DNA of 64,000 nucleotides from the NCBI RefSeq assembly GCF_023115355.1, contig NZ_CP096019.1:2232001-2296000 (forward strand), given 5' to 3'. The DNA comes from Halocatena salina (GTDB lineage: Archaea > Halobacteriota > Halobacteria > Halobacteriales > Haloarculaceae). Shown one piece after another: positions 1 through 64,000 of the stretch; within the stretch, counting starts at the first letter, position 1, and each line of letters starts with the position of its first letter. The notes under the pieces are model-generated. The model was given only the letters and a program-made list of their open reading frames with translations, did not search any database and was not told the origin of the DNA. The translations under genes were made by a program, and so were the position numbers.

Positions 1-324
1 GGAGACGGCGATATAGTCGACAGCACCTGCCGCCATCGCCTTGCTGGCGATCTGCTCGTTCCCCGAAGCAGTGCATACGACGATCGGCGTGGTCGTCTCC
101 ACTGCTTGGAGCAAGTCGATTCCCGTTCCGTCGGCGAGTTCATATCCGGTCAGGACACAGTCGAAGGTGGCAACGGAGCGTTCTCTCGTCGCTTCGATCG
201 TCCGCAGACGCCGAATTGACGCGTCAGTGACGGCCGTGAGCGTCGCCGCGAGATCATCCATCCACTCGGCTGTTCCAACCACTACCACGTCTGTCGTCGG
301 TAGGGTAGTCGTCGAGGACGCCAT
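1..324 (-). CDS. Receiver-like (pseudo-receiver) protein, cut by window edge
   Basis: The first 108 codons of a gene that continues beyond the left edge. Reading from ATG at 324, the protein has the alternating pattern of a response-regulator receiver domain: a VVVVGTAEW first strand, then FDCVLTGYEL, then TTPIVVCTASG, then AAGAVDYIAVS. The usual phosphoacceptor aspartate in the third strand (normally DCVVSDY in haloarchaeal receivers) is a glycine here, the acidic pair after strand one is absent, and the lysine usually found after DYI appears to be valine. It therefore looks like a pseudo-receiver that cannot be phosphorylated. Whatever output domain (PAS, HTH or kinase) follows is outside the window. 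It is divergent from the glycosyltransferase gene starting at 460. Confidence 0.75.
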   Translation of the reverse strand, partial: MASSTTTLPTTDVVVVGTAEWMDDLAATLTAVTDASIRRLRTIEATRERSVATFDCVLTGYELADGTGIDLLQAVETTTPIVVCTASGNEQIASKAMAAGAVDYIAVS

Positions 325-459
325 CTGGTCGATACTTACCTCTCCGTGTGGGTCAATCTACTGGAGACGCGGTGACCGAACGAGCGTGGTCGTCCCGCCT
401 CGAAGGCTCACGGTTGCGAGTCGGTAGCCATTTTTATTCGGGATCGCGTTGCTGGGATC

Positions 460-1512
460 GTGCGCGTTCTCAATCACCTTGAACTGGAATCCCGCCTCGA
501 TCGGAGCGGTATCGAAACGTCCGTTAGCCACCAGCGCGCCGCGCTCGCACGAACGGACGTGTCGGTCGTCACGTCGCCGTGGAACGGGGGATCGATCCCG
601 CGGGCGCTCGAACGCACAGTCGACGGTGATGGGCCGATCGCGTCGATCGATTTGGCACACTGTAACATGATCGGACCGGGATCGGTGGCGATCGCTCGAT
701 ACGCTCGCCACGAGGACGTACCGTTAGTCCTCCATGCCCACGTCACCCGTGAGGATTTCGCCGAAAGCTTTCGTGGATCGACGGCGATCGGACCGGCGCT
801 CGAACGGTATCTCCGGTGGTTCTATTCCCAGGCCGATCTCGTTCTCTGTCCGAGCCAGTACACAAAGGGGGTGCTCGAATCCTACCCAGTCGATGCCCCG
901 ATCCGTCCGATCACGAACGGAATCGACATCGATGCCTTATCGGGCTTTTCTTCGCTGCGATCGACGTATCGACAGCGGTACGATCTCGACGGGATGGTCG
1001 TGTTCGCACTCGGGAGCGTGTTCGAACGGAAGGGGGTGACGACGTTCTGTGAACTCGCCCAAGCGACAGACCACGAGTTCGCGTGGTTTGGTACCTACGA
1101 CACGGGACCACAGGCCTCGACGACGGTGCGTCGATGGACGAGCGACCCGCCTGAAAACGTCACCTTCACCGGCTGGATCGACGACAAGCGCGGCGCGTTC
1201 GCGGCCGGAGACGTGTATCTGTTTCCCGCGAAGGTCGAAAACCAAGGACTCGTGGTACTCGAAGCGATGGCGTGTGGAAAGCCGGTCGTCCTACGGGACA
1301 TCCCCGTCTTCGAGGAGTATTACACCCACGGCGAGGACTGTCTCATGTGCGATACGATTGATGAGTTCCGGGATGCACTCACGGAACTCGCATCGGATCC
1401 GGAACTCCGTGACCGACTCGGTGAGAACGCGAGAGAGACCGCCCGCGAGCACAGCCTCGATCGAGTCTCCGAAGAGTTGCTCGATGCCTACCAAGAAGTC
1501 ACAACCGTTTAG
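460..1512 (+). CDS. Family 4 glycosyltransferase
   Basis: A 350-residue cytoplasmic GT-B glycosyltransferase starting at GTG. The C-terminal half has the GT4 hallmarks: an ITNGID turn near residue 152, and the donor-binding E-x7-E segment (ENQGLVVLE) followed by AMACGKPVV near residue 270. The N-terminal half is shorter than usual and lacks the glycine-rich GGxER opening, so a start further upstream cannot be ruled out, but no in-frame ATG is visible. The next gene, also a GT4, begins 26 nt downstream, so the two are probably co-transcribed and act on the same glycolipid or surface glycan. Donor and acceptor cannot be told from sequence. Confidence 0.85.
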   Translation: MRVLNHLELESRLDRSGIETSVSHQRAALARTDVSVVTSPWNGGSIPRALERTVDGDGPIASIDLAHCNMIGPGSVAIARYARHEDVPLVLHAHVTREDFAESFRGSTAIGPALERYLRWFYSQADLVLCPSQYTKGVLESYPVDAPIRPITNGIDIDALSGFSSLRSTYRQRYDLDGMVVFALGSVFERKGVTTFCELAQATDHEFAWFGTYDTGPQASTTVRRWTSDPPENVTFTGWIDDKRGAFAAGDVYLFPAKVENQGLVVLEAMACGKPVVLRDIPVFEEYYTHGEDCLMCDTIDEFRDALTELASDPELRDRLGENARETAREHSLDRVSEELLDAYQEVTTV

Positions 1513-1538
1513 CCATTCCCCCGATTCTGAACGACCAG

Positions 1539-2648
1539 ATGCGCCCAACGGTCGCAGCGTTCACAGATACGTATCTCCCAACAGTCAATGGAGTAACGTA
1601 TACGGTCAAGACGTGGCGCGACCACTGGCACCGCCGTGGTGGTCGGATGGAGATCGTGTATCCAAAGAGTGACCACACACCCCAGTCAGGCGAACACCCC
1701 GTTTCAAGCGTTCCGTTTCCGTTTTACGAAGGGTTTCGAATGGGGTTTCCTCGAATTCCCGATGCGGTTCGTAAATCGGATATCGACATCGTTCACGCAC
1801 ACACGCCGTTCGGTGTGGGCCTCAGCGGACTTCGGGTAGCAAACCGCGCGGATCTCCCGGTCGTCATGTCCTATCACACGCCAGCCGAAGAGTACGCCAC
1901 CTATCTCACCGGTGCGCTCTCGGGGCGGCTCGTCAGCGTGGCGACCGCGTACGAGGAATGGTTTCTCGACCGTGCAGATCACATCATCGTGCCCAGCGAG
2001 AGTACTCGTGACCGACTCGACAGCCGTGTCGAGAAACCGATCACGACTGTTCCCAACGGGATCGACACCGAACGGTTCGCTCCGGTCGATACCGAGGCGT
2101 TCCGCGACCGATTCGGGCTTCCCGATGGGCCGCTGGTCGGGTACACTGGACGACACGGTTACGAAAAGCGGTTGGATGACATCCTCGATGCGACTGCAGG
2201 ACTCGACGTCACTGTCGTGTTCGGCGGTGACGGTCCTGCCCGGTCACAGCTCGAAGCACGAGCGGCGACTGTCGACACTGACGTTCGGTTTCTCGGGTTT
2301 CTCGACCGCGCGGATCTCCCGGCGTTTTACTCGGCGCTCGACGTGTTCGCGTTCCCGAGTCCGGTCGAAACGGAGGGTCTCGTCGCGCTCGAAGCCAACG
2401 CGTGTGGAACGCCAGTTGTCGCCATCAATGCCGGTGCACTTGCCGAAACGATCACGGCAGGCGAAACCGGATACCATTTCGATCCGGAAGATATCGAGGG
2501 CTTCAAGCAGGCGATCCAGCGAGCGTTGCGAGAGCACGAATCGCTCGTCGAGTCCTGTCTCGATCGACGGGAAACGATCAGCGTAGAACACTCCCTCGAT
2601 CAACTGGAAACGGTGTATGAGAGCGTCAATGAGGAGAGAGAACAGTAG
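1539..2648 (+). CDS. Family 4 glycosyltransferase
   Basis: A 369-residue GT4 enzyme. The N-terminus reads FTDTYLPTVNGVTYTVKTW, the classic acceptor-domain opening of GT4 lipid glycosyltransferases. VHAHTPFG and MSYHTP follow, then VPNGIDTERF near residue 170, and the E-x7-E motif ETEGLVALE with NACGTPVV near residue 285. It is full length for the family. Resemblance to glycosyltransferases that add sugars to diacylglycerol or phosphatidylinositol-type lipids is plausible for this opening, but that substrate is inference. It follows the 460-1512 gene closely and ends just before an oligo-T stretch. Confidence 0.9.
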   Translation: MRPTVAAFTDTYLPTVNGVTYTVKTWRDHWHRRGGRMEIVYPKSDHTPQSGEHPVSSVPFPFYEGFRMGFPRIPDAVRKSDIDIVHAHTPFGVGLSGLRVANRADLPVVMSYHTPAEEYATYLTGALSGRLVSVATAYEEWFLDRADHIIVPSESTRDRLDSRVEKPITTVPNGIDTERFAPVDTEAFRDRFGLPDGPLVGYTGRHGYEKRLDDILDATAGLDVTVVFGGDGPARSQLEARAATVDTDVRFLGFLDRADLPAFYSALDVFAFPSPVETEGLVALEANACGTPVVAINAGALAETITAGETGYHFDPEDIEGFKQAIQRALREHESLVESCLDRRETISVEHSLDQLETVYESVNEEREQ

Positions 2649-2678
2649 TTCCAGCGAGTGAAGTGGAAGGTGGGATCA

Positions 2679-2690
2679 CAGTGCTTTTTT
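2679..2690 (+). terminator. Possible oligo-T terminator
   Basis: A run of six T residues (2685-2690) follows the two-gene glycosyltransferase unit and precedes purM by 25 nt. Archaeal RNA polymerase terminates at short U-tracts without needing a hairpin, so this is a plausible stop site. The tract is short and the call rests on position only. Confidence 0.35.
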
Positions 2691-2715
2691 CGGTGCTCCT
2701 CTCTCACTCAGCCAT

Positions 2716-3729
2716 ATGGCTGAGGATGAGGGGATGACGTATTCGGACGCTGGCGTGGACATCGCCGACAGCGAGGCGGCCACGGCGGCGTTGCTCGGTG
2801 CTGTCGGAGAGCACAGCGACCAGGAGGGCGACAGCGATTATGCGGGGCTGATCGACATCGGGGAGCGGTATTTAGCTTTAGCGACCGACGGTGTCGGGAC
2901 GAAACTGCTCGTCGCGGAGGCGGTAGACGATTATTCGACGGTCGGCATCGACTGTATCGCGATGAACGCGAACGATCTCGTGGCAGCGGGCATCGAACCG
3001 GTTGCGTTCGTGGATTATCTCGCCATCGACGAACCGGACGATGCGACGGCCGAACAGATCGGGACGGGGTTGGCTGATGGAGCACGAACGGCAGGTATCG
3101 CACTCGTCGGCGGGGAAACCGCGGTGATGCCCGAGGTCGTCAGTGGACTCGATCTCGCTGGTACCTGTGCCGGTCTCGCGCCGAAAGGCGCGGTGTTTCC
3201 CGGCAACGCGAAGGCTGGTGACGCCCTCGTTGGCTTTCCGTCCGACGGCATCCATTCGAACGGGCTGACGCTCGCCCGGAAAGCCGTCACGAAGCAACAC
3301 GACTACGCCGACCCGTTCCCTGTCAGTGACGATCAGCGCACGATCGGCGAGACATTGTTGGAGCCGACGCGGATCTACACCGACCTCCTCGATCCGCTGT
3401 GGAACCACGACACCCACGCGGCTGCACACGTTACTGGTGGCGGCTGGACGAACCTTCCTCGGATGGGAGCATTCCGGTATGTCATCACTGATCCCTTCGA
3501 GTATCAACCGGTCTTCGAGTTCATCCAAACGGAAGGCAACGTCACCGACGAGGAAATGCACCGCACGTTCAACATGGGCACCGGGTTCGTCGCCGCACTC
3601 CCCTCTGATGACGCCGAATCGATCGTCAAGAACACCGACGGACGGATCATTGGCCGGGTCGAAAACACCGATACAGAAGCGGGACAGGTCGAGATTCGGG
3701 GGCTGACGCTACCCGAAAACAACTCCTGA
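2716..3729 (+). CDS. purM: Phosphoribosylformylglycinamidine cyclo-ligase (AIR synthetase)
   Basis: A 337-residue enzyme of de novo purine synthesis that closes the imidazole ring of AIR from FGAM and ATP. The family motifs are all visible: TYSDAGVDI at the N-terminus, LATDGVGTKLL near residue 55, DCIAMNANDL near 78, GGETAVMPEV near 133, SDGIHSNG near 176, THAAAHVTGGGW near 232, and FNMGTGF near 285. ATG at 2716 is used; an internal ATG at 2734 directly before TYSDAG is an alternative. The gene appears to stand alone, flanked by glycosyltransferases upstream and a convergent CBS regulator downstream. Confidence 0.96.
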   Translation: MAEDEGMTYSDAGVDIADSEAATAALLGAVGEHSDQEGDSDYAGLIDIGERYLALATDGVGTKLLVAEAVDDYSTVGIDCIAMNANDLVAAGIEPVAFVDYLAIDEPDDATAEQIGTGLADGARTAGIALVGGETAVMPEVVSGLDLAGTCAGLAPKGAVFPGNAKAGDALVGFPSDGIHSNGLTLARKAVTKQHDYADPFPVSDDQRTIGETLLEPTRIYTDLLDPLWNHDTHAAAHVTGGGWTNLPRMGAFRYVITDPFEYQPVFEFIQTEGNVTDEEMHRTFNMGTGFVAALPSDDAESIVKNTDGRIIGRVENTDTEAGQVEIRGLTLPENNS

Positions 3730-3751
3730 TTCAACAGAGGCCACCCCAGAC

Positions 3752-3798
3752 AGCCCGGGCTGCCACCCGTGAATATCACACCTGTGGTGTGTGAATTC
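3752..3798. promoter_or_regulatory. Paired inverted repeats between convergent genes
   Basis: The 158-nt gap between purM and the convergent CBS gene contains a perfect decamer palindrome AGCCCGGGCT (3752-3761) and a second inverted repeat, CACACC-tgt-GGTGTG (3777-3791), flanked by GAAT and ATTC. It may act as a bidirectional terminator or transcript-end structure. No U-tract follows directly, so the function is a guess. Confidence 0.3.
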
Positions 3799-3887
3799 AT
3801 CGCAGTAGTGAGCCGAGAGACATCGGGAGCGTGCAGCATCAAATCGATTCCCCGTCCTCAGCAGAACGGTAGTGGCACGCAAACCGA

Positions 3888-4433
3888 CTACGACATATGG
3901 ACAGCTACGTCGGCTTCGGTGATGATGCCGGCCATCTCGCCGTTATCGATGACGATGATCGCGTCGTGGTGGTTGAGGTGCGTGTCGATCTCGTTGAGCG
4001 TCGCGTCGGTCGTGACGGTCGTGATCGACTCGCGCATCACGTCCGCGATCGGAAGGTCGCCGGGCGAAGCATCATCATTGATGCGTCGGATGTCGCTGTT
4101 GCTGACGATACCGACCGGGTAGCCGTCACGGATTACAGGGAGCTGTGAATAGCCCTCCTCGCTCATCCGTTCGATCGACTCCCGGACGCTGTCGTCGGGT
4201 GCGATCCCGACCACCGGGCTGTGCATGATGTCTTCTGCTCGGCGGAGCGATCCCCCTGCCTCGTTGAGGGCCGTGACGATCCGTCCGAGCGTCGAAAGCC
4301 GGGGATCGACATCACCCCCCTCGATGCGAGCGATGAGCGGCTGGGAAACCTCCGCCATGTCGGCGAGTTCACTCTGTGTGAGATCCAACTCGTTACGGTG
4401 TTCTCGGAGGTCCTCCGGCGTCGGAAGTTCCAT
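3888..4433 (-). CDS. HTH (Xre) plus CBS-pair regulator
   Basis: A predicted transcription regulator of about 181 residues. The N-terminus carries an Xre/Cro-type helix-turn-helix (LDLTQSELADMAEVSQPLIARIE, residues about 17-40), followed by two CBS domains beginning near residue 68 (DIMHSPVVGIAPDDSVRE) and near 130 (VMRESITTVTTDATL). Tandem CBS domains usually bind adenosyl ligands, so this may be a ligand-sensing DNA-binding protein. ATG at 4433 is chosen over the in-frame upstream ATG at 4448 because the protein then opens MELPTPEDL, the usual family start, and a TATA-like GTATAAC lies about 23 nt upstream, which fits a leaderless transcript. It is convergent with purM. Confidence 0.85.
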   Translation of the reverse strand: MELPTPEDLREHRNELDLTQSELADMAEVSQPLIARIEGGDVDPRLSTLGRIVTALNEAGGSLRRAEDIMHSPVVGIAPDDSVRESIERMSEEGYSQLPVIRDGYPVGIVSNSDIRRINDDASPGDLPIADVMRESITTVTTDATLNEIDTHLNHHDAIIVIDNGEMAGIITEADVAVHMS

Positions 4434-4486
4434 ATCCGAGATAACCAATAGTTATACAAAAGTGTTGTCGATGGGATGGAGTCGTC

Positions 4487-4855
4487 TCATTGGGTGTCTT
4501 CCTCGGTATCCGACTCTAGTTCGACGGAATGGATCACTTTGAGCGGGACGTTTCTGAGCGCACCGCCGATCTCGCTCTTTGCAACGCGCTGTGCGTGCTG
4601 TTTGCTATCGACGTTGAACACGTCCATTTCGAGGACCAGTCCCACGAGTGCGGTGTCGGCAGCGATGTACGCCGAATCGAACGGCTCACCGCACACCGGA
4701 CACTCCGTCGCGCCGATCTCCACTTCCACGTAATCCATATCGGTTTCGTTGAGACGCTTTCCAGCCTCACTGACTGCCACACCGATCGCGTCGTCGATAC
4801 TTTCCACGTCTCGTACGAGCCACGCTGCCTCGACAGCGACGAGATAGTTGCTCAT
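4487..4855 (-). CDS. UPF0212 (DUF555) family protein
   Basis: A 122-residue protein of the archaeal UPF0212/DUF555 family, of unknown function. It opens MSNYLVAVEAAWLVRDVES, typical of the family, and has one CxxC knuckle (CPVCGEPFDSAYI, near residue 53), suggesting a metal site or a disulfide. The C-terminus is acidic. It sits behind the HTH-CBS gene on the same strand but is separated by 53 nt with a TATA-like box between, so they are probably independent units. Confidence 0.85.
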   Translation of the reverse strand: MSNYLVAVEAAWLVRDVESIDDAIGVAVSEAGKRLNETDMDYVEVEIGATECPVCGEPFDSAYIAADTALVGLVLEMDVFNVDSKQHAQRVAKSEIGGALRNVPLKVIHSVELESDTEEDTQ

Positions 4856-5268
4856 GCCCCCGCTTAGAATTCGACCGTATCGATCTTTGTGGTTCGATAT
4901 TGTGATTTTATTCTGATTGGATGGGGGATATTGGCTATTATTCTAAATGAGTATATATGTAAACAACATTAATGAGGTAATGATCTAGCGAATATTCATA
5001 TGTAATACCATTATTTTGGTTAGTAATAGATAGTAAAACGCTTACACCCGGTAATAACGGGCAAGCGCGCGCACGTCACACCGATGAAGCGCATACGTTA
5101 TTTCGATCAGTTCTGTCGCTCTCGTGGTTCATCCACGATTGATTCGGTCGTGTCGAAGACGTTGGATCCCCGATCCGTTCGGGCATATCCATCCGGAAAC
5201 CGCACGACGGCAGCCTGTTGGAGGGCGCAGAAACGACGAAACGTATATATACGGGCAATCGGCTTCCG
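4856..5268. other. AT-rich intergenic stretch, no supported gene
   Basis: A 413-nt gap between divergent genes. Positions about 4895-5045 are strikingly AT-rich for this genome, which fits a promoter or spacer region or horizontally acquired DNA. The GC-rich part (5107-5240) has a minus-strand open stretch ending VDEPRERQN that could be a small protein starting at a GTG near 5205, but nothing confirms it. Confidence 0.5.
5243..5250 (+). promoter_or_regulatory. TATA box for the small membrane protein gene
   Basis: The sequence ACGTATATATACG contains a near-perfect archaeal TATA box centred about 23 nt before the ATG at 5269. This spacing places the transcription start at or next to the ATG, so the mRNA is probably leaderless, and it fixes the start codon of the downstream gene. 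Confidence 0.65.
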
Positions 5269-5442
5269 ATGGATGAGGACATGTTCGAATGGTTTCGGTC
5301 GAAGGTCCTGTTTGCACTGTATCAAGCACTCATCGTTGCGGGTATCCTGCTGTTGCCAGTGGGGGTGCTCGCTCAGGCGGTCGGAATTCCGTTCCCGTTC
5401 CATCGGGCGCTCGGTCGGGTAGCTCCATCCCACGAGGAGTAG
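5269..5442 (+). CDS. Small single-pass membrane protein
   Basis: A 57-residue protein of unknown function starting MDEDMFEWFRSKVL. Residues about 13-36 (ALYQALIVAGILLLPVGVLAQAV) form one strong transmembrane helix, and the remainder is short and soluble. It lies 50 nt upstream of psmB on the same strand and may be co-transcribed with it. The start is chosen from the TATA spacing; ATG at 5281 is an alternative. No functional motif is visible, so no role is proposed. Confidence 0.6.
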   Translation: MDEDMFEWFRSKVLFALYQALIVAGILLLPVGVLAQAVGIPFPFHRALGRVAPSHEE

Positions 5443-5492
5443 CGGTGTTCGAAGGGGTGCTTTTATCAGCACACGGCGGGTACCTCGTGGTA

Positions 5493-6224
5493 ATGCGCGA
5501 ACAACAGTTCACACAGGGCGTGGGGCGTGGATCGATCCATGACCGGCGTGATTACGAACCGCCGATCTACGAGCCGGAACTCGGCTCGCTGCCGGACGTT
5601 TCGGAGGCAGATGTAGAGAAGGTCAACAAGACGGGAACGACCACCATCGGTATCACGGCCACGGACGGCGTCGTCATCGCGACTGACATGCGTGCCAGTC
5701 TCGGTGGTCGGTTCGTATCGAACAAGAACGTCCAGAAGGTCGAACAGATCCATCCTCAGGCTGCGATGACACTCGTCGGCAGCGTTGGCGGTGCCCAGTC
5801 GTTCATCCGCAATATTCGTGCGGAAGTGAACCTGTACGAAGTGCGCCGTGACGAAGAGATGTCGATTCACGCCCTCTCGACCATCGCGGGCAACTACGCG
5901 CGCGGCGGTCCGTTTTTCGCTATCAATCCCGTCCTCGGTGGCATCGACGATGAGGGCACACACGTCTACTCCATCGATCCTGCCGGTGGCGTGATGGAAG
6001 ACGACTACACGGTCACTGGTTCCGGACTCACTGTGGCGTACGGCACACTCGAACGGGAGTACAGCGACGATCTCTCCGTCGAGGAGGCCAAATCGGTCGC
6101 TGCGAGCGGTATCAAGGCTGCAGTCGAGCGTGACACCGGCTCAGGTAACGGCGTTTTCCTCGCCGAAATCTCCGAGGAGGGCGTTACGATCCAGGGCCAC
6201 AAAGAGTTCAACGACGTCCTGTAA
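5493..6224 (+). CDS. psmB: Proteasome subunit beta
   Basis: A 243-residue catalytic subunit of the archaeal 20S proteasome. After an N-terminal propeptide of about 48 residues the sequence KTG-TTTIGIT gives the autocatalytic cleavage site, with Thr49 becoming the N-terminal nucleophile. The catalytic Asp (VIATDMRAS) and the Lys in NKNVQKVEQI are present. The beta-fold motifs TLVGSVGGAQSF and YSIDPAGGV follow. ATG at 5493 is used because it gives the long charged propeptide seen in haloarchaeal PsmB; longer in-frame extensions run into the neighbouring small gene. The alpha subunit is not in this window. Confidence 0.95.
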   Translation: MREQQFTQGVGRGSIHDRRDYEPPIYEPELGSLPDVSEADVEKVNKTGTTTIGITATDGVVIATDMRASLGGRFVSNKNVQKVEQIHPQAAMTLVGSVGGAQSFIRNIRAEVNLYEVRRDEEMSIHALSTIAGNYARGGPFFAINPVLGGIDDEGTHVYSIDPAGGVMEDDYTVTGSGLTVAYGTLEREYSDDLSVEEAKSVAASGIKAAVERDTGSGNGVFLAEISEEGVTIQGHKEFNDVL

Positions 6225-6290
6225 CCCGATTCGGGCTGTTCTTACTTCTCGATTTTCGATTGTGAGCTGCGTCGTCGCGAGGGTGTTCGT

Positions 6291-9200
6291 TCACTCGGAC
6301 TCCGACGATCGGGCACTCAAGCGTTTCCGCGTCGCGTCGGTGTTGGGCATGATCGCTCGCATAGTGGTTGCTTTGAGAAACTCATCGTCAGTGTCGAGAA
6401 GCGGAACGAGCTGCTCGACCACGTCTGCCACAGCGTTGGGTGTCGCCTCGGCGATCGCAGCGATCGCGGCCACGGCATTTTTCTGTATTATCTGATCGTC
6501 AGTATCGAGCAGTGAGACGAGCGGATCGACGGCTGAAACCGCTGCGTTCGGCGCGTGTTTCGTGATCTCCATGATCGTCCGGACTGCAAGCTCCTGTGTG
6601 GTGCGGTCAGCGTCGAGGTGGCCCGCGAGCACGTCAACCGCGGGGGCTGCGGTGCCCGGTTGGGTCGTTGCGATCGCGGCGGTCGCCCGCGCGGCCTGTT
6701 TCTGGATGGAGTATTCGGTGTCATCGACGAGCGCCGCCAGTGAGCAGATTGGCGGCATCGTGTCACCAGCGGGGGCGAGAGCGATCGATTCGAGAGCGCT
6801 GACAGCGTGCGTTCGGACGTACGAACAGTCCGCAGTAAGACAGTGTTCGAGCGCGTCAGTGGCTGGTAACGCTGCTTCGGGATCGTGGTCTGCGATCCGG
6901 GCAATCGCGTACACCGCAGTCTTCCGGACGAGTTCCTCGTGGCTGTACAGAAAGGACACCAGAGCTTCGGTGGCCGGGACCGCTGCCGGTGGCAATCCTT
7001 TAGCGATCCATCCGATACCGATCACCGCTCCATGCTGGAGATAGACGTTGTCGTCTTCGAGCAGGTCGATGAGTTCGTCTACGGCGGGCACGGCGGATGT
7101 GGGCGATCCATACGCGATCAGCACGGTCGCCTGTACGGCCAGCTCTTTGATGTAAGGATCGTCGTTTCCTAACAGGGGAACGAGCGAGTCGATCGCGGTC
7201 CCCGCAGTCGTGGGCGCATCCTCTGCGATCACTGCCAACGCTGTCACCGCGATCTTTCGTCCGAGCGTCTCACCGGTGTCGAGCAACCGATCGAGGGTAG
7301 CGACGGCGTTTTCCCGCTCCGCCTCGAGATCCTGTTCACCGTCCGAATTCTCCGGGGGAATCGCGGCGATCGCGGTGAGCGCCTCCACTGTCGCCCGCTG
7401 GTCGCGTGTCTCATCGGCGCCAAATCTGGGGAGCAGTGAATCGATACCCGGAACCATCGTCGTCGGGAGGTGTTTGGCTATCAACACGACCGATCGAATC
7501 GCGGCCTTCTGGACGGGGACTTCCTCGGCGGTGAGGTGGGGAATGAGTGAGTCAACGACTGGGATCACGGCTTCGGGCATCGTGGTGGCGATTTCGGCGG
7601 TGGCGTACAGCGCGTTCTCCTTGAGCGTGATCGAGTCAGCCTCGTACAGATCGGCTAACGTGTCGATCGCCGGCACCACTTCGTCGGGAGCCGTGGTGGC
7701 GATCTCCGCGAGTGCGCGTACTGCACACTCTTGAATGTACTGCTGATCGGTCTCTCCAGTGATCTGTGACACGAGCCGATCAACCGCCTGAACTGCCGTC
7801 TCGGGATGCTCACCAGCCAGTTCCGCGAGCGCACACGCCCCGTTTCGTCGGATCGCTGCCTCGTCTGCGTCCAAACACATCGAAAGCGGTCCCACGGCAG
7901 GAGCCACTGCGGACGGCGATACGCAGGCCACCTCGGCCACGATGGTGGCAGTTTTCTTCCGGAGGGATGTCCACTCGCTGTCAAGAAACGGCACGAGCGG
8001 TTCGATCGCAGGAGCGACTGCTCCGGGGGATTCGAGGGCGACATCGCAGAGCGCACACACCGCCTTCCACTGGATGAGTCGCTCGTCACTGTCGAGCAGT
8101 TTGCCGAGCGATTCGACCGCCGGAACGACGGTTATCGGTGCCTCCTCGGCGACGCTAGCGATCACGCGTACCGCATTCGTTCGAACTGACTCCCGCTCGG
8201 CGTCGAGTAGCGGGATCACTGCTTGTGTAGCCGGGACTACCGCTTCGGGATCGTCGCCGCTGATTTCAGCCAGCGCACGCACGACCAGACCATCCACATC
8301 GTTGTCCTCGCCAAGCAGTGAGACGAGGGGTGTGACGGCGGGTGCTGCCGCCCGTGGGGACGAAGCAGCGACCACCATGATCGCTGCCGCCACGTACTTT
8401 TGTACCACTGGCCGATCCGAATCGAGGAGGAATAACAAGGGGTCGACCGCTGGCACAGCGGTGTCGGGCACGTCAGACGCGATCTCGACGATCGCGCGCA
8501 CCGCCAGCTTCCGCCCCACGGATTCGTCCGCGTTCAAAAGCGTCGTTAGCGCGTCGACCGCAGGAACCGCTGGTTGGGTTTCGCCTTGGGTGAGTGCTGC
8601 GATCGTGCGCGCGGCCTGCCCCCGGACGAACGACTCGTCGGTATCGAGCGGGGAAAGCAGTGACTCGATGACGGGTCCAACCGCCTCCGGCACGTTGCTC
8701 GTGATGACGATGACTGCACGGATGGCAGCTTTCTGGACGTTCGGCTCGTCGGCGTTAAGGAGAGAAAACAGCGAATCGGACGCCTCGGTGACGGCTGATG
8801 GCGACTCCTCGGCGACGGCGACGATCGTGTGTACCGCCGCGCTTTTGACGATCTGATCCTCGGCATCGAGCAACGGAACGACGTCTTCGACGGCAGGGAC
8901 GACCGCCGCAGGGGACGTTTCGGCGATCTCGCAGAGCGTGCACACTGCGATCTTCTGCCGATAGAAATCTTCGGTGAGAAACGGTGTGATCTCGTTGACC
9001 GCGGGCGCTACAGCTTCCGGTGTGGTGAGCGTGACTCCGGCGAGGATCTCCAAAGCGGCGTTTCGAGCGAACGAACTGTCGCTGTCGAGTAGGGGAACGA
9101 GATGATCGACGGCCGTTTGAGCCGCTGATGGCGCGTTTTCGACGAGAAGTTTGAGCGCGTACTCCGCTTGCACTCGCGTCATCTGTACGTCGCCTTCGAG

Positions 9201-9848
9201 GAGGGACACGAGTGGGGTAATGGCGGAGGTCACGTCCCGCGGTGTGCTCTCTGCGATCGCAGTGATCGCCGTTATCACTCTCCGGTCGATCTCAGCCGAT
9301 TCGTCATCCAACAACGGGATGAGCGCGTCGATGGCGGGTGCGGCGGAATCCGGTGACTGCTTTGCGACCTCTGCGATCGCGTACACTGCTGCCTGACGAA
9401 CACACGGGAGATCGTCTTCTAGAAACTCGATGAGTGTATCCGTCTGTTCGATGAACTCATTCGACACTGGCGATATCTCTACGCTTTCGTCCTTGAAGAT
9501 CGTGATCACGATGTGGGCGGCCTGGCGGCGGACGTGAACGCTGTTGTCCTCTGCATCCATCCCAGCGAGGATCGTTTCTGCGTGGGCCGCGACGGCATCG
9601 CGGTAGCCAGCACCGGCAAACAGCCGCAACCGTGAAGCAGCAATGAGCCGCTGAGTATTCGTCTCTCCGAGATCGGTGTCGAGCAACTGTGCTGTATGCT
9701 CAGTCTCACCTACGGACGGTTCCATCTCCGTTTCGCCGTCGAGAATCGAGACAAGGGAGGAGATTTCCGTATCTGCAACGTCGTCCGGATTAGTGTAGAT
9801 CTGATCGAGGGAGATGGTGAATTCACCGGAGGGGGATTCCGGATCCAT
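6291..9848 (-). CDS. Giant HEAT-repeat protein
   Basis: A 1185-residue protein made almost wholly of about 29 tandem HEAT-like units of 37 residues, each resembling RKLAVRAIVEIA followed by a proline turn, then AVPAVDPLLFLLDSD. The units run from about residue 70 to the C-terminus; one near the start and one near residue 790 carry short acidic insertions. No signal peptide, membrane helix or catalytic domain is visible, so it should be a cytoplasmic alpha-solenoid scaffold. ATG at 9848 is preferred, with TTATC about 27 nt upstream fitting a leaderless start; ATG at 9869 is an alternative. HEAT solenoids bind proteins or nucleic acids, but nothing here names the partner. It is convergent with psmB. 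Confidence 0.85.
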   Translation of the reverse strand: MDPESPSGEFTISLDQIYTNPDDVADTEISSLVSILDGETEMEPSVGETEHTAQLLDTDLGETNTQRLIAASRLRLFAGAGYRDAVAAHAETILAGMDAEDNSVHVRRQAAHIVITIFKDESVEISPVSNEFIEQTDTLIEFLEDDLPCVRQAAVYAIAEVAKQSPDSAAPAIDALIPLLDDESAEIDRRVITAITAIAESTPRDVTSAITPLVSLLEGDVQMTRVQAEYALKLLVENAPSAAQTAVDHLVPLLDSDSSFARNAALEILAGVTLTTPEAVAPAVNEITPFLTEDFYRQKIAVCTLCEIAETSPAAVVPAVEDVVPLLDAEDQIVKSAAVHTIVAVAEESPSAVTEASDSLFSLLNADEPNVQKAAIRAVIVITSNVPEAVGPVIESLLSPLDTDESFVRGQAARTIAALTQGETQPAVPAVDALTTLLNADESVGRKLAVRAIVEIASDVPDTAVPAVDPLLFLLDSDRPVVQKYVAAAIMVVAASSPRAAAPAVTPLVSLLGEDNDVDGLVVRALAEISGDDPEAVVPATQAVIPLLDAERESVRTNAVRVIASVAEEAPITVVPAVESLGKLLDSDERLIQWKAVCALCDVALESPGAVAPAIEPLVPFLDSEWTSLRKKTATIVAEVACVSPSAVAPAVGPLSMCLDADEAAIRRNGACALAELAGEHPETAVQAVDRLVSQITGETDQQYIQECAVRALAEIATTAPDEVVPAIDTLADLYEADSITLKENALYATAEIATTMPEAVIPVVDSLIPHLTAEEVPVQKAAIRSVVLIAKHLPTTMVPGIDSLLPRFGADETRDQRATVEALTAIAAIPPENSDGEQDLEAERENAVATLDRLLDTGETLGRKIAVTALAVIAEDAPTTAGTAIDSLVPLLGNDDPYIKELAVQATVLIAYGSPTSAVPAVDELIDLLEDDNVYLQHGAVIGIGWIAKGLPPAAVPATEALVSFLYSHEELVRKTAVYAIARIADHDPEAALPATDALEHCLTADCSYVRTHAVSALESIALAPAGDTMPPICSLAALVDDTEYSIQKQAARATAAIATTQPGTAAPAVDVLAGHLDADRTTQELAVRTIMEITKHAPNAAVSAVDPLVSLLDTDDQIIQKNAVAAIAAIAEATPNAVADVVEQLVPLLDTDDEFLKATTMRAIMPNTDATRKRLSARSSESE

Positions 9849-10129
9849 ACATCCTACTATTAGAGACATGTGATAATCGTTTGGGATACGATTCGCACGG
9901 AGTAAGAATTGTCGCCGGATGCATTTCCTTGATAGCACTACATCATTACATATGTGATCTAAAATGTCAAATAACTATTTAGTAACCAGAAGGCACTTAC
10001 TGTCATCCGCAGTACTGTGACTGGGGGAGCGGCTGACGTATCACGCTCGCATACCCACACTGATGTCCCCGGCGCTGTCGTACAGACCGGAGATGGTGTA
10101 TCCCACCACGTCCTGTTCCCCCATTTTCC

Positions 10130-11497
10130 TCATAGTTCTTCATCGAGCGTTGTGATCCTGTTGAGTAACGTCTCAGGGTCGCGTGCGAGGAGTTTCACGA
10201 TCGGTTCTTTACCGTGAGCACCGCCGTCAACGACGGCGACCGGCGTCCCAGCGACGGATTCGAACGCCTGCTGTGCACCCCATCCCATGGTCGAACCTTC
10301 CACGTCGGCGGTCGGTTCCTCGCTCCGGTCGTACGTACCGACGGGCCAAGAGAGCGCGTCAAGCGCGGCGTCGGTATCATCTCCGAACCGGCAGTTCACC
10401 CCGAAACGGACGGCAGGGTCGTGTTCGCGCAACGAGAGCAGAAACCGGGCCATGTGACTCGACGCGCCAAAGCGCACGCCTCGGTTCGGTTGTATCCCAC
10501 CGATCGTCTTCGTGATCCGTCCTTCGACGGCGGCAATCTCCTCGATAGTCTCCGCGTAGGGGGTGGCTCCGACGACGTTCATCCCGACTTCCGGAACCAA
10601 CGAGCGAACGTTTTCCTCGGTGAGCGAATCCACGAGCGCCGCGACCGCTTCCTGAACAGGCTGTCTGGCCGCGCGTTCGCGCAGCGAGACCGTGTGGTGG
10701 ACCGCTCCCGGCCCGTGTCCGACGTCATGATGGTATCGAATCGCCCGTTCGAGAAGCGTGGTGGACGCCTCGACTGCTGTAGGGAGATCTATGTCGTCTC
10801 TCTCGGCCTGCCGTCCGAGGTGGGCAGTGATGGCACTGGAGAGTGTACAGCCCGCGCCGTGTGTCGCTACCGTGTCGATCCGTGGGTGAGTAACGGTGTG
10901 AGTTCGTTCGGGCGTGACGAGCACGTCGCATACGTCGTCTGTCGGGAGATGACCACCGGTGAGGAGAGCGGCATCACACCCCCGATCGAGCAGTTGCTCG
11001 CCAGCCTCGCGCATGTCACGCTCGTTTTCCGGCTCGATCCCCGTGAGCATTGCTACCTCGTCAGTGTTGGGCGTGACGAGCGTCGCGTGCGCGATGAGGT
11101 CGTCGTAGGCGTCCATAGCGTCCTCGGCCAGCAGGCGATCGCCCGATGTCGCGACCATCACCGGATCGACGACGAGCGGACAGTCGAACGAACGCGCGTG
11201 TTCAGCGACGAGTTCGACGGTCTCGGCCGTCGCCAACATCCCCGTTTTGATGGCGGCAACGTCGAAATCCGAGCGGATGGCCCGGAGTTGGTTCTCGATT
11301 TCCGCTGTGGGGACGACGAACGACGATTCGACTCCTTCGGTGTTCTGGGCAGTGACCGCCGTGAGAACCGAGGTTCCGAACGTCCCACAGGCGGCCATCG
11401 TCTTGAGGTCGGCTTGGATCCCCGCACCACCGCCAGAATCGCTTCCGGCGATCGTCAGTGTGACCGGCTGGGTGGTCGGTGCGTCCGTTCGGGTCAT
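10130..11497 (-). CDS. thiD: ThiD-ThiN fusion: HMP(-P) kinase / thiamine-phosphate synthase
   Basis: A 455-residue two-domain thiamine enzyme. Residues 1 to about 265 form the ThiD kinase, with TIAGSDSGGGAGIQADLK at the N-terminus, VVDPVMVATSG near 107, TPNTDEVAML near 137 and the anion-hole GAGCTLSSAI near 210. Residues from about 275 to the end are a ThiN domain (VPEVGMNVVGA, GRITKTIGGIQPNRGVRFGASSHMARF), which replaces bacterial ThiE in archaea and joins HMP-PP to thiazole phosphate. The start ATGA overlaps the stop of the upstream AIR-synthase-like gene by 4 nt, so the two are translationally coupled. I see no TPP-riboswitch signature upstream. Confidence 0.94.
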   Translation of the reverse strand: MTRTDAPTTQPVTLTIAGSDSGGGAGIQADLKTMAACGTFGTSVLTAVTAQNTEGVESSFVVPTAEIENQLRAIRSDFDVAAIKTGMLATAETVELVAEHARSFDCPLVVDPVMVATSGDRLLAEDAMDAYDDLIAHATLVTPNTDEVAMLTGIEPENERDMREAGEQLLDRGCDAALLTGGHLPTDDVCDVLVTPERTHTVTHPRIDTVATHGAGCTLSSAITAHLGRQAERDDIDLPTAVEASTTLLERAIRYHHDVGHGPGAVHHTVSLRERAARQPVQEAVAALVDSLTEENVRSLVPEVGMNVVGATPYAETIEEIAAVEGRITKTIGGIQPNRGVRFGASSHMARFLLSLREHDPAVRFGVNCRFGDDTDAALDALSWPVGTYDRSEEPTADVEGSTMGWGAQQAFESVAGTPVAVVDGGAHGKEPIVKLLARDPETLLNRITTLDEEL

Positions 11498-12525
11498 TCG
11501 TCGCTTCCCTCCTGTTTCGCGGCGTACTCCGCCATCGCCGCCCAGAACGGATCTTTTTCGGGGTGATCGATCGGCTCGCCGTCCACGACGACGCCGCTGC
11601 CCTCGACGACGCTGCCGACGACAGCGGCCGGAATGTCTTCCGCTTCGAGCGCATCGAGCACGTCATCAACGCCTTCAGGGCGCACCGACGCGATGAGCGT
11701 GCCCTCGCTGATCGCCGACCACGGATCGATGTCGAAAAATGCACACGTCTCTTCGACACCCGGAGCGACCGGGATGGCGCTCCGATCGACGTCGAGTCCG
11801 ACGCCCGCTGCGCGCGCGAATTCGTACAGACCGCCGTACACGCCGCACTCGGTCGCGTCGTGCATCGCCGTCACCGGTCCCGCGTTGGCTGCCGTCAACG
11901 CGTCATGAACGGGACTCATGTCGTAAAACCGCTCGTTCGCCCGATCGACGGTCGCATCGTCCAGTTCCTCGCGCATGAGCGTCTCGAACTGGATCGACAG
12001 TAGTCCCGTCGCTTCGATGGCGGGACCGTTGGTGATCACGAGACGATCACCCACTCGTGCTCCATCGGGCCGAATCACGTCGTCGTGATCGCCGACCGCG
12101 ATGGTCGTTCCTCCGCCGACCATCGGGTAGTTACAGCCCTCATACCGGGCAGTGTGACCGGTGACAACGCTCACACCCAGCTCGGTCGCTTCGGCGTCCA
12201 TCGTCGTCCACACCGTCTCAAACGCCTCGTCGGTGATGTCGGGCGGGAGGTTGAAGTCGATGCTCAGATGGCTGGGTGGGAGTCCCGAGATCGCCACGTC
12301 GCTCATGAGGATGTGAAACGCGAACCACGCCGCGCGTTCCATGCCAAGCGATGGCATGATGAAAACGGGGTCGGTCGCCATGACGACGGCCGTCCCATCA
12401 ACGTCGATCGCTCCGAAATCCACTCCATGATCGGGCCAGAGCGTCACGTCCTCGCGCTCAGCTCCGAGGTTCGGCTGGATGTACGCGTCGAAAAACGACC
12501 GATCGATCTTTCCAAGCTCGGTCAT
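11494..12525 (-). CDS. AIR synthase-related protein (PurM/HypE/ThiL superfamily)
   Basis: A 343-residue ATP-binding protein of the PurM-like superfamily. An acidic nucleotide-binding loop is visible in the first 60 residues (VVMATDPVFIMPSLGMER), then LMSDVAISGLPPSHLS, VVTGHTARYEGC near 130, and AMHDATECGVYGGLYE near 222, the HypE/ThiL-type second-domain motif. It overlaps the thiD-thiN start by 4 nt. By context it may supply a thiamine step, and thiamine-monophosphate kinase is the obvious candidate, but the sequence looks closer to HypE-like AIR-synthase relatives than to canonical ThiL, so its reaction is unproven. Confidence 0.75.
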   Translation of the reverse strand: MTELGKIDRSFFDAYIQPNLGAEREDVTLWPDHGVDFGAIDVDGTAVVMATDPVFIMPSLGMERAAWFAFHILMSDVAISGLPPSHLSIDFNLPPDITDEAFETVWTTMDAEATELGVSVVTGHTARYEGCNYPMVGGGTTIAVGDHDDVIRPDGARVGDRLVITNGPAIEATGLLSIQFETLMREELDDATVDRANERFYDMSPVHDALTAANAGPVTAMHDATECGVYGGLYEFARAAGVGLDVDRSAIPVAPGVEETCAFFDIDPWSAISEGTLIASVRPEGVDDVLDALEAEDIPAAVVGSVVEGSGVVVDGEPIDHPEKDPFWAAMAEYAAKQEGSDE

Positions 12526-12576
12526 ACTCGGTTGTATGACCGAGTGGTTGTTAGGTGGGACGGTTTGACGGTTGGC

Positions 12577-14112
12577 TCAGCTCCGGAGCCGACCCACGAG
12601 CTGTTTGAACACGCTGAGATCCAGATCGAACCGTTCTTCGAAGTCCAACAGGAGTTCGATCTCCTGTGGTTCGATCGCAACACGGACGACGACGAGCAGG
12701 TACACCAGTCCGAACACGGTGACTGTTCCGAGGAAAACGGGCACCGTCACCGTAAACAGGGTTCGAACGATCCCGTACAGGACGGCGATCGTCGTGGTCC
12801 CGAGGAGTGCGGTTCGGATGTGCGCCGGTGTTAGCGGCTGAATGCCGGTTTCGAGGTATAGTTGGAGACAGTACAGGACGTTCATCAGGACGTAGGCAAC
12901 AGCAGTTGCGATCGCCGCGCCGAGAAACGAATACCGGGGAATCAACAGGAGATTGAGTCCGATGTTGAGGAGCGCGACGAGCGTGTCGTCGTACATGATG
13001 AGCCGTGTCCGACCGATCGACGTGAGCAGATCGAAGTTAGGACCGGCGATCGCGTGCGTGAAAAACGCTCCAGCGAGCACGACGAGCGCGAGCGAACCGT
13101 CCACGTACGCCGGACCGAACGTGAGCCCGATCGCGTGGGTTGGAAAGAGTACGACGACAGCGAACACCGGAAACGACGCGAGGAAGATCCACTTCGAGGT
13201 AGTTTGGTAGAGCTGTCGGACGGTGTCGTGCTCACCGCGTTCGTGGAGCTTGGAGACGACGGGCATCACGATGAACCCGAACGAACTCATCGGAACGACG
13301 AGCAGATGAGCGAGCGGATACACCGTGTTGTAGATACCGACGTCTCCCGTCGAAGAGAAGTACCCGAGCATGAACGTATCGACGTCGGAGAACACGAACG
13401 TCATCGCCGTGGAGATCACCAACGGCGTGGAGAACGCCAACAGCTCCCGACGCACAGGCGTAGCCGGGGTCCCCCAAGCGAACAGATCGGTGTCTCGCCA
13501 CAGGAAGTACAGACCGACGCCCATCGCCCCCGTGTAGGCGATGGCGTAGGCCCACGCCACCCCGAGCGCGCCAAAGCCCATCAACAGGACGACGAGCACC
13601 GCCGTGAACCGTACGACCGGCAACACGATGTTCCGGATGGACACCTTCGGGAGCACCTGCTGTAGCCCCCGGCTGGTTCCGATGGCGAGTTTCATCACTG
13701 CCGCGAGCGGGATCACGAGGCCGAACACGCGGAGGACTGGCGTCACCGAGGGATCACCGAAGCCGTCGGTGGCGATCATCGGCGCAAACACGCAGACGAT
13801 GCCACCGGCAGCGACGGCCAGCGGCACCGCGATCTGGAACGCCGACACTACCACGCCCCGGCGGTGGACGGAATCGTCGAACCGAGGAAGATACCGGCCA
13901 ACGCCCGTGTGAAGCCCGAGCAACACGAGCGTCGAGACGACGGCCATCGTGGTGACGCCCAGCGAAACCACGCCGTAGTTCACCGGACCGAGAACGCGAG
14001 CGATGAGGAGTTTGGCGAGAAAGGAGACCCCAAGCTCCAGAACCACCCCGAGTAGTACGATACCCCCACCTGAAGCCACCCGCGTGAGCGCATCGTCCGA
14101 ATCCGAAGACAC
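12577..14112 (-). CDS. Polysaccharide/oligosaccharide flippase (Wzx/MATE-like)
   Basis: A 511-residue integral membrane protein with about 12-14 predicted helices, in the polysaccharide-biosynthesis flippase family. The N-terminus GGGIVLLGVVLELGVSFLAKLLIARVLGPVNYGVVSLG is the family's first helix and LGPxxYG turn. It probably flips lipid-linked glycans across the membrane for S-layer or exopolysaccharide assembly. The C-terminus (EIELLLDFEERFDLDLSVFKQLVGRLRS) is a soluble amphipathic tail. A GT gene reads away from it 102 nt upstream, and more glycosyltransferases follow, supporting a surface-glycan role. Confidence 0.88.
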   Translation of the reverse strand: MSSDSDDALTRVASGGGIVLLGVVLELGVSFLAKLLIARVLGPVNYGVVSLGVTTMAVVSTLVLLGLHTGVGRYLPRFDDSVHRRGVVVSAFQIAVPLAVAAGGIVCVFAPMIATDGFGDPSVTPVLRVFGLVIPLAAVMKLAIGTSRGLQQVLPKVSIRNIVLPVVRFTAVLVVLLMGFGALGVAWAYAIAYTGAMGVGLYFLWRDTDLFAWGTPATPVRRELLAFSTPLVISTAMTFVFSDVDTFMLGYFSSTGDVGIYNTVYPLAHLLVVPMSSFGFIVMPVVSKLHERGEHDTVRQLYQTTSKWIFLASFPVFAVVVLFPTHAIGLTFGPAYVDGSLALVVLAGAFFTHAIAGPNFDLLTSIGRTRLIMYDDTLVALLNIGLNLLLIPRYSFLGAAIATAVAYVLMNVLYCLQLYLETGIQPLTPAHIRTALLGTTTIAVLYGIVRTLFTVTVPVFLGTVTVFGLVYLLVVVRVAIEPQEIELLLDFEERFDLDLSVFKQLVGRLRS

Positions 14113-14214
14113 GACAGTCGATAGGCACCACCCTGTGGTAGTCGTTGTGGATCCGTGTCGGTGTGATCAGGTGAACCGGTGGTCGTTTCACGACGAACGG
14201 CCCATACCCGAGCA

Positions 14215-15213
14215 ATGCCACGGATCGCCTTGCTCCACGCCCAACGGGATTTCGCGACGGCGCTCGCGGCCACCGCCGAACGGCTCGATCCCGCCTACGA
14301 GATCGACGTGCTCTCACAGCCGCAGTCGATTCCGAGCCGTGTCGGTCGGGTACTGACCGGTCGGTACGATCTGCTCCAAGCCGACGAAACGGTACGAAAC
14401 GGACTGCTCGGACTGCTTACGAAACGCGTGTACGGAACGCCGTTGGTGGTCTGTATCCGGGGATGGGACGATTATACGAACGCACACGGTCATCACAGCT
14501 GGATCGGACACCAGTCGATCGAGCACAGAACGAGGCTGGTAGTTGGCCACGCTGACTGTACCCTGTTCGTGAGCCGGACCTGTCGGGAGGCGATGCGTCG
14601 GTACTACGCCATCGGTCCGAACCGGGTGGTCGACCGGCCGTTCGACGTGGCGCGGTTTCAAGACGCCACCGCGACGGACGATCCGGGGACGACGATCCTG
14701 ACGGTCACGAATTTCAGATATCCACAGAAAGCCCGAGGCATCACGACGATTCTAGAGGGATTGCGTGCCGTCTTCGAAGCGACCGAAGATCTCCGGTACG
14801 TGGTCGCCGGCGATGGACAGGAGTTCGATACGGTAGCCGATTTCGTCGCGTCGTATCCCCACCGCGATCGCGTGGAGCTGCTGGGACACCGGGATGATGT
14901 TCCCCAACTGCTCGGGGGTGCCGATCTGTTCGTCTACGTCAGCTATCTCGATGCGTTTCCGATGGCTGTCCTAGAAGCACAAGCCGCCGGGCTACCGGTC
15001 GTCTGTGGGGCGACTGGCGGTCCCGCTGAGGCAGTCGGGACAGCGGGTCGGCTCTGTCCACCAACCCCGGACGGAATCGAAGACGCCGTGAGTGAACTGC
15101 TGTCCGATCCCTGCCCTGATCGGTCGACGGACAGCAGCGAACGGATGGCCGAGTACAACGAGCGCGCGGCCCACCAGTATCTCGACGCGTGGGATGACGT
15201 TCTGAACAGATGA
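14215..15213 (+). CDS. Family 4 glycosyltransferase
   Basis: A 332-residue GT4-type enzyme, starting at ATG 14215 (MPRIALLHAQ). Features include LFVSRTCREAMRRYY near residue 115, TVTNFRYPQKARGI near 155, VVAGDGQEFD near 195, and the donor-site segment DAFPMAVLEAQAAGLPVV near 245, where the first acidic residue of the E-x7-E motif is Asp. The N-terminal half is compact. It is divergent from the flippase gene and ends one base before the convergent glycosyltransferase gene, placing it in the surface-glycan cluster. Sugar specificity is unknown. Confidence 0.85.
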   Translation: MPRIALLHAQRDFATALAATAERLDPAYEIDVLSQPQSIPSRVGRVLTGRYDLLQADETVRNGLLGLLTKRVYGTPLVVCIRGWDDYTNAHGHHSWIGHQSIEHRTRLVVGHADCTLFVSRTCREAMRRYYAIGPNRVVDRPFDVARFQDATATDDPGTTILTVTNFRYPQKARGITTILEGLRAVFEATEDLRYVVAGDGQEFDTVADFVASYPHRDRVELLGHRDDVPQLLGGADLFVYVSYLDAFPMAVLEAQAAGLPVVCGATGGPAEAVGTAGRLCPPTPDGIEDAVSELLSDPCPDRSTDSSERMAEYNERAAHQYLDAWDDVLNR

Positions 15214-15214
15214 A

Positions 15215-16231
15215 TCATTCGGCCGTTCTGGGTGATGTGCTAGTTACCGTCTCGATCGCGTTCGCGTAGTCGTCGGCGACGGTGGTCACGTCGAACTGTC
15301 GGGCGAACGCGCGTAGCTCCTCGGAGGTGGGAGAGGAAGCGGCGGATCGAACGGCGCGAGCGATGTCCGCTGGCGTTGGGTCACAGAACGTCACCAGCCC
15401 ATCGAGACGCGATTCTGCCCGTCCAGCGAGCTGGACGACCGGGAGACCGGCAGCCCCATATTCGAGTATCTTCAGCGTGTGTGGGTCGTCGACCAGACAG
15501 ACGCCGACGTCGGCGGCGTGGAGATATCCCGGCACGTCTTCGTGGGGCACGGTGCCGAGATACACGACGTTCGACTGCTCGGTCGCCGCGCGTCGAACCT
15601 CGGGTTCGAGCGAGCCGGTGCCGAGCACGACGAGCGTCCACGCCGACAGCACCGACATCGCATCGAGCAACTCGGAGATGTGGTAGACGGGTTCGAGACC
15701 GCCAACGTAGATGAGCGTTCGTCCCTCGAGCGATGAAAGCCGCTCATGAGCGGTTACAACGCGCTCTGTAGGCGGATCGGCAAAGCGATCGTACTCGACT
15801 GGAAGGTCGGTGTTCGAAACCGATTCAGCGAACTGACTCACGCGGTCGTGCTCTTCGGCGTACACGTACAGTACGTGGGCAGCGACGGCGAACGCGATCC
15901 GTTCGAGCCACCGCACAGGAACGGCCACCCACCACGGATGTGTGGTCTCGAACTGTCTGATCGGATCGACGTGATCGATGATAAGCGGTGGCCCACCGAG
16001 AGCTGACAGAACCATCCCGGCCATGGTACCCGCCCGCGTCGTTCCGATCACCGCGTCGTACCGTCCCCGATGCCACACCGCCGACAACACCGTCTCGATC
16101 GTCGTCCCACGCAGTGTTACTCGGTAACCGATCTCTTCGAGTCGTTCCGTGATCCGATGACGGCCGACGCTGATCCGTTCGGGCTTATCTGGGGTGAACC
16201 AAAGCACCCGTGGCTCACTCTTACCACACAT
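15215..16231 (-). CDS. Glycosyltransferase (GT4-like)
   Basis: A 338-residue GT-B fold glycosyltransferase, MCGKSEPRVLWFTPDKPE at the start. It has GGPPLIIDHVDPIRQF near residue 77, YVGGLEPVYHISELLDAM near 170, VVYLGTVPHEDVPGYLHAADVGV near 220, and KILEYGAAGLPVVQL near 255, the last matching the donor-binding motif of the family. A further ATG lies two codons upstream at 16237. It is convergent, with a one-base gap, with the preceding GT gene. The acceptor is unknown; the cluster suggests a cell-surface glycan. Confidence 0.85.
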   Translation of the reverse strand: MCGKSEPRVLWFTPDKPERISVGRHRITERLEEIGYRVTLRGTTIETVLSAVWHRGRYDAVIGTTRAGTMAGMVLSALGGPPLIIDHVDPIRQFETTHPWWVAVPVRWLERIAFAVAAHVLYVYAEEHDRVSQFAESVSNTDLPVEYDRFADPPTERVVTAHERLSSLEGRTLIYVGGLEPVYHISELLDAMSVLSAWTLVVLGTGSLEPEVRRAATEQSNVVYLGTVPHEDVPGYLHAADVGVCLVDDPHTLKILEYGAAGLPVVQLAGRAESRLDGLVTFCDPTPADIARAVRSAASSPTSEELRAFARQFDVTTVADDYANAIETVTSTSPRTAE

Positions 16232-16380
16232 CACCACCCGCGTCGAGTCCGAACAAGGAAAACCCGCCGATCGCTACGAATCACACCATTTTATACGGGA
16301 TAATTTCTTGATAATAATAATCGCAAAACGTCTCCAACAGACATTGAATAGGAGTTAATAGGTTGGAGAGCTATCGGATA

Positions 16381-17370
16381 ATGAAACGCATGGCCACACC
16401 AGGGGTACTTCGTCTGTTAGAGTCGTTGGCAGACGGGACGGTCGAGGAGTTTTCACCGGTAATCAACGAGGATGGGGAAGTGAGCTATCCGGACGTGGAT
16501 CGACATCTCGATGTAAACGATCGGGATTCCTATTCAGTGTTAGAGTCACTGGCTCAGCGAGAGATACTGTATCGGGAGTTTCGAGAGAAAGCCTACGTTT
16601 GCCCCGAGTGTGGACGGGATGGGATGATGTATACGACCGTCTGTGCGGAGTGTGGGTCCCAGAACACAGTCGAACAGGAGCTGTACAAACACGTCGAGTG
16701 TGGTTGTCTCGCGCCAAAAAATCAGTTTCAGGTGGGAGAGGGTGAATACGTTTGTCCGGACTGTCAGCTCACTGTCCGCCCGGAACAGATGGACGTGTTA
16801 CATCGACACGTCTGTCAGACGTGTGGTGAGTCTGGGGCCGGATCGGTGGGTGCCCTCCGGTGTCGGGAATGTCTGTCAGTGTGTGAGCCACAGAAGGCGA
16901 TCGAATGGGTGCTCTACAGCTACGGATTCGAACAGTACGGACGGCAGTGGCTCACGACGCAGCTATCGGCCCGCCAAGCGTTGGTTGAGATGCTCGACGA
17001 TCGGGGATTCACGGTGGAAGTGGATGCGTACATCCGAGACGATAGCAACGAGACGCCGGTCCATCTGTACGGAGAGGAGGACCTCCTCGGCGACCGCGTC
17101 GTCGGTGCCGTTCACGAACGACCGAATCAGCAAGACGTCGAGCGTCTCCATATGGCGGCAACACCGGTCGACGCCCGAACCATACTCGTATCGACATCTG
17201 GAACAGTTACCGAACAGGCCGAAGAACTCGCCCAGACCCACGATATCGGACTGTTGAGTTACCAACAGGACGGAACGCTGGCTCGGGAGTACACCACTGC
17301 AACACGTGCCGAAGGCTCTTCTTCTATGCTCAAACGTCTCACATCAAGCGTTCGCAGACAACTCAACTGA
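16381..17370 (+). CDS. Multi-zinc-ribbon protein, TackOD1-like
   Basis: A 329-residue protein that begins MKRMATPGVLRLLESLADG, has a winged-helix-like N-terminus, then a run of CxxC knuckles (CPECGRDG, CAECGSQN, CGC, CPDCQLT, CQTCGES, CRECLSVC) between residues about 72 and 170, which should bind several zinc ions. The C-terminal 150 residues resemble a small alpha/beta domain. The overall plan matches proteins annotated as TackOD1 (a predicted archaeal signalling output domain), but this is from memory of the architecture. ATG at 16381 is preferred over an upstream TTG at 16363. It lies between glycosyltransferases and a convergent TM gene. Confidence 0.65.
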   Translation: MKRMATPGVLRLLESLADGTVEEFSPVINEDGEVSYPDVDRHLDVNDRDSYSVLESLAQREILYREFREKAYVCPECGRDGMMYTTVCAECGSQNTVEQELYKHVECGCLAPKNQFQVGEGEYVCPDCQLTVRPEQMDVLHRHVCQTCGESGAGSVGALRCRECLSVCEPQKAIEWVLYSYGFEQYGRQWLTTQLSARQALVEMLDDRGFTVEVDAYIRDDSNETPVHLYGEEDLLGDRVVGAVHERPNQQDVERLHMAATPVDARTILVSTSGTVTEQAEELAQTHDIGLLSYQQDGTLAREYTTATRAEGSSSMLKRLTSSVRRQLN

Positions 17371-17374
17371 CGTC

Positions 17375-18388
17375 TTATCGGCTCGCGATCGCGGCCGTGA
17401 TTCCACCGCCGACGATCGTCGGGAACAGATAGATCGCGGATCGGTGAATGAGGACTGCGGCCGCAATGGTCGGTTGGTTGATCGTTACGAGCGCACTGAT
17501 GATTCCGATGAGCACAAGATCGACACCACCGAGTCCCCCGGGAAGTGGCGTCACACCGGCGATCGCACCGAGAGGCACGGCGATGAGCACGACGCTCGGG
17601 GACACGGCGTGATCGAGTGCGAACAGTGACAGCCACAGACAGACGGCTTGGGCGATCCAGCCGAGCGACGACAGACCGAGCGCAAACGCCAGTTTCCGAG
17701 GGGTAGAGCCAACGCGCTCGATGGCGGTGAAAAACCCCTCGATGCGTCGCTCGATTGCTGCCTCTTCGAGTGGTTTGCGCCGTAACAACGTGTGCCGGAT
17801 GAACCGCACTATCGGCGTTATCACGGCAACCGTGGCGTGTTCGAGCCGGTAGCGGTACTGCCATCCCAGATAGAATCCTATCGGAACCAGCAGTGCCAGC
17901 GCAAACACCGTGCCCGCGGCGTACCGGAGATCCCCTACGAACGTGGTGGTCACGAAGAGATACCCCATGCCACACACCGCGAGAACGATCGAGGGAATGA
18001 AATTGAGCGCATCGACACTCGCAATGGCTGCAAGCCCCGTTTCGTAGCGTCGATCGGTGGCCCGCGAGATCAACAGCCCGCTGATCGGCTCGCCACCCGC
18101 CTGCCCGAACGGCGTAACGTTGTTCGCAAACAGAACGCCCGAGAAGATCGCCGTCGATTTCAACGGGGAAATCGTCGAACCGAGCACGCCGAGTACAGTG
18201 CGGAGCGCTAACCCCCACGAAATGATCCAACAGGTCGCACCTACGAAAACGAAAACGAGAACTCCGGTGTTGGCCATCGAGAGCTTCGAGACGGTTTGGT
18301 CGACGCCGATAAGCCAGTACATCGCTGCGAGAACGAGCAGTGAACCAACGAATCCAGCGATGATCGACCGGGCGTTCTCCTTGAGCAT
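17375..18388 (-). CDS. Flippase-like / lysylphosphatidylglycerol synthase TM-domain protein
   Basis: A 337-residue membrane protein of the UPF0104 / LPG_synthase_TM group with about 8-9 helices. Diagnostic segments are SGVLFANNVTPFGQAGGEPISGLLISR near residue 82 and VPLGAIAGVTPLPGGLGGVDLVLIG near 267. Haloarchaeal members such as AglD act in N-glycosylation, but those carry an extra glycosyltransferase domain that is absent here, so this is the stand-alone membrane half. ATG at 18388 is used since it is followed directly by MLKENARSIIAG and the first helix. The neighbouring sulfotransferase-like gene is divergent. Confidence 0.8.
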   Translation of the reverse strand: MLKENARSIIAGFVGSLLVLAAMYWLIGVDQTVSKLSMANTGVLVFVFVGATCWIISWGLALRTVLGVLGSTISPLKSTAIFSGVLFANNVTPFGQAGGEPISGLLISRATDRRYETGLAAIASVDALNFIPSIVLAVCGMGYLFVTTTFVGDLRYAAGTVFALALLVPIGFYLGWQYRYRLEHATVAVITPIVRFIRHTLLRRKPLEEAAIERRIEGFFTAIERVGSTPRKLAFALGLSSLGWIAQAVCLWLSLFALDHAVSPSVVLIAVPLGAIAGVTPLPGGLGGVDLVLIGIISALVTINQPTIAAAVLIHRSAIYLFPTIVGGGITAAIASR

Positions 18389-18555
18389 ACAACTATACAG
18401 ATCCAGACCACGCCAATGAACATCTCGGTCTCTAGTCCATCCACTATGCTCCACTGGGAACGGTGGGGGATTCAGCTGTAATATTTCCGTACTCTACGCT
18501 TCTCTGTCTTCTATCGGCGAAATAGAGAAGGTGCTGACACTGGTCGATCTCTGGT

Positions 18556-19983
18556 ATGGAGCCAGAACGCTTGTTGCCTAGCCGTGTGCGTCCTGATCCG
18601 TCGTCGGAGCCTGTCGATCGCCGCTCGCGCGTGCTCTTACTCGGAGCGATCGTTCTCCTCTGTGCGGTCGTCGTCATTCTCGGAGCTGTGGGTGATGAGC
18701 GCTCACCCCCGACGTCGAGGGAGACGAACGCGTCCATTGGCAACACCACTCCTGAAACCGGCTACGCCCTCGAGAACAACACGACAGGAACGCTCTCGGC
18801 CGGCAATACGCTGATCACTGTCCAGACACACGACTGGTTCGGTACGAACAGCGGCGAGGCGTTGATCGTCGCTCCAAACGGAACGACGATTTGGAGCTAC
18901 GATCCACCCAATTCGCGCGTCTTCGACGCGGAAGTGACCAGCAATGACACGATACTCCTATCGTTTGCGACCGAACTGACTGGCGAGGACTGTCCGTCGG
19001 CCTACCGGTCCGGTGCTGAGGAGAGCTGTGTCCACAACCGCGTCGTTGAACTGGATCCGGCAGACAACACCGTGGTGTGGGAGTACGACTGGTACGACGC
19101 GTTCATCGCCCATCACGAGGTCCATGACGCCGATCGGCTCGACGACGGCCAGACAGCGATCATCGATATGGGGAACAATCGCGCGTTCACCGTCAATCGG
19201 GATGGTGAGATCACGTGGTCGTGGAACGCAACCGATCACCTCAGTACCGAAAGCGCGTTCCAAGAACAGTACGGTGGACTGCCCCAGGAACATTCTGAGG
19301 CTGATTGGACCCACATGAACGACATCGATCAGCTTCCAAACGGGAATTTCCAGCTTTCGATACGGAACTTCGATGTGGTGCTCGAAGTCGATCCTCGGAC
19401 GAACGACATCGTAAACGTCATCGGCAAGCCCGGTGACACGTCCACACTAAACCAGCAACACAACCCCCAGCGGCTCGACAACGATACGATACTCGTCGCC
19501 GACAGCGAGAACCACCGAGTGGTGGAGATCGATACCGACACCGAGGAACTCCAATGGCTGTACGATGGGCCGTCAGATCGCGGACTCCAGTGGCCTCGCG
19601 ATGCGGATCGGCTCCCGAACGGAAACACCCTCGTCACGGATTCACGAAACTTCCGTGTCCTCGAAATCGATTCCGAGGGACAGGTCGTCTGGCGGCATTC
19701 GCTTCGAGACAGCCGAGGGATCGTGTACGAGGCCGATCGGCTTGGTGTTCCGGAGGAATCGGCCACCGGACTCACACACAGCGATAACACCACCATCGAT
19801 CCGACCCACCCACTCATCACCCGCATCCAATCGATCGAGTCGTGGGCAGGGTTCGTTTTTCCGGGGTGGGTGCGGTTACAGGAGTTGGTTGCCATCCTGT
19901 GTGGCGTCTTCGCCGGTCTCGGACTTCTCTGGCAATTCACTATCGGCTGGCTCCGAGGCGATCGGCTGCTGTATTGGAAATAG
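18556..19983 (+). CDS. Membrane-anchored arylsulfotransferase-family protein
   Basis: A 475-residue protein with an N-terminal transmembrane helix (residues about 25-45, VLLLGAIVLLCAVVVILGAVG), a large extracellular beta-propeller, and a C-terminal helix (LQELVAILCGVFAGLGLLWQF). The propeller repeats (HEVHDADRLDDG, HMNDIDQLPNGN, HNPQRLDNDTIL, RDADRLPNGNTLVTDS) are the ASST family signature. Members transfer sulfate between aryl donors and acceptors, although many archaeal ones are untested. Several N-x-S/T sequons suggest it is glycosylated outside the cell. With the neighbouring glycan genes it could modify a surface polymer; this is inference. Confidence 0.82.
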   Translation: MEPERLLPSRVRPDPSSEPVDRRSRVLLLGAIVLLCAVVVILGAVGDERSPPTSRETNASIGNTTPETGYALENNTTGTLSAGNTLITVQTHDWFGTNSGEALIVAPNGTTIWSYDPPNSRVFDAEVTSNDTILLSFATELTGEDCPSAYRSGAEESCVHNRVVELDPADNTVVWEYDWYDAFIAHHEVHDADRLDDGQTAIIDMGNNRAFTVNRDGEITWSWNATDHLSTESAFQEQYGGLPQEHSEADWTHMNDIDQLPNGNFQLSIRNFDVVLEVDPRTNDIVNVIGKPGDTSTLNQQHNPQRLDNDTILVADSENHRVVEIDTDTEELQWLYDGPSDRGLQWPRDADRLPNGNTLVTDSRNFRVLEIDSEGQVVWRHSLRDSRGIVYEADRLGVPEESATGLTHSDNTTIDPTHPLITRIQSIESWAGFVFPGWVRLQELVAILCGVFAGLGLLWQFTIGWLRGDRLLYWK

Positions 19984-20027
19984 GCCCTGTGACGGTTCTT
20001 TCCGTTCGCTGCTTTCACTCAAGGCGT

Positions 20028-22448
20028 TCAAGCGTCCGGATCGGATGCCGCTCGCTGGGTGCGAACCGCGGCAACGTTCTCTTTAACGTCGTGAACGCGG
20101 ACGATGTCGGCTCCGCGTTCAGCTGCGATGGCGGTCGCTGCGACGGTCGCGTGGAGTCGATCCCCGGCAGCGCGGTCGACGTGTTCGTACATCGATTTGT
20201 GGGAGTGGCCAACGAGCACGGGACAGCCAAGCGCGTGAAACTCCCCGATACGACCGAGGAGTTCGAAGCTTTCGGCTGCCGACGTACCGAACCCGATGCC
20301 AGGATCGACGATGATCTGCTCGCGGTCAAGCCCAGCTTTTTCGGCGAGCAACACGCGCTCGCTGAGTTCGTCGATGGTGTCCGTAACCACGTCGTCGTAC
20401 GTCACGTCCGTCTCGGGATCGACCGGTGCCTCGATGCTGTGCATGACGACGGTTGGCACGTCGTAGTCGGCTGCCACGTGGCGCATATCGGGATCGGACA
20501 GCCCCGAAACGTCGTTGAGGATGTCCGCGCCGGCTTCGAGTGCCGCTCGGGCCACCGCTGCCTTGCGCGTATCGACCGACACCAGCGCGTCGTGATCGGC
20601 GAGCCGTTCGACAACGGGCACGACGCGTTCGATTTCGGTCTCGGTCGGGACGGGATCCGCACCGGGTCGGGTGCTTTCTCCACCGACATCGAGAATGTCT
20701 GCTCCGTCCTCGATCAGCTCTTCGGCTCGGGCGACGGCAGCCTCGACCGAGTCGTACGTTCCACCGTCGTAGAAGCTGTCGGGGGTGACGTTGATGATTC
20801 CCATCACCGCCACTCGGTCCTCCCACGGATACCCACGTTTCTCGGTTTCGGTCCCAATGTCGAGCGTTCGCTTGAGATCGTTCCCGACCGATGCCAGTCC
20901 GTGGGGTTGTCCGTCGAGCTTTTCGATGAGTCGCTTGAACTGGGCGAGCGTCCCCATCGCAACCACGTCTAAATACCGGGGTTCGTGCGTGTGTGAGGAA
21001 CACCCCGAAATCGCACACTCCCCACCGAGGCTGAGCAGCTCTTCTTTGAGAAACCGGGCCTGTCGCGGTTGCACGCGCAGCTCGACCACCCGGTGGACGC
21101 CTTTGCCACGCATCCGCCAGATGCCGGCCCGTGTAACGTCAGCGTCGGTGAGCGCAGCGCGTGCGTCCGCGAGGGTAGAGACACGTTTTGGCGTTTGGGT
21201 TCCTACCCACCGGTGGCGGGCTTGTGCCACGGTGTACAGCGATCCCGCCACGAGCACACAGTCCTCGGCGTCGGCAGCTTCGACTGCGGATTCGACTGCC
21301 GATCTGACCGAGCGGACGACACGAACGTTGCCGTCGAACGTCCGGGCGAGCGCGTCGGCGTCCTCCGCGCGGTCGATCGCTGGCTCGCAGGCGTACACCG
21401 TCGTCGCCTCCGGGAGTGCCTTGGCCATCTTCGTGTGGTTCTTGTCGCTCAGAGCCCCGAACACGAGATGGAGTTCCTCGTAGTCGAACGATTCGAGGGT
21501 CTCGGCCGTCGTCGCACACCCACCGGGATTGTGCGCCCCGTCTAACACGAGGAGTGGCTCTCGGCTCATGATCTCGAACCGGCCCGGCCAGAAGGCTGTT
21601 TCTAGTCCGCGAACGATAGTCCGCTCGGTGACGTCGGCCACCTGTCGACACAGTGCTGTGGCGATCCCGGCGTTCACTGCTTGGTGTGCGCCGAGTTGGG
21701 GCAACGCCGCCTCGATCGACCAGTCCGTCCCGGTGAGCGTCACGGCACCGGTCAGTCCGTCCCGTCCCTCATACCGTGCTTGAACGTCGTTGTCGCTGCC
21801 CGATCCAACGGTGTGGATATCGCCCGCGACCGATCGAATCGCCTCCAGTACCGCTCCCGACTCACCGGTTACGAGCGGTTGCTCCCCGGCGACGTGGGCC
21901 TTGTCACGGGCGATTTCCGCTCGCGTGTCACCGAGCAGTGCCGTGTGTTCGAGCGTCACCGACGTCACGGCACTGGCCACGGGATCGACGACGCTCGTCG
22001 CATCGTGTTGGCCACCGATACCGACTTCCAGTACGGCGACGTCAACGTCTTGACGAGCGAACTCCCACAACGCCAGTGCCGTCTGTGTCTCGAAAAACGT
22101 CGGTGCCGATCCCTGACTCGACGCATCGAGGACGTACTCGCGGATCTCCTCGACGAACGCCGTGACTGCCTGCTTTCTGATTTTGCGACCGTCCACCCGG
22201 ACCCGCTCTCGCACGTCAGTGAGATGTGGTGAGGTGAACAGTCCGACCGACAGACCGGCTTCCCGGAGCACCCGCTCGACCATCCGTGCGGTGCTCCCCT
22301 TCCCGTTCGATCCCGCGATCTGCACACACGTGAGTCCCTCGTGGGGATCGTCCATCGCGGCCAACAGCGCGCGTGTCGCCTCCGTTCCCTTGCGTGATGG
22401 GTACCGCTTGAGGTCGAACAGGAAGTTCGCGGCCTCGTAATACTCCAT
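20028..22448 (-). CDS. FolC-FolP fusion: folylpolyglutamate synthase / dihydropteroate synthase
   Basis: An 806-residue folate enzyme. The first ~420 residues are a Mur-ligase-type FolC with the P-loop AGSNGKGSTAR near residue 44, SPHLTDVRERV near 73, GIGGQHDAT near 143 and LDGAHNPGG near 304. Residues about 425-520 are a linker domain (RAGIWRMRGKGVHRVVELRV) of uncertain role. From about 525 comes dihydropteroate synthase: MGIINVTPDSFYDGG, DVGGESTRPG, DTRKA, NDVSG, IDPGIGFG-like (VDPGIGFGTS), GHSHKSM. The fusion makes dihydropteroate and elongates the polyglutamate tail of the folate product. It is convergent with the arylsulfotransferase-like gene. Confidence 0.93.
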   Translation of the reverse strand: MEYYEAANFLFDLKRYPSRKGTEATRALLAAMDDPHEGLTCVQIAGSNGKGSTARMVERVLREAGLSVGLFTSPHLTDVRERVRVDGRKIRKQAVTAFVEEIREYVLDASSQGSAPTFFETQTALALWEFARQDVDVAVLEVGIGGQHDATSVVDPVASAVTSVTLEHTALLGDTRAEIARDKAHVAGEQPLVTGESGAVLEAIRSVAGDIHTVGSGSDNDVQARYEGRDGLTGAVTLTGTDWSIEAALPQLGAHQAVNAGIATALCRQVADVTERTIVRGLETAFWPGRFEIMSREPLLVLDGAHNPGGCATTAETLESFDYEELHLVFGALSDKNHTKMAKALPEATTVYACEPAIDRAEDADALARTFDGNVRVVRSVRSAVESAVEAADAEDCVLVAGSLYTVAQARHRWVGTQTPKRVSTLADARAALTDADVTRAGIWRMRGKGVHRVVELRVQPRQARFLKEELLSLGGECAISGCSSHTHEPRYLDVVAMGTLAQFKRLIEKLDGQPHGLASVGNDLKRTLDIGTETEKRGYPWEDRVAVMGIINVTPDSFYDGGTYDSVEAAVARAEELIEDGADILDVGGESTRPGADPVPTETEIERVVPVVERLADHDALVSVDTRKAAVARAALEAGADILNDVSGLSDPDMRHVAADYDVPTVVMHSIEAPVDPETDVTYDDVVTDTIDELSERVLLAEKAGLDREQIIVDPGIGFGTSAAESFELLGRIGEFHALGCPVLVGHSHKSMYEHVDRAAGDRLHATVAATAIAAERGADIVRVHDVKENVAAVRTQRAASDPDA

Positions 22449-22578
22449 ACTGATCGTTTCCAGACCGGCTGCTTTATGCTGTCGAACTCTCCAGCGATAT
22501 CAGAACGGACGAAACGGTGGTGTGTGGGCCACTTTCCATAGATTGAAACCCACTACCACCTAAAGCGCCACTACGTGT

Positions 22579-24402
22579 ATGCTGCAGGTTCTACGTGATC
22601 ATATCATCGAGGATATGACGGCGATACTCGAAGAGTGGGAGTGTGCAGAGGTGGCGACGACCGATCCGGTCGAGATCAACGAGTACACCGACGAGGAGAA
22701 AGGACTCCTGGCGACGCCCGTCGCGTTCCAGCTGGCGTCAGAACTCGGTCGACCACCAGCCGATATTGCGTCGGATCTCGCCGAAGCGTTCCGGGACCGT
22801 GGACCTATCGAGGGGATCGATACCATCGAGACCGCCGGTGGATACATCAATTTCCACATCGACGAGGCGTTCACGACGCGGACGCTCGAACAGATCCTCG
22901 AAGAAGGATCCGACTACGGCGTCGTCGAGGACACTGTCGAGTCGGCTCTGTTCGAGTTTTCTTCACCGAACATCGCTAAGCCGATGCACATCGGACACCT
23001 CCGGAACACGGTGCTTGGCGACGTGCTCGGGAACGTACTCGCGGCGCGGGGGTACGATATCGTCCGGGACAACCACATCGGCGACTGGGGAGTGCAGTTC
23101 GGTCACCTCCTGTATGAGTTCGAACAAGCCGACGACACCGATCGGTTCGAAGAGAAACCGATCGACTATCTGCTGGAACTGTACCAGCGGTACGGCCGTC
23201 AGGAGGCCAAGCTCGAAGAAGCAGGCCGGGAGGACGACGTAGAGCAACTGCGCGATACGGGCCGGGAGTATTTCGCGGCGCTCGAATCGGGTGACGCGGA
23301 GCTGCGTGCGCTGTGGGAGCGGTTTTCCGAAGCGAGCCGGAACCGGTTTGACGCCACCTACGACCGGCTCGACGTCGATTTCGACACGTGGCACGGCGAG
23401 AGCTTCTATGTGACTGAAAGTTGGACGAGCCAGATCAGAGAGGCCGCAATCGACGACGGGATCGCAGTCGAGACCGAAGACGGTGCGTACGTTATTCCGA
23501 TCTACGACGACGACCTCGCGGATGTCGAGGACCCCACACAGGCCGACGTTCGTGTCGCCGCCGATCCCGCGGACAGTGACGACTACGAGACGTTCGTGAT
23601 CACCAAACGCGACGGCACGACGACGTACGGCACCCGGGATCTCGCTACGATCGCGTACCGCATCGAGCAGGGATACGACGAACTGTTGTACGTGGTCGGT
23701 AGCGAGCAACGCGAGTATTTCCAGCAGCTGTTCGCCGCGGCCAGAAAGCTCGGCTACACCGACGTTCGGTTCACACACGTCGATTACGGCCTGATCGACC
23801 TTCCCGAGGGGAGCATGTCCACCCGTGCGGGACGGCTCATCACTGCCGAAGACGTGCTCGATCAAGTGCGTGAGAACGCGCGTTCGGTGGTCGAGGAGAA
23901 CGATCCCACGCTGGCGGACGAGACAGCGAGTGAAATCGCTGCCGGCGTTGCGCTGGGTACTGTTCGGTTCGAGAACATCGCCAAACGGCGAACCAAAAAC
24001 ACTACCTTCGACACCGAACAGGCGACGTCACTCGAGGGGGACACCGGTCCGTACGTCCAGTACGCGGCGACGCGCGGGCTGAACATCCTGCTCGAAGCCG
24101 ACGAGATCCCTGCTCCGAGCGCAGTCGCCGACCAGCCGTTCAACGAGTTCGACCACCAGCTCGCCGTCGAGTTGGCGCGCTATCCCCTCGTCTTGGAACG
24201 CTGTGAAGAACGATACGATCCCGCACCGCTGGCACAGTATCTGTTGGATCTGGCGCGGACGTTCAACAAGCTATACCACGAGAACCGTGTGCTCGATGCC
24301 TCACAGGCACGCGACCGGCGGCTCGTGCTCGTGGCGGCCACCGTCGAGGTGTTCGAAACCGCCTTCGAGATCACCGGAATTCCGATGCTGCGGAAGATGT
24401 GA
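22579..24402 (+). CDS. argS: Arginyl-tRNA synthetase
   Basis: A 607-residue class I synthetase that charges tRNA-Arg. It has the N-terminal Add-1 domain, the HIGH-type motif in KPMHIGHLRNTVLGD near residue 133, YGTRDLATIAYR near 350, the KMSKS-equivalent region MSTRAGRLITAEDVLD near 413, and a C-terminal DALR-type anticodon-binding helix bundle (YVQYAATRGLNILLEAD onward) ending GIPMLRKM, the classical ArgS terminus. It starts MLQVLRDHIIEDM. It is a single-gene unit between the divergent folate gene and a convergent CNNM gene. Confidence 0.95.
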   Translation: MLQVLRDHIIEDMTAILEEWECAEVATTDPVEINEYTDEEKGLLATPVAFQLASELGRPPADIASDLAEAFRDRGPIEGIDTIETAGGYINFHIDEAFTTRTLEQILEEGSDYGVVEDTVESALFEFSSPNIAKPMHIGHLRNTVLGDVLGNVLAARGYDIVRDNHIGDWGVQFGHLLYEFEQADDTDRFEEKPIDYLLELYQRYGRQEAKLEEAGREDDVEQLRDTGREYFAALESGDAELRALWERFSEASRNRFDATYDRLDVDFDTWHGESFYVTESWTSQIREAAIDDGIAVETEDGAYVIPIYDDDLADVEDPTQADVRVAADPADSDDYETFVITKRDGTTTYGTRDLATIAYRIEQGYDELLYVVGSEQREYFQQLFAAARKLGYTDVRFTHVDYGLIDLPEGSMSTRAGRLITAEDVLDQVRENARSVVEENDPTLADETASEIAAGVALGTVRFENIAKRRTKNTTFDTEQATSLEGDTGPYVQYAATRGLNILLEADEIPAPSAVADQPFNEFDHQLAVELARYPLVLERCEERYDPAPLAQYLLDLARTFNKLYHENRVLDASQARDRRLVLVAATVEVFETAFEITGIPMLRKM

Positions 24403-24593
24403 GCACGGTGGTCGACAGGGCAATCACGAGTGGTGAATCACCAGCTCGATCGGCTCGGTTCACGGTGTTGTGACGGACACGGCGAAGTACAACGGCGCGA
24501 TGGATCCGTTTCCGGGAATGGTTCGAAGAGCAGTTCAGTTCCCCCGATGAACCGTTCACTTCCGTGTATTACGGCGTGTTCAGTGGGTTCATC

Positions 24594-25637
24594 TCAGTCG
24601 AGCGGATCTTCGAGTTGTCCCATCACTGCTTCGAGCGTATCCGTTGCGGTGAGAAGTCCGACGACCCGTCCATCACGGAGGACGAGGGCGATCTCTTGGT
24701 CTTCGGCTTGGAACTGATCAAACGCGTCACTGGCGTTCGTCTCCGCAGCGAGCGTCATCGGCGGGGCTGCGATGTCTGCAAACGTCATATCGCCCTGCTG
24801 GAGATCCTCGAAGTTGTTCAGTATCGACGGGGCATAGACGATGCCCTGAAAGTCGGTCAACTCATCGCCGATGAGGGGAAAGCGGGTATGGGTGGTGTTC
24901 TGGATCGTTTCGAGATTTTCATCGGCAGACATGTTCGTTGAAAGTGAAACGATATCCGCAGCTGGAACCATGATCTCACTAATGGGAAGTTCATCGGCAT
25001 CAAGCGCATTAAGCACCTCCTCGCGGCGTTCCTCGGGAAGATTACCCTCATCGAGGAGCGAGCCGAGACGGTTACGGAGCTGTGCGCGCGACTCAAGCAC
25101 GTCTTCTTCGGCTTCGAGCCAGGCTCCAGTCATCTCGATGCCGAACAGCTTGAGCGTCGCCTTCGCCACCCAATCCCCAAACCGGATCAACGGAGAGATC
25201 GACCACGCGAACCAGTATAGCGGGGTTGCGCCGTACCGGGCGACTTGCTTCGAGCGTTCGACGCCGAGATACGTCGGCGTCTGCTCGCCGTGTGTGAGGT
25301 GGAGCATATTGATGAGGAAAAAGCCGAGGATCGAACCAGCGCCGACAGACGCAAGTACCGTATTCTCGAAGAGCGGTTCGAAAAGCGCTGCTAACCCCGG
25401 CTCGGCGACGATTCCTAACGCGATACTCGTCCCAGAGATCCAGATCTGGCACGTCGTCAAATACAGTTCGAGATCGCTGGTCATCTCCCATGCCCGTCTG
25501 AGTCCCGGCGTATCGAACTCGGATTCGGGATACTGCCGAACTCGTGTCAGTGCAAACTCGATCGCAACGAAATACGCGTTGATTGCGATCAGAAAAATCC
25601 CAGCAGCCACTCGGAGGCTGATCTCAAGTGGTGTCAT
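24594..25637 (-). CDS. CNNM/DUF21 membrane protein with CBS pair
   Basis: A 347-residue protein starting MTPLEISLRVAAG. The N-terminal ~180 residues have 3-4 membrane helices of the CNNM/DUF21 domain (AYFVAIEFALTRVRQ, THGEQTPTYLGVERSKQVAR). Residues about 205-345 contain two CBS domains (ISEIMVPAADIVSLSTNMS; VVGLLTATDTLEAVMGQLEDP). The C-terminal CorC/HlyC domain seen in the paralog at 31270-32706 is absent. The family is linked to magnesium or cobalt efflux. The in-frame start at 25673 is rejected because ATG 25637 gives the usual short N-terminus. Confidence 0.85.
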   Translation of the reverse strand: MTPLEISLRVAAGIFLIAINAYFVAIEFALTRVRQYPESEFDTPGLRRAWEMTSDLELYLTTCQIWISGTSIALGIVAEPGLAALFEPLFENTVLASVGAGSILGFFLINMLHLTHGEQTPTYLGVERSKQVARYGATPLYWFAWSISPLIRFGDWVAKATLKLFGIEMTGAWLEAEEDVLESRAQLRNRLGSLLDEGNLPEERREEVLNALDADELPISEIMVPAADIVSLSTNMSADENLETIQNTTHTRFPLIGDELTDFQGIVYAPSILNNFEDLQQGDMTFADIAAPPMTLAAETNASDAFDQFQAEDQEIALVLRDGRVVGLLTATDTLEAVMGQLEDPLD

Positions 25638-25811
25638 TACACGCAGATATGGAATCGCGAGGTAAATATCCACAGAAGCTCCGATAACCGGCGTCCCGGT
25701 ACTGGCACACTGCCATTTATCGTTTCACAGGGTAATATCGGTCAGAAACGGTGTGCGATCACACGGAGCGTGTCATCTAGGTTTTTGACGGAGCCACGCC
25801 TATCGCTCGGT

Positions 25812-26498
25812 ATGCAGGCCGCCATCGTCACAGTCGGGGACGAGCTCCTCGCGGGAGAGACGATCGACACCAATGCCACATGGTTGGCCGAGCAACTCGT
25901 GGCTCGGGGTGTCGACATCCAGCGGATCACGACCGTTCCAGACCGTGTTGCCGATATCGCCCGCGTCGTCAACGAACACCACGCCGAGTACGATGTGGTC
26001 CTCACCACGGGCGGGCTGGGACCGACCCACGACGACCGCACGATGGCTGGCGTCGCCGCTGCGTTCGGTCGGTCGCTCGAACCGAACGACGATGCGCTGT
26101 CGTGGCTCGAAACCCACGGCGGGTATGCCCGAAACGATCTCACGGCGGGAACCACGAAGCTTCCAGCCGGTGCACAGCCGTTACACAACGAGGTCGGCGT
26201 TGCACCGGGCTGTATCCTCGACTCGGTGTACGTCCTGCCGGGCGTTCCCGAGGAGATGAAAGCGATGTTTGAACGGATCGAAGCGGACTTCTCCGGGCCA
26301 CGGACACACGTTACGACAGTGACCGCCGACGAACCGGAAAGCGCGCTGCTCGACCGACTCGAAGCGCTCAGAGACCAGTTCGATGTGACAGTCGGAAGCT
26401 ACCCCGGCGAGTACGTCCGAGTCAAGATCCGGGGACAGGACGAAAGCGCTGTAGACGAGGCCGCCCGATGGCTCACTGAACGGGTTGTGACCGCGTGA
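25812..26498 (+). CDS. CinA-type molybdopterin-binding-fold protein
   Basis: A 228-residue protein of the CinA N-terminal (MoCF-biosynthesis fold) family: MQAAIVTVGDELLAGETIDTNATWL at the N-terminus, LTTGGLGPTHDDRTM near residue 60, GVAPGCIL near 132 and YVLPGVPEEMKAMF near 143. In bacteria this domain hydrolyses ADP-ribose-type nucleotides and is fused to a PncC deamidase, which is missing here. ATG at 25812 is used because the GDEL motif then sits near residue 9. Its last 26 nt overlap antisense with the small gene at 26473-26610. Confidence 0.88.
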   Translation: MQAAIVTVGDELLAGETIDTNATWLAEQLVARGVDIQRITTVPDRVADIARVVNEHHAEYDVVLTTGGLGPTHDDRTMAGVAAAFGRSLEPNDDALSWLETHGGYARNDLTAGTTKLPAGAQPLHNEVGVAPGCILDSVYVLPGVPEEMKAMFERIEADFSGPRTHVTTVTADEPESALLDRLEALRDQFDVTVGSYPGEYVRVKIRGQDESAVDEAARWLTERVVTA

Positions 26499-26610
26499 GC
26501 AATGAAAGCCACGCGCCGATGAGGATGAGTCCCCCGAAAAACAACAGATAGCCAGCACCGTTGACGAGTCCGGGATACGCCGTGGACTGTAATACGAGGT
26601 TCATATTCAT
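26473..26610 (-). CDS. Small membrane protein, 45 aa
   Basis: A small gene between convergent and divergent neighbours. It reads MNMNLVLQSTAYPGLVNGAGYLLFFGGLILIGAWLSLLTRSQPVQ, which is given in short blocks only: a hydrophobic helix YLLFFGGLILIGAWLSLL occupies residues about 21-38. On the minus strand a TTTTATTG box lies about 27 nt before the ATG, giving a good leaderless promoter and supporting expression. Its end overlaps antisense with the last codons of the CinA-type gene. No family is recognised. Confidence 0.5.
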   Translation of the reverse strand: MNMNLVLQSTAYPGLVNGAGYLLFFGGLILIGAWLSLLTRSQPVQ

Positions 26611-26717
26611 CTCCGTGGATGAACCCAGAAACAATAAAACGACGGGTTTACACGCTGGATGGCTGCCGATACGGCGAGTTCGAGGCGTTTTTCATCTACC
26701 ACGACGTACATGATGCT

Positions 26718-27800
26718 GTGAGACATATCGGTGTGGTGGTGAATCCGATCGCGGGGATGGGCGGCCGGGTCGGGCTGAAGGGGACCGACGGCAAGGTCGA
26801 ACAAGCTCGGTCGCGGGGAGCCGAACCTCGCGCCCCCGAGCGGGCACGAGCTGCCCTCGAATCGCTTGGATCACACGCGCCGGATCATCACATTACGACC
26901 GTCGGCGGTGAGATGGGTGCGTCGGCGGTTCGAGCAGCACTCGATGACGTTTCGCCGACCATCGTCGATCACCCACCGGTCGACACGACCGCCGACGACA
27001 CGCGGCGGGCAGTCACGGCGTTTCTCGACCGTGGCGTCGATCTCGTGTTGTTCGTCGGTGGTGACGGCACCGCCGTCGACGTGGCCGAAACGATCTCGGC
27101 TGTCGGGTGTGACACGCCCATGCTTGGAGTGCCAGCGGGCGTGAAAATCTACTCCTCGGTGTTTGCGGTTACGCCACGAGCAGCCGGTCGGATCGCCGCC
27201 ACCTACGACCGGACCGAACGACGCGAAGTGAACGACATCGACGAGGAGCGCTACCGATCCGGTGAGGTCCACCCCGAACTCAAAGCGGTCGTCTCGGTTC
27301 CAGTGGGCGAGGAGATCCAACCGAGCAAACAGCTCGGTGGCGGCAGCGTCGACAGTCTGGCTGCCGGATTCACGGCCGACGTTGATCCCGGAACCACGTA
27401 CGTGTTCGGACCGGGCAGCACCGTCAGGGCGATCGAACGCCAGCTTGGAATCGATGGATCGCCACTCGGCATCGACGTGTGGCGAGCCGGTGAGTCTTCT
27501 GGCGAACTGCTCGTGTGCGATGGCAGCGAAACCGACATCCTCGATGCGTTGGGTGAGCACAACGTTGTCGTTGTCTCGCCGATCGGCGGACAAGGGTTCG
27601 TGTTCGGGCGCGGCAACCAGCAGCTCTCCCCAGCGGTGATCCGTCACTCGGAGGTCGTCGTCGTCGCTTCGAACGCCAAACTCGACGATCTCGGCGTGCT
27701 CCGAGTGGACACCGATGATCCCGACCTCGACGAGGAGCTACGCGGCTGGCAGAAGGTCCGTGTCGGACGGTTCGAACACCGATTGCTAGAAATCGTGTGA
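26718..27800 (+). CDS. ATP-NAD kinase family protein
   Basis: A 360-residue kinase of the archaeal ATP-NAD kinase group. Key motifs are VVNPIAGMGGRVGLKGTDG at the N-terminus, LVLFVGGDGTAVDVAETI near residue 102 (the GGDGT ATP/diphosphate-binding loop), MLGVPAGVKIYSSVFAVTP near 130 and SPIGGQGFVFGRGNQQLSP near 285. GTG at 26718 is chosen so that the protein opens [V/M]RHIGVVVNPIAG, the normal family start; an in-frame ATG at 26619 would add 33 residues without family support. It probably makes NADP or phosphorylates a related substrate. Confidence 0.85.
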   Translation: MRHIGVVVNPIAGMGGRVGLKGTDGKVEQARSRGAEPRAPERARAALESLGSHAPDHHITTVGGEMGASAVRAALDDVSPTIVDHPPVDTTADDTRRAVTAFLDRGVDLVLFVGGDGTAVDVAETISAVGCDTPMLGVPAGVKIYSSVFAVTPRAAGRIAATYDRTERREVNDIDEERYRSGEVHPELKAVVSVPVGEEIQPSKQLGGGSVDSLAAGFTADVDPGTTYVFGPGSTVRAIERQLGIDGSPLGIDVWRAGESSGELLVCDGSETDILDALGEHNVVVVSPIGGQGFVFGRGNQQLSPAVIRHSEVVVVASNAKLDDLGVLRVDTDDPDLDEELRGWQKVRVGRFEHRLLEIV

Positions 27801-27908
27801 ATTAGTATCAGTAATATCCGAAGAGGATTTCCGAGAGTCAGTATACACTTCATGAGGCATTCACTGACATTGAGACATCCTTAAGGGTGTGGAGAGACGA
27901 ATCGCCGT

Positions 27909-28943
27909 ATGGAAACACGGAAGGTCCAACGTCTCGGCCCCTCCACGTTGGCGATGACGCTACCCGCCGAGTGGGCCAAGGAGTACAACGTGAATAAGGG
28001 CGATGAGGTCTCCCTTCGGATGGGTGGCAAAGGGATGTTGGCTGTGATGCCCGAGTCCGTCCAACAGGAAGAATCGGAGGCGATCATTCACGCCGACAGC
28101 CTCGAAGCGGACGCCGTCGAGCGTGCGATCCTCGCGCAGTACGTGCTCGGACGACGGATCATTCAAGTCGAATCCGACAGCGATGAGACGTTAGAAAGCA
28201 CGACGATCAACGCCGTGTACAACGCCGAGACGCAGCTCATGGGACTGGGTGTCATCGAAGAGACGCCCGAACGCATCACGATTCGATGTTCGGTCGATCC
28301 GGAGGATTTCACCCTTGCTGACCTCCTCGAACGGTTGGAATCGACGGGGCGCACGATGCGAAACGAAGCGATCCGAGCGCTCGCTCACGGTAATCCCGAC
28401 CTCGCACAGCGCGCGTTGAACCGCGAGCGACAAGCGAACAAGATCTTCGTTCTCTTACTCCGTCTCATCTTCACTGCCCACCAGAATCCAAATCTGACGC
28501 GTGCACTGGAACTCGACGATGGATTTGCGCTCATCGGGCATCGCTCGATCGCAAAGAACCTCGAACTGACGGCGGACAACGCCGAAGATATCGCAGAGAT
28601 CGCGCTCGACGCTGACGACCATACGCTCGGCGTCGACGACACGACGATGCGTCGTATCCGTGAGTTCACGGATCAGGTGAACGAGATCACCGAAAAGGGA
28701 GTAACGTGTGCGGTCACCCGTGACTACGAGATGGCGCTCGACGTGCGACGTCTGTTTACCGAGATCAAAGACCGCGAACAGGAGATCTTGAACGACATCG
28801 ACGAGATGCCAAACCGCGATCTGCTCCGGGTACGAGAAGTGTTGGTAAGCCTCCAGCAGACCGCCCAGTATGCGGTCAGAAACGCGGAAATTGCGACGAA
28901 CCTCGCGCTCAACGAGCAATCGGAGTTCGCCACGATCAAGTGA
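27909..28943 (+). CDS. AbrB-PhoU phosphate uptake regulator
   Basis: A 344-residue two-part regulator. Residues 1 to about 50 are an AbrB/SpoVT-like swapped-hairpin DNA-binding domain (METRKVQRLGPSTLAMTLPAEWAKEYNVNKGDEV). The rest is PhoU-like helical repeat sequence (TMRNEAIRALAHGNPDLAQRALNRERQANKI; DNAEDIAEIALD; ATNLAL). Haloarchaeal proteins of this architecture are annotated as phosphate-uptake or phosphate-responsive regulators. No pst transporter genes lie nearby, so the target is unknown. The start follows a TATA-like stretch upstream. Confidence 0.88.
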   Translation: METRKVQRLGPSTLAMTLPAEWAKEYNVNKGDEVSLRMGGKGMLAVMPESVQQEESEAIIHADSLEADAVERAILAQYVLGRRIIQVESDSDETLESTTINAVYNAETQLMGLGVIEETPERITIRCSVDPEDFTLADLLERLESTGRTMRNEAIRALAHGNPDLAQRALNRERQANKIFVLLLRLIFTAHQNPNLTRALELDDGFALIGHRSIAKNLELTADNAEDIAEIALDADDHTLGVDDTTMRRIREFTDQVNEITEKGVTCAVTRDYEMALDVRRLFTEIKDREQEILNDIDEMPNRDLLRVREVLVSLQQTAQYAVRNAEIATNLALNEQSEFATIK

Positions 28944-28961
28944 ATTCACGTTCGTTAAGGA

Positions 28962-29618
28962 TCACAGCCCAAAGCCCACGAACAGTACCGCCCAGACGGC
29001 GAGCACAGCGGAAACGGTAAATACGAGGGCGAACACGAGGATGCTCCATCCGATCACCGTGCGACCGTCAAGCGGTCCGAACGGCAGCATGTTGAACGCT
29101 GCAAGGATCAAGTTGACTGAGACGCCGAGCTGTCCGGCTTGTAACAACACCCCATCTGGGGCGACCACGACGAGTGGGAAGAAGACGGCTGCTAACAGGA
29201 GGTTGGTGATCGGTCCAGCAACGGCGATCAATCCGTTCTGTCGAGGCGTGACCTCCCGGCCCGCGTGGTAGACCGCACCGGGGGCGGCAAACAGAAAGCC
29301 CGCAAGCCCCAACCCGATTGCGAGCGCGAGCATCGTATAATCCGCGCGGAACTCCGCAACGCGGCCGAACCGGATGGCGACGATCTTGTGAGCAAGTTCG
29401 TGGAGCAAAAAGCCGACGCCGACAGTGCCCATGCTTATCACAAGCGTCACGACCGCGGTGTCGAGCGGGAACTGACCGGTCGCCCCAAGCAATCCGAACG
29501 CTACATCTCGTCGGAAAAAGAACGTGAATGCGATACCGAGCGCAAGCCACGCAGCGCCGAGATCGCGAAGCTCACGCCCGCTAAACCGTATCTCTCCGCC
29601 CCTCTGTTGTCGATACAT
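28962..29618 (-). CDS. Site-2-protease-like metalloprotease (M50 family)
   Basis: A 218-residue membrane protein with about six helices. The zinc motif HELAHK (FLLHELAHKIV, near residue 68) and a later NMLPFGPLDGRTVI segment (near 170) match the HExxH and NxxPxxxxDG motifs of M50 site-2 proteases, so it should cleave membrane proteins within the bilayer. The ATG shares its first base with the stop of the TraB-family gene (TAATG), so translation of the two is coupled. Confidence 0.88.
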   Translation of the reverse strand: MYRQQRGGEIRFSGRELRDLGAAWLALGIAFTFFFRRDVAFGLLGATGQFPLDTAVVTLVISMGTVGVGFLLHELAHKIVAIRFGRVAEFRADYTMLALAIGLGLAGFLFAAPGAVYHAGREVTPRQNGLIAVAGPITNLLLAAVFFPLVVVAPDGVLLQAGQLGVSVNLILAAFNMLPFGPLDGRTVIGWSILVFALVFTVSAVLAVWAVLFVGFGL

Positions 29619-31099
29619 TACAGCACACCCCGTAGCCCGTTCATGAGTATCTCGAAACTTCGTTGGGCTCCCTCCAACATCAGTTGTACGACCGACACAT
29701 CTCCGACGATGTAGGGGACTGCCATCACGAACAGCCAGGTTCCGATGATGCTGCCGACGTTCGTCAGGGCAACCACGAGGATGAGCTTGAACAGTGGCAC
29801 TCGGCGCATCCGGGCAAAGAGATCCATGAGCGGGCTTTCCTCATCATCGAGAATTTCGTTCAGCGTCGAAATGTCGGAGACGTTCACCGACGTGTAACGC
29901 AGTTCGACGTAGCCCGCGAACCAGCCGGGCGCAAGCATCGGGTTGAGGGAAGTCAACCACGCCAGTGCGCCGCCGACGGTCGCACTCGACCAGTGAGCAC
30001 CACCCAGTCGCGAGAGGGTGAACGTTAACAGTCCGTTGAACAGAAACCACGCGCCGACGAGTTTGAGAAAGAACTCGCTTCGGACTCCTGCCATCGCTAT
30101 CAGCACGAAAAAGGCCAGAAACACGAGCGTGAAGAGATAGCCGACGAGCTTATACCACGAAAAGCGTGATCCCTGTTGTTCACCGACGAGCGATTCCATG
30201 GGGGGAAGGGTTTCCGGTGCGTCGAGATACCCCTCGATCCCGGCACGGTGGCCAGCACCCACGACTGCGACTACCTCTTTGCCCGACGCCTGGAGCGCAA
30301 CCAGTTTGTGGGCGATGTACGCATCGCGTTCGTCGATGAGTGCCTCGGCACCGCCCGGCGAAAACCGACGAAACTCCTCCATCATGGCAGTCACGACGTC
30401 CCTGTCCGTTAGCTCTTCTAGATCGAACTCCTCGATCTCCTCGGTGTCGGATGGGTCCTCGCCCATCCCGAACAGGAGGGTGAGTACTAGTCCGATCATC
30501 GATCCCACAGCAAGCGCAACGAAGAGGGTATCGAACACGCTCACGAGCGGTCCCGTTCCGAGCGGCGCGAGCACGAACGGACCGCCGAACGCCTCAGCGA
30601 TGATGGCACCGAACAGCCCGAGCGAAAGGCCGATGTACAGACCGAACACCGGTCCACCCGCCAAACCATACCCCAGTTCACTGATGAGCCGTAGTTTCTC
30701 GCGCACCGACAGCCGCGCCCAAAACCGTTGAATCGTGACCTGAATGTCGCGGTCGACGAGCGCGACACCGAGTCCGAACTCTTCTGCCGTTTCGACGGCG
30801 GCCATCATCTCCGCACCGGGATCGATGTCGAACTCGTCACCGAGTCGAGACTGAACGTACGACAGCAGCCAGTAGGCCAGAAACTGAAACACCGTGTTCC
30901 CGTGAAGCAGATCGCCCGCTTCGAGATCGTCGGGCTGTTCGCCTTTCATCTGTCGGTACCGCCCCTCGTCCAACTCGACGGCGACGACATCCGGGCGTTC
31001 CTCTTCGATCACTTCCTCGACTTCCTCGACGCTTTGTTCAGAAACGTGGGCTGTGCCCACGACGTGAACCGATCCATCCTCCGTAGCCCGCGAACTCAT
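29618..31099 (-). CDS. TraB/PrgY family membrane protein
   Basis: A 493-residue protein. The N-terminal domain carries the TraB/Tiki-type motif VHVVGTAHVSEQSVEEVEEVI and DVVAVELDEGRYRQM. A second conserved segment, VVAVVGAGHRAGIEGYL (near residue 265), follows a hydrophobic hairpin, and five or more helices occupy residues about 300-490. Eukaryotic Tiki and bacterial TraB relatives are proposed metalloproteases acting at the membrane. ATG at 31099 is chosen because GTAHVS then falls close to the N-terminus. Its stop overlaps the M50 protease start by one base. Confidence 0.85.
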   Translation of the reverse strand: MSSRATEDGSVHVVGTAHVSEQSVEEVEEVIEEERPDVVAVELDEGRYRQMKGEQPDDLEAGDLLHGNTVFQFLAYWLLSYVQSRLGDEFDIDPGAEMMAAVETAEEFGLGVALVDRDIQVTIQRFWARLSVREKLRLISELGYGLAGGPVFGLYIGLSLGLFGAIIAEAFGGPFVLAPLGTGPLVSVFDTLFVALAVGSMIGLVLTLLFGMGEDPSDTEEIEEFDLEELTDRDVVTAMMEEFRRFSPGGAEALIDERDAYIAHKLVALQASGKEVVAVVGAGHRAGIEGYLDAPETLPPMESLVGEQQGSRFSWYKLVGYLFTLVFLAFFVLIAMAGVRSEFFLKLVGAWFLFNGLLTFTLSRLGGAHWSSATVGGALAWLTSLNPMLAPGWFAGYVELRYTSVNVSDISTLNEILDDEESPLMDLFARMRRVPLFKLILVVALTNVGSIIGTWLFVMAVPYIVGDVSVVQLMLEGAQRSFEILMNGLRGVL

Positions 31100-31269
31100 T
31101 AAAGGCGCTACCGGCTCATGACGAATCAATATTTCGAGAGCAACACCGATCGATCGCGTGACTGCCAACCAAATGCTCGGTACTTATCAGTCTCCTCGCG
31201 CCGGTGCCGTCTTGACACTACAACACCATCGAACACGAGTCAAAATAATATAAATATAGAATATTTATA

Positions 31270-32706
31270 CTATTCTGCTTGGTGTAGGTCTGATTCTGTC
31301 GTTCTGTCGCGCTCTGGATCACGGACGATCCGTGCTTTCATGATGCGTGTGTTGTCAACCTGTTCGACATGGATCGTGATCCCGTCGTATTCGATCGATT
31401 CTCCCGGTTCGACGAGCCGGCCCGCTCGGTTAAAAACGAACCCGGCGATCGTTTCGAACTCCTCGCCTTCGGGAAGATCGATGTCGAGTGCCTCGTTCAC
31501 CACCTCGATGTTTACCTCCCCCCGGACGAGTGCCGTGTCGTCATCGATGAACTCGACCGGTTGGTCTTCTTCGCCTTCGAGGATCTCACCCACGATCTCT
31601 TCGACCGCGTCCTCCATGGTGATGAGTCCCTCCGTGGTGCCGAACTCGTCGATGACGACGACCATGTGCATTCGATTTTCGCGCATCTCGCCCAGAAGCT
31701 CGTCGACGTTTTTCGATTCTGGAACGTGCAACACGGGCTGGATGAGATCGTCTAGTTCGAGTTCGTCCGACGCCCCGTAGTTGCGATCACGGACGAGATC
31801 ACGGATGTGAACGACACCAATGATGTTGTCGAGCCCACCGTCGTACACGGGGAGCCGAGCGTGACCGCTTTGGATACACCGTTCGATCCCCTCTTCGACG
31901 CTGGCGTCTTTCGACAGTGCGGTCATATCGAGGCGCGGCGTCATCACTTCCTTTGCGATGGTGTCGTTAAACCGAAGCGTTCGCTGGAGGATGTCCCGTT
32001 CCTCTTCGTCGAGCACCCCTTCGCGCTCGCCGGTTTCGATGATGTCGACGATTTCTTGTCGGGTGACATACGAGGTTTCGATGGCAGCGCGCCCCCCCGT
32101 TACTCTGTTTACCAGTCGAGTAAGGAAATCGAACGTGATGACGAGCGGCCACAACAGGTATTCTGCGAGCTTCAGCGGTCTCGACACGCGTAAGGCCCAT
32201 GATTCGGTATTTTCGATGGCGTACGATTTTGGGGCGCTTTCACCGAACAGGAGCACGAGCGCAGTGATTCCGATCGTTGCGCCGGTGACGGCGACGCTCT
32301 GGGAAACGTGTTGAGCGAGCAATCCCGTCGCAAGCGAGGACATCGCGATGTTTACGAGGTTGTTCCCGACGAGAATCGTTACGAGGAGCCGGTGGGGGTC
32401 CGTTTTGAGCTGCTGTAACGTTCGTCCTGCGGCTTGCTCTTGGGCAAGCGCTTCGATCCGGTGGGAAGCGAGCGAGAACATGGCGATCTCGGAGGAGGAG
32501 AAGAATGCGGATAGTCCGAGAAGCCCGAGAATGCTCACGGCACCGAGCACGGCGATGAGGTCGGCTCCAAGCGTGAACTCGCCGAGGAGGGTTAGCTGTG
32601 CTTCGACGATATCGGCGTCTGGCGGCACGGTAGAGACATGCACGGCTGCTGGAATATGGCCCATTCCCGACAACCCTTCACGGTCTGGAAAATTAAGCGT
32701 TGTCAT
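31270..32706 (-). CDS. Hemolysin-type CNNM/CBS/CorC membrane protein
   Basis: A 478-residue protein of the CNNM/CorC/HlyC family. Four membrane helices lie within residues about 40-190 (AFFSSSEIAMFSLASHRIEAL, LLVTILVGNNLVNIAMSSL), followed by a CBS pair (KEVMTPRLDMTAL, LIQPVLHVPESKNVDELL, VIDEFGTTEGLITMEDAVEEIVGEI) and a C-terminal CorC/HlyC domain ending near residue 460. The family is linked to magnesium and cobalt export. The start is uncertain between ATG 32706 and ATG 32664. It is divergent from the glutaredoxin gene, with 41 nt between starts. Confidence 0.88.
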   Translation of the reverse strand: MTTLNFPDREGLSGMGHIPAAVHVSTVPPDADIVEAQLTLLGEFTLGADLIAVLGAVSILGLLGLSAFFSSSEIAMFSLASHRIEALAQEQAAGRTLQQLKTDPHRLLVTILVGNNLVNIAMSSLATGLLAQHVSQSVAVTGATIGITALVLLFGESAPKSYAIENTESWALRVSRPLKLAEYLLWPLVITFDFLTRLVNRVTGGRAAIETSYVTRQEIVDIIETGEREGVLDEEERDILQRTLRFNDTIAKEVMTPRLDMTALSKDASVEEGIERCIQSGHARLPVYDGGLDNIIGVVHIRDLVRDRNYGASDELELDDLIQPVLHVPESKNVDELLGEMRENRMHMVVVIDEFGTTEGLITMEDAVEEIVGEILEGEEDQPVEFIDDDTALVRGEVNIEVVNEALDIDLPEGEEFETIAGFVFNRAGRLVEPGESIEYDGITIHVEQVDNTRIMKARIVRDPERDRTTESDLHQAE

Positions 32707-32747
32707 GGAAGCCAAGCGTTTAGTCCGTGTCGTCCGAATTTAGGGGT

Positions 32748-33017
32748 ATGAGCGAATCGGAACTGCCGATCACGATCTATCGGTTGCAAGCATGTCCGTT
32801 TTGTGAGCGTGTCGTCCGAACGCTCACTGAACTGGATGTCGATTACCGTTCCCGCTACATCGAACCGATGCATTCAGCGCGCAACGCCGTCAAACGCGTG
32901 ACTGGCGTTCGCACCGTTCCAGCCATCATCGACCGAAACACGGGCGTTACGATGGCCGAAAGCGCAAACATCGTCGAGTATCTCGAACGGACGTACGGTG
33001 AACGCGGAGGGCAGTAG
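32748..33017 (+). CDS. Glutaredoxin/GST N-terminal-like protein
   Basis: An 89-residue thioredoxin-fold protein with the active-site CPFC (RLQACPFCERVVRTLTEL, near residue 15), a cis-proline segment TVPAIIDRNTG and the terminal helix motif ESANIVEYLERTYG of GST N-terminal/glutaredoxin proteins. It probably exchanges disulfides or reduces small thiols. It ends two bases before the redoxin gene and is likely in the same operon with it and the Sua5/YrdC gene. Start at ATG 32748. Confidence 0.88.
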   Translation: MSESELPITIYRLQACPFCERVVRTLTELDVDYRSRYIEPMHSARNAVKRVTGVRTVPAIIDRNTGVTMAESANIVEYLERTYGERGGQ

Positions 33018-33019
33018 GC

Positions 33020-33532
33020 ATGGTAGAGTTCGATGTCGTCGATCTCGGTCCGGCCGATCATCCCACTGACGGCGAACAGGCACCGGATTTCACCCGGCCG
33101 CTCGTGAACGAGGAGTTCTGGGAAGACGTGTCGCTTTCGACGGTGTATGAGGCGGGCCCCGTGCTGTTGTTGTTTCATCCGATGAACGGCGCGTTCCCAG
33201 CAACGTATCTCTGGAACGAGCTTCGAGAGCGCAACATCGACGACCACGACCGGGTTCAGACGGTTGGACTCTCGATCTCGACGCCGTACGCACACAAACA
33301 GCTCATCGAATCTCGGGACATCGACGCGAGATTGTTTTCTGACCCATCGAACGAGGTGGCCGAACGGTACGGGATATCCCACGATCTCGATGGCATGGCC
33401 GGTATCGAGGAACCACGTCCAGCAGCCTTTCTCATCGACGAGTCTGGCATCATCCAGTACGCGTGGGTCGGATCGGAGTGGCCATCGTTTCCCGACTACG
33501 ATGAAATCGAGGCGGCGATCAAAGCGCTATGA
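33020..33532 (+). CDS. Peroxiredoxin-fold protein lacking any cysteine
   Basis: A 170-residue AhpC/TSA-fold protein. The segment LLLFHPMNGAFPATYLWNEL (near residue 49) aligns with the peroxidatic loop (normally FxPxxFTxVCTxE), but the peroxidatic cysteine is replaced and the whole protein contains no cysteine. The downstream strand motifs are present (VGLSISTPYAHKQ, SDPSNEVAERYGI, RPAAFLIDESGIIQYAWVG). It is thus unlikely to be a classical thiol peroxidase; a binding, chaperone or structural role is possible. It sits 2 nt after the CPFC glutaredoxin-like gene and overlaps the next gene by 4 nt. Confidence 0.85.
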   Translation: MVEFDVVDLGPADHPTDGEQAPDFTRPLVNEEFWEDVSLSTVYEAGPVLLLFHPMNGAFPATYLWNELRERNIDDHDRVQTVGLSISTPYAHKQLIESRDIDARLFSDPSNEVAERYGISHDLDGMAGIEEPRPAAFLIDESGIIQYAWVGSEWPSFPDYDEIEAAIKAL

Positions 33533-34116
33533 CTGTGGATCAGGCTGCCCGGGTTCTCCGTGATCGCAAAGCGGCGTGCGTCATCTATCCGACTGAAACC
33601 GTCTACGGCCTCGCTGCCGACGCGCTCACGCCCGCCGCCGTCGAACAGGTTTTCGAGCTGAAAGGTCGATCACGCGATCGACCCATCTCGCTTGCAGTTC
33701 CGAATCTCGACGCCGTCGATGACTACGCTCGACCAAGCGAACGGGAACGCGCGTTCATGGCGGAGTTCCTCCCCGGACCGGTCACTGTCGTGGTCGAACG
33801 TAGAGCTGTGGTTCCTGACGTGTTGACCGCTGGCAACGATCGAGTCGGTATCCGGATTCCGGACCATCCCACTGCACTCGCATTGCTCGACCGAGTCGCA
33901 CCCCTGACGGCCACGAGCGCGAACCGCAGCGGAGCGGGGAGCGCACGTCGCATCGAGGCGATCGATGCGGACGTTCGAGACGCCGTCGATCTCGTGTTGG
34001 ACGATGGGGCCACCCCGGGCACCGAGAGTACTGTGGTCGACGTCACAGCAGGAACGATCCACCGTCGAGGAGCGCTCGCCGAGGAAATCGAAGCGTGGCT
34101 ATCGACCACCGAGTAG
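33529..34116 (+). CDS. Sua5/YrdC/YciO family, threonylcarbamoyl-AMP synthase
   Basis: A 195-residue Sua5/YrdC-family protein, the first enzyme of tRNA t6A synthesis (threonylcarbamoyl-AMP from Thr, CO2 and ATP). Motifs: YPTETVYGLAADA near residue 20, the KGRSRDRPISLAV loop near 44, FLPGPVTVVV near 81, GIRIPDHP near 104 and TATSANRSG near 123. It overlaps the redoxin stop by ATGA. The last 18 nt overlap antisense with the Cas4-like gene. The long archaeal Sua5 C-terminal domain is absent, as in YrdC. Confidence 0.9.
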   Translation: MTVDQAARVLRDRKAACVIYPTETVYGLAADALTPAAVEQVFELKGRSRDRPISLAVPNLDAVDDYARPSERERAFMAEFLPGPVTVVVERRAVVPDVLTAGNDRVGIRIPDHPTALALLDRVAPLTATSANRSGAGSARRIEAIDADVRDAVDLVLDDGATPGTESTVVDVTAGTIHRRGALAEEIEAWLSTTE

Positions 34117-34749
34117 CGATCGTAACGATCTGGTTCTGACCCCACACGTAGAGCGGTACTCACACGATCCGCATTTGTCGGTGTTTCGCGTTCGAGGCGG
34201 CGGTCCGTCGATGCTCGCGGCCGTCCGCAGCGCACGGCGATACTGTCCCACGCGGCGCGGTGTCAGCTCGATCTCTCGAATCACGCCGTGGGTCGCGTAC
34301 TCTACGAACGCCCGTTGCACGCTCTCTTCTCGTTCCCACGCGAGCGCTTTCGCCGCCGCGACGGCACGTACCGCGTGGGGCTCCCACACGCCCCTGTCGG
34401 GCGGTTCGCCCACGGAAACGATCGACGGCGCAAGCGGCGTTTCAAGCACTTTGTGGGCGATGCCTCGCACCCGACGCCCAGTGAGAAACACCTCCCGTTC
34501 TGTCGGCTCACACAGCGCCTCAAACGCTCTCAGGCGTGCCTGCGAACAGTTCAGGTTCCGGCGATACGTTACCGGCGTGACCGCGATCGGTTCGGCGTCC
34601 AACGCGGTTTCCGGATCGAGCAGCAATGGATACTGGAAGGCGAGTTCGAAACCAGAGTGTTCGGGTGGCTCGTACGTCTCCTCGCGCCAGCGGTAGTACA
34701 GCTTTCGGGGACAGTACGCCGCCAGTGCAACATCGGTGAACGCGTACAT
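34099..34749 (-). CDS. Solo Cas4-like (DUF83) protein with lost nuclease motif
   Basis: A 216-residue Cas4/Dna2-related protein. It opens MYAFTDVALAAYCPRKLYYR, giving the first cluster cysteine at 13, and ends with CGSCEYRSTC, giving the other three, so the 4Fe-4S cluster is intact. The nuclease core is not: the conserved GxxD aspartate is a histidine (VRGIAHKVLE), and the E-x-K segment normally found next is missing (PSIVSVGEPPDRG). It is a likely inactive, DNA-binding-only relative. No other cas gene is near, although CRISPR arrays lie 25 kb away in the same window. Confidence 0.75.
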   Translation of the reverse strand: MYAFTDVALAAYCPRKLYYRWREETYEPPEHSGFELAFQYPLLLDPETALDAEPIAVTPVTYRRNLNCSQARLRAFEALCEPTEREVFLTGRRVRGIAHKVLETPLAPSIVSVGEPPDRGVWEPHAVRAVAAAKALAWEREESVQRAFVEYATHGVIREIELTPRRVGQYRRALRTAASIDGPPPRTRNTDKCGSCEYRSTCGVRTRSLRSLLGGR

Positions 34750-34800
34750 ACGGCGTAGTGGCTATCGTTCCGTATTTGAACGTTCGGACGAGGACGTGTA

Positions 34801-35046
34801 TCAGGCTGCTATCAGTGCCCCGATTCCTGATAGTACCATGAAGAGAGTGCGGCCGATGATTCTATCCCAGATGGAAACGTTCGACAGCTGGCCTCTCGTG
34901 GTCCACCGCCGCAGCCGAGGAATGCCCATACAACCACCACAAAAGAGCAACAGCCCCCCGACGACCCAGTCGGTCCGGGTGTCCCTGAGTCCCCACGCCA
35001 CGGAGACGATCCCACCCACGAACGCCATCGCTCCGAGAAAATTCAT
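34801..35046 (-). CDS. Small membrane protein, unknown
   Basis: An 81-residue protein with two or three predicted helices (FLGAMAFVGGIVSVAWGL, WVVGGLLLFCGGCMGIP, RIIGRTLFMVLSGIGALIAA). The start at ATG 35046 is preferred because a CATAATTATGAG box lies about 22 nt upstream, fitting a leaderless transcript; an in-frame ATG at 35097 would add 17 residues. No functional family is recognised. Confidence 0.6.
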   Translation of the reverse strand: MNFLGAMAFVGGIVSVAWGLRDTRTDWVVGGLLLFCGGCMGIPRLRRWTTRGQLSNVSIWDRIIGRTLFMVLSGIGALIAA

Positions 35047-35171
35047 GGCCCTATGATTCTCATAATTATGCCATGAAACGAATCCCTTTTTCTTCATACC
35101 ACACGCTCAAAACCCCACCACAATAGTTGTTTTCACGTAATATTACTAGCCACACAGCAGCCACAACAGAG

Positions 35172-35768
35172 CTACATCGAAACGTCGGTTTCCATCCCTT
35201 CAGTCGCCTCGTCGAGTCCTGTTTCGGCCACGTCTTCTGTGTGTTCACGGAGGTCGGCGTCGGTGAGTAGTTCCTCGAATTCGTCGGTGTACCGGCTGTT
35301 GACGCGGCGGCGTTTGTCTTCTATTTCAGCGACACGGCGGTAGGTCACGACAGTGGATTCCGGCACGTCGAGGCGGTCAGCGATCTCTTCGTCGGTGTGG
35401 TCCTCAGTACGCAACCGCCGAAATGCGTCCGTGTCGAACGCCACGTCGCTTTCTCGGTCACGGACGAGATGAAGATCATGGCGCGCCTGAACTACAGTCT
35501 CGCGGTCGCGGTCGACGCGATCAGCGAGTGCGGTATCCCCTGCCCCGTCGTAGAATCCACGGACGATCGTTTCGTAGGTATCGGTGGAGAGGTCGGTCTC
35601 GAACGCCAGTTGATCGTTCATTCGTTCGATCGCGTCTCGCAGCTTCGTTCGAATCTCCCGCTCGTCTTCGGTGAGCGATCCTCGGGTCTCTTCTTGCTTT
35701 TCGGTTATCGTGTCGTCGTCGGTCACATCGATGAAGATGTCCCGGAGTTCGGCGGTTTTTTCGTTCAT
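35172..35768 (-). CDS. Conditioned-medium-induced protein 4-like, HTH protein
   Basis: A 198-residue acidic protein that opens MNEKTAELRDIFIDVTDDDTITEKQEETRGSL, a pattern I associate with haloarchaeal proteins annotated as conditioned medium-induced protein 4. The middle has a helix-turn-helix-like segment (TDEEIADRLDVPESTVVTYRRVAEIEDKRR, residues about 128-157), so it probably binds DNA. The name reflects an expression observation in the family, and its biochemical role is unknown. A TATA-like TTCAAATA box lies about 30 nt upstream. Confidence 0.72.
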   Translation of the reverse strand: MNEKTAELRDIFIDVTDDDTITEKQEETRGSLTEDEREIRTKLRDAIERMNDQLAFETDLSTDTYETIVRGFYDGAGDTALADRVDRDRETVVQARHDLHLVRDRESDVAFDTDAFRRLRTEDHTDEEIADRLDVPESTVVTYRRVAEIEDKRRRVNSRYTDEFEELLTDADLREHTEDVAETGLDEATEGMETDVSM

Positions 35769-36163
35769 TAGGCGTATTCACAGAGCACACGACTATTTGA
35801 ATCTGTTCCCAGCACACTCAATTGGATCGATGCCCACCTTTTTGGTCCACCCCCCTTTCTCCGTTCGGGTAAGCAGAGCCCACCGCTCGCAGGATCGTAG
35901 ATCACGTCCCGTATCGCCACCGTACCGCTACCGCTGCCCATCCGCCCTCCGGTCGGCTTCACTCATCTCTTCTAGCACTTGCAGGTTCGAACACGAGCGA
36001 TCACGAATTTTTGAATCACGCGCGGCGGTCGGTGCCGTCGCTTCGGATGTAGGTGCCGAGTTCGTCCGTGGCGTGTGATCCTTGCGCTTTGGTCGATCTC
36101 GTGGTAGCGGCTTCTGCCGAATTCCGAATCCATTTATCTGCATTTCGATCAAACGACCACACG
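35769..36163. other. 395-nt divergent intergenic region, possible gene remnants
   Basis: Between the HTH gene and the Bat-type gene. Open stretches exist on the minus strand (for example 36016-36110 ending TYIRSDGTDRRA, and 35768-35962), but none has a start and family support. They may be decayed coding remnants. A TTTAT box at 36133-36137 fits a promoter for the gene at 36164. No RNA gene is recognised. Confidence 0.4.
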
Positions 36164-36847
36164 ATGAAGTACGTCCGGTGTACGCTCCGGTTCTCGGAGT
36201 CGATGATCCATCCAGTCCACCAGTGCATCACGGAGGACGACGCGATGGTGAAAGACCAGTTGCTCCATGGCAATCGGACAAACGAGATGGATACGTTCTT
36301 GTTCTACGTCGAAGGTGGGATGGATACCTACGCCAGCGCTCTCGATCGGACGCCACAGATCCGCGAGTATGAGCTGACTCCGATCGCGCGCGCGGCGACG
36401 GGCACCGACAACGAGGAGTTCTACGCGTACGTCAAACAGGAGCCGAGCGAGACCGACGAACAGCTGTTCGATGCGTTCACGAGCGATGGCGTCATCGTCG
36501 TGCCACCGATCGATTTTCTCGGGGACGGGACGGCGAAGCTCACCGTTCTCGGAGAGCCTGCGGCGCTCAGTAGCGTGCTCGATGTGGTTCCCGACGGCGT
36601 TCACGTCGATGTCGACCGAATCGGCGAGTACGACCGACACGACGGCGTGTTCGAGCCGGATGTGACCGATCGTCAGTACGAAGCGCTCGTGACAGCGTTC
36701 GAAACGGGCTACTACGAGCTTCCTCGTCAGGGATCACTCGAAGAGATCGCACGAGAGATGGGCTGTTCGACCGCGACGGCGTCGGAACATCTCCGAAAAG
36801 CCGAGCGAAAGATCATCGAACGGTTCGTGGTTTACACCACCCAGTAA
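36164..36847 (+). CDS. Bat-type HTH transcriptional regulator
   Basis: A 227-residue regulator of the bacterio-opsin-activator (HTH_10) family. The C-terminal ~60 residues carry the family signature TDRQYEALVTAFETGYYELPRQGSLEEIAREMGCSTATASEHLRKAE, a helix-turn-helix ending in ERKII. The N-terminal ~150 residues form the usual alpha/beta sensory half without GAF or PAS motifs. ATG at 36164 is preceded by a TATA-like TTTAT about 28 nt upstream. The target genes are unknown; the Fe-S gene follows 95 nt downstream. Confidence 0.88.
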   Translation: MKYVRCTLRFSESMIHPVHQCITEDDAMVKDQLLHGNRTNEMDTFLFYVEGGMDTYASALDRTPQIREYELTPIARAATGTDNEEFYAYVKQEPSETDEQLFDAFTSDGVIVVPPIDFLGDGTAKLTVLGEPAALSSVLDVVPDGVHVDVDRIGEYDRHDGVFEPDVTDRQYEALVTAFETGYYELPRQGSLEEIAREMGCSTATASEHLRKAERKIIERFVVYTTQ

Positions 36848-36942
36848 GTGGCAGGTGACTGTTCCCAAACCGCCAGAAACAACTCTATACTCCGCATGCA
36901 CTGTTGATAAGACTTAACCTTCTGCTTCTACGCTCATAATCC

Positions 36943-39090
36943 ATGATACACCTGCTGCAGGCGGATACCCTGACACGGGAGACGTTTTGGCTCATCGGGC
37001 CGATCGGCGAGGCGGTGTTTTACTACCTCGCGGCCGTCGCCCTCCTCGTGTTCGGGGCGCTCGCGTACCGTCGGTTCGCGCGGTACGCCCACGGGAGTGA
37101 AGATCCGTTCGCACGACTTGATGAGTTAGGCACGCGAATCGTTCGCGCGGCGAAGATCGTCGGATCGAACGAACAGCAGTTCAACCGGGATTTCGTCGGC
37201 GGACTCATGCACGCCTTCATCTTCTGGGGTTTTCTGACACTGTTCATCGGAACGACGATTTTGGCGATCGACATGGACATCTATCAGAAGATAACGGCGG
37301 CGTTCGGAACCAAACAGTCGTTTTTCGAGGGCGCGTTTTACCTGTCGTACTCCTTGGTGATGGACGCGATGGGGCTGTTGTTCGTCGTTGGGCTTGCCGT
37401 CGCGCTCTACCGGCGATACATCACGCGCAACGAACGACTCTGGGATCGTCACACGGGTTTTGAAGACGCCTATCTGGTTTGGATGCTGTTTTTGCTGGGC
37501 GTGGGCGGCTACCTCGTCGAAGGGATCCGCATCCTCGGGACGGGCTTTCCAGCGTTCGAGACGGTGAGCTTCGTCGGCTGGTTCGTCGCAGACGTGTTCG
37601 AGCTTGCTGGCATGACCGAAGCGATGGCTCGTTCGGTGTATCCGGTGGCGTGGTGGTCCCACGCGATACTCGCGTTCGTGTTCATTGCCTCGATCCCGCT
37701 CGGCAAACCGTTCCACATGATTTCCAGTTTCGCAAACGTCGTCACGCGCGATGAGAAGGCGGGCGTCAGGCTACCGCGGGTCCCAGACGACGCCTCGCCC
37801 GACGAAATCGGTGCGAGCGACATCGACGATTTCTCGTGGAAACAGCTGCTCGATCACGACGCCTGTACGAAGTGTGGGCGCTGTTCGTCGGTCTGTCCGG
37901 CAAAGGCGTCAGGACGTCCGCTCGATCCGCGTAACGTCATCCTCGATCTGAAACAGTACCGGATGGATCGTGACGCGGGCCGAACCGAAGAGATGCCGAT
38001 CATCGCCGACGGTGGAACGAGCGTCATCGACAGCGAGACGATGGACTCGTGTATGGCGTGTATGGCCTGCATGGACGCTTGTCCGGTCGACATCGAGCAC
38101 GTGACCCAGTTCACGGAGATGAACCGGCGGCTGACTGAGTCCGGCCAGATGAAAGAGACCGTCCAGGAAGCGATGATGAACGTGTTCCAGAACGGAAACA
38201 CCTTCGGCGATCCTGAGCGCAAACGCCCCGACTGGGTCGACGATCTAGATTTCGAGGTACCCGACGCCCGCGAGCAAGCCGTCGACTATCTCTGGTACGT
38301 CGGCGATTACCCCAGTTACGACGAGCGCAACCAGCAGATCGCGAAATCGCTCGCAACGCTGTTCCACCACGCCGACGTGAGCTACGGGATCCTGTACGAC
38401 GATGAGCAAAACGACGGTAACGACATCCGACGTGTCGGTGAAGAAGGGTTGTATGAGATGTTGGTCGAGGACAACGTGGCGCTGTTCGAAGACTGTGAGT
38501 TCGACCACCTCGTCTGTACCGATCCCCACAGCTACAACACGTTCAAAAACGAGTATCCGGAGTTCGGCTGGAACGAGGACAACGAGGTCGAGGTGTCTCA
38601 CTACACTCAGGTCGTTCAGGAACTCGTGCCCGCACTCGGACTGATCGGCACTGAACTCGATTACACGGTCACCTATCACGATCCGTGTCACCTCGGCCGG
38701 TTCAACGACGAGTACGAGGCACCGCGCTCGCTCGTGCGCGAAACGGGCTGTGAACTGCACGAGATGCCTCGCAACCGCGCTAACTCCTTTTGTTGTGGTG
38801 GTGGCGGTGGCGGTCTCTGGATGGATCTCGAAGAAGAAACGAAACCCAGCGAGGAACGCCTGCGGGAAGCACTCGAAGACACCGACGCCGGCAGTGCCGT
38901 CGAGAAGTTCGTCGTCGCCTGCCCGATGTGTATGACGATGTACGAGGACGGCCGGAAAACCGGGGGCTTCGAGGAAGAGATCGAGATCGTCGGCCTCTCC
39001 GAGCTGCTCGCGGAAGCCGTCACCGCCAGCGGTTCGACCGTCACCGCGTCCGACGCCGGTGCTTCATCGGCAACTCCGGCCGACGACTGA
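36943..39090 (+). CDS. Membrane Fe-S oxidoreductase, heterodisulfide-reductase-like
   Basis: A 715-residue electron-transfer protein. Residues about 15-270 contain five or six membrane helices of a NarI-like (cytochrome b-type) domain. Residues about 300-400 have two 4Fe-4S ferredoxin motifs (CTKCGRCSSVCPAKASGRP and CMACMACMDACPVDI). Residues about 480-690 carry two CCG domains (YHDPCHLGRF, FCCGGGGGG, VACPMCMTMYEDG), as in HdrD/GlpC. The architecture is that of membrane oxidoreductases which pass electrons from acyl-CoA or lactate-type dehydrogenases to quinones. It appears monocistronic. Confidence 0.9.
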   Translation: MIHLLQADTLTRETFWLIGPIGEAVFYYLAAVALLVFGALAYRRFARYAHGSEDPFARLDELGTRIVRAAKIVGSNEQQFNRDFVGGLMHAFIFWGFLTLFIGTTILAIDMDIYQKITAAFGTKQSFFEGAFYLSYSLVMDAMGLLFVVGLAVALYRRYITRNERLWDRHTGFEDAYLVWMLFLLGVGGYLVEGIRILGTGFPAFETVSFVGWFVADVFELAGMTEAMARSVYPVAWWSHAILAFVFIASIPLGKPFHMISSFANVVTRDEKAGVRLPRVPDDASPDEIGASDIDDFSWKQLLDHDACTKCGRCSSVCPAKASGRPLDPRNVILDLKQYRMDRDAGRTEEMPIIADGGTSVIDSETMDSCMACMACMDACPVDIEHVTQFTEMNRRLTESGQMKETVQEAMMNVFQNGNTFGDPERKRPDWVDDLDFEVPDAREQAVDYLWYVGDYPSYDERNQQIAKSLATLFHHADVSYGILYDDEQNDGNDIRRVGEEGLYEMLVEDNVALFEDCEFDHLVCTDPHSYNTFKNEYPEFGWNEDNEVEVSHYTQVVQELVPALGLIGTELDYTVTYHDPCHLGRFNDEYEAPRSLVRETGCELHEMPRNRANSFCCGGGGGGLWMDLEEETKPSEERLREALEDTDAGSAVEKFVVACPMCMTMYEDGRKTGGFEEEIEIVGLSELLAEAVTASGSTVTASDAGASSATPADD

Positions 39091-39205
39091 GTATCAGGAC
39101 CACACCGAATCGGCGTGGCTGACAGCCAATTCTACGAAAATCTACGAGAGTAGCAGCAACAGCACAAGACGACACTGGCTTTGTGATGGCTCGAAAAGCG
39201 TCGGT

Positions 39206-39640
39206 ATGGCTCCTCACCGACAGTGGCTCCGCCGTCTGCGACACACTGGCAACGAACTCCTCGATCAGTACGATCCGGGAACGTGGTGCCAGCAGCGTCG
39301 CGCGATCCATGGAGGGTTGGTGGTGTTCGCTCTCGGCGCGTGTGCCATCCTCCTTTGGCAGCCGGAGATGATCGCCGATTTTCCCCGAGATCAGTTTTTA
39401 GATGGTTATGTCGTTTCGGGGTTACTCCTCATCGGACTGACTGCCGCCGGCTGTGGAGAGACGACCGATGCACTCACGTTCGGATTGTACGCGCTCGGCT
39501 ACGGGATCCTCGTCGCTCCCTCGTTGTCCACCGAAATCACCGTGCTCGGTGCCATCACGTGTTTCTCGCTCACGGTGTTGCTCGCAGACACCCGCAGGAC
39601 GATGGACGACGAACCACGAACGAACACCGAAGAGCAGTGA
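39206..39640 (+). CDS. Membrane protein, unknown
   Basis: A 144-residue protein with three or four helices (GGLVVFALGACAILLW, GYVVSGLLLIGLTAAGCGE, FGLYALGYGILVAPSL, VLGAITCFSLTVLLAD) and a charged C-terminus. The start ATG 39206 opens MAPHRQWLRRLRHTG; longer in-frame starts overlap the oxidoreductase end. It abuts the convergent rhodanese gene directly. No family is recognised. Confidence 0.6.
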   Translation: MAPHRQWLRRLRHTGNELLDQYDPGTWCQQRRAIHGGLVVFALGACAILLWQPEMIADFPRDQFLDGYVVSGLLLIGLTAAGCGETTDALTFGLYALGYGILVAPSLSTEITVLGAITCFSLTVLLADTRRTMDDEPRTNTEEQ

Positions 39641-40471
39641 TCACTCCGAGCCAGTAGCGAGCGGGCCACCTTCTCGCTTCCATTCGGTGAGACTCCCTTC
39701 GTAAAACGCGAGCTGCTCGTATCCCAGATGACGGAGCACCGTGTACGTGTGGCTGATGCGCCGGGCGGTGTTGCAGTACAACACGACGGATCGGTCAGGG
39801 GTGATGTCTCGCGTTCGAAGCGTCGATCGGATCTCCGTTTCGGGCTGTACTCCCCGCCCCGTTTCGTCGACGAGATCCATCCAGTCAAGCCGGACCGCTC
39901 CGGGGATGTGACCCGCTTCGAACTCCGATCGCTCTCGCGTGTCGATGAGTACCGCGTCGGGATCATCCATCGCCTGCTCGACGGTTTCCAATCCCACGAG
40001 TGGTCCCGTCTCAACGAACGACCCCTCATACTCCGTTGGTGTCGTGTCGGGGGTGTCGTTGCTTACCGGGTGCTGGCGGCTCCACGCGCTGTAATCACCG
40101 TTCAACAGATGCAACCGATCGCGCGGATGGCCGTACAGCTCACACGTGACCAGAAACCGTGCGGCGAACACGCCGTGCATGTCGTCGTACGCGACGATCC
40201 GATCGGTCGCTTCGATCCCAACCTCGCTTAGGAGCGACGAAAACGCGTCCGCGCCCGGGAGCATTCCGGTTTCACCCGCGTCTTCCGAGCGGAACGAATC
40301 GAATGGAACGTTTACCGCGTGTGGCAGATGACCGATGCCGTCGTACTCCCACGCGTCCCGAACGTCCACGATTCGGAGCGCGCTTTCCTCATTCACCGTC
40401 TTGGCCCCACTCTGGCGTTCCTGGTTGTCCAGACGGGCGGCAACTCGGTCCGACTCCACGAGTGTATCCAT
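39641..40471 (-). CDS. Thiosulfate sulfurtransferase (rhodanese), two-domain
   Basis: A 276-residue tandem rhodanese. The catalytic cysteine sits in the C-terminal domain in the loop YCNTARRIS near residue 230; the N-terminal domain has no active cysteine in that place (VAYDDMHGVFAARF), as is usual for the inactive half. Both domains carry the CH2-like segments DVRDAWEYDGIGHLPHAVNVPFDSF and DTRERSEFEAGHIPGAVRLDWMDL. A second, independently oriented rhodanese follows at 40713, so sulfur transfer is a local theme. The substrate is unknown. Confidence 0.9.
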   Translation of the reverse strand: MDTLVESDRVAARLDNQERQSGAKTVNEESALRIVDVRDAWEYDGIGHLPHAVNVPFDSFRSEDAGETGMLPGADAFSSLLSEVGIEATDRIVAYDDMHGVFAARFLVTCELYGHPRDRLHLLNGDYSAWSRQHPVSNDTPDTTPTEYEGSFVETGPLVGLETVEQAMDDPDAVLIDTRERSEFEAGHIPGAVRLDWMDLVDETGRGVQPETEIRSTLRTRDITPDRSVVLYCNTARRISHTYTVLRHLGYEQLAFYEGSLTEWKREGGPLATGSE

Positions 40472-40712
40472 GTCGATCGCTATGTGCGTCTCGACTTGAA
40501 ATCTTCACTATCAGAGATGCTCGGAGCTGAAGGCAAATATAGCCGCAACAAATGGCCCACTGGCGTACTTCTACTCTATCTGTGGGTGGCTGAGATGTTA
40601 GCAATATATATTCACTGTTCAATCAGAAAAAATTTCCGGTAAAAGCAATGAGCGGCGAAACGAGCCGACAGTAATACGGATATATCGATTGAGCGTCGAG
40701 TGAAACTGTATC

Positions 40713-41567
40713 ATGAGCGACTACGCAAAGGACGTGCTTGTTTCTGCTGATTGGGTGGAAGATAATCTGGATGCGTTTCAGGACGATGACCCGGCGTATC
40801 GACTCGTCGAAGTGGACGTAGACACCGAGGCCTACAGCGACGGTCACGCGCCGGGCGCGATTGGGTTCAACTGGGAGACCCAACTGCAAGATCAGACGCG
40901 CCGAGATCTGTTGTCCAAGGAGGATTTCGAGTCGTTGCTCGGCGAACACGGGATCAGCAACGATTCGACGGTCGTCCTGTACGGTGACAACTCGAACTGG
41001 TTTGCGGCGTACACGTACTGGCAGTTCAAATACTACGGTCACGACGACGTCCGTCTGCTCGACGGTGGCCGGGACTACTGGCTCGACAACGACTACCCCT
41101 TGACCGAGGAGGAACCGGACTTCTCCGAGCAGGACTACACCGCAAGCGAGCCGGACGAGTCGATTCGTGCGTACAGATCCGATGTCGAGGCGGCACTCGA
41201 CGACAGCGTTCCGCTGGTCGACGTTCGTTCCCCCGAAGAGTTCAGCGGCGAGATCTTGGCACCAGCCGGGCTACAGGAGACCGCCCAGCGTGGAGGCCAC
41301 ATCCCCGGTGCGAGCAACGTTTCCTGGGCGGCTGTGGTTCAGGACGACGGCCGGTTCAAAAGCGCCGAGGAGCTGCGCGAACTGTACGCTGACGAAGACA
41401 TCGAAGACGAGGAGATCATCGCCTACTGCCGGATCGGTGAACGGTCCTCGATCGCGTGGTTCGCCCTCCACGAGCTGCTCGGCTACGATGAGGCCGTCAA
41501 CTACGACGGTTCGTGGACGGAATGGGGCAACCTCGTCGACGCGCCGATCGAACAAGGCGGAGCGTAA
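40713..41567 (+). CDS. Thiosulfate sulfurtransferase (rhodanese), two-domain
   Basis: A 284-residue tandem-rhodanese protein with the catalytic cysteine in AYCRIGERSS near residue 235. The N-terminal domain (EVDVDTEAYSDGHAPGAIGFNWETQLQD) is the inactive half, with GDNSNWFAAY where the cysteine loop would be. HIPGASNVSW marks the second CH2 motif. The short CRxxxRS loop resembles mercaptopyruvate/thiosulfate sulfurtransferases. It is divergent from the rhodanese at 39641-40471, with 241 nt of AT-rich promoter sequence between them. Confidence 0.9.
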   Translation: MSDYAKDVLVSADWVEDNLDAFQDDDPAYRLVEVDVDTEAYSDGHAPGAIGFNWETQLQDQTRRDLLSKEDFESLLGEHGISNDSTVVLYGDNSNWFAAYTYWQFKYYGHDDVRLLDGGRDYWLDNDYPLTEEEPDFSEQDYTASEPDESIRAYRSDVEAALDDSVPLVDVRSPEEFSGEILAPAGLQETAQRGGHIPGASNVSWAAVVQDDGRFKSAEELRELYADEDIEDEEIIAYCRIGERSSIAWFALHELLGYDEAVNYDGSWTEWGNLVDAPIEQGGA

Positions 41568-41624
41568 ACCAGTCGCTCTCCGTTTCGCCGTCGGACAGTC
41601 ACCTGAGCGTGGCCGTGGATGTGC

Positions 41625-42275
41625 TCACACGACGTCACCCCGGACCGTCGTGCCGGTTTGGCGCTCGCGGTAGCGAGTCACTGCATCGGCCGCTTCGGTG
41701 GCAGCTTCGGGTTCCATCCCGAGGGTCTCAAGAGCATCCGGAAGCGTCGGAAACACTAGCTCTCCGTCTCGGAGTTTTTCGAATGCAGTATCGCTGCGCG
41801 TGCCTGCGATCCACAGACAAACGCCACGCGGATCGAGTATCTGTTTGTAGTTCTCTCTCGCGATCGCACCTTTCAACCGTTGGGTGACGTTCTGCTCGAA
41901 GCCGGTGTTACACACTTCGAGATGAATCGGCTCCTCGTCGACGAGGTGGGCGGCCAAACATCGTTCGGGTGCGGCGTGGCCGTTCGCGTTCGCGCGGAGG
42001 GCCTCGGGATTGGTTTCTGCCCACTCGGCGCTGACGGTTTTTCCGACACCTTCGATCCCGTGTGATTCGATGAATTCGGTCTCGCGGCTCACATCCCCAT
42101 CGAACAGGAGATCTTTGGTGAGATAGACGTTGAGCCGCTCGATGGGATCGATACCGAGCGCGAGATCTCCATACACCCACACCTCCCGTACTGGGACGGG
42201 CATCGGTTCCCGTTCGACCGACGCTACAAGACGTTCGAGGCGGTCGACGGCCTCCGACCGGGTGAACTGTGACAT
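41625..42275 (-). CDS. Conserved haloarchaeal protein (DUF7095-like)
   Basis: A 216-residue cytoplasmic protein starting MSQFTRSEAVDRLERLVASVE. It contains VREVWVYGDLALGIDPIERLNVYLTKD near residue 30 and MEPEAATEAADAVTRYRERQ near the end. I recall this as a haloarchaeal domain of unknown function numbered DUF7095. The VYGDLALG...YLTKD stretch superficially resembles a nucleotidyltransferase-like opening, but no G-S-D triad is visible, so no enzyme role is proposed. ATG 42275 is used. Confidence 0.65.
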   Translation of the reverse strand: MSQFTRSEAVDRLERLVASVEREPMPVPVREVWVYGDLALGIDPIERLNVYLTKDLLFDGDVSRETEFIESHGIEGVGKTVSAEWAETNPEALRANANGHAAPERCLAAHLVDEEPIHLEVCNTGFEQNVTQRLKGAIARENYKQILDPRGVCLWIAGTRSDTAFEKLRDGELVFPTLPDALETLGMEPEAATEAADAVTRYRERQTGTTVRGDVV

Positions 42276-42479
42276 ACGCTTCGATACCGTCCGGACGTGG
42301 AAAACTCGTACGCCCTCTTTTTTCGCGTTCGGATGAGCGAAGATCACTGCTCGCTGGCGAGACGGTTGCTCATTCCGCTCACAGGACGGTCGATCACGCC
42401 CCATACCGCGACCGTACCGCCATCACCCAAACAAAACCCGCGCTTGAGCGAACTTTCACGCGCATCGGGGGAACGTGAA

Positions 42480-42905
42480 TCACTCCGTGATGAGGTCCTT
42501 TTCCGTGCTCGTGGCGTCGGTCCGCATTCGGTGGTGGATGTTTTCGGTTTCGAGCAACCGCTCGAGCCGTCGCTCGAACGCTTCTTCACCGATCTCGCCT
42601 CGTGCGTACGCGTGCCGAAGCCGTTCGATCGGGGTCTGGACATCCTCCTCGGTGACAGGGGAATCCGGAGACGAGACATCGGTCGAATCCGAATCCACGA
42701 CACGCCGATAAATATAATCAGCGAGGTACGTACTCCCCAACACGAGCGGCAGGAGGGAGGTGAGCGAAACGAGTCCCATCCACAGCGGAACTTGCGGTGT
42801 GAAGAATACCGGAGCGACGAGGAATGCAGTAATTACGATCCCCATCCAGAGCGGCGAGCCGAGGATTCGTCGTCCACGCTGTTCGATACGACTTTCCAAT
42901 GACAT
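42480..42905 (-). CDS. SHOCT-domain membrane protein
   Basis: A 141-residue protein with two membrane helices in residues about 18-65 (PLWMGIVITAFLVAPVFF, LWMGLVSLTSLLPLVLGS) followed by an acidic linker and a C-terminal SHOCT motif (IERLRHAYARGEIGEEAFERRLERLLE, residues about 93-119). SHOCT is a short oligomerization module often found on small membrane proteins. The role is unknown. It lies 183 nt from the divergent EF-1 alpha gene. Confidence 0.82.
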   Translation of the reverse strand: MSLESRIEQRGRRILGSPLWMGIVITAFLVAPVFFTPQVPLWMGLVSLTSLLPLVLGSTYLADYIYRRVVDSDSTDVSSPDSPVTEEDVQTPIERLRHAYARGEIGEEAFERRLERLLETENIHHRMRTDATSTEKDLITE

Positions 42906-43088
42906 GTATGATAGATGTCCTTCTTACACGATATTCGTTTCGGTTCATAAGGTGATTCTAACGGCGATCGTGACCCGTGCGTTCGTGCCTGATCCCTTCC
43001 GTCTCGCTGGCACAACTGTTTTAGTCAATAGGTACCTAATAGCACACCTGTACCGGCGAACGAACGGCGACTGAGGGGGATAACACAC

Positions 43089-44354
43089 ATGGCAGACAAA
43101 CCGCACCAAAATTTAGCGATCATCGGTCACGTCGACCACGGGAAAAGCACGCTCGTCGGTCGGCTGCTGTTCGAGACGGGAAGCGTTCCTGAGCACGTGA
43201 TCGAGCAGTATCGAGAAGAAGCAGAGGAGAAAGGCAAAGGCGGCTTCGAGTTCGCGTACGTGATGGACAACCTCGCCGAAGAGCGCGAACGTGGACTGAC
43301 GATCGATATCGCCCATCAGGAGTTCGACACGGACGATTACTACTTCACGATCGTGGACACACCGGGCCACCGTGACTTCGTGAAGAACATGATCACGGGC
43401 GCGAGCCAAGCCGACAACGCCGTGCTCGTCGTCGCCGCTGACGACGGTGTTCAGCCACAGACGCAGGAGCACGTTTTCCTCTCGCGCACCCTCGGTATCG
43501 GCGAACTCGTCATCGCTGTCAACAAAATGGATCTCGTCGACTACGAAGAAAACCGATATCAGACCGTGATCGAAGAGGTGAAACAGCTCCTTGAACAGGT
43601 TCAGTTCGCCGCTGCCGATACGAGCTTCATTCCGATTTCCGCGTTCGAGGGTGACAACGTGGCGGAGCTGTCGGACAACACGCCGTGGTACGACGGGCAG
43701 ACGATTCTCGACGCACTCAACGATCTTCCGGAGGTCGAACCGCCGACGGACGCCCCGCTTCGGCTCCCTGTGCAGGACGTGTACACGATCTCGGGGATCG
43801 GAACAGTGCCGGTCGGCCGCGTCGAAACCGGCGTGCTTGAACCCAATACGAACGTCACGTTCCAGCCCAGCGATGCGGGCGGTGAGGTGAAAACCGTCGA
43901 GATGCACCACGAGGAAGTGCCCAAAGCCGAACCCGGCGACAACGTCGGGTTCAACGTCCGGGGCATCGGCAAAGACGACATCCGACGCGGCGACGTCTGT
44001 GGCCCGGCCGACGATCCCCCATCCGTCGCCGACACCTTCCAAGCACAGGTCGTCGTCATGCAACACCCCAGCGTGATCACCCCTGGATACACACCAGTTA
44101 TCCACGCCCACACGGCACAAGTGGCCTGTACGTTCGAATCACTCGACACGAAACTCGATCCGGCCAGCGGCGAGGTCCAAGAGGAATCTCCGGATTACAT
44201 CCAAAGTGGGGACGCGGCCGTCGTGACGCTTCGTCCCCAGAAGCCGCTGTCGCTCGAACCGTCGTCGGAGATCCCCGAACTCGGGAGCTTCGCCGTCCGC
44301 GACATGGGTCAGACCATCGCCGCTGGCAAGGTCCTAGAGGTCGAAGAGAAGTGA
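43089..44354 (+). CDS. tuf: Translation elongation factor EF-1 alpha (aEF1A)
   Basis: A 421-residue GTPase that brings aminoacyl-tRNA to the ribosome. It has the G1 loop GHVDHGKST at residue 13, G2 [10 protein letters not shown]3 [12 protein letters not shown] near 91, G4 NKMD near 146, and domains 2-3 ([43 protein letters not shown]). A GAGGGGG Shine-Dalgarno-like tract precedes the ATG by 8-10 nt. In most haloarchaea rpsJ follows tuf; here it does not, and glutamate dehydrogenase is convergent instead. Confidence 0.96.
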
Positions 44355-44415
44355 CCCCTGCTCGATGTTGGAGTCACCCGTAGGGGGGTTTCTGGAGCGA
44401 AACTGTAACAGCGAA

Positions 44416-45714
44416 CTACGGCCACAGTCCGCGCACGTTGTGCGCCTCCGCGATCCGTGAGAGGGCTACGATGTATGCAGCATCTCTCCACGAAACGGAT
44501 CGGGACTCGAATTCATCACGGACGGCAATCCATGCAGTTTTCATTTCGCCTTCGAGCTCCTCGTTGACCCGCTTGCGCGCCCACGATTGACGGTTGATGT
44601 CCTGGAGCCATTCAAAATAGCTGACGGTTACGCCGCCCGCGTTCGCCAGAATATCCGGAATCACTGGAATATTACGCTCGTTGAGGATGGAATCAGCGGT
44701 CGAGGTCGTTGGCCCGTTCGCTCCCTCCACTACGATGTCTGCACGAACGGCGTTCGCGTTCGTTTCCGTGATGACGTTGCCCAGTGCTGCAGGGATGAGG
44801 ACGTCCACATCGAGCGTGAGCAGTTTCTCGTTCGAAATCGTCTCTTCGGCGTACTTCGTGACGGCTTCTGGCTCCTCGTCGTGTGATGGGACCGAATGGG
44901 TATCGATCCCGGTCGGATCGTACATCGCTCCGTTTACATCGCTGATAGCGACGATGTTTGCTCCCCTGTCATCGAGGAGCCGAGCTGCGTTTGCACCGAC
45001 GCTACCGTACCCCTGTATCGCAACTGTGGTGTCTTCGAGTACACGATCGTAATACTCACAAACGGCTTGGGTGATCACGGCGACGCTGCGGCCGGGGGCT
45101 TCTTGTCGCCCCTGACTTCCACCGATGACGGGGGGTTTTCCGGTGACCACCCCCGGTATCGTTTCGCCTTCCTGCATCGAATACGCGTCCATCAGCCACG
45201 CCATCGTTTGGGGATCCGTTCCCATATCAGGAGCCGGAATATCTTGCATCGGTCCGATCACGTCCCGCATCTCCTGAGTGAACCGCCGCGTCAGGCGCTC
45301 TTTTTCGTTGGCACTCAGCTCCTTAGGATTGACCGCAACACCCCCTTTGGCGCCGCCAAAAGGGAGATCCATAACCGCACATTTCCACGTCATCCACATG
45401 GAAAGCCCGACACATTCGTCTCTGTTCACCTCTGGGTGGTACCGAAGTCCACCTTTATACGGTCCCCTGACGCTATCGTGTTGGGCACGATAGCCGGTGA
45501 ACACCTCGACGGTCCCGTCGTCCCGTTCGATCGGGAGCGTGACCTCGTGGACTTTCGCCGGATGTCGCAACCGTCGAACGACGTTCGGATCGATCTCGAG
45601 CCGTTCAGCTGCGTGACGAAGCTGTCGACGTGCCGTCTGGAGTGCCGATTCCGTACTATCGACCGGTGGGGAGTCGTCACTCTCGATATCCCCTGTGGCC
45701 TGATGGGAGCTCAT
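44416..45714 (-). CDS. Glutamate dehydrogenase (Glu/Leu/Phe/Val dehydrogenase)
   Basis: A 432-residue NAD(P)-dependent dehydrogenase. The catalytic region carries [14 protein letters not shown] and [14 protein letters not shown] (near residue 95-125, with the catalytic lysine in GGAKGG), AWLMDAYSM, and the Rossmann segment [16 protein letters not shown] near 230. Length and motifs fit hexameric glutamate dehydrogenases, although leucine or other amino-acid substrates are possible. ATG 45714 gives MSSHQATGD. It ends convergent with tuf, and the zinc-finger gene ends 2 nt upstream of its start, so they are probably co-transcribed. Confidence 0.93.
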
Positions 45715-45716
45715 GG

Positions 45717-45860
45717 TCACTCGATGGGATAGCGACGGTTCCGTAACTGTCCCCCACAGTCCGGACACAAACCGGGATGAGCAACTGCTGTGACGATGTT
45801 TCCACACTCGAAACACTCATACGGACGTTCCTCGGTCGGATCGTAGGCTGGTTCTTTCAT
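45717..45860 (-). CDS. Small rubrerythrin-like zinc-ribbon protein, 47 aa
   Basis: A 47-residue protein reading [20 protein letters not shown] at the start. The two CxxC pairs (CFECG and CPDCGG, about 15 residues apart) form a rubredoxin- or zinc-ribbon-type knuckle, as in haloarchaeal small proteins annotated as rubrerythrin-like (DUF7129). It ends 2 nt before the glutamate dehydrogenase ATG, which suggests a shared operon. Confidence 0.8.
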
Positions 45861-46089
45861 GTCAAATCTGAGAGCACCGGATCTGTAACGAACTCTCTAC
45901 TAATAGATCAAAGGAGTATAAGGGTATATCCTGTAGTTGAGTAACTAAGTGCGAGGAAAATCAGCTTGTTCATTATTTAACCACCGATATGAGGTACCGG
46001 TTGAGCCGTCGACCGCGTTCGACCATCCGATCGACTGACGCTGAAACGTGGACCGAGTGGGTGTGTTTTTTACCTCGGAATTGTGAGCG

Positions 46090-46383
46090 ATGGGTATGGA
46101 CACGTTCGATCTCGATCTGTTGGCAGCTGAAGATCAGTTAGATGAGGAGGATGTCGAGAATCGAGTTGTTCTCGGAATACTCGATGGAACGACGCCACCA
46201 AGCGAGTGGATCGGTTCCATTCGGGACGGATACGTGCTCGTCCTCGCTATCGAAGGAGATCTAAACGAACTCGCCGCTGATTTCGCTCGCACGATCAAGG
46301 ATATGGGTGGTCATCTCGTTCATTTCCGGGGATTTCTCATCATCACACCACCGGGAATTCACGTGGACACCGACCAGCTATGA
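46090..46383 (+). CDS. DUF5779-like haloarchaeal protein
   Basis: A 97-residue acidic protein with the order RVVLGILDGTTPPSEWIGSI, then VLVLAIEGDLNELAADFARTIKDMGGHLVHFRGFLIITPPG. This matches what I recall as DUF5779, a haloarchaeal family of unknown function. The fold is probably a small alpha/beta domain. ATG at 46090 or the in-frame ATG at 46096 are both possible. Upstream lies a 228-nt AT-rich gap divergent to the zinc-ribbon gene. Confidence 0.7.
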   Translation: MGMDTFDLDLLAAEDQLDEEDVENRVVLGILDGTTPPSEWIGSIRDGYVLVLAIEGDLNELAADFARTIKDMGGHLVHFRGFLIITPPGIHVDTDQL

Positions 46384-46466
46384 GCTGCGTCGTTTGTCAC
46401 TGCCTCCAGCCGTGTGCAGCCCCGTTGCTCCGGTTCTCCGGGCGTCATCAGTTCATCGGGAGTGAC

Positions 46467-47153
46467 TCAACGGAGTGTGAGCCGGTGTCCGTCTGGATCG
46501 GTCACGCGAACGCCGTCTTCGAGGGACTCGACATTCAGGGGGGACTCCACTCGGTTGAGCACGGTTGTCGGTGACTGATCACCGCTTTCGATCCCGAAAT
46601 CCACATGGACGCCACCGCGTGCGTTGGCGATCCCGAGCTGTGGCTCCCAGAGCTCGATGTCGAATTCGCCCGTCGAAAGACGCGTTCGCCGTCGATCATC
46701 TCCCCGATCGACGATCGTGAACCCGATCGCCTCGTAGAACGACTCGGCGCGATCCAGATCCTCGACCTCTAGTACGATCTCGAACACGCCGGTGATTCCC
46801 TCACCAGTGTCGTCGGTCGATTGACCGATCTCCACGCAGTTTCCGTCGGGATCGTAAAAGTACAACGACTTCCCGGTCGGGAACTCGGCTTCAGTGAGAT
46901 CGAACGGCGTCGAGAGTCGATCCCACCAGTCGTCATACTCGGTGGCCGGTGTTGAAACGGCGAAATGGGTGTGTATCCCTCCTCGTGGGACCGACGTCGG
47001 CCGCCGAAATACGATATCTGTCGTCCCTGCCCCGAGAACGATCTCCGTTTCGTGTTCGCTGCGAACAGGGAGATCCAGATGTCGCTGGTAGAATGCCACT
47101 GATCGGTCGAGCTGCTTGACTTCGAGTGCGAGCCACCGTAATGACCACGACAT
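46467..47153 (-). CDS. VOC-family protein (glyoxalase/dioxygenase fold), two-domain
   Basis: A 228-residue protein with two tandem VOC domains. The first begins SLRWLALEVKQLDRSVAFYQRHLDL and includes YFYDPDGNCVEIGQS near residue 118. The second begins FEIVLEVEDLDRAESFYEAIG and ends VRVTDPDGHRLTL. These are the metal-binding strand motifs of glyoxalase I, extradiol dioxygenases and fosfomycin-resistance proteins, so the reaction cannot be chosen. ATG 47153 is supported by a TATATATT box about 29 nt upstream; longer readings into the AT-rich upstream are artefacts. Confidence 0.85.
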   Translation of the reverse strand: MSWSLRWLALEVKQLDRSVAFYQRHLDLPVRSEHETEIVLGAGTTDIVFRRPTSVPRGGIHTHFAVSTPATEYDDWWDRLSTPFDLTEAEFPTGKSLYFYDPDGNCVEIGQSTDDTGEGITGVFEIVLEVEDLDRAESFYEAIGFTIVDRGDDRRRTRLSTGEFDIELWEPQLGIANARGGVHVDFGIESGDQSPTTVLNRVESPLNVESLEDGVRVTDPDGHRLTLR

Positions 47154-47271
47154 AGTTAGTGTATGTATCGTACAAATATATACTAATGGAGGTACGGTCA
47201 GATACAACTGAGCGACTGCGGACGATCGTACAAACATTAAGCCTCGTGGTGTTTTTCTACTGACTACTACG

Positions 47272-48030
47272 ATGCTGGGTGATGCGCTCGGGTTTCCGAC
47301 GGCTCGGTCAGGGTGGCAAAAGACGGTCGGTGTCGGTGGAATCTTGCTCGCAGTGGTGCAGTTTGGAGTCAGGGGTGTGGTTCGATTCAGCTCGTGGGGA
47401 CGGTCTCTCGCTTTCGATTCTGTCTCGATCGCTGTCGTTCTCACCACGGTCGTAGTGGTACTTTCGGGAGTCGTTCTCGTAGGCTATCACGTTCGGGTGT
47501 TTCGATCGGCGATCACCGTCGATCCTGTGCTTCCGTCATTTCGGCCGGTAAGAGGACTGCTCTGTACTGGGCTGGAGCTTTGTCTCGTCGTGTTCGTCTA
47601 CTGGGCCGGATTTGGGACCGTGCTCGTCGGACTGGGCTGGGCCGTGATCGGTGGCGGGTCGCATTCGACTATCGGCGACCCGACTGGAGCCACTGGGGCA
47701 CTTTCTCCGGCCGAACGGATCACCGGACTCACGATCGCACTGATCGCCGTCGTACTCGCGTATGCCTCGATAGTGGCGACAGCGCGGTTCGCCCACGTCG
47801 GTCACGCTCGGTCGGCTATCGCGGTGCGTTCGGTCCTGAGCGTAATGTTCACGTCCGAGTTCTTCGTCGGATTCGTGCTCTGGTCTGGGATCCTACTGGT
47901 GCTCGGCGGGGTGGGTGTCGTCCTCGTGTCGATCGCCGCGGGGCTGTTCGTCGTGTTTTATGCCACCGTAGCCGCGACGTACGCGCTCGGACGTGGATAC
48001 CAGGCAGCGATCGATCCAGTCACGAAGTAA
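47272..48030 (+). CDS. DUF4013-type membrane protein
   Basis: A 252-residue protein with about six helices in pairs separated by charged loops. The opening MLGDALGFPTARSGWQKTVGVGGILLAVVQFG matches DUF4013 proteins, which are widespread in haloarchaea and of unknown function. The repeated hydrophobic hairpins (VVLTTVVVVLSGVVLVGY, LVVFVYWAGFGTVLVGLG, FVGFVLWSGILLVLGGVGVVLVSIAAGLFVVF) suggest internal symmetry. It precedes pelA by 65 nt. Confidence 0.75.
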   Translation: MLGDALGFPTARSGWQKTVGVGGILLAVVQFGVRGVVRFSSWGRSLAFDSVSIAVVLTTVVVVLSGVVLVGYHVRVFRSAITVDPVLPSFRPVRGLLCTGLELCLVVFVYWAGFGTVLVGLGWAVIGGGSHSTIGDPTGATGALSPAERITGLTIALIAVVLAYASIVATARFAHVGHARSAIAVRSVLSVMFTSEFFVGFVLWSGILLVLGGVGVVLVSIAAGLFVVFYATVAATYALGRGYQAAIDPVTK

Positions 48031-48095
48031 GCGAGGATGGAGACACGCTCGCATTGGAACAGTAAGCACTTCCCGATTACTCCGGTAGATCAGGT

Positions 48096-49169
48096 ATGCG
48101 AATCACCCACCGGGAGCACGTGGAGGGCGAGCGCGAGCGCGAGCGGATCACGGTCGTGCCCGAGAGCACTGACGACCTGTGGCATCTTTCGAACGTGCTC
48201 GAACCCGGTGACGCCGTCGGAGGGGACACACACCGGCGCGTCAGACGCGACGACGACCAGCTCCGGGACACGGGCGGCGAGCGCGAGCACATGTACGCCA
48301 CCGTCGAAGTCGAATCGGTCGAGTTCGCGCGCTTTGCTAACCGGTTACGTGTCTCCGGTGTGATCGTCGACTGTTCTCGGGAGGACCAACTCGACTTTCA
48401 CCACACGCTGAACGTCGAGGAAAACGAGGAAATCGAGATCACGAAACGCTGGAAACCGGACCAACTCGATCGGCTCACAGAAGCCGTCGAAGCGAGCGAG
48501 AACCCCGATGTGGCTATCGCGACTGTTGAGGAGGGGGCTGCCCACGTCCACACCGTCGCACAGTACGGTGCCGAGGAACGCACGTCGCTCACTGGTCCGA
48601 CGGGGAAAGGCGAATACGCCCGTTCCCGAATGGAACTGTTCGCGGAGTTGACGGCGGTGCTCTCCCGAATGGACGTCGACGCGATCATCCTCGCCGGACC
48701 GGGGTTTACGAAACAGGATGCCTACGCGTACATCGAGGAGAACGCGCGCGATCTTACAGAGCTGATCACGCTGGTCGACACCAGCGCCGTCGGTGACCGC
48801 GGCGTCCACGAGGTGTTGAAACGGGGTGCTGTTGAGGACGTGCAAGCCGAAACCCGAATCGCCCGCGAGGCCGAACTGATCGATCGATTGATGGAAGAGA
48901 TCGCACAGGGAGCCAAAGCGACCTACGGAATCGACGGCGTCGCGGAGGCCGCCGAATACGGCGCCATCGAGACGTTGCTCGTCGTCGACGACCGACTGCG
49001 CGAGGAACGCGGCGGGGACGGCGACTGGAACCGGAACGTCAATGATCTCCTCGAAACGGTCGATCAGAAAGGCGGCGACATCGTGGTGTTCTCCGGAGAG
49101 TACGATCCCGGCGAACAGCTCCACAATCTCGGTGGGATCGCAGCCATCCTCCGGTACCGGTTGGAGTGA
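48096..49169 (+). CDS. pelA: mRNA surveillance protein pelota
   Basis: A 357-residue archaeal pelota (Dom34) homologue that rescues stalled ribosomes with aABCE1 and EF-1 alpha. The N-terminal Sm-like domain ([30 protein letters not shown]) is followed by the central eRF1-like domain ([20 protein letters not shown], near residue 190) and the C-terminal domain ([10 protein letters not shown]-type segment [44 protein letters not shown]). It lacks the GGQ peptide-release loop, as expected. It is a single-gene unit convergent with the RNase Z-like gene. Confidence 0.94.
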
Positions 49170-49173
49170 ACGC

Positions 49174-49956
49174 TCACAGTTCGATACACAGCCCATCCCG
49201 TGCGACCTTGACGTCCCCCTCGTAGTGGCTCTGGATGGCTTCGAGCATCTCCTCGTGGTGACCGTCGGTGTGGGGATACAGATGGGTGAGCAACACCTGT
49301 CCGATGGTTCGACCAGCGAGGCTATCTCCGAGTTGGGTTGGTGTCGGATGATTCGACACGTCGATCTCGTCGGGAAACGAACAGTCGTGTGCCAACACGT
49401 CCGAGCCGTCAGCAAACGCGCCCAGGGCATCGAACGCCTCCGAATCCCCGCTAAACGTGAATGTCGAATCACCCTCCTCGAATCGGTAGGCAAGACAGTC
49501 CATCGAGTGGCGCGTCTCGATCGCTTCCACGTCGAACCCGCTACACGCGAACGATCCCGGTTCGACCTCTCGAACGGTGATCTCCACTTTGTCGTACAGG
49601 TACTCGTGTACGGACAGAAGCTCATCGAGTAACTCGCTCGTTCCGGGCGGTCCGATGACCGCTAACGGGTCAGTGCCCGCGAGCCACCGTGCTTTGAGTA
49701 ATACAAGCAGATCTGACACGTGATCGAGGTGGTGGTGGGTGAGCAACACGGTCGAAATTCCCTCGTATCCGACATCGGTTCGAGCGAGGGCGTGAACCAC
49801 GCCGCTTCCACAGTCGACCAGCAGCGGCCCGGATCGTCCGTCGTCGGAACCGGAATCCGTTGTCCGACAGTTCCGGTCGTGTTCGAGCAACAGACCGGTT
49901 TGGAACCGCTTCCCGTTGGGCAACGCGCTTCCAGTGCCCAGAAACGTAACGCGCAT
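49174..49956 (-). CDS. MBL-fold hydrolase, RNase Z-like
   Basis: A 260-residue metallo-beta-lactamase-fold protein opening MRVTFLGTGSALPNGKRFQTG, the RNase Z start. It has the zinc motif LLTHHHLDHVSD near residue 71, a SGDSEAFDALG segment near 167, AHDCSFPDE near 189 and the terminal histidine TPTQLGDSLAGRTIGQVLLTHLYP. The exosite seen in true tRNase Z is not evident, so it may process tRNA 3' ends or act on another phosphodiester. It is convergent with pelA with a 4-nt gap. Confidence 0.82.
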   Translation of the reverse strand: MRVTFLGTGSALPNGKRFQTGLLLEHDRNCRTTDSGSDDGRSGPLLVDCGSGVVHALARTDVGYEGISTVLLTHHHLDHVSDLLVLLKARWLAGTDPLAVIGPPGTSELLDELLSVHEYLYDKVEITVREVEPGSFACSGFDVEAIETRHSMDCLAYRFEEGDSTFTFSGDSEAFDALGAFADGSDVLAHDCSFPDEIDVSNHPTPTQLGDSLAGRTIGQVLLTHLYPHTDGHHEEMLEAIQSHYEGDVKVARDGLCIEL

Positions 49957-50016
49957 GAATGGCGTTCCACCGGGAGACGAATCAACGTACCGCTGGCAGA
50001 TCGAATGCTTGCCCGA

Positions 50017-50166
50017 TCACCAGAGCTGTCCGTTTTTCCACTCGATGTACGTCGCCCGAAGCATGATCACGAACGTCACCGCCACCACCAACAGCGAAAC
50101 GGCCGCCCACACCGTGAGGAACGTACCACCGCCCGTTATCGCTAGTACGATTCCGACGTCAATCAT
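50017..50166 (-). CDS. 49-aa membrane partner of the symporter
   Basis: A small protein starting MIDVGIVLAITGGGTFLTVW with one or two hydrophobic stretches (residues about 4-36) and a C-terminal charged tail IEWKNGQLW. Its ATG lies 8 nt inside the end of the sodium:solute symporter gene, so translation is coupled. Tiny helpers of SSS transporters exist in several lineages, but the function here is inferred from position. Confidence 0.6.
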   Translation of the reverse strand: MIDVGIVLAITGGGTFLTVWAAVSLLVVAVTFVIMLRATYIEWKNGQLW

Positions 50167-51634
50167 CGGCTCCCTCCCTGACACTCGATCGTATCCGGGC
50201 CAGTCTGTCGAAATCGTACGTTTCGGGGAACAGCAGCGATCCCACGACGATAATGCCCGAGGAGACACAGAAGCAGATCGTCGTCGTCATGTACTCGGTG
50301 TTGATGGGAAGCGTCGGCGATTGCCACATCCCGATGAACGGGCCCAACGTTCCGTAGACCCCGAAGATCGAGGCCAACAACGTACCGACGAACACCGCGT
50401 CTGACGACGTTTTGTCCCAGAACGCTCCCAACACGAACGCCGGAACGTAGGCAGCGTTGATCGGCGACAGCACCACGATGATGTCTATCAGCGCCGGCTG
50501 TGTCCATCCGATGGCAATGACGAACACGCCGAACACTGCGGTTGCAACTTGTCCTGCTCGTATCATCCGTTCGTTGCTCGCTGTGGGATTGAAATGCTTG
50601 TAGTACAGTTCGTGAGCCGACAACACCGCCATGCCGTTGACCCGGGTGTCGAGGCTGCTCGAAAATGCGAGATAAACGAGAACGGCGAACGCCACCGCGA
50701 CGGCGGGCGAAAACAGCCTCGTAATGATCAACGGTGCTACCTGATTGATATTTTCGATGGCTATCCCTTGGGCCCTAGCGACGAAGCCGAAGATACCTGT
50801 CAACAACGGGATGGCTGCCCACGAGATGCCGGCGATGACGTACGCCTTCGTCACCTGCGCTTCGTCGAACGCGAACAGACGTTGCCAAAACGAATTGAGC
50901 ATGAGAATCAATCCAAAGAGGAAAAAGACCGCCGAAATCGTCCATAACAGCCCCTCAGGGGCCGTCAGTGACACGGTGTCCGGGTCCGATGTCGCCATCC
51001 CGCTGGCAATCTGGCTCGGAGAGACGGTGAGCAGAACCAACGGAACGAACACCAAAAGAAGGATGATGATTCCGAGGGTCTGTAGATAGTCAGTCGACAG
51101 CGACGACCGAAGCCCACCAGCAAGAATGTAAATCACCACTGGCACCGTCGCAATGAGCATCCCGACGTGGTATGGAATGTCGAACACCACCTCTAACAGC
51201 GTTCCCGCTGCGATCGGTAGCTGTGCGCTGTTCATGAAGACCAATGTGAAGAAAAACACCAAGAAGAGGTAGTAGTTTTTCTTATCGTACCGTTCCAGGA
51301 AAAAGTCCGTCACTGTCGTTCCGTCCGGCATCATCCGCCGAAGCCGCTTTGCCATCGGGGCAAAGAGTATGAGTCCCAATCCTCCCATCGCGTAGCCAAT
51401 CGCCCCGAGATAGCCGAGTTCGTACGCGATCTGCGGGGCGGCGATGATCGTGCTGGCTGTCACCCACGACGCGAGGAGCGTGCCGATTCCGAGACCCAAT
51501 CCCACAGACCGCCCGGCGACGGAATAGTCGTCGAAATCAGCGATTCGTCCACCTCGTGCCGAATAGAGACCGACTGAAAGTAGTATGACTGAAAATATAG
51601 ACACTATTATATAGCCAGTGATTGTCTCAGCCAT
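50159..51634 (-). CDS. Sodium:solute symporter (SSS family)
   Basis: A 491-residue transporter with 12-13 helices. The family features are ISARGGRIADFDDYSVAGRSVGLG-type loop 1 near residue 28, ASWVTASTIIAAPQIAYELGYLGAIGYAMGG near 55, and a KKNYYLFL segment near 117. It is closest in style to the SSS branch that carries urea, proline, pantothenate or sugars; the substrate cannot be called. The 49-aa partner gene overlaps its end. AT-rich DNA precedes it. Confidence 0.9.
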   Translation of the reverse strand: MAETITGYIIVSIFSVILLSVGLYSARGGRIADFDDYSVAGRSVGLGLGIGTLLASWVTASTIIAAPQIAYELGYLGAIGYAMGGLGLILFAPMAKRLRRMMPDGTTVTDFFLERYDKKNYYLFLVFFFTLVFMNSAQLPIAAGTLLEVVFDIPYHVGMLIATVPVVIYILAGGLRSSLSTDYLQTLGIIILLLVFVPLVLLTVSPSQIASGMATSDPDTVSLTAPEGLLWTISAVFFLFGLILMLNSFWQRLFAFDEAQVTKAYVIAGISWAAIPLLTGIFGFVARAQGIAIENINQVAPLIITRLFSPAVAVAFAVLVYLAFSSSLDTRVNGMAVLSAHELYYKHFNPTASNERMIRAGQVATAVFGVFVIAIGWTQPALIDIIVVLSPINAAYVPAFVLGAFWDKTSSDAVFVGTLLASIFGVYGTLGPFIGMWQSPTLPINTEYMTTTICFCVSSGIIVVGSLLFPETYDFDRLARIRSSVREGADD

Positions 51635-51928
51635 GGTACCTTATCGATCCGTTCGAATGCTGATAAAGACTGTCCTTAATTGGGAGATATCTTACAGTCA
51701 CAGAGATATTAGGTTGGAAATCATATAATATATCTGTTAGTTGTTCAGTGGTGGTTGATAGAGCCTATAAGAGGTGGAAAGTTCAAGATAGCATACTATC
51801 CGTGCTATGAGAGTAACGATTGTGAAAACTATGTAATATGGTATACTTTATGAGGGTTACTGTGGTAGAAGCGTCGTGGTTCATGCCGGATCGTTGGTTC
51901 GGCACGGTAAACGCACGAGTAAAATAAC
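51635..51928. other. AT-rich intergenic region
   Basis: A 294-nt stretch between the symporter start and the end of the unknown gene at 51929. It is clearly richer in A and T than its neighbours (about 51660-51870) and contains a short inverted repeat, ATAGCA...TGCTAT, around 51790-51815. It should hold the symporter promoter. No gene or RNA signature is seen. Confidence 0.5.
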
Positions 51929-52381
51929 CTAGCGCACGTCGATCGCGGTTATCTCGTAGCTTCGTCGTAGGTCCCCGTAATCGTCGTATTCATTTCCATC
52001 ACCGCCGTTTCTGGTCACGAGATCGTACACTCCGAGGCGTGGCCGATTCCATGATCCGTGGGGTTGTTCTGCACTAATGAGTCCTTCCGGACTCGGAAGA
52101 CCGAGACGCTCGACAGTTCGGTCGGTGGTCCGAACGGGGTATCGGAGACTACCGCCTGCGACACCGTCACGGACCGAATCCGGGAGATAGAGTGATCGAA
52201 CGATGGAGACTGGAATCTCTGTATCCTCATCGAGGCAGAGGATGACCTCGTCCCCGTGATCCCGTTGGAGGAGGCAGTTGGTTATGGCATCAGGAGTCTG
52301 TGAGTTGTTTATCATGTCGGTTGTTGTATCATCGGACATCGGTAGCGGTCGGTGGCTGTTCTCGTTCGGTAGCACAGTCAT
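51929..52381 (-). CDS. Unknown protein, 150 aa, downstream of PAPS-reductase-like gene
   Basis: A 150-residue soluble protein with no recognised domain. Recurring features are an acidic opening, HGDEVILCLDEDTEIPVSIVRSLYLPDSVRD in the middle, and a C-terminus DLRRSYEITAIDVR. An in-frame ATG at 52339 is an alternative start. It begins 9 nt after the stop of the PAPS-reductase-like gene, so it is almost certainly co-transcribed with that gene and the double-flavodoxin gene, and may act with them. Confidence 0.6.
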   Translation of the reverse strand: MTVLPNENSHRPLPMSDDTTTDMINNSQTPDAITNCLLQRDHGDEVILCLDEDTEIPVSIVRSLYLPDSVRDGVAGGSLRYPVRTTDRTVERLGLPSPEGLISAEQPHGSWNRPRLGVYDLVTRNGGDGNEYDDYGDLRRSYEITAIDVR

Positions 52382-52390
52382 TCCGTATCG

Positions 52391-53104
52391 TTACCCACTA
52401 GCTTCGGTGTCGCTATCGCCGACTCGGCGGAGGCTGTCGTAAGCGAACAATGCGTCGCCGTCGAGTGTGCACTGCTTGCACCCGAGACAGTCAAAGCCCT
52501 CGTCGTAGAGATCGTTGTAGGGGATGTCGTTTCGGTCGTGGTAGTTCCAGACGTCCTCGTCCGTCCAGTGGACGATGGGGTTGACACGGACGATGTCGTC
52601 TTTTCGGTCGAAGAATTCGAGTTCGTCGCGCCAGTCGTAGCTGTCTCCATCCCCTCGGCTTTCGGCGATCCGATAGCCCGTGATCCAACTGTCGTGGCCC
52701 TTGATCACGCGTTCCATCGTCTTCGATTTGAGCGTCGTACAGCACAGCTCCGGTTTGCGCCGATTCACGAGGGGACCGTGCTCTGCGACGAGGTCCTCGT
52801 AGCTCGATTCGGGCTCGTAACTCTCGAACTCCAAGTCGTATTCGGCTTCGAGTTCGTCTTTGACGGCCCACGTTTCCTCGAAATGGTTGCCGTGATTCAT
52901 GAAGGCCGCTGTCGTGTCCCCGCCGAGGTCGAGACCGGCGCGCTCGGCGAGATCGAGGACTGCGTTCGAGTCCTTCCCGAAACTGCACGCGAACACCGGC
53001 GTCTCGAATCCGTCTTTGATTTTCTCACACACCGCTAGAGACTGTTCTATCTTCGTGTCGAGGTCGGTACCGTCGATGTCGGTGTCGATGTCGATGTCGA
53101 TCAT
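52391..53104 (-). CDS. PAPS/APS-reductase-like PP-loop protein with Fe-S signature
   Basis: A 237-residue PP-loop protein. It has the ATP/PAPS loop CSFGKDSNAVLDLAE near residue 40, KPELCCTTLKSKTMERV near 118 and SWITGYRIAESRGDGDSYDW near 137. The CC at 121-122 and the CLGCKQC near 206 are about 83 residues apart, which matches the CC-x80-CxxC signature of 4Fe-4S APS reductases. It could be an assimilatory APS reductase, or a PP-loop enzyme that makes a sulfur-modified product. It follows the double-flavodoxin gene by 27 nt. Confidence 0.75.
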   Translation of the reverse strand: MIDIDIDTDIDGTDLDTKIEQSLAVCEKIKDGFETPVFACSFGKDSNAVLDLAERAGLDLGGDTTAAFMNHGNHFEETWAVKDELEAEYDLEFESYEPESSYEDLVAEHGPLVNRRKPELCCTTLKSKTMERVIKGHDSWITGYRIAESRGDGDSYDWRDELEFFDRKDDIVRVNPIVHWTDEDVWNYHDRNDIPYNDLYDEGFDCLGCKQCTLDGDALFAYDSLRRVGDSDTEASG

Positions 53105-53131
53105 CGTGGTGTACTGGTGTCTCAGCTCGTT

Positions 53132-54646
53132 TTACGTTCGTGTCGAAACGGTCTGATCGAGGATCTTGTTCCGATAGCCCGTCGCCTTATAGGACAGCTC
53201 GTCCGTACCGGTTATCTGCGATGCGGCTCGGAGTCGTCGCGCTTTTTCGACGAAACTGGCGAACTGTTCGGTCGCCCCCTCGTTGTAGTAGGCTGTGAGT
53301 TCGCTCGCCGTCTCGGCGTCGAACGGTGCGTCTTCATCGGCTCGGAACGACGTATTGACGATCGGCGGATGGACGATCGTGTTGTGGCGCATCCACGACG
53401 TCATGATCTTCATCGGGTAGGTGCTCGATTTCTGGGGCGGTCGGACGACGTAGGCGGCCAAAGGCAGGTTGTGAAGCCGCCAGTCGTCACGACGGATATA
53501 CCGTGTTCGTTCGAGCAGCGTCTGATAAGTGTCGTCGATCCCCGACGCGTCGGCGTCGTATGCCGCAATCACCAGCGCGTCGTTACGCATTAGTTCTCCG
53601 TGGAGGCGTTGAAGATCATCCTCTGTCCACCGAGCTTCGTCGAGATCGTCATCGATGATACATTTGTAATCTTTCCCTTCGTCAGAGACCGCTTCGACTT
53701 TCGCCGGTGTCGGACATACATCACATCCGATACACGCTTGGACGTACGCTTCCGTGAAATCGATCACGTTGAACGCCACGTTTCCCACGGGATCGATCCG
53801 AGAAATCGTCTGTTCCACGCTCGACCGCACGATGTCGTCGCGGTCTCGCGTGAGTATCACGCCGATCCGAAACGGATCGGGGGTCGACTCCGCAACCCGG
53901 GATGCTTCGGCCGTGTGTGCGATGTTTCGAAGTTGGGCCACACTGCTTACTCGGAGACCGGTTCCCATGCTCGTCTCTAGCCCGAAGTCGTCCGTGGTGA
54001 CGTCACCGATATCACCACCCCAGCCGGTACCGCCGTACTGGCACGTTTTGGGTCCATTGCCCACGATGTACGCCCCATGATCGAGACTCTCGAACAAGGC
54101 GTACACGTTCGTCGTCTCCTGTCCTCCGTTGCGTTTCGAACCACACGAAACGGTCCCGACCACTTTCCCGGAGAGGAGATCACGGTCGGCAGCGAAGTTC
54201 AGAAACGTATGCATCAACGATGACCGGTCACCGAAGTAGACGGGGCTGCCGAGAACGATCCCGTCGGCCCGCTCAAGCGCGTCAGCAAGCGGTGCCATCC
54301 GGTCGCGGTCGAGATGCACGTCCGCATACGACTCATCGAGACCGGCGTAGCTGGTGAGTTTGTGGAACTCGATGTCAGCTATCTCTTTGGCTCCATACAG
54401 AGCCGTGAGAACCAGCGCATCGCTGTTCGTGACGACACGGTCGTTCTGATCGGTCAATGCCTGAACGTGTGGTTTTATTTCCCCGAGGAAATCGTCGTGG
54501 TAGATATCTCGGTGTTCGAGCTGCTCGATCCCGTCGATGAGATCCTCCGTCGATACGTTGCGGTCGACACCGTCGACAGCGTCGTCGATTCCCGCTCGGT
54601 TGCGAATACTTCCGGCGATCCCGACCACATGAATGTCACCCGTCAT
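53132..54646 (-). CDS. Tandem flavodoxin-fold FMN reductase / iron-sulfur flavoprotein
   Basis: A 504-residue protein with two flavodoxin-like halves. The N-terminal half (residues about 5-240) shows HVVGIAGSIRN, the FMN-binding region GSPVYFGDRSSLMHTFLNF, GTVSCGSKRNGGQET, and NGPKTCQYGGTGWGGD, typical of NADPH-dependent FMN reductases. The C-terminal half (about 255-490) has CIGCDVCPTPAK with a later KCIIDDD, the pattern of iron-sulfur flavoproteins (Isf). ATG 54646 starts MTGDIHVVGIAGS. It heads a run with the PAPS-reductase-like and unknown genes, so it may deliver electrons for a reductive sulfur step. Confidence 0.78.
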   Translation of the reverse strand: MTGDIHVVGIAGSIRNRAGIDDAVDGVDRNVSTEDLIDGIEQLEHRDIYHDDFLGEIKPHVQALTDQNDRVVTNSDALVLTALYGAKEIADIEFHKLTSYAGLDESYADVHLDRDRMAPLADALERADGIVLGSPVYFGDRSSLMHTFLNFAADRDLLSGKVVGTVSCGSKRNGGQETTNVYALFESLDHGAYIVGNGPKTCQYGGTGWGGDIGDVTTDDFGLETSMGTGLRVSSVAQLRNIAHTAEASRVAESTPDPFRIGVILTRDRDDIVRSSVEQTISRIDPVGNVAFNVIDFTEAYVQACIGCDVCPTPAKVEAVSDEGKDYKCIIDDDLDEARWTEDDLQRLHGELMRNDALVIAAYDADASGIDDTYQTLLERTRYIRRDDWRLHNLPLAAYVVRPPQKSSTYPMKIMTSWMRHNTIVHPPIVNTSFRADEDAPFDAETASELTAYYNEGATEQFASFVEKARRLRAASQITGTDELSYKATGYRNKILDQTVSTRT

Positions 54647-54798
54647 GTCTTTTCTCTTTACTATAGATGAAACAGCCAATCAGTTAAATGATGTGGAAAA
54701 TACAGGTTTTTTTACTGCGAGTTTGTAAGGAACCCACGCAAAATGTTCTCACCGGCGTATGAGTAATGCCAGACACCGACTCTGATTCACTACATCTG

Positions 54799-55773
54799 TT
54801 ACGTGGAGCGGGTCGATTCAAGGGTATACTCCGGTTCGATTTCGGCCATTACTCGGTCTGCGATGATCTCTGTTCCGTTTTCGAACTCCGGGAGTGGTGG
54901 GGGATTGACGACGCACTCTGTGACTTCGCGGCTCGTTTCGGCGACCGCAAATCCGTCCGTTCCTTTCAGGAGCCGAGTGACACCGCGTTGCTCGTCGGTA
55001 AACGGACGGACCACACAGGGAGTACCCGCGACGGCGGCTTCCATCACCGTCGAGTATCCCGAGCAGACGACGGTTGTGGCCGAAGCGATATACGGAAACA
55101 GAGACGCCACAGGTTCCCACGCCGAGCCACCGACGCGTGTAACGTTCCGGCCCCTCGTTCGGAGCTGCGACGCGAGTGCGGTAACGCCGCTTGAGTAAAC
55201 GCTCGGTACGATCAACACGTCGATCTCCGGCGTATCGCTGTCGCCTTCCAATGCGATCGGCGGAACGCGGGTGACTCCATTTGGATCGGCGCGACATGGT
55301 TCCCAAACGGCGGGATAAAAAAATGACCGTGCGACCAGTCGGTGATATCGCGTGAGAACAGTCGTCGCTGTGCGTTCGAGCAGTTGCGTGTACAGCTCCG
55401 GCGTGTTGTGAGTAAGATAGTACACTGGCGTTCGAGTAAGCGTTGCGGCCATCGTGGCGAACATGTCGTCGGTCACGACCGCCACCGGTGATTCACGACG
55501 AAGCCACCCCGCTAAGTCGTACACCCGACGAACCGCGTTCGGAACGCTGTTAGTGATGACACCACCCCTGTCGAACTGGCGGGTGTCGATGAAATCTACT
55601 GGGGTCGGCACGTACGGCTCGTATCCGTTCATCCGAACGAATCGCGTTCCTGGACCTCCACTAGCAACTGTAACGGTTGCCCCTCGTTCTTCTAAGGCCC
55701 AAGCAACAGCAAGCATCCGCGTCGCGTGACCGGCACCCTCCGGATAGTGTGCGACGGCAATTCGTGGTGTCAT
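54799..55773 (-). CDS. MurG/UGT-like glycosyltransferase (GT1/GT28 fold)
   Basis: A 324-residue GT-B protein that opens MTPRIAVAHYPEGAGHATRMLAVAWALEERG, the acceptor-site loop of MurG/GT28-type enzymes (GxGHxxR). The C-terminal half has VLIVPSVYSSGVTALASQL, SLFPYIASATTVVCSGYSTVMEAAVAGTPCVVRPFTDEQRG near residue 205-255, a nucleotide-sugar motif. It starts 194 nt from the divergent ilvD gene and is 152 nt upstream of the double-flavodoxin gene, so co-transcription is possible but not sure. Confidence 0.8.
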   Translation of the reverse strand: MTPRIAVAHYPEGAGHATRMLAVAWALEERGATVTVASGGPGTRFVRMNGYEPYVPTPVDFIDTRQFDRGGVITNSVPNAVRRVYDLAGWLRRESPVAVVTDDMFATMAATLTRTPVYYLTHNTPELYTQLLERTATTVLTRYHRLVARSFFYPAVWEPCRADPNGVTRVPPIALEGDSDTPEIDVLIVPSVYSSGVTALASQLRTRGRNVTRVGGSAWEPVASLFPYIASATTVVCSGYSTVMEAAVAGTPCVVRPFTDEQRGVTRLLKGTDGFAVAETSREVTECVVNPPPLPEFENGTEIIADRVMAEIEPEYTLESTRST

Positions 55774-55967
55774 CGATTGAGTTGTGTTACAGCAGGTTCA
55801 AGTAGACTTGGATATCGCCCGCAGTGATCGCCGTTCAAAAAGTTGTTTATATTATATTTATATTATTAAACAGCAGTGGATTGTCAGTGTCGCGCCATCG
55901 GGACGGTGATGGCAGCAACATCTGACTGACACACGGGAGTTAAGCCGGTGCCGAGGAAGATATCGAT

Positions 55968-57692
55968 ATGGATCACAAACACCACCGGTACGGGAAATCG
56001 ACGGAGCTCCCGAGCCACGAGGTAACGGAGGGTCCCGACCGTGCTCCTCACCGGGCGATGTTTCGAGCGATGGGATACGACGACGAGGATTTCTCCGAAC
56101 CGATGGTCGGAATCGCCAACCCAGCGGCCGATATCACGCCGTGTAACGTCCATCTCGACGACGTCGCAGAGGCTGCGGTCGAAGGAGTCGAGCAGGCAGA
56201 GGGGATGCCGATCGAGTTCGGTACCATCACGATTTCCGACGCCATCTCGATGGGGACCGAAGGAATGAAAGCCTCCCTCGTCTCGCGGGAAGTGATCGCT
56301 GACTCGGTCGAACTCGTCGCGTTTGGTGAGCGGATGGACGCACTCGTCACTGTCGCCGGCTGTGATAAGAACCTTCCGGGAATGATGATGGCAGCCATCC
56401 GTACCGATCTCCCCAGCGTGTTCTTGTACGGTGGATCGATCCTTCCGGGAGAACACGACGGTCGGGAGGTAACCGTCCAGAACGTGTTCGAGGGAGTCGG
56501 TGCGGTGGCGTCAGACGATATGTCCGAGACGGAACTCGCTGAACTCGAACACGATGCGTGTCCGGGCGCAGGTTCCTGTGGCGGGATGTTCACCGCGAAC
56601 ACGATGGCGTCGATCAGCGAGGCGCTCGGTCTTGCTCCGTTAGGAAGCGCGAGTGCCCCTGCTGAATCCGAGGGGCGATACGATATCGCACGACGGGCGG
56701 GCGAGATCGCCCTCGATGCCGTTCGCAACGACCGAACGCCCTCTTCGATCCTCTCGAAGGAATCGTTCGAGAACGCGATCGCGGTGCAGGTAGCGATGGG
56801 CGGTTCGACGAACGCCGTGCTTCATCTCCTTGCGCTGGCCGCTGAGGCGGGAATCGATCTGTCGATCGAGGAGTTCGACGCAATTTCCCGCCGAACGCCC
56901 AAAATCGTCAACCTCCAGCCCGGTGGCACGCGGGTGATGAAAGATCTCCACGACATCGGTGGCGTTCCGATCGTCGTTCGGCAGTTGTTGTCGGCCGGAC
57001 TGCTCCACGGGGATGCGATGACTGTTACCGGTCGCACTGTCGCCGAGGAGATCGAACAGCTCGATCTGCCGGCCGAGGAGTCGATCGACGCGGACTTTCT
57101 CCGTCCCGTTTCCGATCCGTTCACCGAGGAGGGCGCTATCAAGATCTTGAAAGGGAACCTCGCGCCCGACGGCGCGGTGTTAAAGGCTACCGGCGACGAC
57201 GCGTTCCACCATCAGGGTCCCGCTCGGGTCTTCGAAACCGAAGAGGACGCGATGGCGTACGTCCAAGAGGGCGGTATCGAGAGCGGGGATACGATCGTCA
57301 TCCGGAACGAAGGTCCTCGCGGCGGACCGGGAATGCGCGAAATGCTCGGCGTAACGGCGGCTGTCGTCGGTCAGGGTCACGAGGATGACGTTGCGCTGCT
57401 CACGGACGGGCGTTTTTCCGGTGCGACCCGCGGACCGATGATCGGTCACGTCGCTCCGGAAGCGTTCGTCGGCGGACCCATTGCCGCCATCGAGGACGGC
57501 GACACCATCACGATCGACATCCCTGATCGCACGATCGCGGTCGACTGTTCGGACGCGGAACTCGATCGTCGTCTCGATGTGATCGACACCCCTGAACCGG
57601 CGTACACCTCTGGTGTGCTTGCGAAGTACGGGATGGCGTTCGATTCGGCTGCCAACGGGGCGGTCACTAACCCCAAAGCGAAGCGGGAGTGA
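55968..57692 (+). CDS. ilvD: Dihydroxy-acid dehydratase
   Basis: A 574-residue enzyme of branched-chain amino-acid and pantothenate synthesis that converts 2,3-dihydroxy-3-methyl-acids to 2-keto acids. Cluster ligands are visible in [13 protein letters not shown] near residue 52, [13 protein letters not shown] near 125 and [17 protein letters not shown] near 195. The C-terminal domain has [11 protein letters not shown] near 460, [22 protein letters not shown] near 480 and [15 protein letters not shown] at the end. TATA-rich DNA (55845-55870) lies in the upstream region. It stands alone. Confidence 0.96.
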
Positions 57693-57721
57693 TCGGTGCT
57701 CGATCGGGACCTCCGCCTTCG

Positions 57722-58840
57722 CTACTCGTCTCCATCGAGTGCTGGATCGGATCCCAGATCTCGTGCGGCCGTGGGTCGTGGTGTTACCGGCCCACCACGG
57801 AACAGATCCGTGACGACGAGCCGAATGGCTTGTAAGGAGAACACGAGAATGATCGGTCCGAGAAACAGCCCATACCAGCCAAAGAACAGCCCTCCGAACA
57901 CGTACGCGAAGATCATCAGCCCCACGTGGATCTTTCGGCCGGCGATGTACGGCTGGATGAACGTTTGGGGCAAGAAGTCGAGAAACAGAAACGCGACTGC
58001 AACGAACAACGCGGGGTACACCAGCAGGGTCTCGTTCGTTTGTCCTGCGAGGATCAACAGGTAGGCGGTGATCGGCACGTAGATGAGTTTGCCGACGACG
58101 ATCGGAATGATGCTCGCAATCCCCGTCAACAGCGCCAACAGCGTGGGGACCGGGATCGTCACCGCAGACGGTGCAACGGCGTTGTACAGGTTGTACCACA
58201 CGATGGAGCCGAGCGTGATCATCACGATGGCGATCACGTTGGCGAAGTACACCGATTCGAGATCCGTATCGACCGCGCTCGCGTACGCGTACGCCGCGCT
58301 GTCAGTGCCGACTTCCTCTCGAAACCACGCCTCGATGCGGGCACCGTCCCGAAGCAAGTAGTAGACGATGGCGAGGATCATCGCCAGATGGATGAGCGCG
58401 TTCGAGATAGCTAGCACGACCTCAATGCTGGTCGATAAGATCCCCTGAAGAGGTCTGGACTGACGGAGCTGATCAGTCAGCGAGAGCACTGTCTGGGGAT
58501 CTTCGAGCAGCCGAGAAACGTCGACGTACGGGGTGATCGCTTGCCTGACCTGATCTGTGAGAACCATGTTGAGACCTTCGAGTCCGATGAGGAACGTGTA
58601 GGTGAGAAAGGCGAGTATCGGAATGAACACGAGAAACAGGGTGGTGATGGCTGCGAGTCGCCGGGCGTTCGTGAAGCGTCTGATGCGCCGGTTGATCGGC
58701 CGCATCGCGTAGTAGAAGAATATCCCGAACACGATCGTTCCGATGAAGGCGTGTGCGATGACGATCAGTATCAAGGTGAGGACGATCACCAGCGCCCACC
58801 ACGGGCGCAGGCTCGGATCGCCGTTGAGAAAGCCGTTCAC
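57722..58840 (-). CDS. AI-2E family transporter-like membrane protein
   Basis: A 372-residue protein with about eight helices of the AI-2E/PerM family. Markers are GIFFYYAMRPINRRIRRF near residue 45, the LRQ-rich extracytoplasmic region, FLDFLPQTFIQPYIAGRKIHVGLMIFAYVFGGLFFGWYGLFLGP near residue 300. GTG at 58840 is preferred (VNGFLNGDPSLRPWWALVIVL), giving the usual short N-terminus; the in-frame ATG at 59068 would add 76 low-complexity, poorly conserved residues. The transported solute is not known. It is convergent with ilvD. Confidence 0.85.
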   Translation of the reverse strand: MNGFLNGDPSLRPWWALVIVLTLILIVIAHAFIGTIVFGIFFYYAMRPINRRIRRFTNARRLAAITTLFLVFIPILAFLTYTFLIGLEGLNMVLTDQVRQAITPYVDVSRLLEDPQTVLSLTDQLRQSRPLQGILSTSIEVVLAISNALIHLAMILAIVYYLLRDGARIEAWFREEVGTDSAAYAYASAVDTDLESVYFANVIAIVMITLGSIVWYNLYNAVAPSAVTIPVPTLLALLTGIASIIPIVVGKLIYVPITAYLLILAGQTNETLLVYPALFVAVAFLFLDFLPQTFIQPYIAGRKIHVGLMIFAYVFGGLFFGWYGLFLGPIILVFSLQAIRLVVTDLFRGGPVTPRPTAARDLGSDPALDGDE

Positions 58841-59299
58841 GGGAATCGCCTCCGTGGGTGAGCTGCTGGTGCCGTTGTTGATCGTTCCATATCGGGTTGT
58901 CGTCTGGGACCCACTTGAGTGTCTGTCCTTGCTGATTAGCTCTCGCTGTCGATCCGTTCGTGTGGTTCGTCGCTGTTGCTGGGCACACTGTTTCAGGGAC
59001 TGTTCGCGGCTCGGTGAGCATCGCGGAGGCAGATGCTCACTCGTTGCCGATCGGCTCGTCGGCTCCACCGACGGCGTTGATCCGGCTGTTCAGGTCGATG
59101 GGCTCCAACCGCAACAGCACGTCGATGGTTCCCAACGGGTTGACGGCTCGCGCTGGCCTGTTCGGTCTTGTTGAACTCCCGGTACGGTGGGTATGACAGC
59201 AGTGCGTCTCGTCCGACTCGTGCATGCTGTCTCTTCCTGCCGTGTTTTCGGTGTCTGATATCTGTATGTATGAATTCGTTTATCGGGTGTGATCGGCAG
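58841..59299. other. 459-nt region left of CRISPR array, no supported gene
   Basis: The stretch between the transporter start and the most degenerate, leader-distal end of the array. Both strands have open stretches (for example 59037-59225 minus and 58960-59196 plus), but none has a start, ribosome site or family match. A decayed mobile-element tail is possible and is unsupported. Nothing else is seen. Confidence 0.45.
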
Positions 59300-59694
59300 A
59301 TTTCAGTGCCTTGGTCAGTGCTGGCACAGTTGAAAGCAACACTCGAGATGTCGTGTATGGCCTGTTGGATGGTTTCAATGCCTTCGTCGCTGCTGGCACA
59401 GTTGAAAGTGATCAACACGTCATAACACCATACGTTTCGTGCAGTTTCAATGCCTTCGTCGCCGCTGGCACAGTTGAAAGCTACGGACTGGCGGCGGCTC
59501 GAAGCAAGTCCTCGTTTCAATGCCTATCGTCGCCGCTGGCACAGTTGAAAGCGAAGACTTTCAGAGTGTGTTTCTCCACGAGTACGGTTTCAATGCCTTC
59601 GTCGCCGCTGGCACAGTTGAAAGATTACAACTGGTCTCTACGAATTACGAACAGATCGTTTCAATGCCTTCGTCGCCGCTGGCACAGTTGAAAG
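59300..59694 (-). CRISPR. CRISPR array 1, six 37-nt repeats
   Basis: Six repeats start at 59300, 59372, 59444, 59514, 59587 and 59658, with five spacers of 33-35 nt that are unrelated to each other. On the plus strand the repeat runs GTTTCAATGCC to TTGAAAG with CTTCGTCGCCGCTGGCACAG in between. On the minus strand it ends in GCATTGAAAC, the canonical archaeal 8-nt crRNA handle, so transcription is probably leftward. The leftmost repeat is degenerate (ATTTCAGTG start), as expected at the leader-distal end. The copy at 59514 has a one-base insertion. No cas gene lies in the window. Confidence 0.93.
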
Positions 59695-59813
59695 AGGGGG
59701 TGAAAATCCATGGAGAACCCAAATAAAGCTTTCTCCATCGGTCTCAGCGCCACCCGTCTTCGTGGACCCCCCCCTGTACACGGACGTTATAAAGGTCCAC
59801 GAAGGACCAGCAA
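59695..59813 (-). promoter_or_regulatory. CRISPR leader 1 with BRE/TATA and hairpin
   Basis: 119 nt directly right of array 1 that match, at roughly four of five positions by eye, the 119 nt beside array 2 (61213-61331). Read on the minus strand it carries GAAAGCTTTATTT, a BRE plus TATA-like box whose TATA is 28 nt before the first repeat, so transcripts should start at the repeat. An 11-bp inverted repeat (CTTCGTGGACC at 59758-59768 and GGTCCACGAAG at 59794-59804) encloses a 25-nt loop. It is a strong leader candidate. Confidence 0.82.
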
Positions 59814-59829
59814 CACTGTCCGGATCCGG

Positions 59830-60111
59830 TCAGACGAGATCGAACTCGACGCCGTCGGTGACCGCTGTGACTACGGCGTCACACAGCTGGCAGTCCGGAG
59901 CACTCACGGTTTCCTCGCTCTCCGTTTCGACGCCGATGCGGAGCGAGGCCTCACAGCCACACGCCGGGCATTCGTCGGTTTTGGCCCAGCAGTAGCGCAG
60001 GATCGTCTCTTCGATGTCGTCGACGGCCGTCGACCGTCTGTCCGAGGCGCGTTGGGACTCGCTCTTGAGCACGTCGGTACCTTCAAGGTCGTTTGGATCA
60101 GAATCGAACAT
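59830..60111 (-). CDS. Small zinc-ribbon protein beside CRISPR leader 1
   Basis: A 93-residue acidic protein with CPACGCEASL near residue 48 and CQLCDAVV near 73, which make a four-cysteine metal ribbon. No family is recognised. It ends 16 nt before the leader of array 1 on the same strand, so read-through would enter the leader and array. An inverted repeat, CCCACAC...GTGTGGG (60163-60181), lies about 52 nt before the ATG and could be an operator or terminator. Confidence 0.65.
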   Translation of the reverse strand: MFDSDPNDLEGTDVLKSESQRASDRRSTAVDDIEETILRYCWAKTDECPACGCEASLRIGVETESEETVSAPDCQLCDAVVTAVTDGVEFDLV

Positions 60112-60463
60112 GGTCTTCTGGTCGCTATGGAGACCATCGTCGGGTGGTTAGGGCACCCGGCACCCACACAATCCGTGTGGGATTGTAACGCGGTCGGCCT
60201 CCGATCACATCGTTGCCCCGTTATGATATAAAACTCTAGGCCATCGTGTCGGTCGTGTCGATGGATTGGTTCGTATGCTCCGTGTGGGAGCGACGGCTAT
60301 CGGTGATGATGGATACGTGAGCGATCAAGTTCACCGGTCGGGTGGTAGTCGTGATCGCGTGTTGATGGGACAGACGTTTGTCGTGGTGCTGGTTTGCCCA
60401 TGGGAGCCGGTCGGTGTTGCGTGGTTGATTCCCGTGAGGCTACGCATCACCTGCCGACGAAGT
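60112..60463. other. 352-nt region with no supported gene
   Basis: This stretch between the zinc-ribbon gene and the relic array has no convincing open frame on either strand. It contains the inverted repeat CCCACAC-aatcc-GTGTGGG at 60163-60181. It may be the promoter region of the zinc-ribbon gene and otherwise decayed DNA. Confidence 0.5.
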
Positions 60464-60574
60464 GGCTTCGATGCCTCGTTCCGCTCTGGCACAGTGTAAA
60501 GATGCGTGTCATAAACGATATGGCGCTATACCGAGCGGTTTCAATGCCTTAATCGCTGCTGGTACAGTTGAAAC
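60464..60574 (-). CRISPR. Relic CRISPR unit: one good and one decayed repeat
   Basis: A repeat at 60538-60574 (GTTTCAATGCCTTAATCGC...GTTGAAAC) matches the array-1 consensus at most positions. A second, badly decayed copy lies at 60464-60501 (GGCTTCGATGCC...GTGTAAAG), with a 36-nt spacer-like gap. Size and spacing are those of a working unit, but the 119-nt leader that follows arrays 1 and 2 is absent here. It is a leaderless fossil of the same family, read on the minus strand by the same handle logic. Confidence 0.72.
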
Positions 60575-60608
60575 ATAGCGCGGGTTTGAATCCCGCTTGC
60601 GTCTTCGT

Positions 60609-60700
60609 CTATTCAAAGACGTTTTGGCAGTTACCACATATCCAGACCCCTTGGATTTCGTTGTTTCGTCGCTACCGCATTCCGGACACTTTTTACTCAT
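60609..60700 (-). pseudogene. Frameshifted small CPxCG zinc-finger gene
   Basis: A 92-nt gene that opens MSKKCPECGSDETTKSK and in a shifted frame continues GVWICGNCQNVFE and stop, together forming a typical two-knuckle CPxCG protein of 30 residues. One base is missing around the AAATCCAAGGGGTC stretch near 60650. Without the shift, the reading continues out of frame into the CRISPR relic and makes a spurious 63-residue protein. The alternative is a sequencing error. Confidence 0.65.
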
Positions 60701-60762
60701 ATCCGATTGATACTTGCTTTGGGTCCATTAAAGGGGTGCGGTGAGTGGATTGTTTGCTGCAA

Positions 60763-61031
60763 TCACTGAAGATCGTCATCGTTTTCGATCGGAACGAGTG
60801 TCGTCATGACATCCTCTAATTCCACGAAGATGAACATCTCGTTAGCGCCGCCTTCGACGATCTCGAATTCGTATTCGCCGCGGTGTTGGATTGGCGTCGG
60901 ATCTTGAATAGTCCGGTCCAATGTCCCACATTGTTCTTCACTGATAGGAGCGAGAACAGTTGCCCGTTGATCCGACTGAAATAGAGAAACAACCGTTCGC
61001 TTTTCGTTTCTAATATTTCGACGGTCGTCAT
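60763..61031 (-). pseudogene. Frameshifted small acidic protein gene
   Basis: A 269-nt gene starting MTTVEILETKSE from ATG 61031. The rest, in another frame, reads RTVVSLFQSDQRATVLAPIS, then GEYEFEIVEGGANEMFIFVELEDVMTTLVPIENDDDLQ and stop, which looks like genuine acidic haloarchaeal protein. The first frame instead becomes Ser/Asn/Arg-rich. A one-base deletion near 60990 (GAAACGAAAAGCGAACGG) explains it. The protein family is unknown. It is the second such lesion within 300 nt. Confidence 0.55.
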
Positions 61032-61103
61032 GAGTGCAACACTAATAATTGATGTATCAAAAATATTTCCTTGTGGCACGAGGGCCTATCACAGTCTGAG
61101 ATG

Positions 61104-61212
61104 ATTTCAATGCCTAGTCCGCCGCTGGTACAGTTGAAAGGAGACCAGTGATCTCCCCCTACTCGAAGAGGGAGAGTTTCAATGCCTTCGTCGCTGCTGG
61201 CTCAGTTGAAAG
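61104..61212 (-). CRISPR. CRISPR array 2, two repeats
   Basis: Two 37-nt repeats (61104-61140 and 61176-61212) flank one 35-nt spacer. The right copy (GTTTCAATGCCTTCGTCGCTGCTGGCTCAG...) is nearly the array-1 consensus; the left one is degenerate (ATTTCAATGCCTAGTCC...), so the leader-distal end is again at the left. The handle ATTGAAAC lies on the minus strand. The array sits immediately before leader 2 and 165 nt from tRNA-Pro. It may be an old, little-used array. Confidence 0.85.
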
Positions 61213-61331
61213 AGAGGATGAAAATCCGTGGAGCGATCCAATAAAGCTTTTTCCATCGGTCTCATTGACCATCCTCTTCGTGGACCCTCGCTGTACACGA
61301 ACGTTATAACGGTCCACGAAGAGACCAGCAA
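61213..61331 (-). promoter_or_regulatory. CRISPR leader 2 with BRE/TATA and 13-bp hairpin
   Basis: 119 nt related to leader 1 (59695-59813). On the minus strand GAAAAAGCTTTATTGG gives a BRE/TATA box whose TATA lies 28 nt from the repeat, exactly as in leader 1. The inverted repeat is longer here: CTCTTCGTGGACC (61274-61286) with GGTCCACGAAGAG (61311-61323) and a 24-nt loop containing TATAA. It ends 45 nt from the tRNA-Pro 3' end. Confidence 0.82.
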
Positions 61332-61376
61332 TCCGCATATCCACCGCTCACCACCGATCGGAACACCACTAGAAAC

Positions 61377-61447
61377 TGGGACCGCTGAGATTCGAACTCA
61401 GGTCCAACGCACCCCATGCGCAGAGGATACCACTACCCCACGGTCCC
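61377..61447 (-). tRNA. tRNA-Pro (GGG)
   Basis: 71 nt on the minus strand. The acceptor stem GGGACCG pairs with CGGTCCC and is followed by discriminator A. The D-arm region is TGGGGTAGTGGTATCCT, and the anticodon loop ATGGGGT gives GGG, which reads proline codons. The T-arm is CTGAG-TTCGAAT-CTCAG. The 3' CCA is not encoded. It is read in the same direction as the truB gene upstream, with a TTTAT box about 20-25 nt before the 5' end. Confidence 0.93.
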
Positions 61448-61535
61448 GCGCCGTACATGGATAAATGACCCATCGGGGATTAAGCCCTTCGCTTTGCTCC
61501 CGTTGTGGGCCAGTTCCGTCACTCCATTCATACCG

Positions 61536-62402
61536 CTAAACGAGCACGCGCTCGGTGTCGACCACCGTTCCCGACTCCGCGTCGGGATCACCGACCAGCC
61601 GACCGAGACAGACAGCCGCTCCGTTGGGCGTGTAACACGCGAGGAGCGTGCCCTGTTCGGCGTCCTCGACCTCCTCGGCGTCGATCACGCCGGGAGCATA
61701 CACCGGCGCGCCGTTTGCGACCTCGCGGGCGGCGTTGGGGGCGATCGTTACGCTCGGCAGATGCGTTAACGCCCGCTCACCGGGGGCGACGACTTCCCGT
61801 ATCGGGTCCTCGTCACCGTCCTCGTAGAACGCCATGGCGTCGGTGAGATCGTGCATCGTCACCAGATCAGTGTCGTCGAACGGCACCGTCTCTACCCGGC
61901 GGAGATCGCCCATGTGTGCGCCCGTGCCGACGGCCAACCCGAGATCGTGACAGAGCTTCCTGATGTACGTCCCGCTCTCACACTCAACCCGGAGCAACGC
62001 GCGCCGATCCTCGTGTTCGAGCACGTCCAACCGGTGGATTGCTCTGGTTCGGAGCCGACGCTTGACGGCGCTCTTTCGCGGTGGTTTCTGAAGGATCGGG
62101 CCTTCAAACGCCGACAGCACGTCAAGATCCTCGGCGTGTCCGTGGAGTTCGAGCACGGCGATGTAGGCTTTGTCGCTCGCGTCAAACACCTGTGCCATCC
62201 GCGTCGCATCCCCAGTCAACACCGGCAGACAGCCCGTTACCTTCGGATCGAGCGTCCCCGCGTGAGCGGCTCGGTCGACACCCAGCCGATCGCGGAGCCA
62301 CGCCACCACCTGATGGGCGGAGGGACCGGGCGGCTTGTCGAGGTTCACCACTCCGAACGAGAGGAGCTCGTCGACATCACGGTCCGTGGGCGCTGCGCGC
62401 AT
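61536..62402 (-). CDS. Cbf5/TruB-type tRNA pseudouridine synthase
   Basis: A 288-residue pseudouridine synthase. The N-terminus has VVNLDKPPGPSAHQVVAW, and the catalytic Asp lies in HAGTLDPKVTGCLPVL near residue 50, followed by KAYIAVLELHG. The tail has a PUA domain (APNAAREVANGAPVYAPGV; GTLLACYTPNG). Archaeal Cbf5 acts with Nop10, Gar1 and L7Ae on box H/ACA-guided rRNA sites. Its ATG is 4 nt after the cytidylate-kinase stop, so the genes are co-transcribed in the usual haloarchaeal cmk-truB order. Confidence 0.92.
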   Translation of the reverse strand: MRAAPTDRDVDELLSFGVVNLDKPPGPSAHQVVAWLRDRLGVDRAAHAGTLDPKVTGCLPVLTGDATRMAQVFDASDKAYIAVLELHGHAEDLDVLSAFEGPILQKPPRKSAVKRRLRTRAIHRLDVLEHEDRRALLRVECESGTYIRKLCHDLGLAVGTGAHMGDLRRVETVPFDDTDLVTMHDLTDAMAFYEDGDEDPIREVVAPGERALTHLPSVTIAPNAAREVANGAPVYAPGVIDAEEVEDAEQGTLLACYTPNGAAVCLGRLVGDPDAESGTVVDTERVLV

Positions 62403-62406
62403 CGGT

Positions 62407-62985
62407 TCAAAAGTCGTATGTAACGCCCTCGATCGGGGCTTTGCCCTCGTCTCCGTCGGGACTGTACGATTCGATGAACGTCACGATGGTCTCGACGATC
62501 CCCGATGGTTCTAGCCGTGCGGTGTTGATCGAGAGATCGTAGATCGAACGATCGTCGATATCGATCCCGTAGATCTCCCGATACCGGAGAGCCTCGCTTT
62601 CCGCCCGGGCTTGGGTCTCGGAGCGAGCCTGTTCGACGCTCTTTCCCTCTCGGTCAGCTATCCGGGCCGCACGGATGGCAGAGGGTGCATCAAGCCACAC
62701 CCGGAGATCGGCGTGTTCACCCGCCATCCAACCGGCGAGTCGAGATTCGATCACGAGAGCATCGCGGTCGCTAGCGAGTTCACGGAGTCGACGATCGAGA
62801 TCCCGATCGATCTGGTCGTCCTCCTCGGCGAGTTGGTTGAATTCGAGCAGACTCATTCCCCGCTCGTCGGCGAGTGAGCGGAAAATATCCCCACCGCTTA
62901 CGTGATCGTATTCGAGTGCGTCTGCGAGTGCGGTAGCAGTCGTGCTTTTACCGACACCAGCAGGGCCGGAAACCGTGATCAACAT
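62407..62985 (-). CDS. cmk: (d)CMP kinase
   Basis: A 192-residue nucleotide kinase. The P-loop GPAGVGKSTTATAL at residue 7 begins it, then GGDIFRSLADERGMS near 31, ESRLAGWMAGEHADLRVWLDA near 79, and IADREGKSVEQARSETQARAESEALRY near 107. This is the archaeal CMP-kinase pattern of phosphorylating CMP/dCMP. The start at 62985 is fixed by the P-loop position. It lies 39 nt after the DUF106 gene and 4 nt before truB. Confidence 0.92.
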   Translation of the reverse strand: MLITVSGPAGVGKSTTATALADALEYDHVSGGDIFRSLADERGMSLLEFNQLAEEDDQIDRDLDRRLRELASDRDALVIESRLAGWMAGEHADLRVWLDAPSAIRAARIADREGKSVEQARSETQARAESEALRYREIYGIDIDDRSIYDLSINTARLEPSGIVETIVTFIESYSPDGDEGKAPIEGVTYDF

Positions 62986-63024
62986 GCTCTATCTCCGGCA
63001 GTAGACCTAAAAGAGGTTGTCTTA

Positions 63025-63927
63025 TTAGTTCGTGGACGGTGTCATCTGGAGATCGAGACCCTTCATGATGACCTGCGTGGAACCGAACGAACAGATCATA
63101 TACCACATGATCCACGCCGGCATGATGAGCACGGTGTCGTTCCAGCTGACCTCTCCTGCGAACGGCATGATCACGTGGGCCGTACTCGGCAGCGGCCCAG
63201 CTCCGGTCATCCAGCGTAGCCAGAGGAACACGGGAATCGTGAGCAGCATGACCCACACCATCGGTCGGAACTGCTCTTTGAACATTCCCAACTGATCACC
63301 CATGGCTTCCATCTGTTCCTGTTGGAGACGCTGAAGCGCTTCGTCATCACCGCGCTCTCTAGCCTTCTTCTGGCGCTCCTGAAGATCACGCATCTGTTGT
63401 TGATACTTTCCCATCTTCTCGGTGTCGACCAGCTTCGACCGGAGCACCGTCGAGTACAGTCCGGTGAGTACCGCCAAGAGGAGGACTATGATATAAAACG
63501 GGAGGAACTGATAGAGCGGAGCGATCACGGTGTGGAGCGTGGACCCGATCGTGTTGAGGACGGGAGGAAACCAGTAGCCGACCATCAGTCCGAGCGCCCC
63601 GATACCGGCCAGCTTATCATACGTCGTCCAACTGGATTCCTCATCGTCATCGATTTGTCCGGTAGCGGATTTCGACTCCGATTCACCGTTAAGCGCGGCA
63701 CGTACCGTTTCGGGGTTTTGGACGGCGAAGCCGTTCCCGTTGGCGCTTTGTAGCAACCCTTTTTCAATAATGCGCCCCCACTGACCGCTCGTTAACTCCC
63801 CATTGACATCAGACCATTCCACCGTTCCGCCATTCGCATCAGCCTGAGCGAGAACGGTGGAAAGTGCCTCGCCCATGCCGGAATCTTCCGCGAGGAGATC
63901 ATTCACCTTCTGTTCTGCACGTGCCAT
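63025..63927 (-). CDS. DUF106 membrane protein (archaeal Oxa1/YidC-like)
   Basis: A 300-residue membrane protein. Residues 1-90 are soluble, with LAEDSGMGEALSTVLAQADANGG near the start. Three or so helices follow (LAGIGALGLMVGYWFPPVL, YIIVLLLAVLTGLYSTVL, MVWVMLLTIPVFLWLRWM) with a coiled, charged cytoplasmic loop (KYQQQMRDLQERQKKARERGDDEALQRLQQEQMEAM). This is the DUF106 pattern, a distant YidC/Oxa1/Get1-type insertase. ATG 63927 is used. It is the first visible gene of the leftward run with cmk and truB. Confidence 0.88.
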   Translation of the reverse strand: MARAEQKVNDLLAEDSGMGEALSTVLAQADANGGTVEWSDVNGELTSGQWGRIIEKGLLQSANGNGFAVQNPETVRAALNGESESKSATGQIDDDEESSWTTYDKLAGIGALGLMVGYWFPPVLNTIGSTLHTVIAPLYQFLPFYIIVLLLAVLTGLYSTVLRSKLVDTEKMGKYQQQMRDLQERQKKARERGDDEALQRLQQEQMEAMGDQLGMFKEQFRPMVWVMLLTIPVFLWLRWMTGAGPLPSTAHVIMPFAGEVSWNDTVLIMPAWIMWYMICSFGSTQVIMKGLDLQMTPSTN

Positions 63928-64000
63928 TACCGGCCTTAGGATATCCCGCATTATCAACCCTGCTTTCTTCGGGTGAGAGTAGCGTACCCGTACGGACGAG

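Follow-up and report, generated by a model that had tools for sequence, protein, structure and literature searches.

The window, that is the whole stretch of 64,000 nucleotides analysed here, covers positions 2232001-2296000 of contig C1 of the Halocatena salina genome (G000), which was compared with H. pleomorpha (G042) and five further Halocatena genomes (G039, G040, G041, G043 and G044), seven in all with G000. CRISPR repeats, their leaders and a small open reading frame are found here on the minus strand, next to a tRNA gene:

59300-59694, minus strand: CRISPR array 1, six 37-nt repeats and five spacers of 34-35 nt (direct scan)
59695-59804, minus strand: leader of array 1, 110 nt
59830-60111, minus strand: ORF93, 93 aa, CxxC zinc-ribbon-like (zinc-ribbon match weak, below the cut-off), just upstream of leader 1
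60112-60464, minus strand: region upstream of ORF93, 73-86% identical to copies near other arrays
60465-60574, minus strand: array 2, two degenerate repeats and one 36-nt spacer, leaderless
60575-61103, no strand assigned: stretch of 529 bp between arrays 2 and 3
61104-61212, minus strand: array 3, two repeats and one 35-nt spacer
61213-61321, minus strand: leader of array 3, 109 nt
61377-61447, minus strand: tRNA-Pro(GGG), adjoining leader 3

The repeats of array 1, which read CTTTCAACTGTGCCAGCGGCGACGAAGGCATTGAAAC on the minus strand, start at positions 59300, 59372, 59444, 59514, 59587 and 59658. Three of the six match the consensus perfectly, including both leader-proximal ones, the fourth carries a 1-nt insertion and the last is degenerate. 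In array 3, the repeats start at 61104 and 61176 and have 2 and 6 mismatches, respectively. An earlier sequence-only reading had described arrays of six and two repeats belonging to one 37-nt family, with degenerate leader-distal repeats, and the direct scan agrees with this on both counts, but the leaderless pair of array 2 (repeat starts 60465 and 60538, 10 and 5 mismatches) had been overlooked. Near-identical 37-nt repeats, spacers of 34-37 nt and a period of 71-74 nt identify these elements as CRISPR arrays, as do, at the level of sequence features, a promoter-bearing leader and a conserved leader-adjacent repeat. A pattern scan of the H. salina genome gave 32 repeat matches and none for a backward-read control pattern, and the repeats are therefore far beyond chance.

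Array 1 looks intact and functional. Array 3, as judged from its mutated repeats, its decayed leader end and the insert that splits it, is decaying, and arrays 2 and 3 are probably one array interrupted by the 529-bp stretch, with array 2 as the distal half. Nothing matching this stretch turned up in the related loci examined; by eye, it carries two small, apparently frameshifted ORFs, one of which is CxxC zinc-ribbon-like. At the orthologous site in H. pleomorpha, a leader remnant and one repeat are found, and since a stretch matching tRNA-Pro(GGG) precedes the leader remnant there, the array 3 locus is syntenic between the two species.

The conserved part of the leaders begins at an inverted repeat, CTTCGTGGACC...GGTCCACGAAG. 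In leader 1, the inverted-repeat core lies at 59758-59804 with TTTATAA inside, a second promoter-like box is found at 59721-59735, and a junction motif, CACCCCCT, adjoins the repeat. Leader 3 carries core mutations (ACAGCGAGGGTCC) as well as a changed junction, CATCCTCT in place of CACCCCCT. The proposal of twin 119-nt leaders holds insofar as the two are 83% identical over 121 aligned columns, but the conserved part is 109-110 nt long and the inverted repeat had gone unmentioned. A box near the first repeat had also been recognised in both leaders; it is the A/T box TTTATT, about 27 nt away on the minus strand. Minus-strand leaders of functional appearance and the ATTGAAAC handle were likewise upheld from sequence features. 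Changes in the two arms of the inverted repeat do not covary, and we therefore read it as a DNA site; the alternative of an RNA hairpin was set aside on the same ground.

No cas genes accompany the window arrays in the neighbourhood inspected, as the orphan label implies, yet the same replicon carries a cas operon at a distance of 133 kb:

G000:C1:2150067-2157357, minus strand: csm5-csm4-csm3-csm2-cas10-csx1 operon (PADLOC)
G000:C1:2157311-2158144, divergent from the csm operon: csm-locus cas6 (PADLOC)

PADLOC reports Cas10a/Csm1, Csm2-5, Csx1 and Cas6 at this locus, and the presence of Cas10/Csm1 together with Csm2, Csm3, Csm4 and Csm5 in a single operon (C1:2150067-2156134 for Cas10-Csm2-5) makes it type III-A. 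A gap of 92 bp separates the start of the operon from arrays of the same repeat at C1:2148751-2149975, and it is the other end of the operon that lies 133 kb from array 1. Cas10 has a GGDD cyclase motif at residue 626 and the CARF/HEPN effector Csx1 has an RNWYAH motif; an HD motif was not found in Cas10, nor were cas1 or cas2 in the csm locus. Because of these motifs and the absence of a detectable HD motif, cyclic oligoadenylate signalling through Csx1 is the likely output of the system, going by what is established for type III systems; PMC11229360 provides the family context. We had also considered that Cas6 would have to be borrowed from a type I-D system, an idea that was dropped as cas6 is present in the csm locus itself. 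Within the window, a supposedly dead, solo Cas4 homologue does exist at 34099-34749 on the minus strand, but its frame of 216 aa is uninterrupted. It has a C-terminal cysteine cluster and, rather than being dead, may encode a normal solitary nuclease of haloarchaea.

The window arrays carry the same repeat and leader as the csm-associated arrays of three genomes, which adjoin csm5 (H. salina), adjoin csm (H. pleomorpha, G042:C15) or flank it (G040). The repeat is found at five more places on the H. salina chromosome, all on the same strand, and amounts to at least 34 copies over several chromosomal sites; with one site beside a complete csm operon and cas6, the arrays are no orphans genome-wide, and the dependence on a remote cas locus that the sequence-only reading had offered as one option is supported. 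Absence of the repeat and leader elsewhere, which that reading had named as part of its refutation, is not what was observed: both occur in other parts of the H. salina genome and in relatives. A scan of genome contigs detected the repeat in H. pleomorpha and in Halobacteriales archaeon YIM A00010, and a pattern search confined it to the genus among 146 genomes of the family; the G040 variant exceeded the mismatch limit of that search and was picked up later via its leaders. The repeat pattern is absent from IMG/VR. All five III-A variants are predicted to form a repeat hairpin with the stem UUUCA/UGAAA and GUGCC/GGCAU, which was left out of the evidence because its z-scores are only -0.6 to -2.1.

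Across the genus, all three genomes with csm and a csm-linked cas6 (G000, G040 and G042) contain multi-repeat arrays of this family, and none of the other four does. G043, which lacks csm, retains no more than two solo degenerate repeats with their leaders, csm and arrays of this family are both missing from G039 and G041, and G044 has csm and I-D and no array of the family, either at its csm locus or by pattern search. The G044 csm operon (G044:C1:1537218-1544358) occupies the same chromosomal site as in H. salina, next to CDC48-like and larC-like neighbours (named by eye). Having no array and no cas6 of its own, it might use I-D crRNAs. When the H. salina Cas10 was searched against 392 genomes of the order, representing 95 genera, matches were obtained in Halocatena only.

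A complete type I-D system is encoded on the plasmid contig C5 of H. salina (PADLOC), with a complete effector set, intact cas1 (C5:114390-115400) and cas4, and, on inspection of the sequence, a cas2 located between cas1 and the leader. Its two arrays are built from another 37-nt repeat, GTCACAGTACCCTAGAAACCCAATACGGGATTGAAAC, which differs from the window repeats in its body and has only the 3' handle in common with them, so that the window arrays are assigned to III-A and not to I-D. Their leaders, on the other hand, are clearly related. In III-A and I-D leaders alike, the 46-nt inverted-repeat core encloses a TATA-like box, another box stands about 27 nt away from the repeat, and CACCCCCT forms the junction; I-D leader motifs are thus present at III-A arrays. 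Ten III-A and 13 I-D leaders are collinear, and in all 23, which come from six genomes, the right arm stands 63 nt from the repeat; leaders with a longer G run, which fell outside the pattern selection, agree with this. Outside the core, 37 of the 63 consensus positions agree, compared to a mean of 15.5 in shuffles, none of which (0/20000) reached 37. Segment by segment, the identity of III-A and I-D leaders is highest in the core (0.91), intermediate at the junction (0.72) and in the box (0.71), and lowest in the linker (0.39). The figure for the core is biased upwards, since leaders were collected by a core pattern with up to three mismatches; the remaining segments are free of this bias. 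Repeats are 37 nt long in both families, whereas the repeats of I-B arrays recur about every 65 nt and these arrays were not matched in the whole-genome leader search of H. salina. According to the passages of PMC10212523 that describe Kieper et al. 2019, I-D leaders contain motifs that control spacer acquisition.

Additional CRISPR elements were noted on the way. At G000:C1:1196761-1196900, a lone leader of I-D type precedes a single degenerate I-D repeat and represents a chromosomal relic array, and at G000:C3:125049-125741 a Cas1 gene with two in-frame stops lies beside apparent type I-B genes. A gene for a Csa3-like CARF/HTH regulator (G000:C5:123068-123748) adjoins the I-D leader, and its product is a candidate binder of the inverted repeat.

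ORF93, a protein specific to the genus, has paralogues in H. salina at C1:1968398, 1972482, 1979438 and 2149070, near array groups of this family. In H. salina, H. pleomorpha and G043 together, nine related copies were found, none of them farther than about 1.6 kb from repeats of the family, and the copies are under purifying selection (omega 0.07-0.44). We speculate that ORF93 might be an accessory of the arrays. As the genus also has remoter homologues in other places (about 40% identity), the link may reflect duplication of the array as a unit.

The spacers give some insight into the history of the arrays. The array at G000:C1:2148751 and its H. pleomorpha orthologue have the oldest spacer in common (34 of 35 nt identical) and differ in the leader-proximal ones, and window array 1 shares no spacer with its orthologue at G042:C15:160989-161242. 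With a single old spacer in common and all newer ones different, spacers were evidently gained after the species split. The suggestion that the arrays are relics or stalled thus fits the two-repeat array, with its decayed repeats and leader end and its insert, but not the six-repeat array. A search for phage and plasmid targets, advised by the sequence-only reading, was without success: the spacers of this family from H. salina and H. pleomorpha, joined as one query, had no match in phage records, those of H. salina had none in plasmid records, and the 21-nt cores of the five array 1 spacers had no exact match in IMG/VR. When genomes of the order were searched with the spacers, no more than two candidate places being scored in each genome, so that own-genome targets could be missed, most matches were partial and at chance level. 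Self matches aside, the only near-full-length one with a plausible gene was in G039, where a spacer of array C1:1968958 matches 31 of 37 nt of a RecB/Cas4-like nuclease ORF. By eye, the target region is provirus-like, with many small phage-like ORFs; the target protein had no relative when scanned against IMG/VR. The 5' flank, GTT, is compatible with the I-D PAM, GTN (PMC10212523), and the antisense orientation to the ORF with type III targeting, evidence that is anecdotal as it comes from one imperfect protospacer. Spacer length does not tell the systems apart.

Starting from the observed gene and repeat content, leader homology, synteny and turnover of spacers between species, we propose that the window arrays are very probably satellite arrays of the chromosomal type III-A system. 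We also lean towards the view, suggested by the leaders, that the III-A arrays are supplied with spacers by the plasmid-borne I-D adaptation module, and regard the combination of satellite III-A arrays with I-D adaptation in trans as likely. In this model, the promoter in the leader would drive transcription of the array on the minus strand, and the csm-locus Cas6 would cut the pre-crRNA at ATTGAAAC, after which the crRNAs would be loaded in trans into Cas10-Csm2-5. Binding of complementary invader RNA would switch on the Cas10 cyclase, and the resulting cyclic oligoadenylate would activate the Csx1 RNase. New spacers would be written by the type I-D Cas1-Cas2-Cas4 of C5, which would recognise the common leader by its core, the 63-nt spacing and CACCCCCT; that one Cas1-Cas2-Cas4 serves both array families appears to be the simplest reading. 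An extended version, in which the 46-nt core in addition serves a single common factor, perhaps Csa3, as its docking or operator site, and ORF93 is a new accessory of the satellite arrays, strikes us as doubtful.

The effector side of this model could be explained differently. If the arrays were fossil remnants in slow decay, with no working system behind them, the degenerate, split array 3 with its mutated leader end, the true relics of the same family in G043 and the lack of spacer matches in IMG/VR and in the phage and plasmid records searched would all be expected. We consider this quite improbable, given the three perfect repeats and intact leader of array 1, the presence on the same chromosome of a complete csm operon and its cas6, and the different spacers in the orthologous H. 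pleomorpha arrays. The arrays might instead be satellites of the plasmid I-D effector, with Cas6d processing the crRNAs and I-D Cascade taking them up; the complete effector set is available on C5, and the arrays have the leader, the repeat length and the ATTGAAAC handle in common with the I-D arrays. However, the repeats differ outside the handle and the family tracks csm and its cas6, not I-D: G040 has csm and arrays and neither an I-D Cas6 nor a Cas1 of any kind was found there, and G044 has I-D and csm without such an array at the csm locus or in the pattern search, which makes this explanation rather improbable.

For a III-A satellite array, the source of the spacers is a separate matter. 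In H. pleomorpha, the I-D locus (G042:C30, positions 1-2800 of the extracted locus) has kept cas2 and the effector genes through cas6, and has lost cas4 and all but 52 C-terminal residues of Cas1. I-D adaptation can therefore not be current in this species, nor in G040, whose arrays of this family are well preserved next to csm but which has no detectable Cas1. Acquisition may now have stopped in both, and the common leader may reflect shared descent rather than present use. Alternatively, the I-B Cas1-Cas2 of C5 could carry out adaptation, the leader resemblance to I-D being a matter of ancestry; the I-B Cas1 is uninterrupted in H. salina and also present in H. pleomorpha, where I-D cas1 is broken. 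This, too, is quite improbable, as the I-B repeat is different and shorter, the leader search missed the I-B arrays, and the III-A leader retains the I-D junction sequence and spacing.

The chromosomal system of H. salina resembles other type III-A (Csm) systems in its Cas10/Csm1 GGDD motif, Csm2-5, Csx1, Cas6, 37-nt repeats, ATTGAAAC handle and adjacent arrays. It differs from them in that the locus is without cas1/cas2, no HD motif was found in Cas10 and extra arrays are scattered over the chromosome, and in being seen in one genus only among the 392 genomes of the order. With haloarchaeal type I-D, it shares the leader architecture, junction, repeat length and 3' handle, whereas the repeat body differs and the I-D genes have their own arrays on a plasmid contig. 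A comparable division of labour has been described for Flavobacterium columnare, where a VI-B locus is fed in trans by a II-C adaptation module, as shown by cas1 deletion (PMC8092290). There, too, an RNA-targeting locus without cas1/cas2 coexists with an adaptation module of another type, but leaders and repeats differ between the two, whereas the Halocatena leaders, compared as sequences, are clearly homologous. Similarly, the adaptation-deficient III-B locus of Sulfolobus solfataricus, in the summary given in PMC8092290, uses a co-resident type I system; the subtypes are others, and the conclusion was reached there from PAMs and similar CRISPR sequences and here from a shared leader. For the genus itself, a type III locus with Csx1 and TIR-SAVED has already been reported in Halocatena sp. 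RDMS1 (PMC11229360), satellite arrays or leader sharing not being treated in the passages of that account drawn on here. In the H. salina csm locus, as annotated here, no TIR-SAVED gene came to notice.

Taken together, these data put on record a type III-A lineage that was found in one genus only within the 392 genomes sampled from the order. The I-D and III-A leaders, which have equal length, the same core and junction and a free linker, point to the elements that an integrase must recognise. The genus also offers the states needed for comparison, with I-D and III-A intact in H. salina, III-A and a broken I-D cas1 in H. pleomorpha, III-A and no detectable Cas1 in G040, I-D and csm without an array or cas6 at the locus in G044, and relic arrays without csm in G043. 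Arrays that appear to be orphans thereby become a natural test of the sharing of an adaptation machine between CRISPR types.
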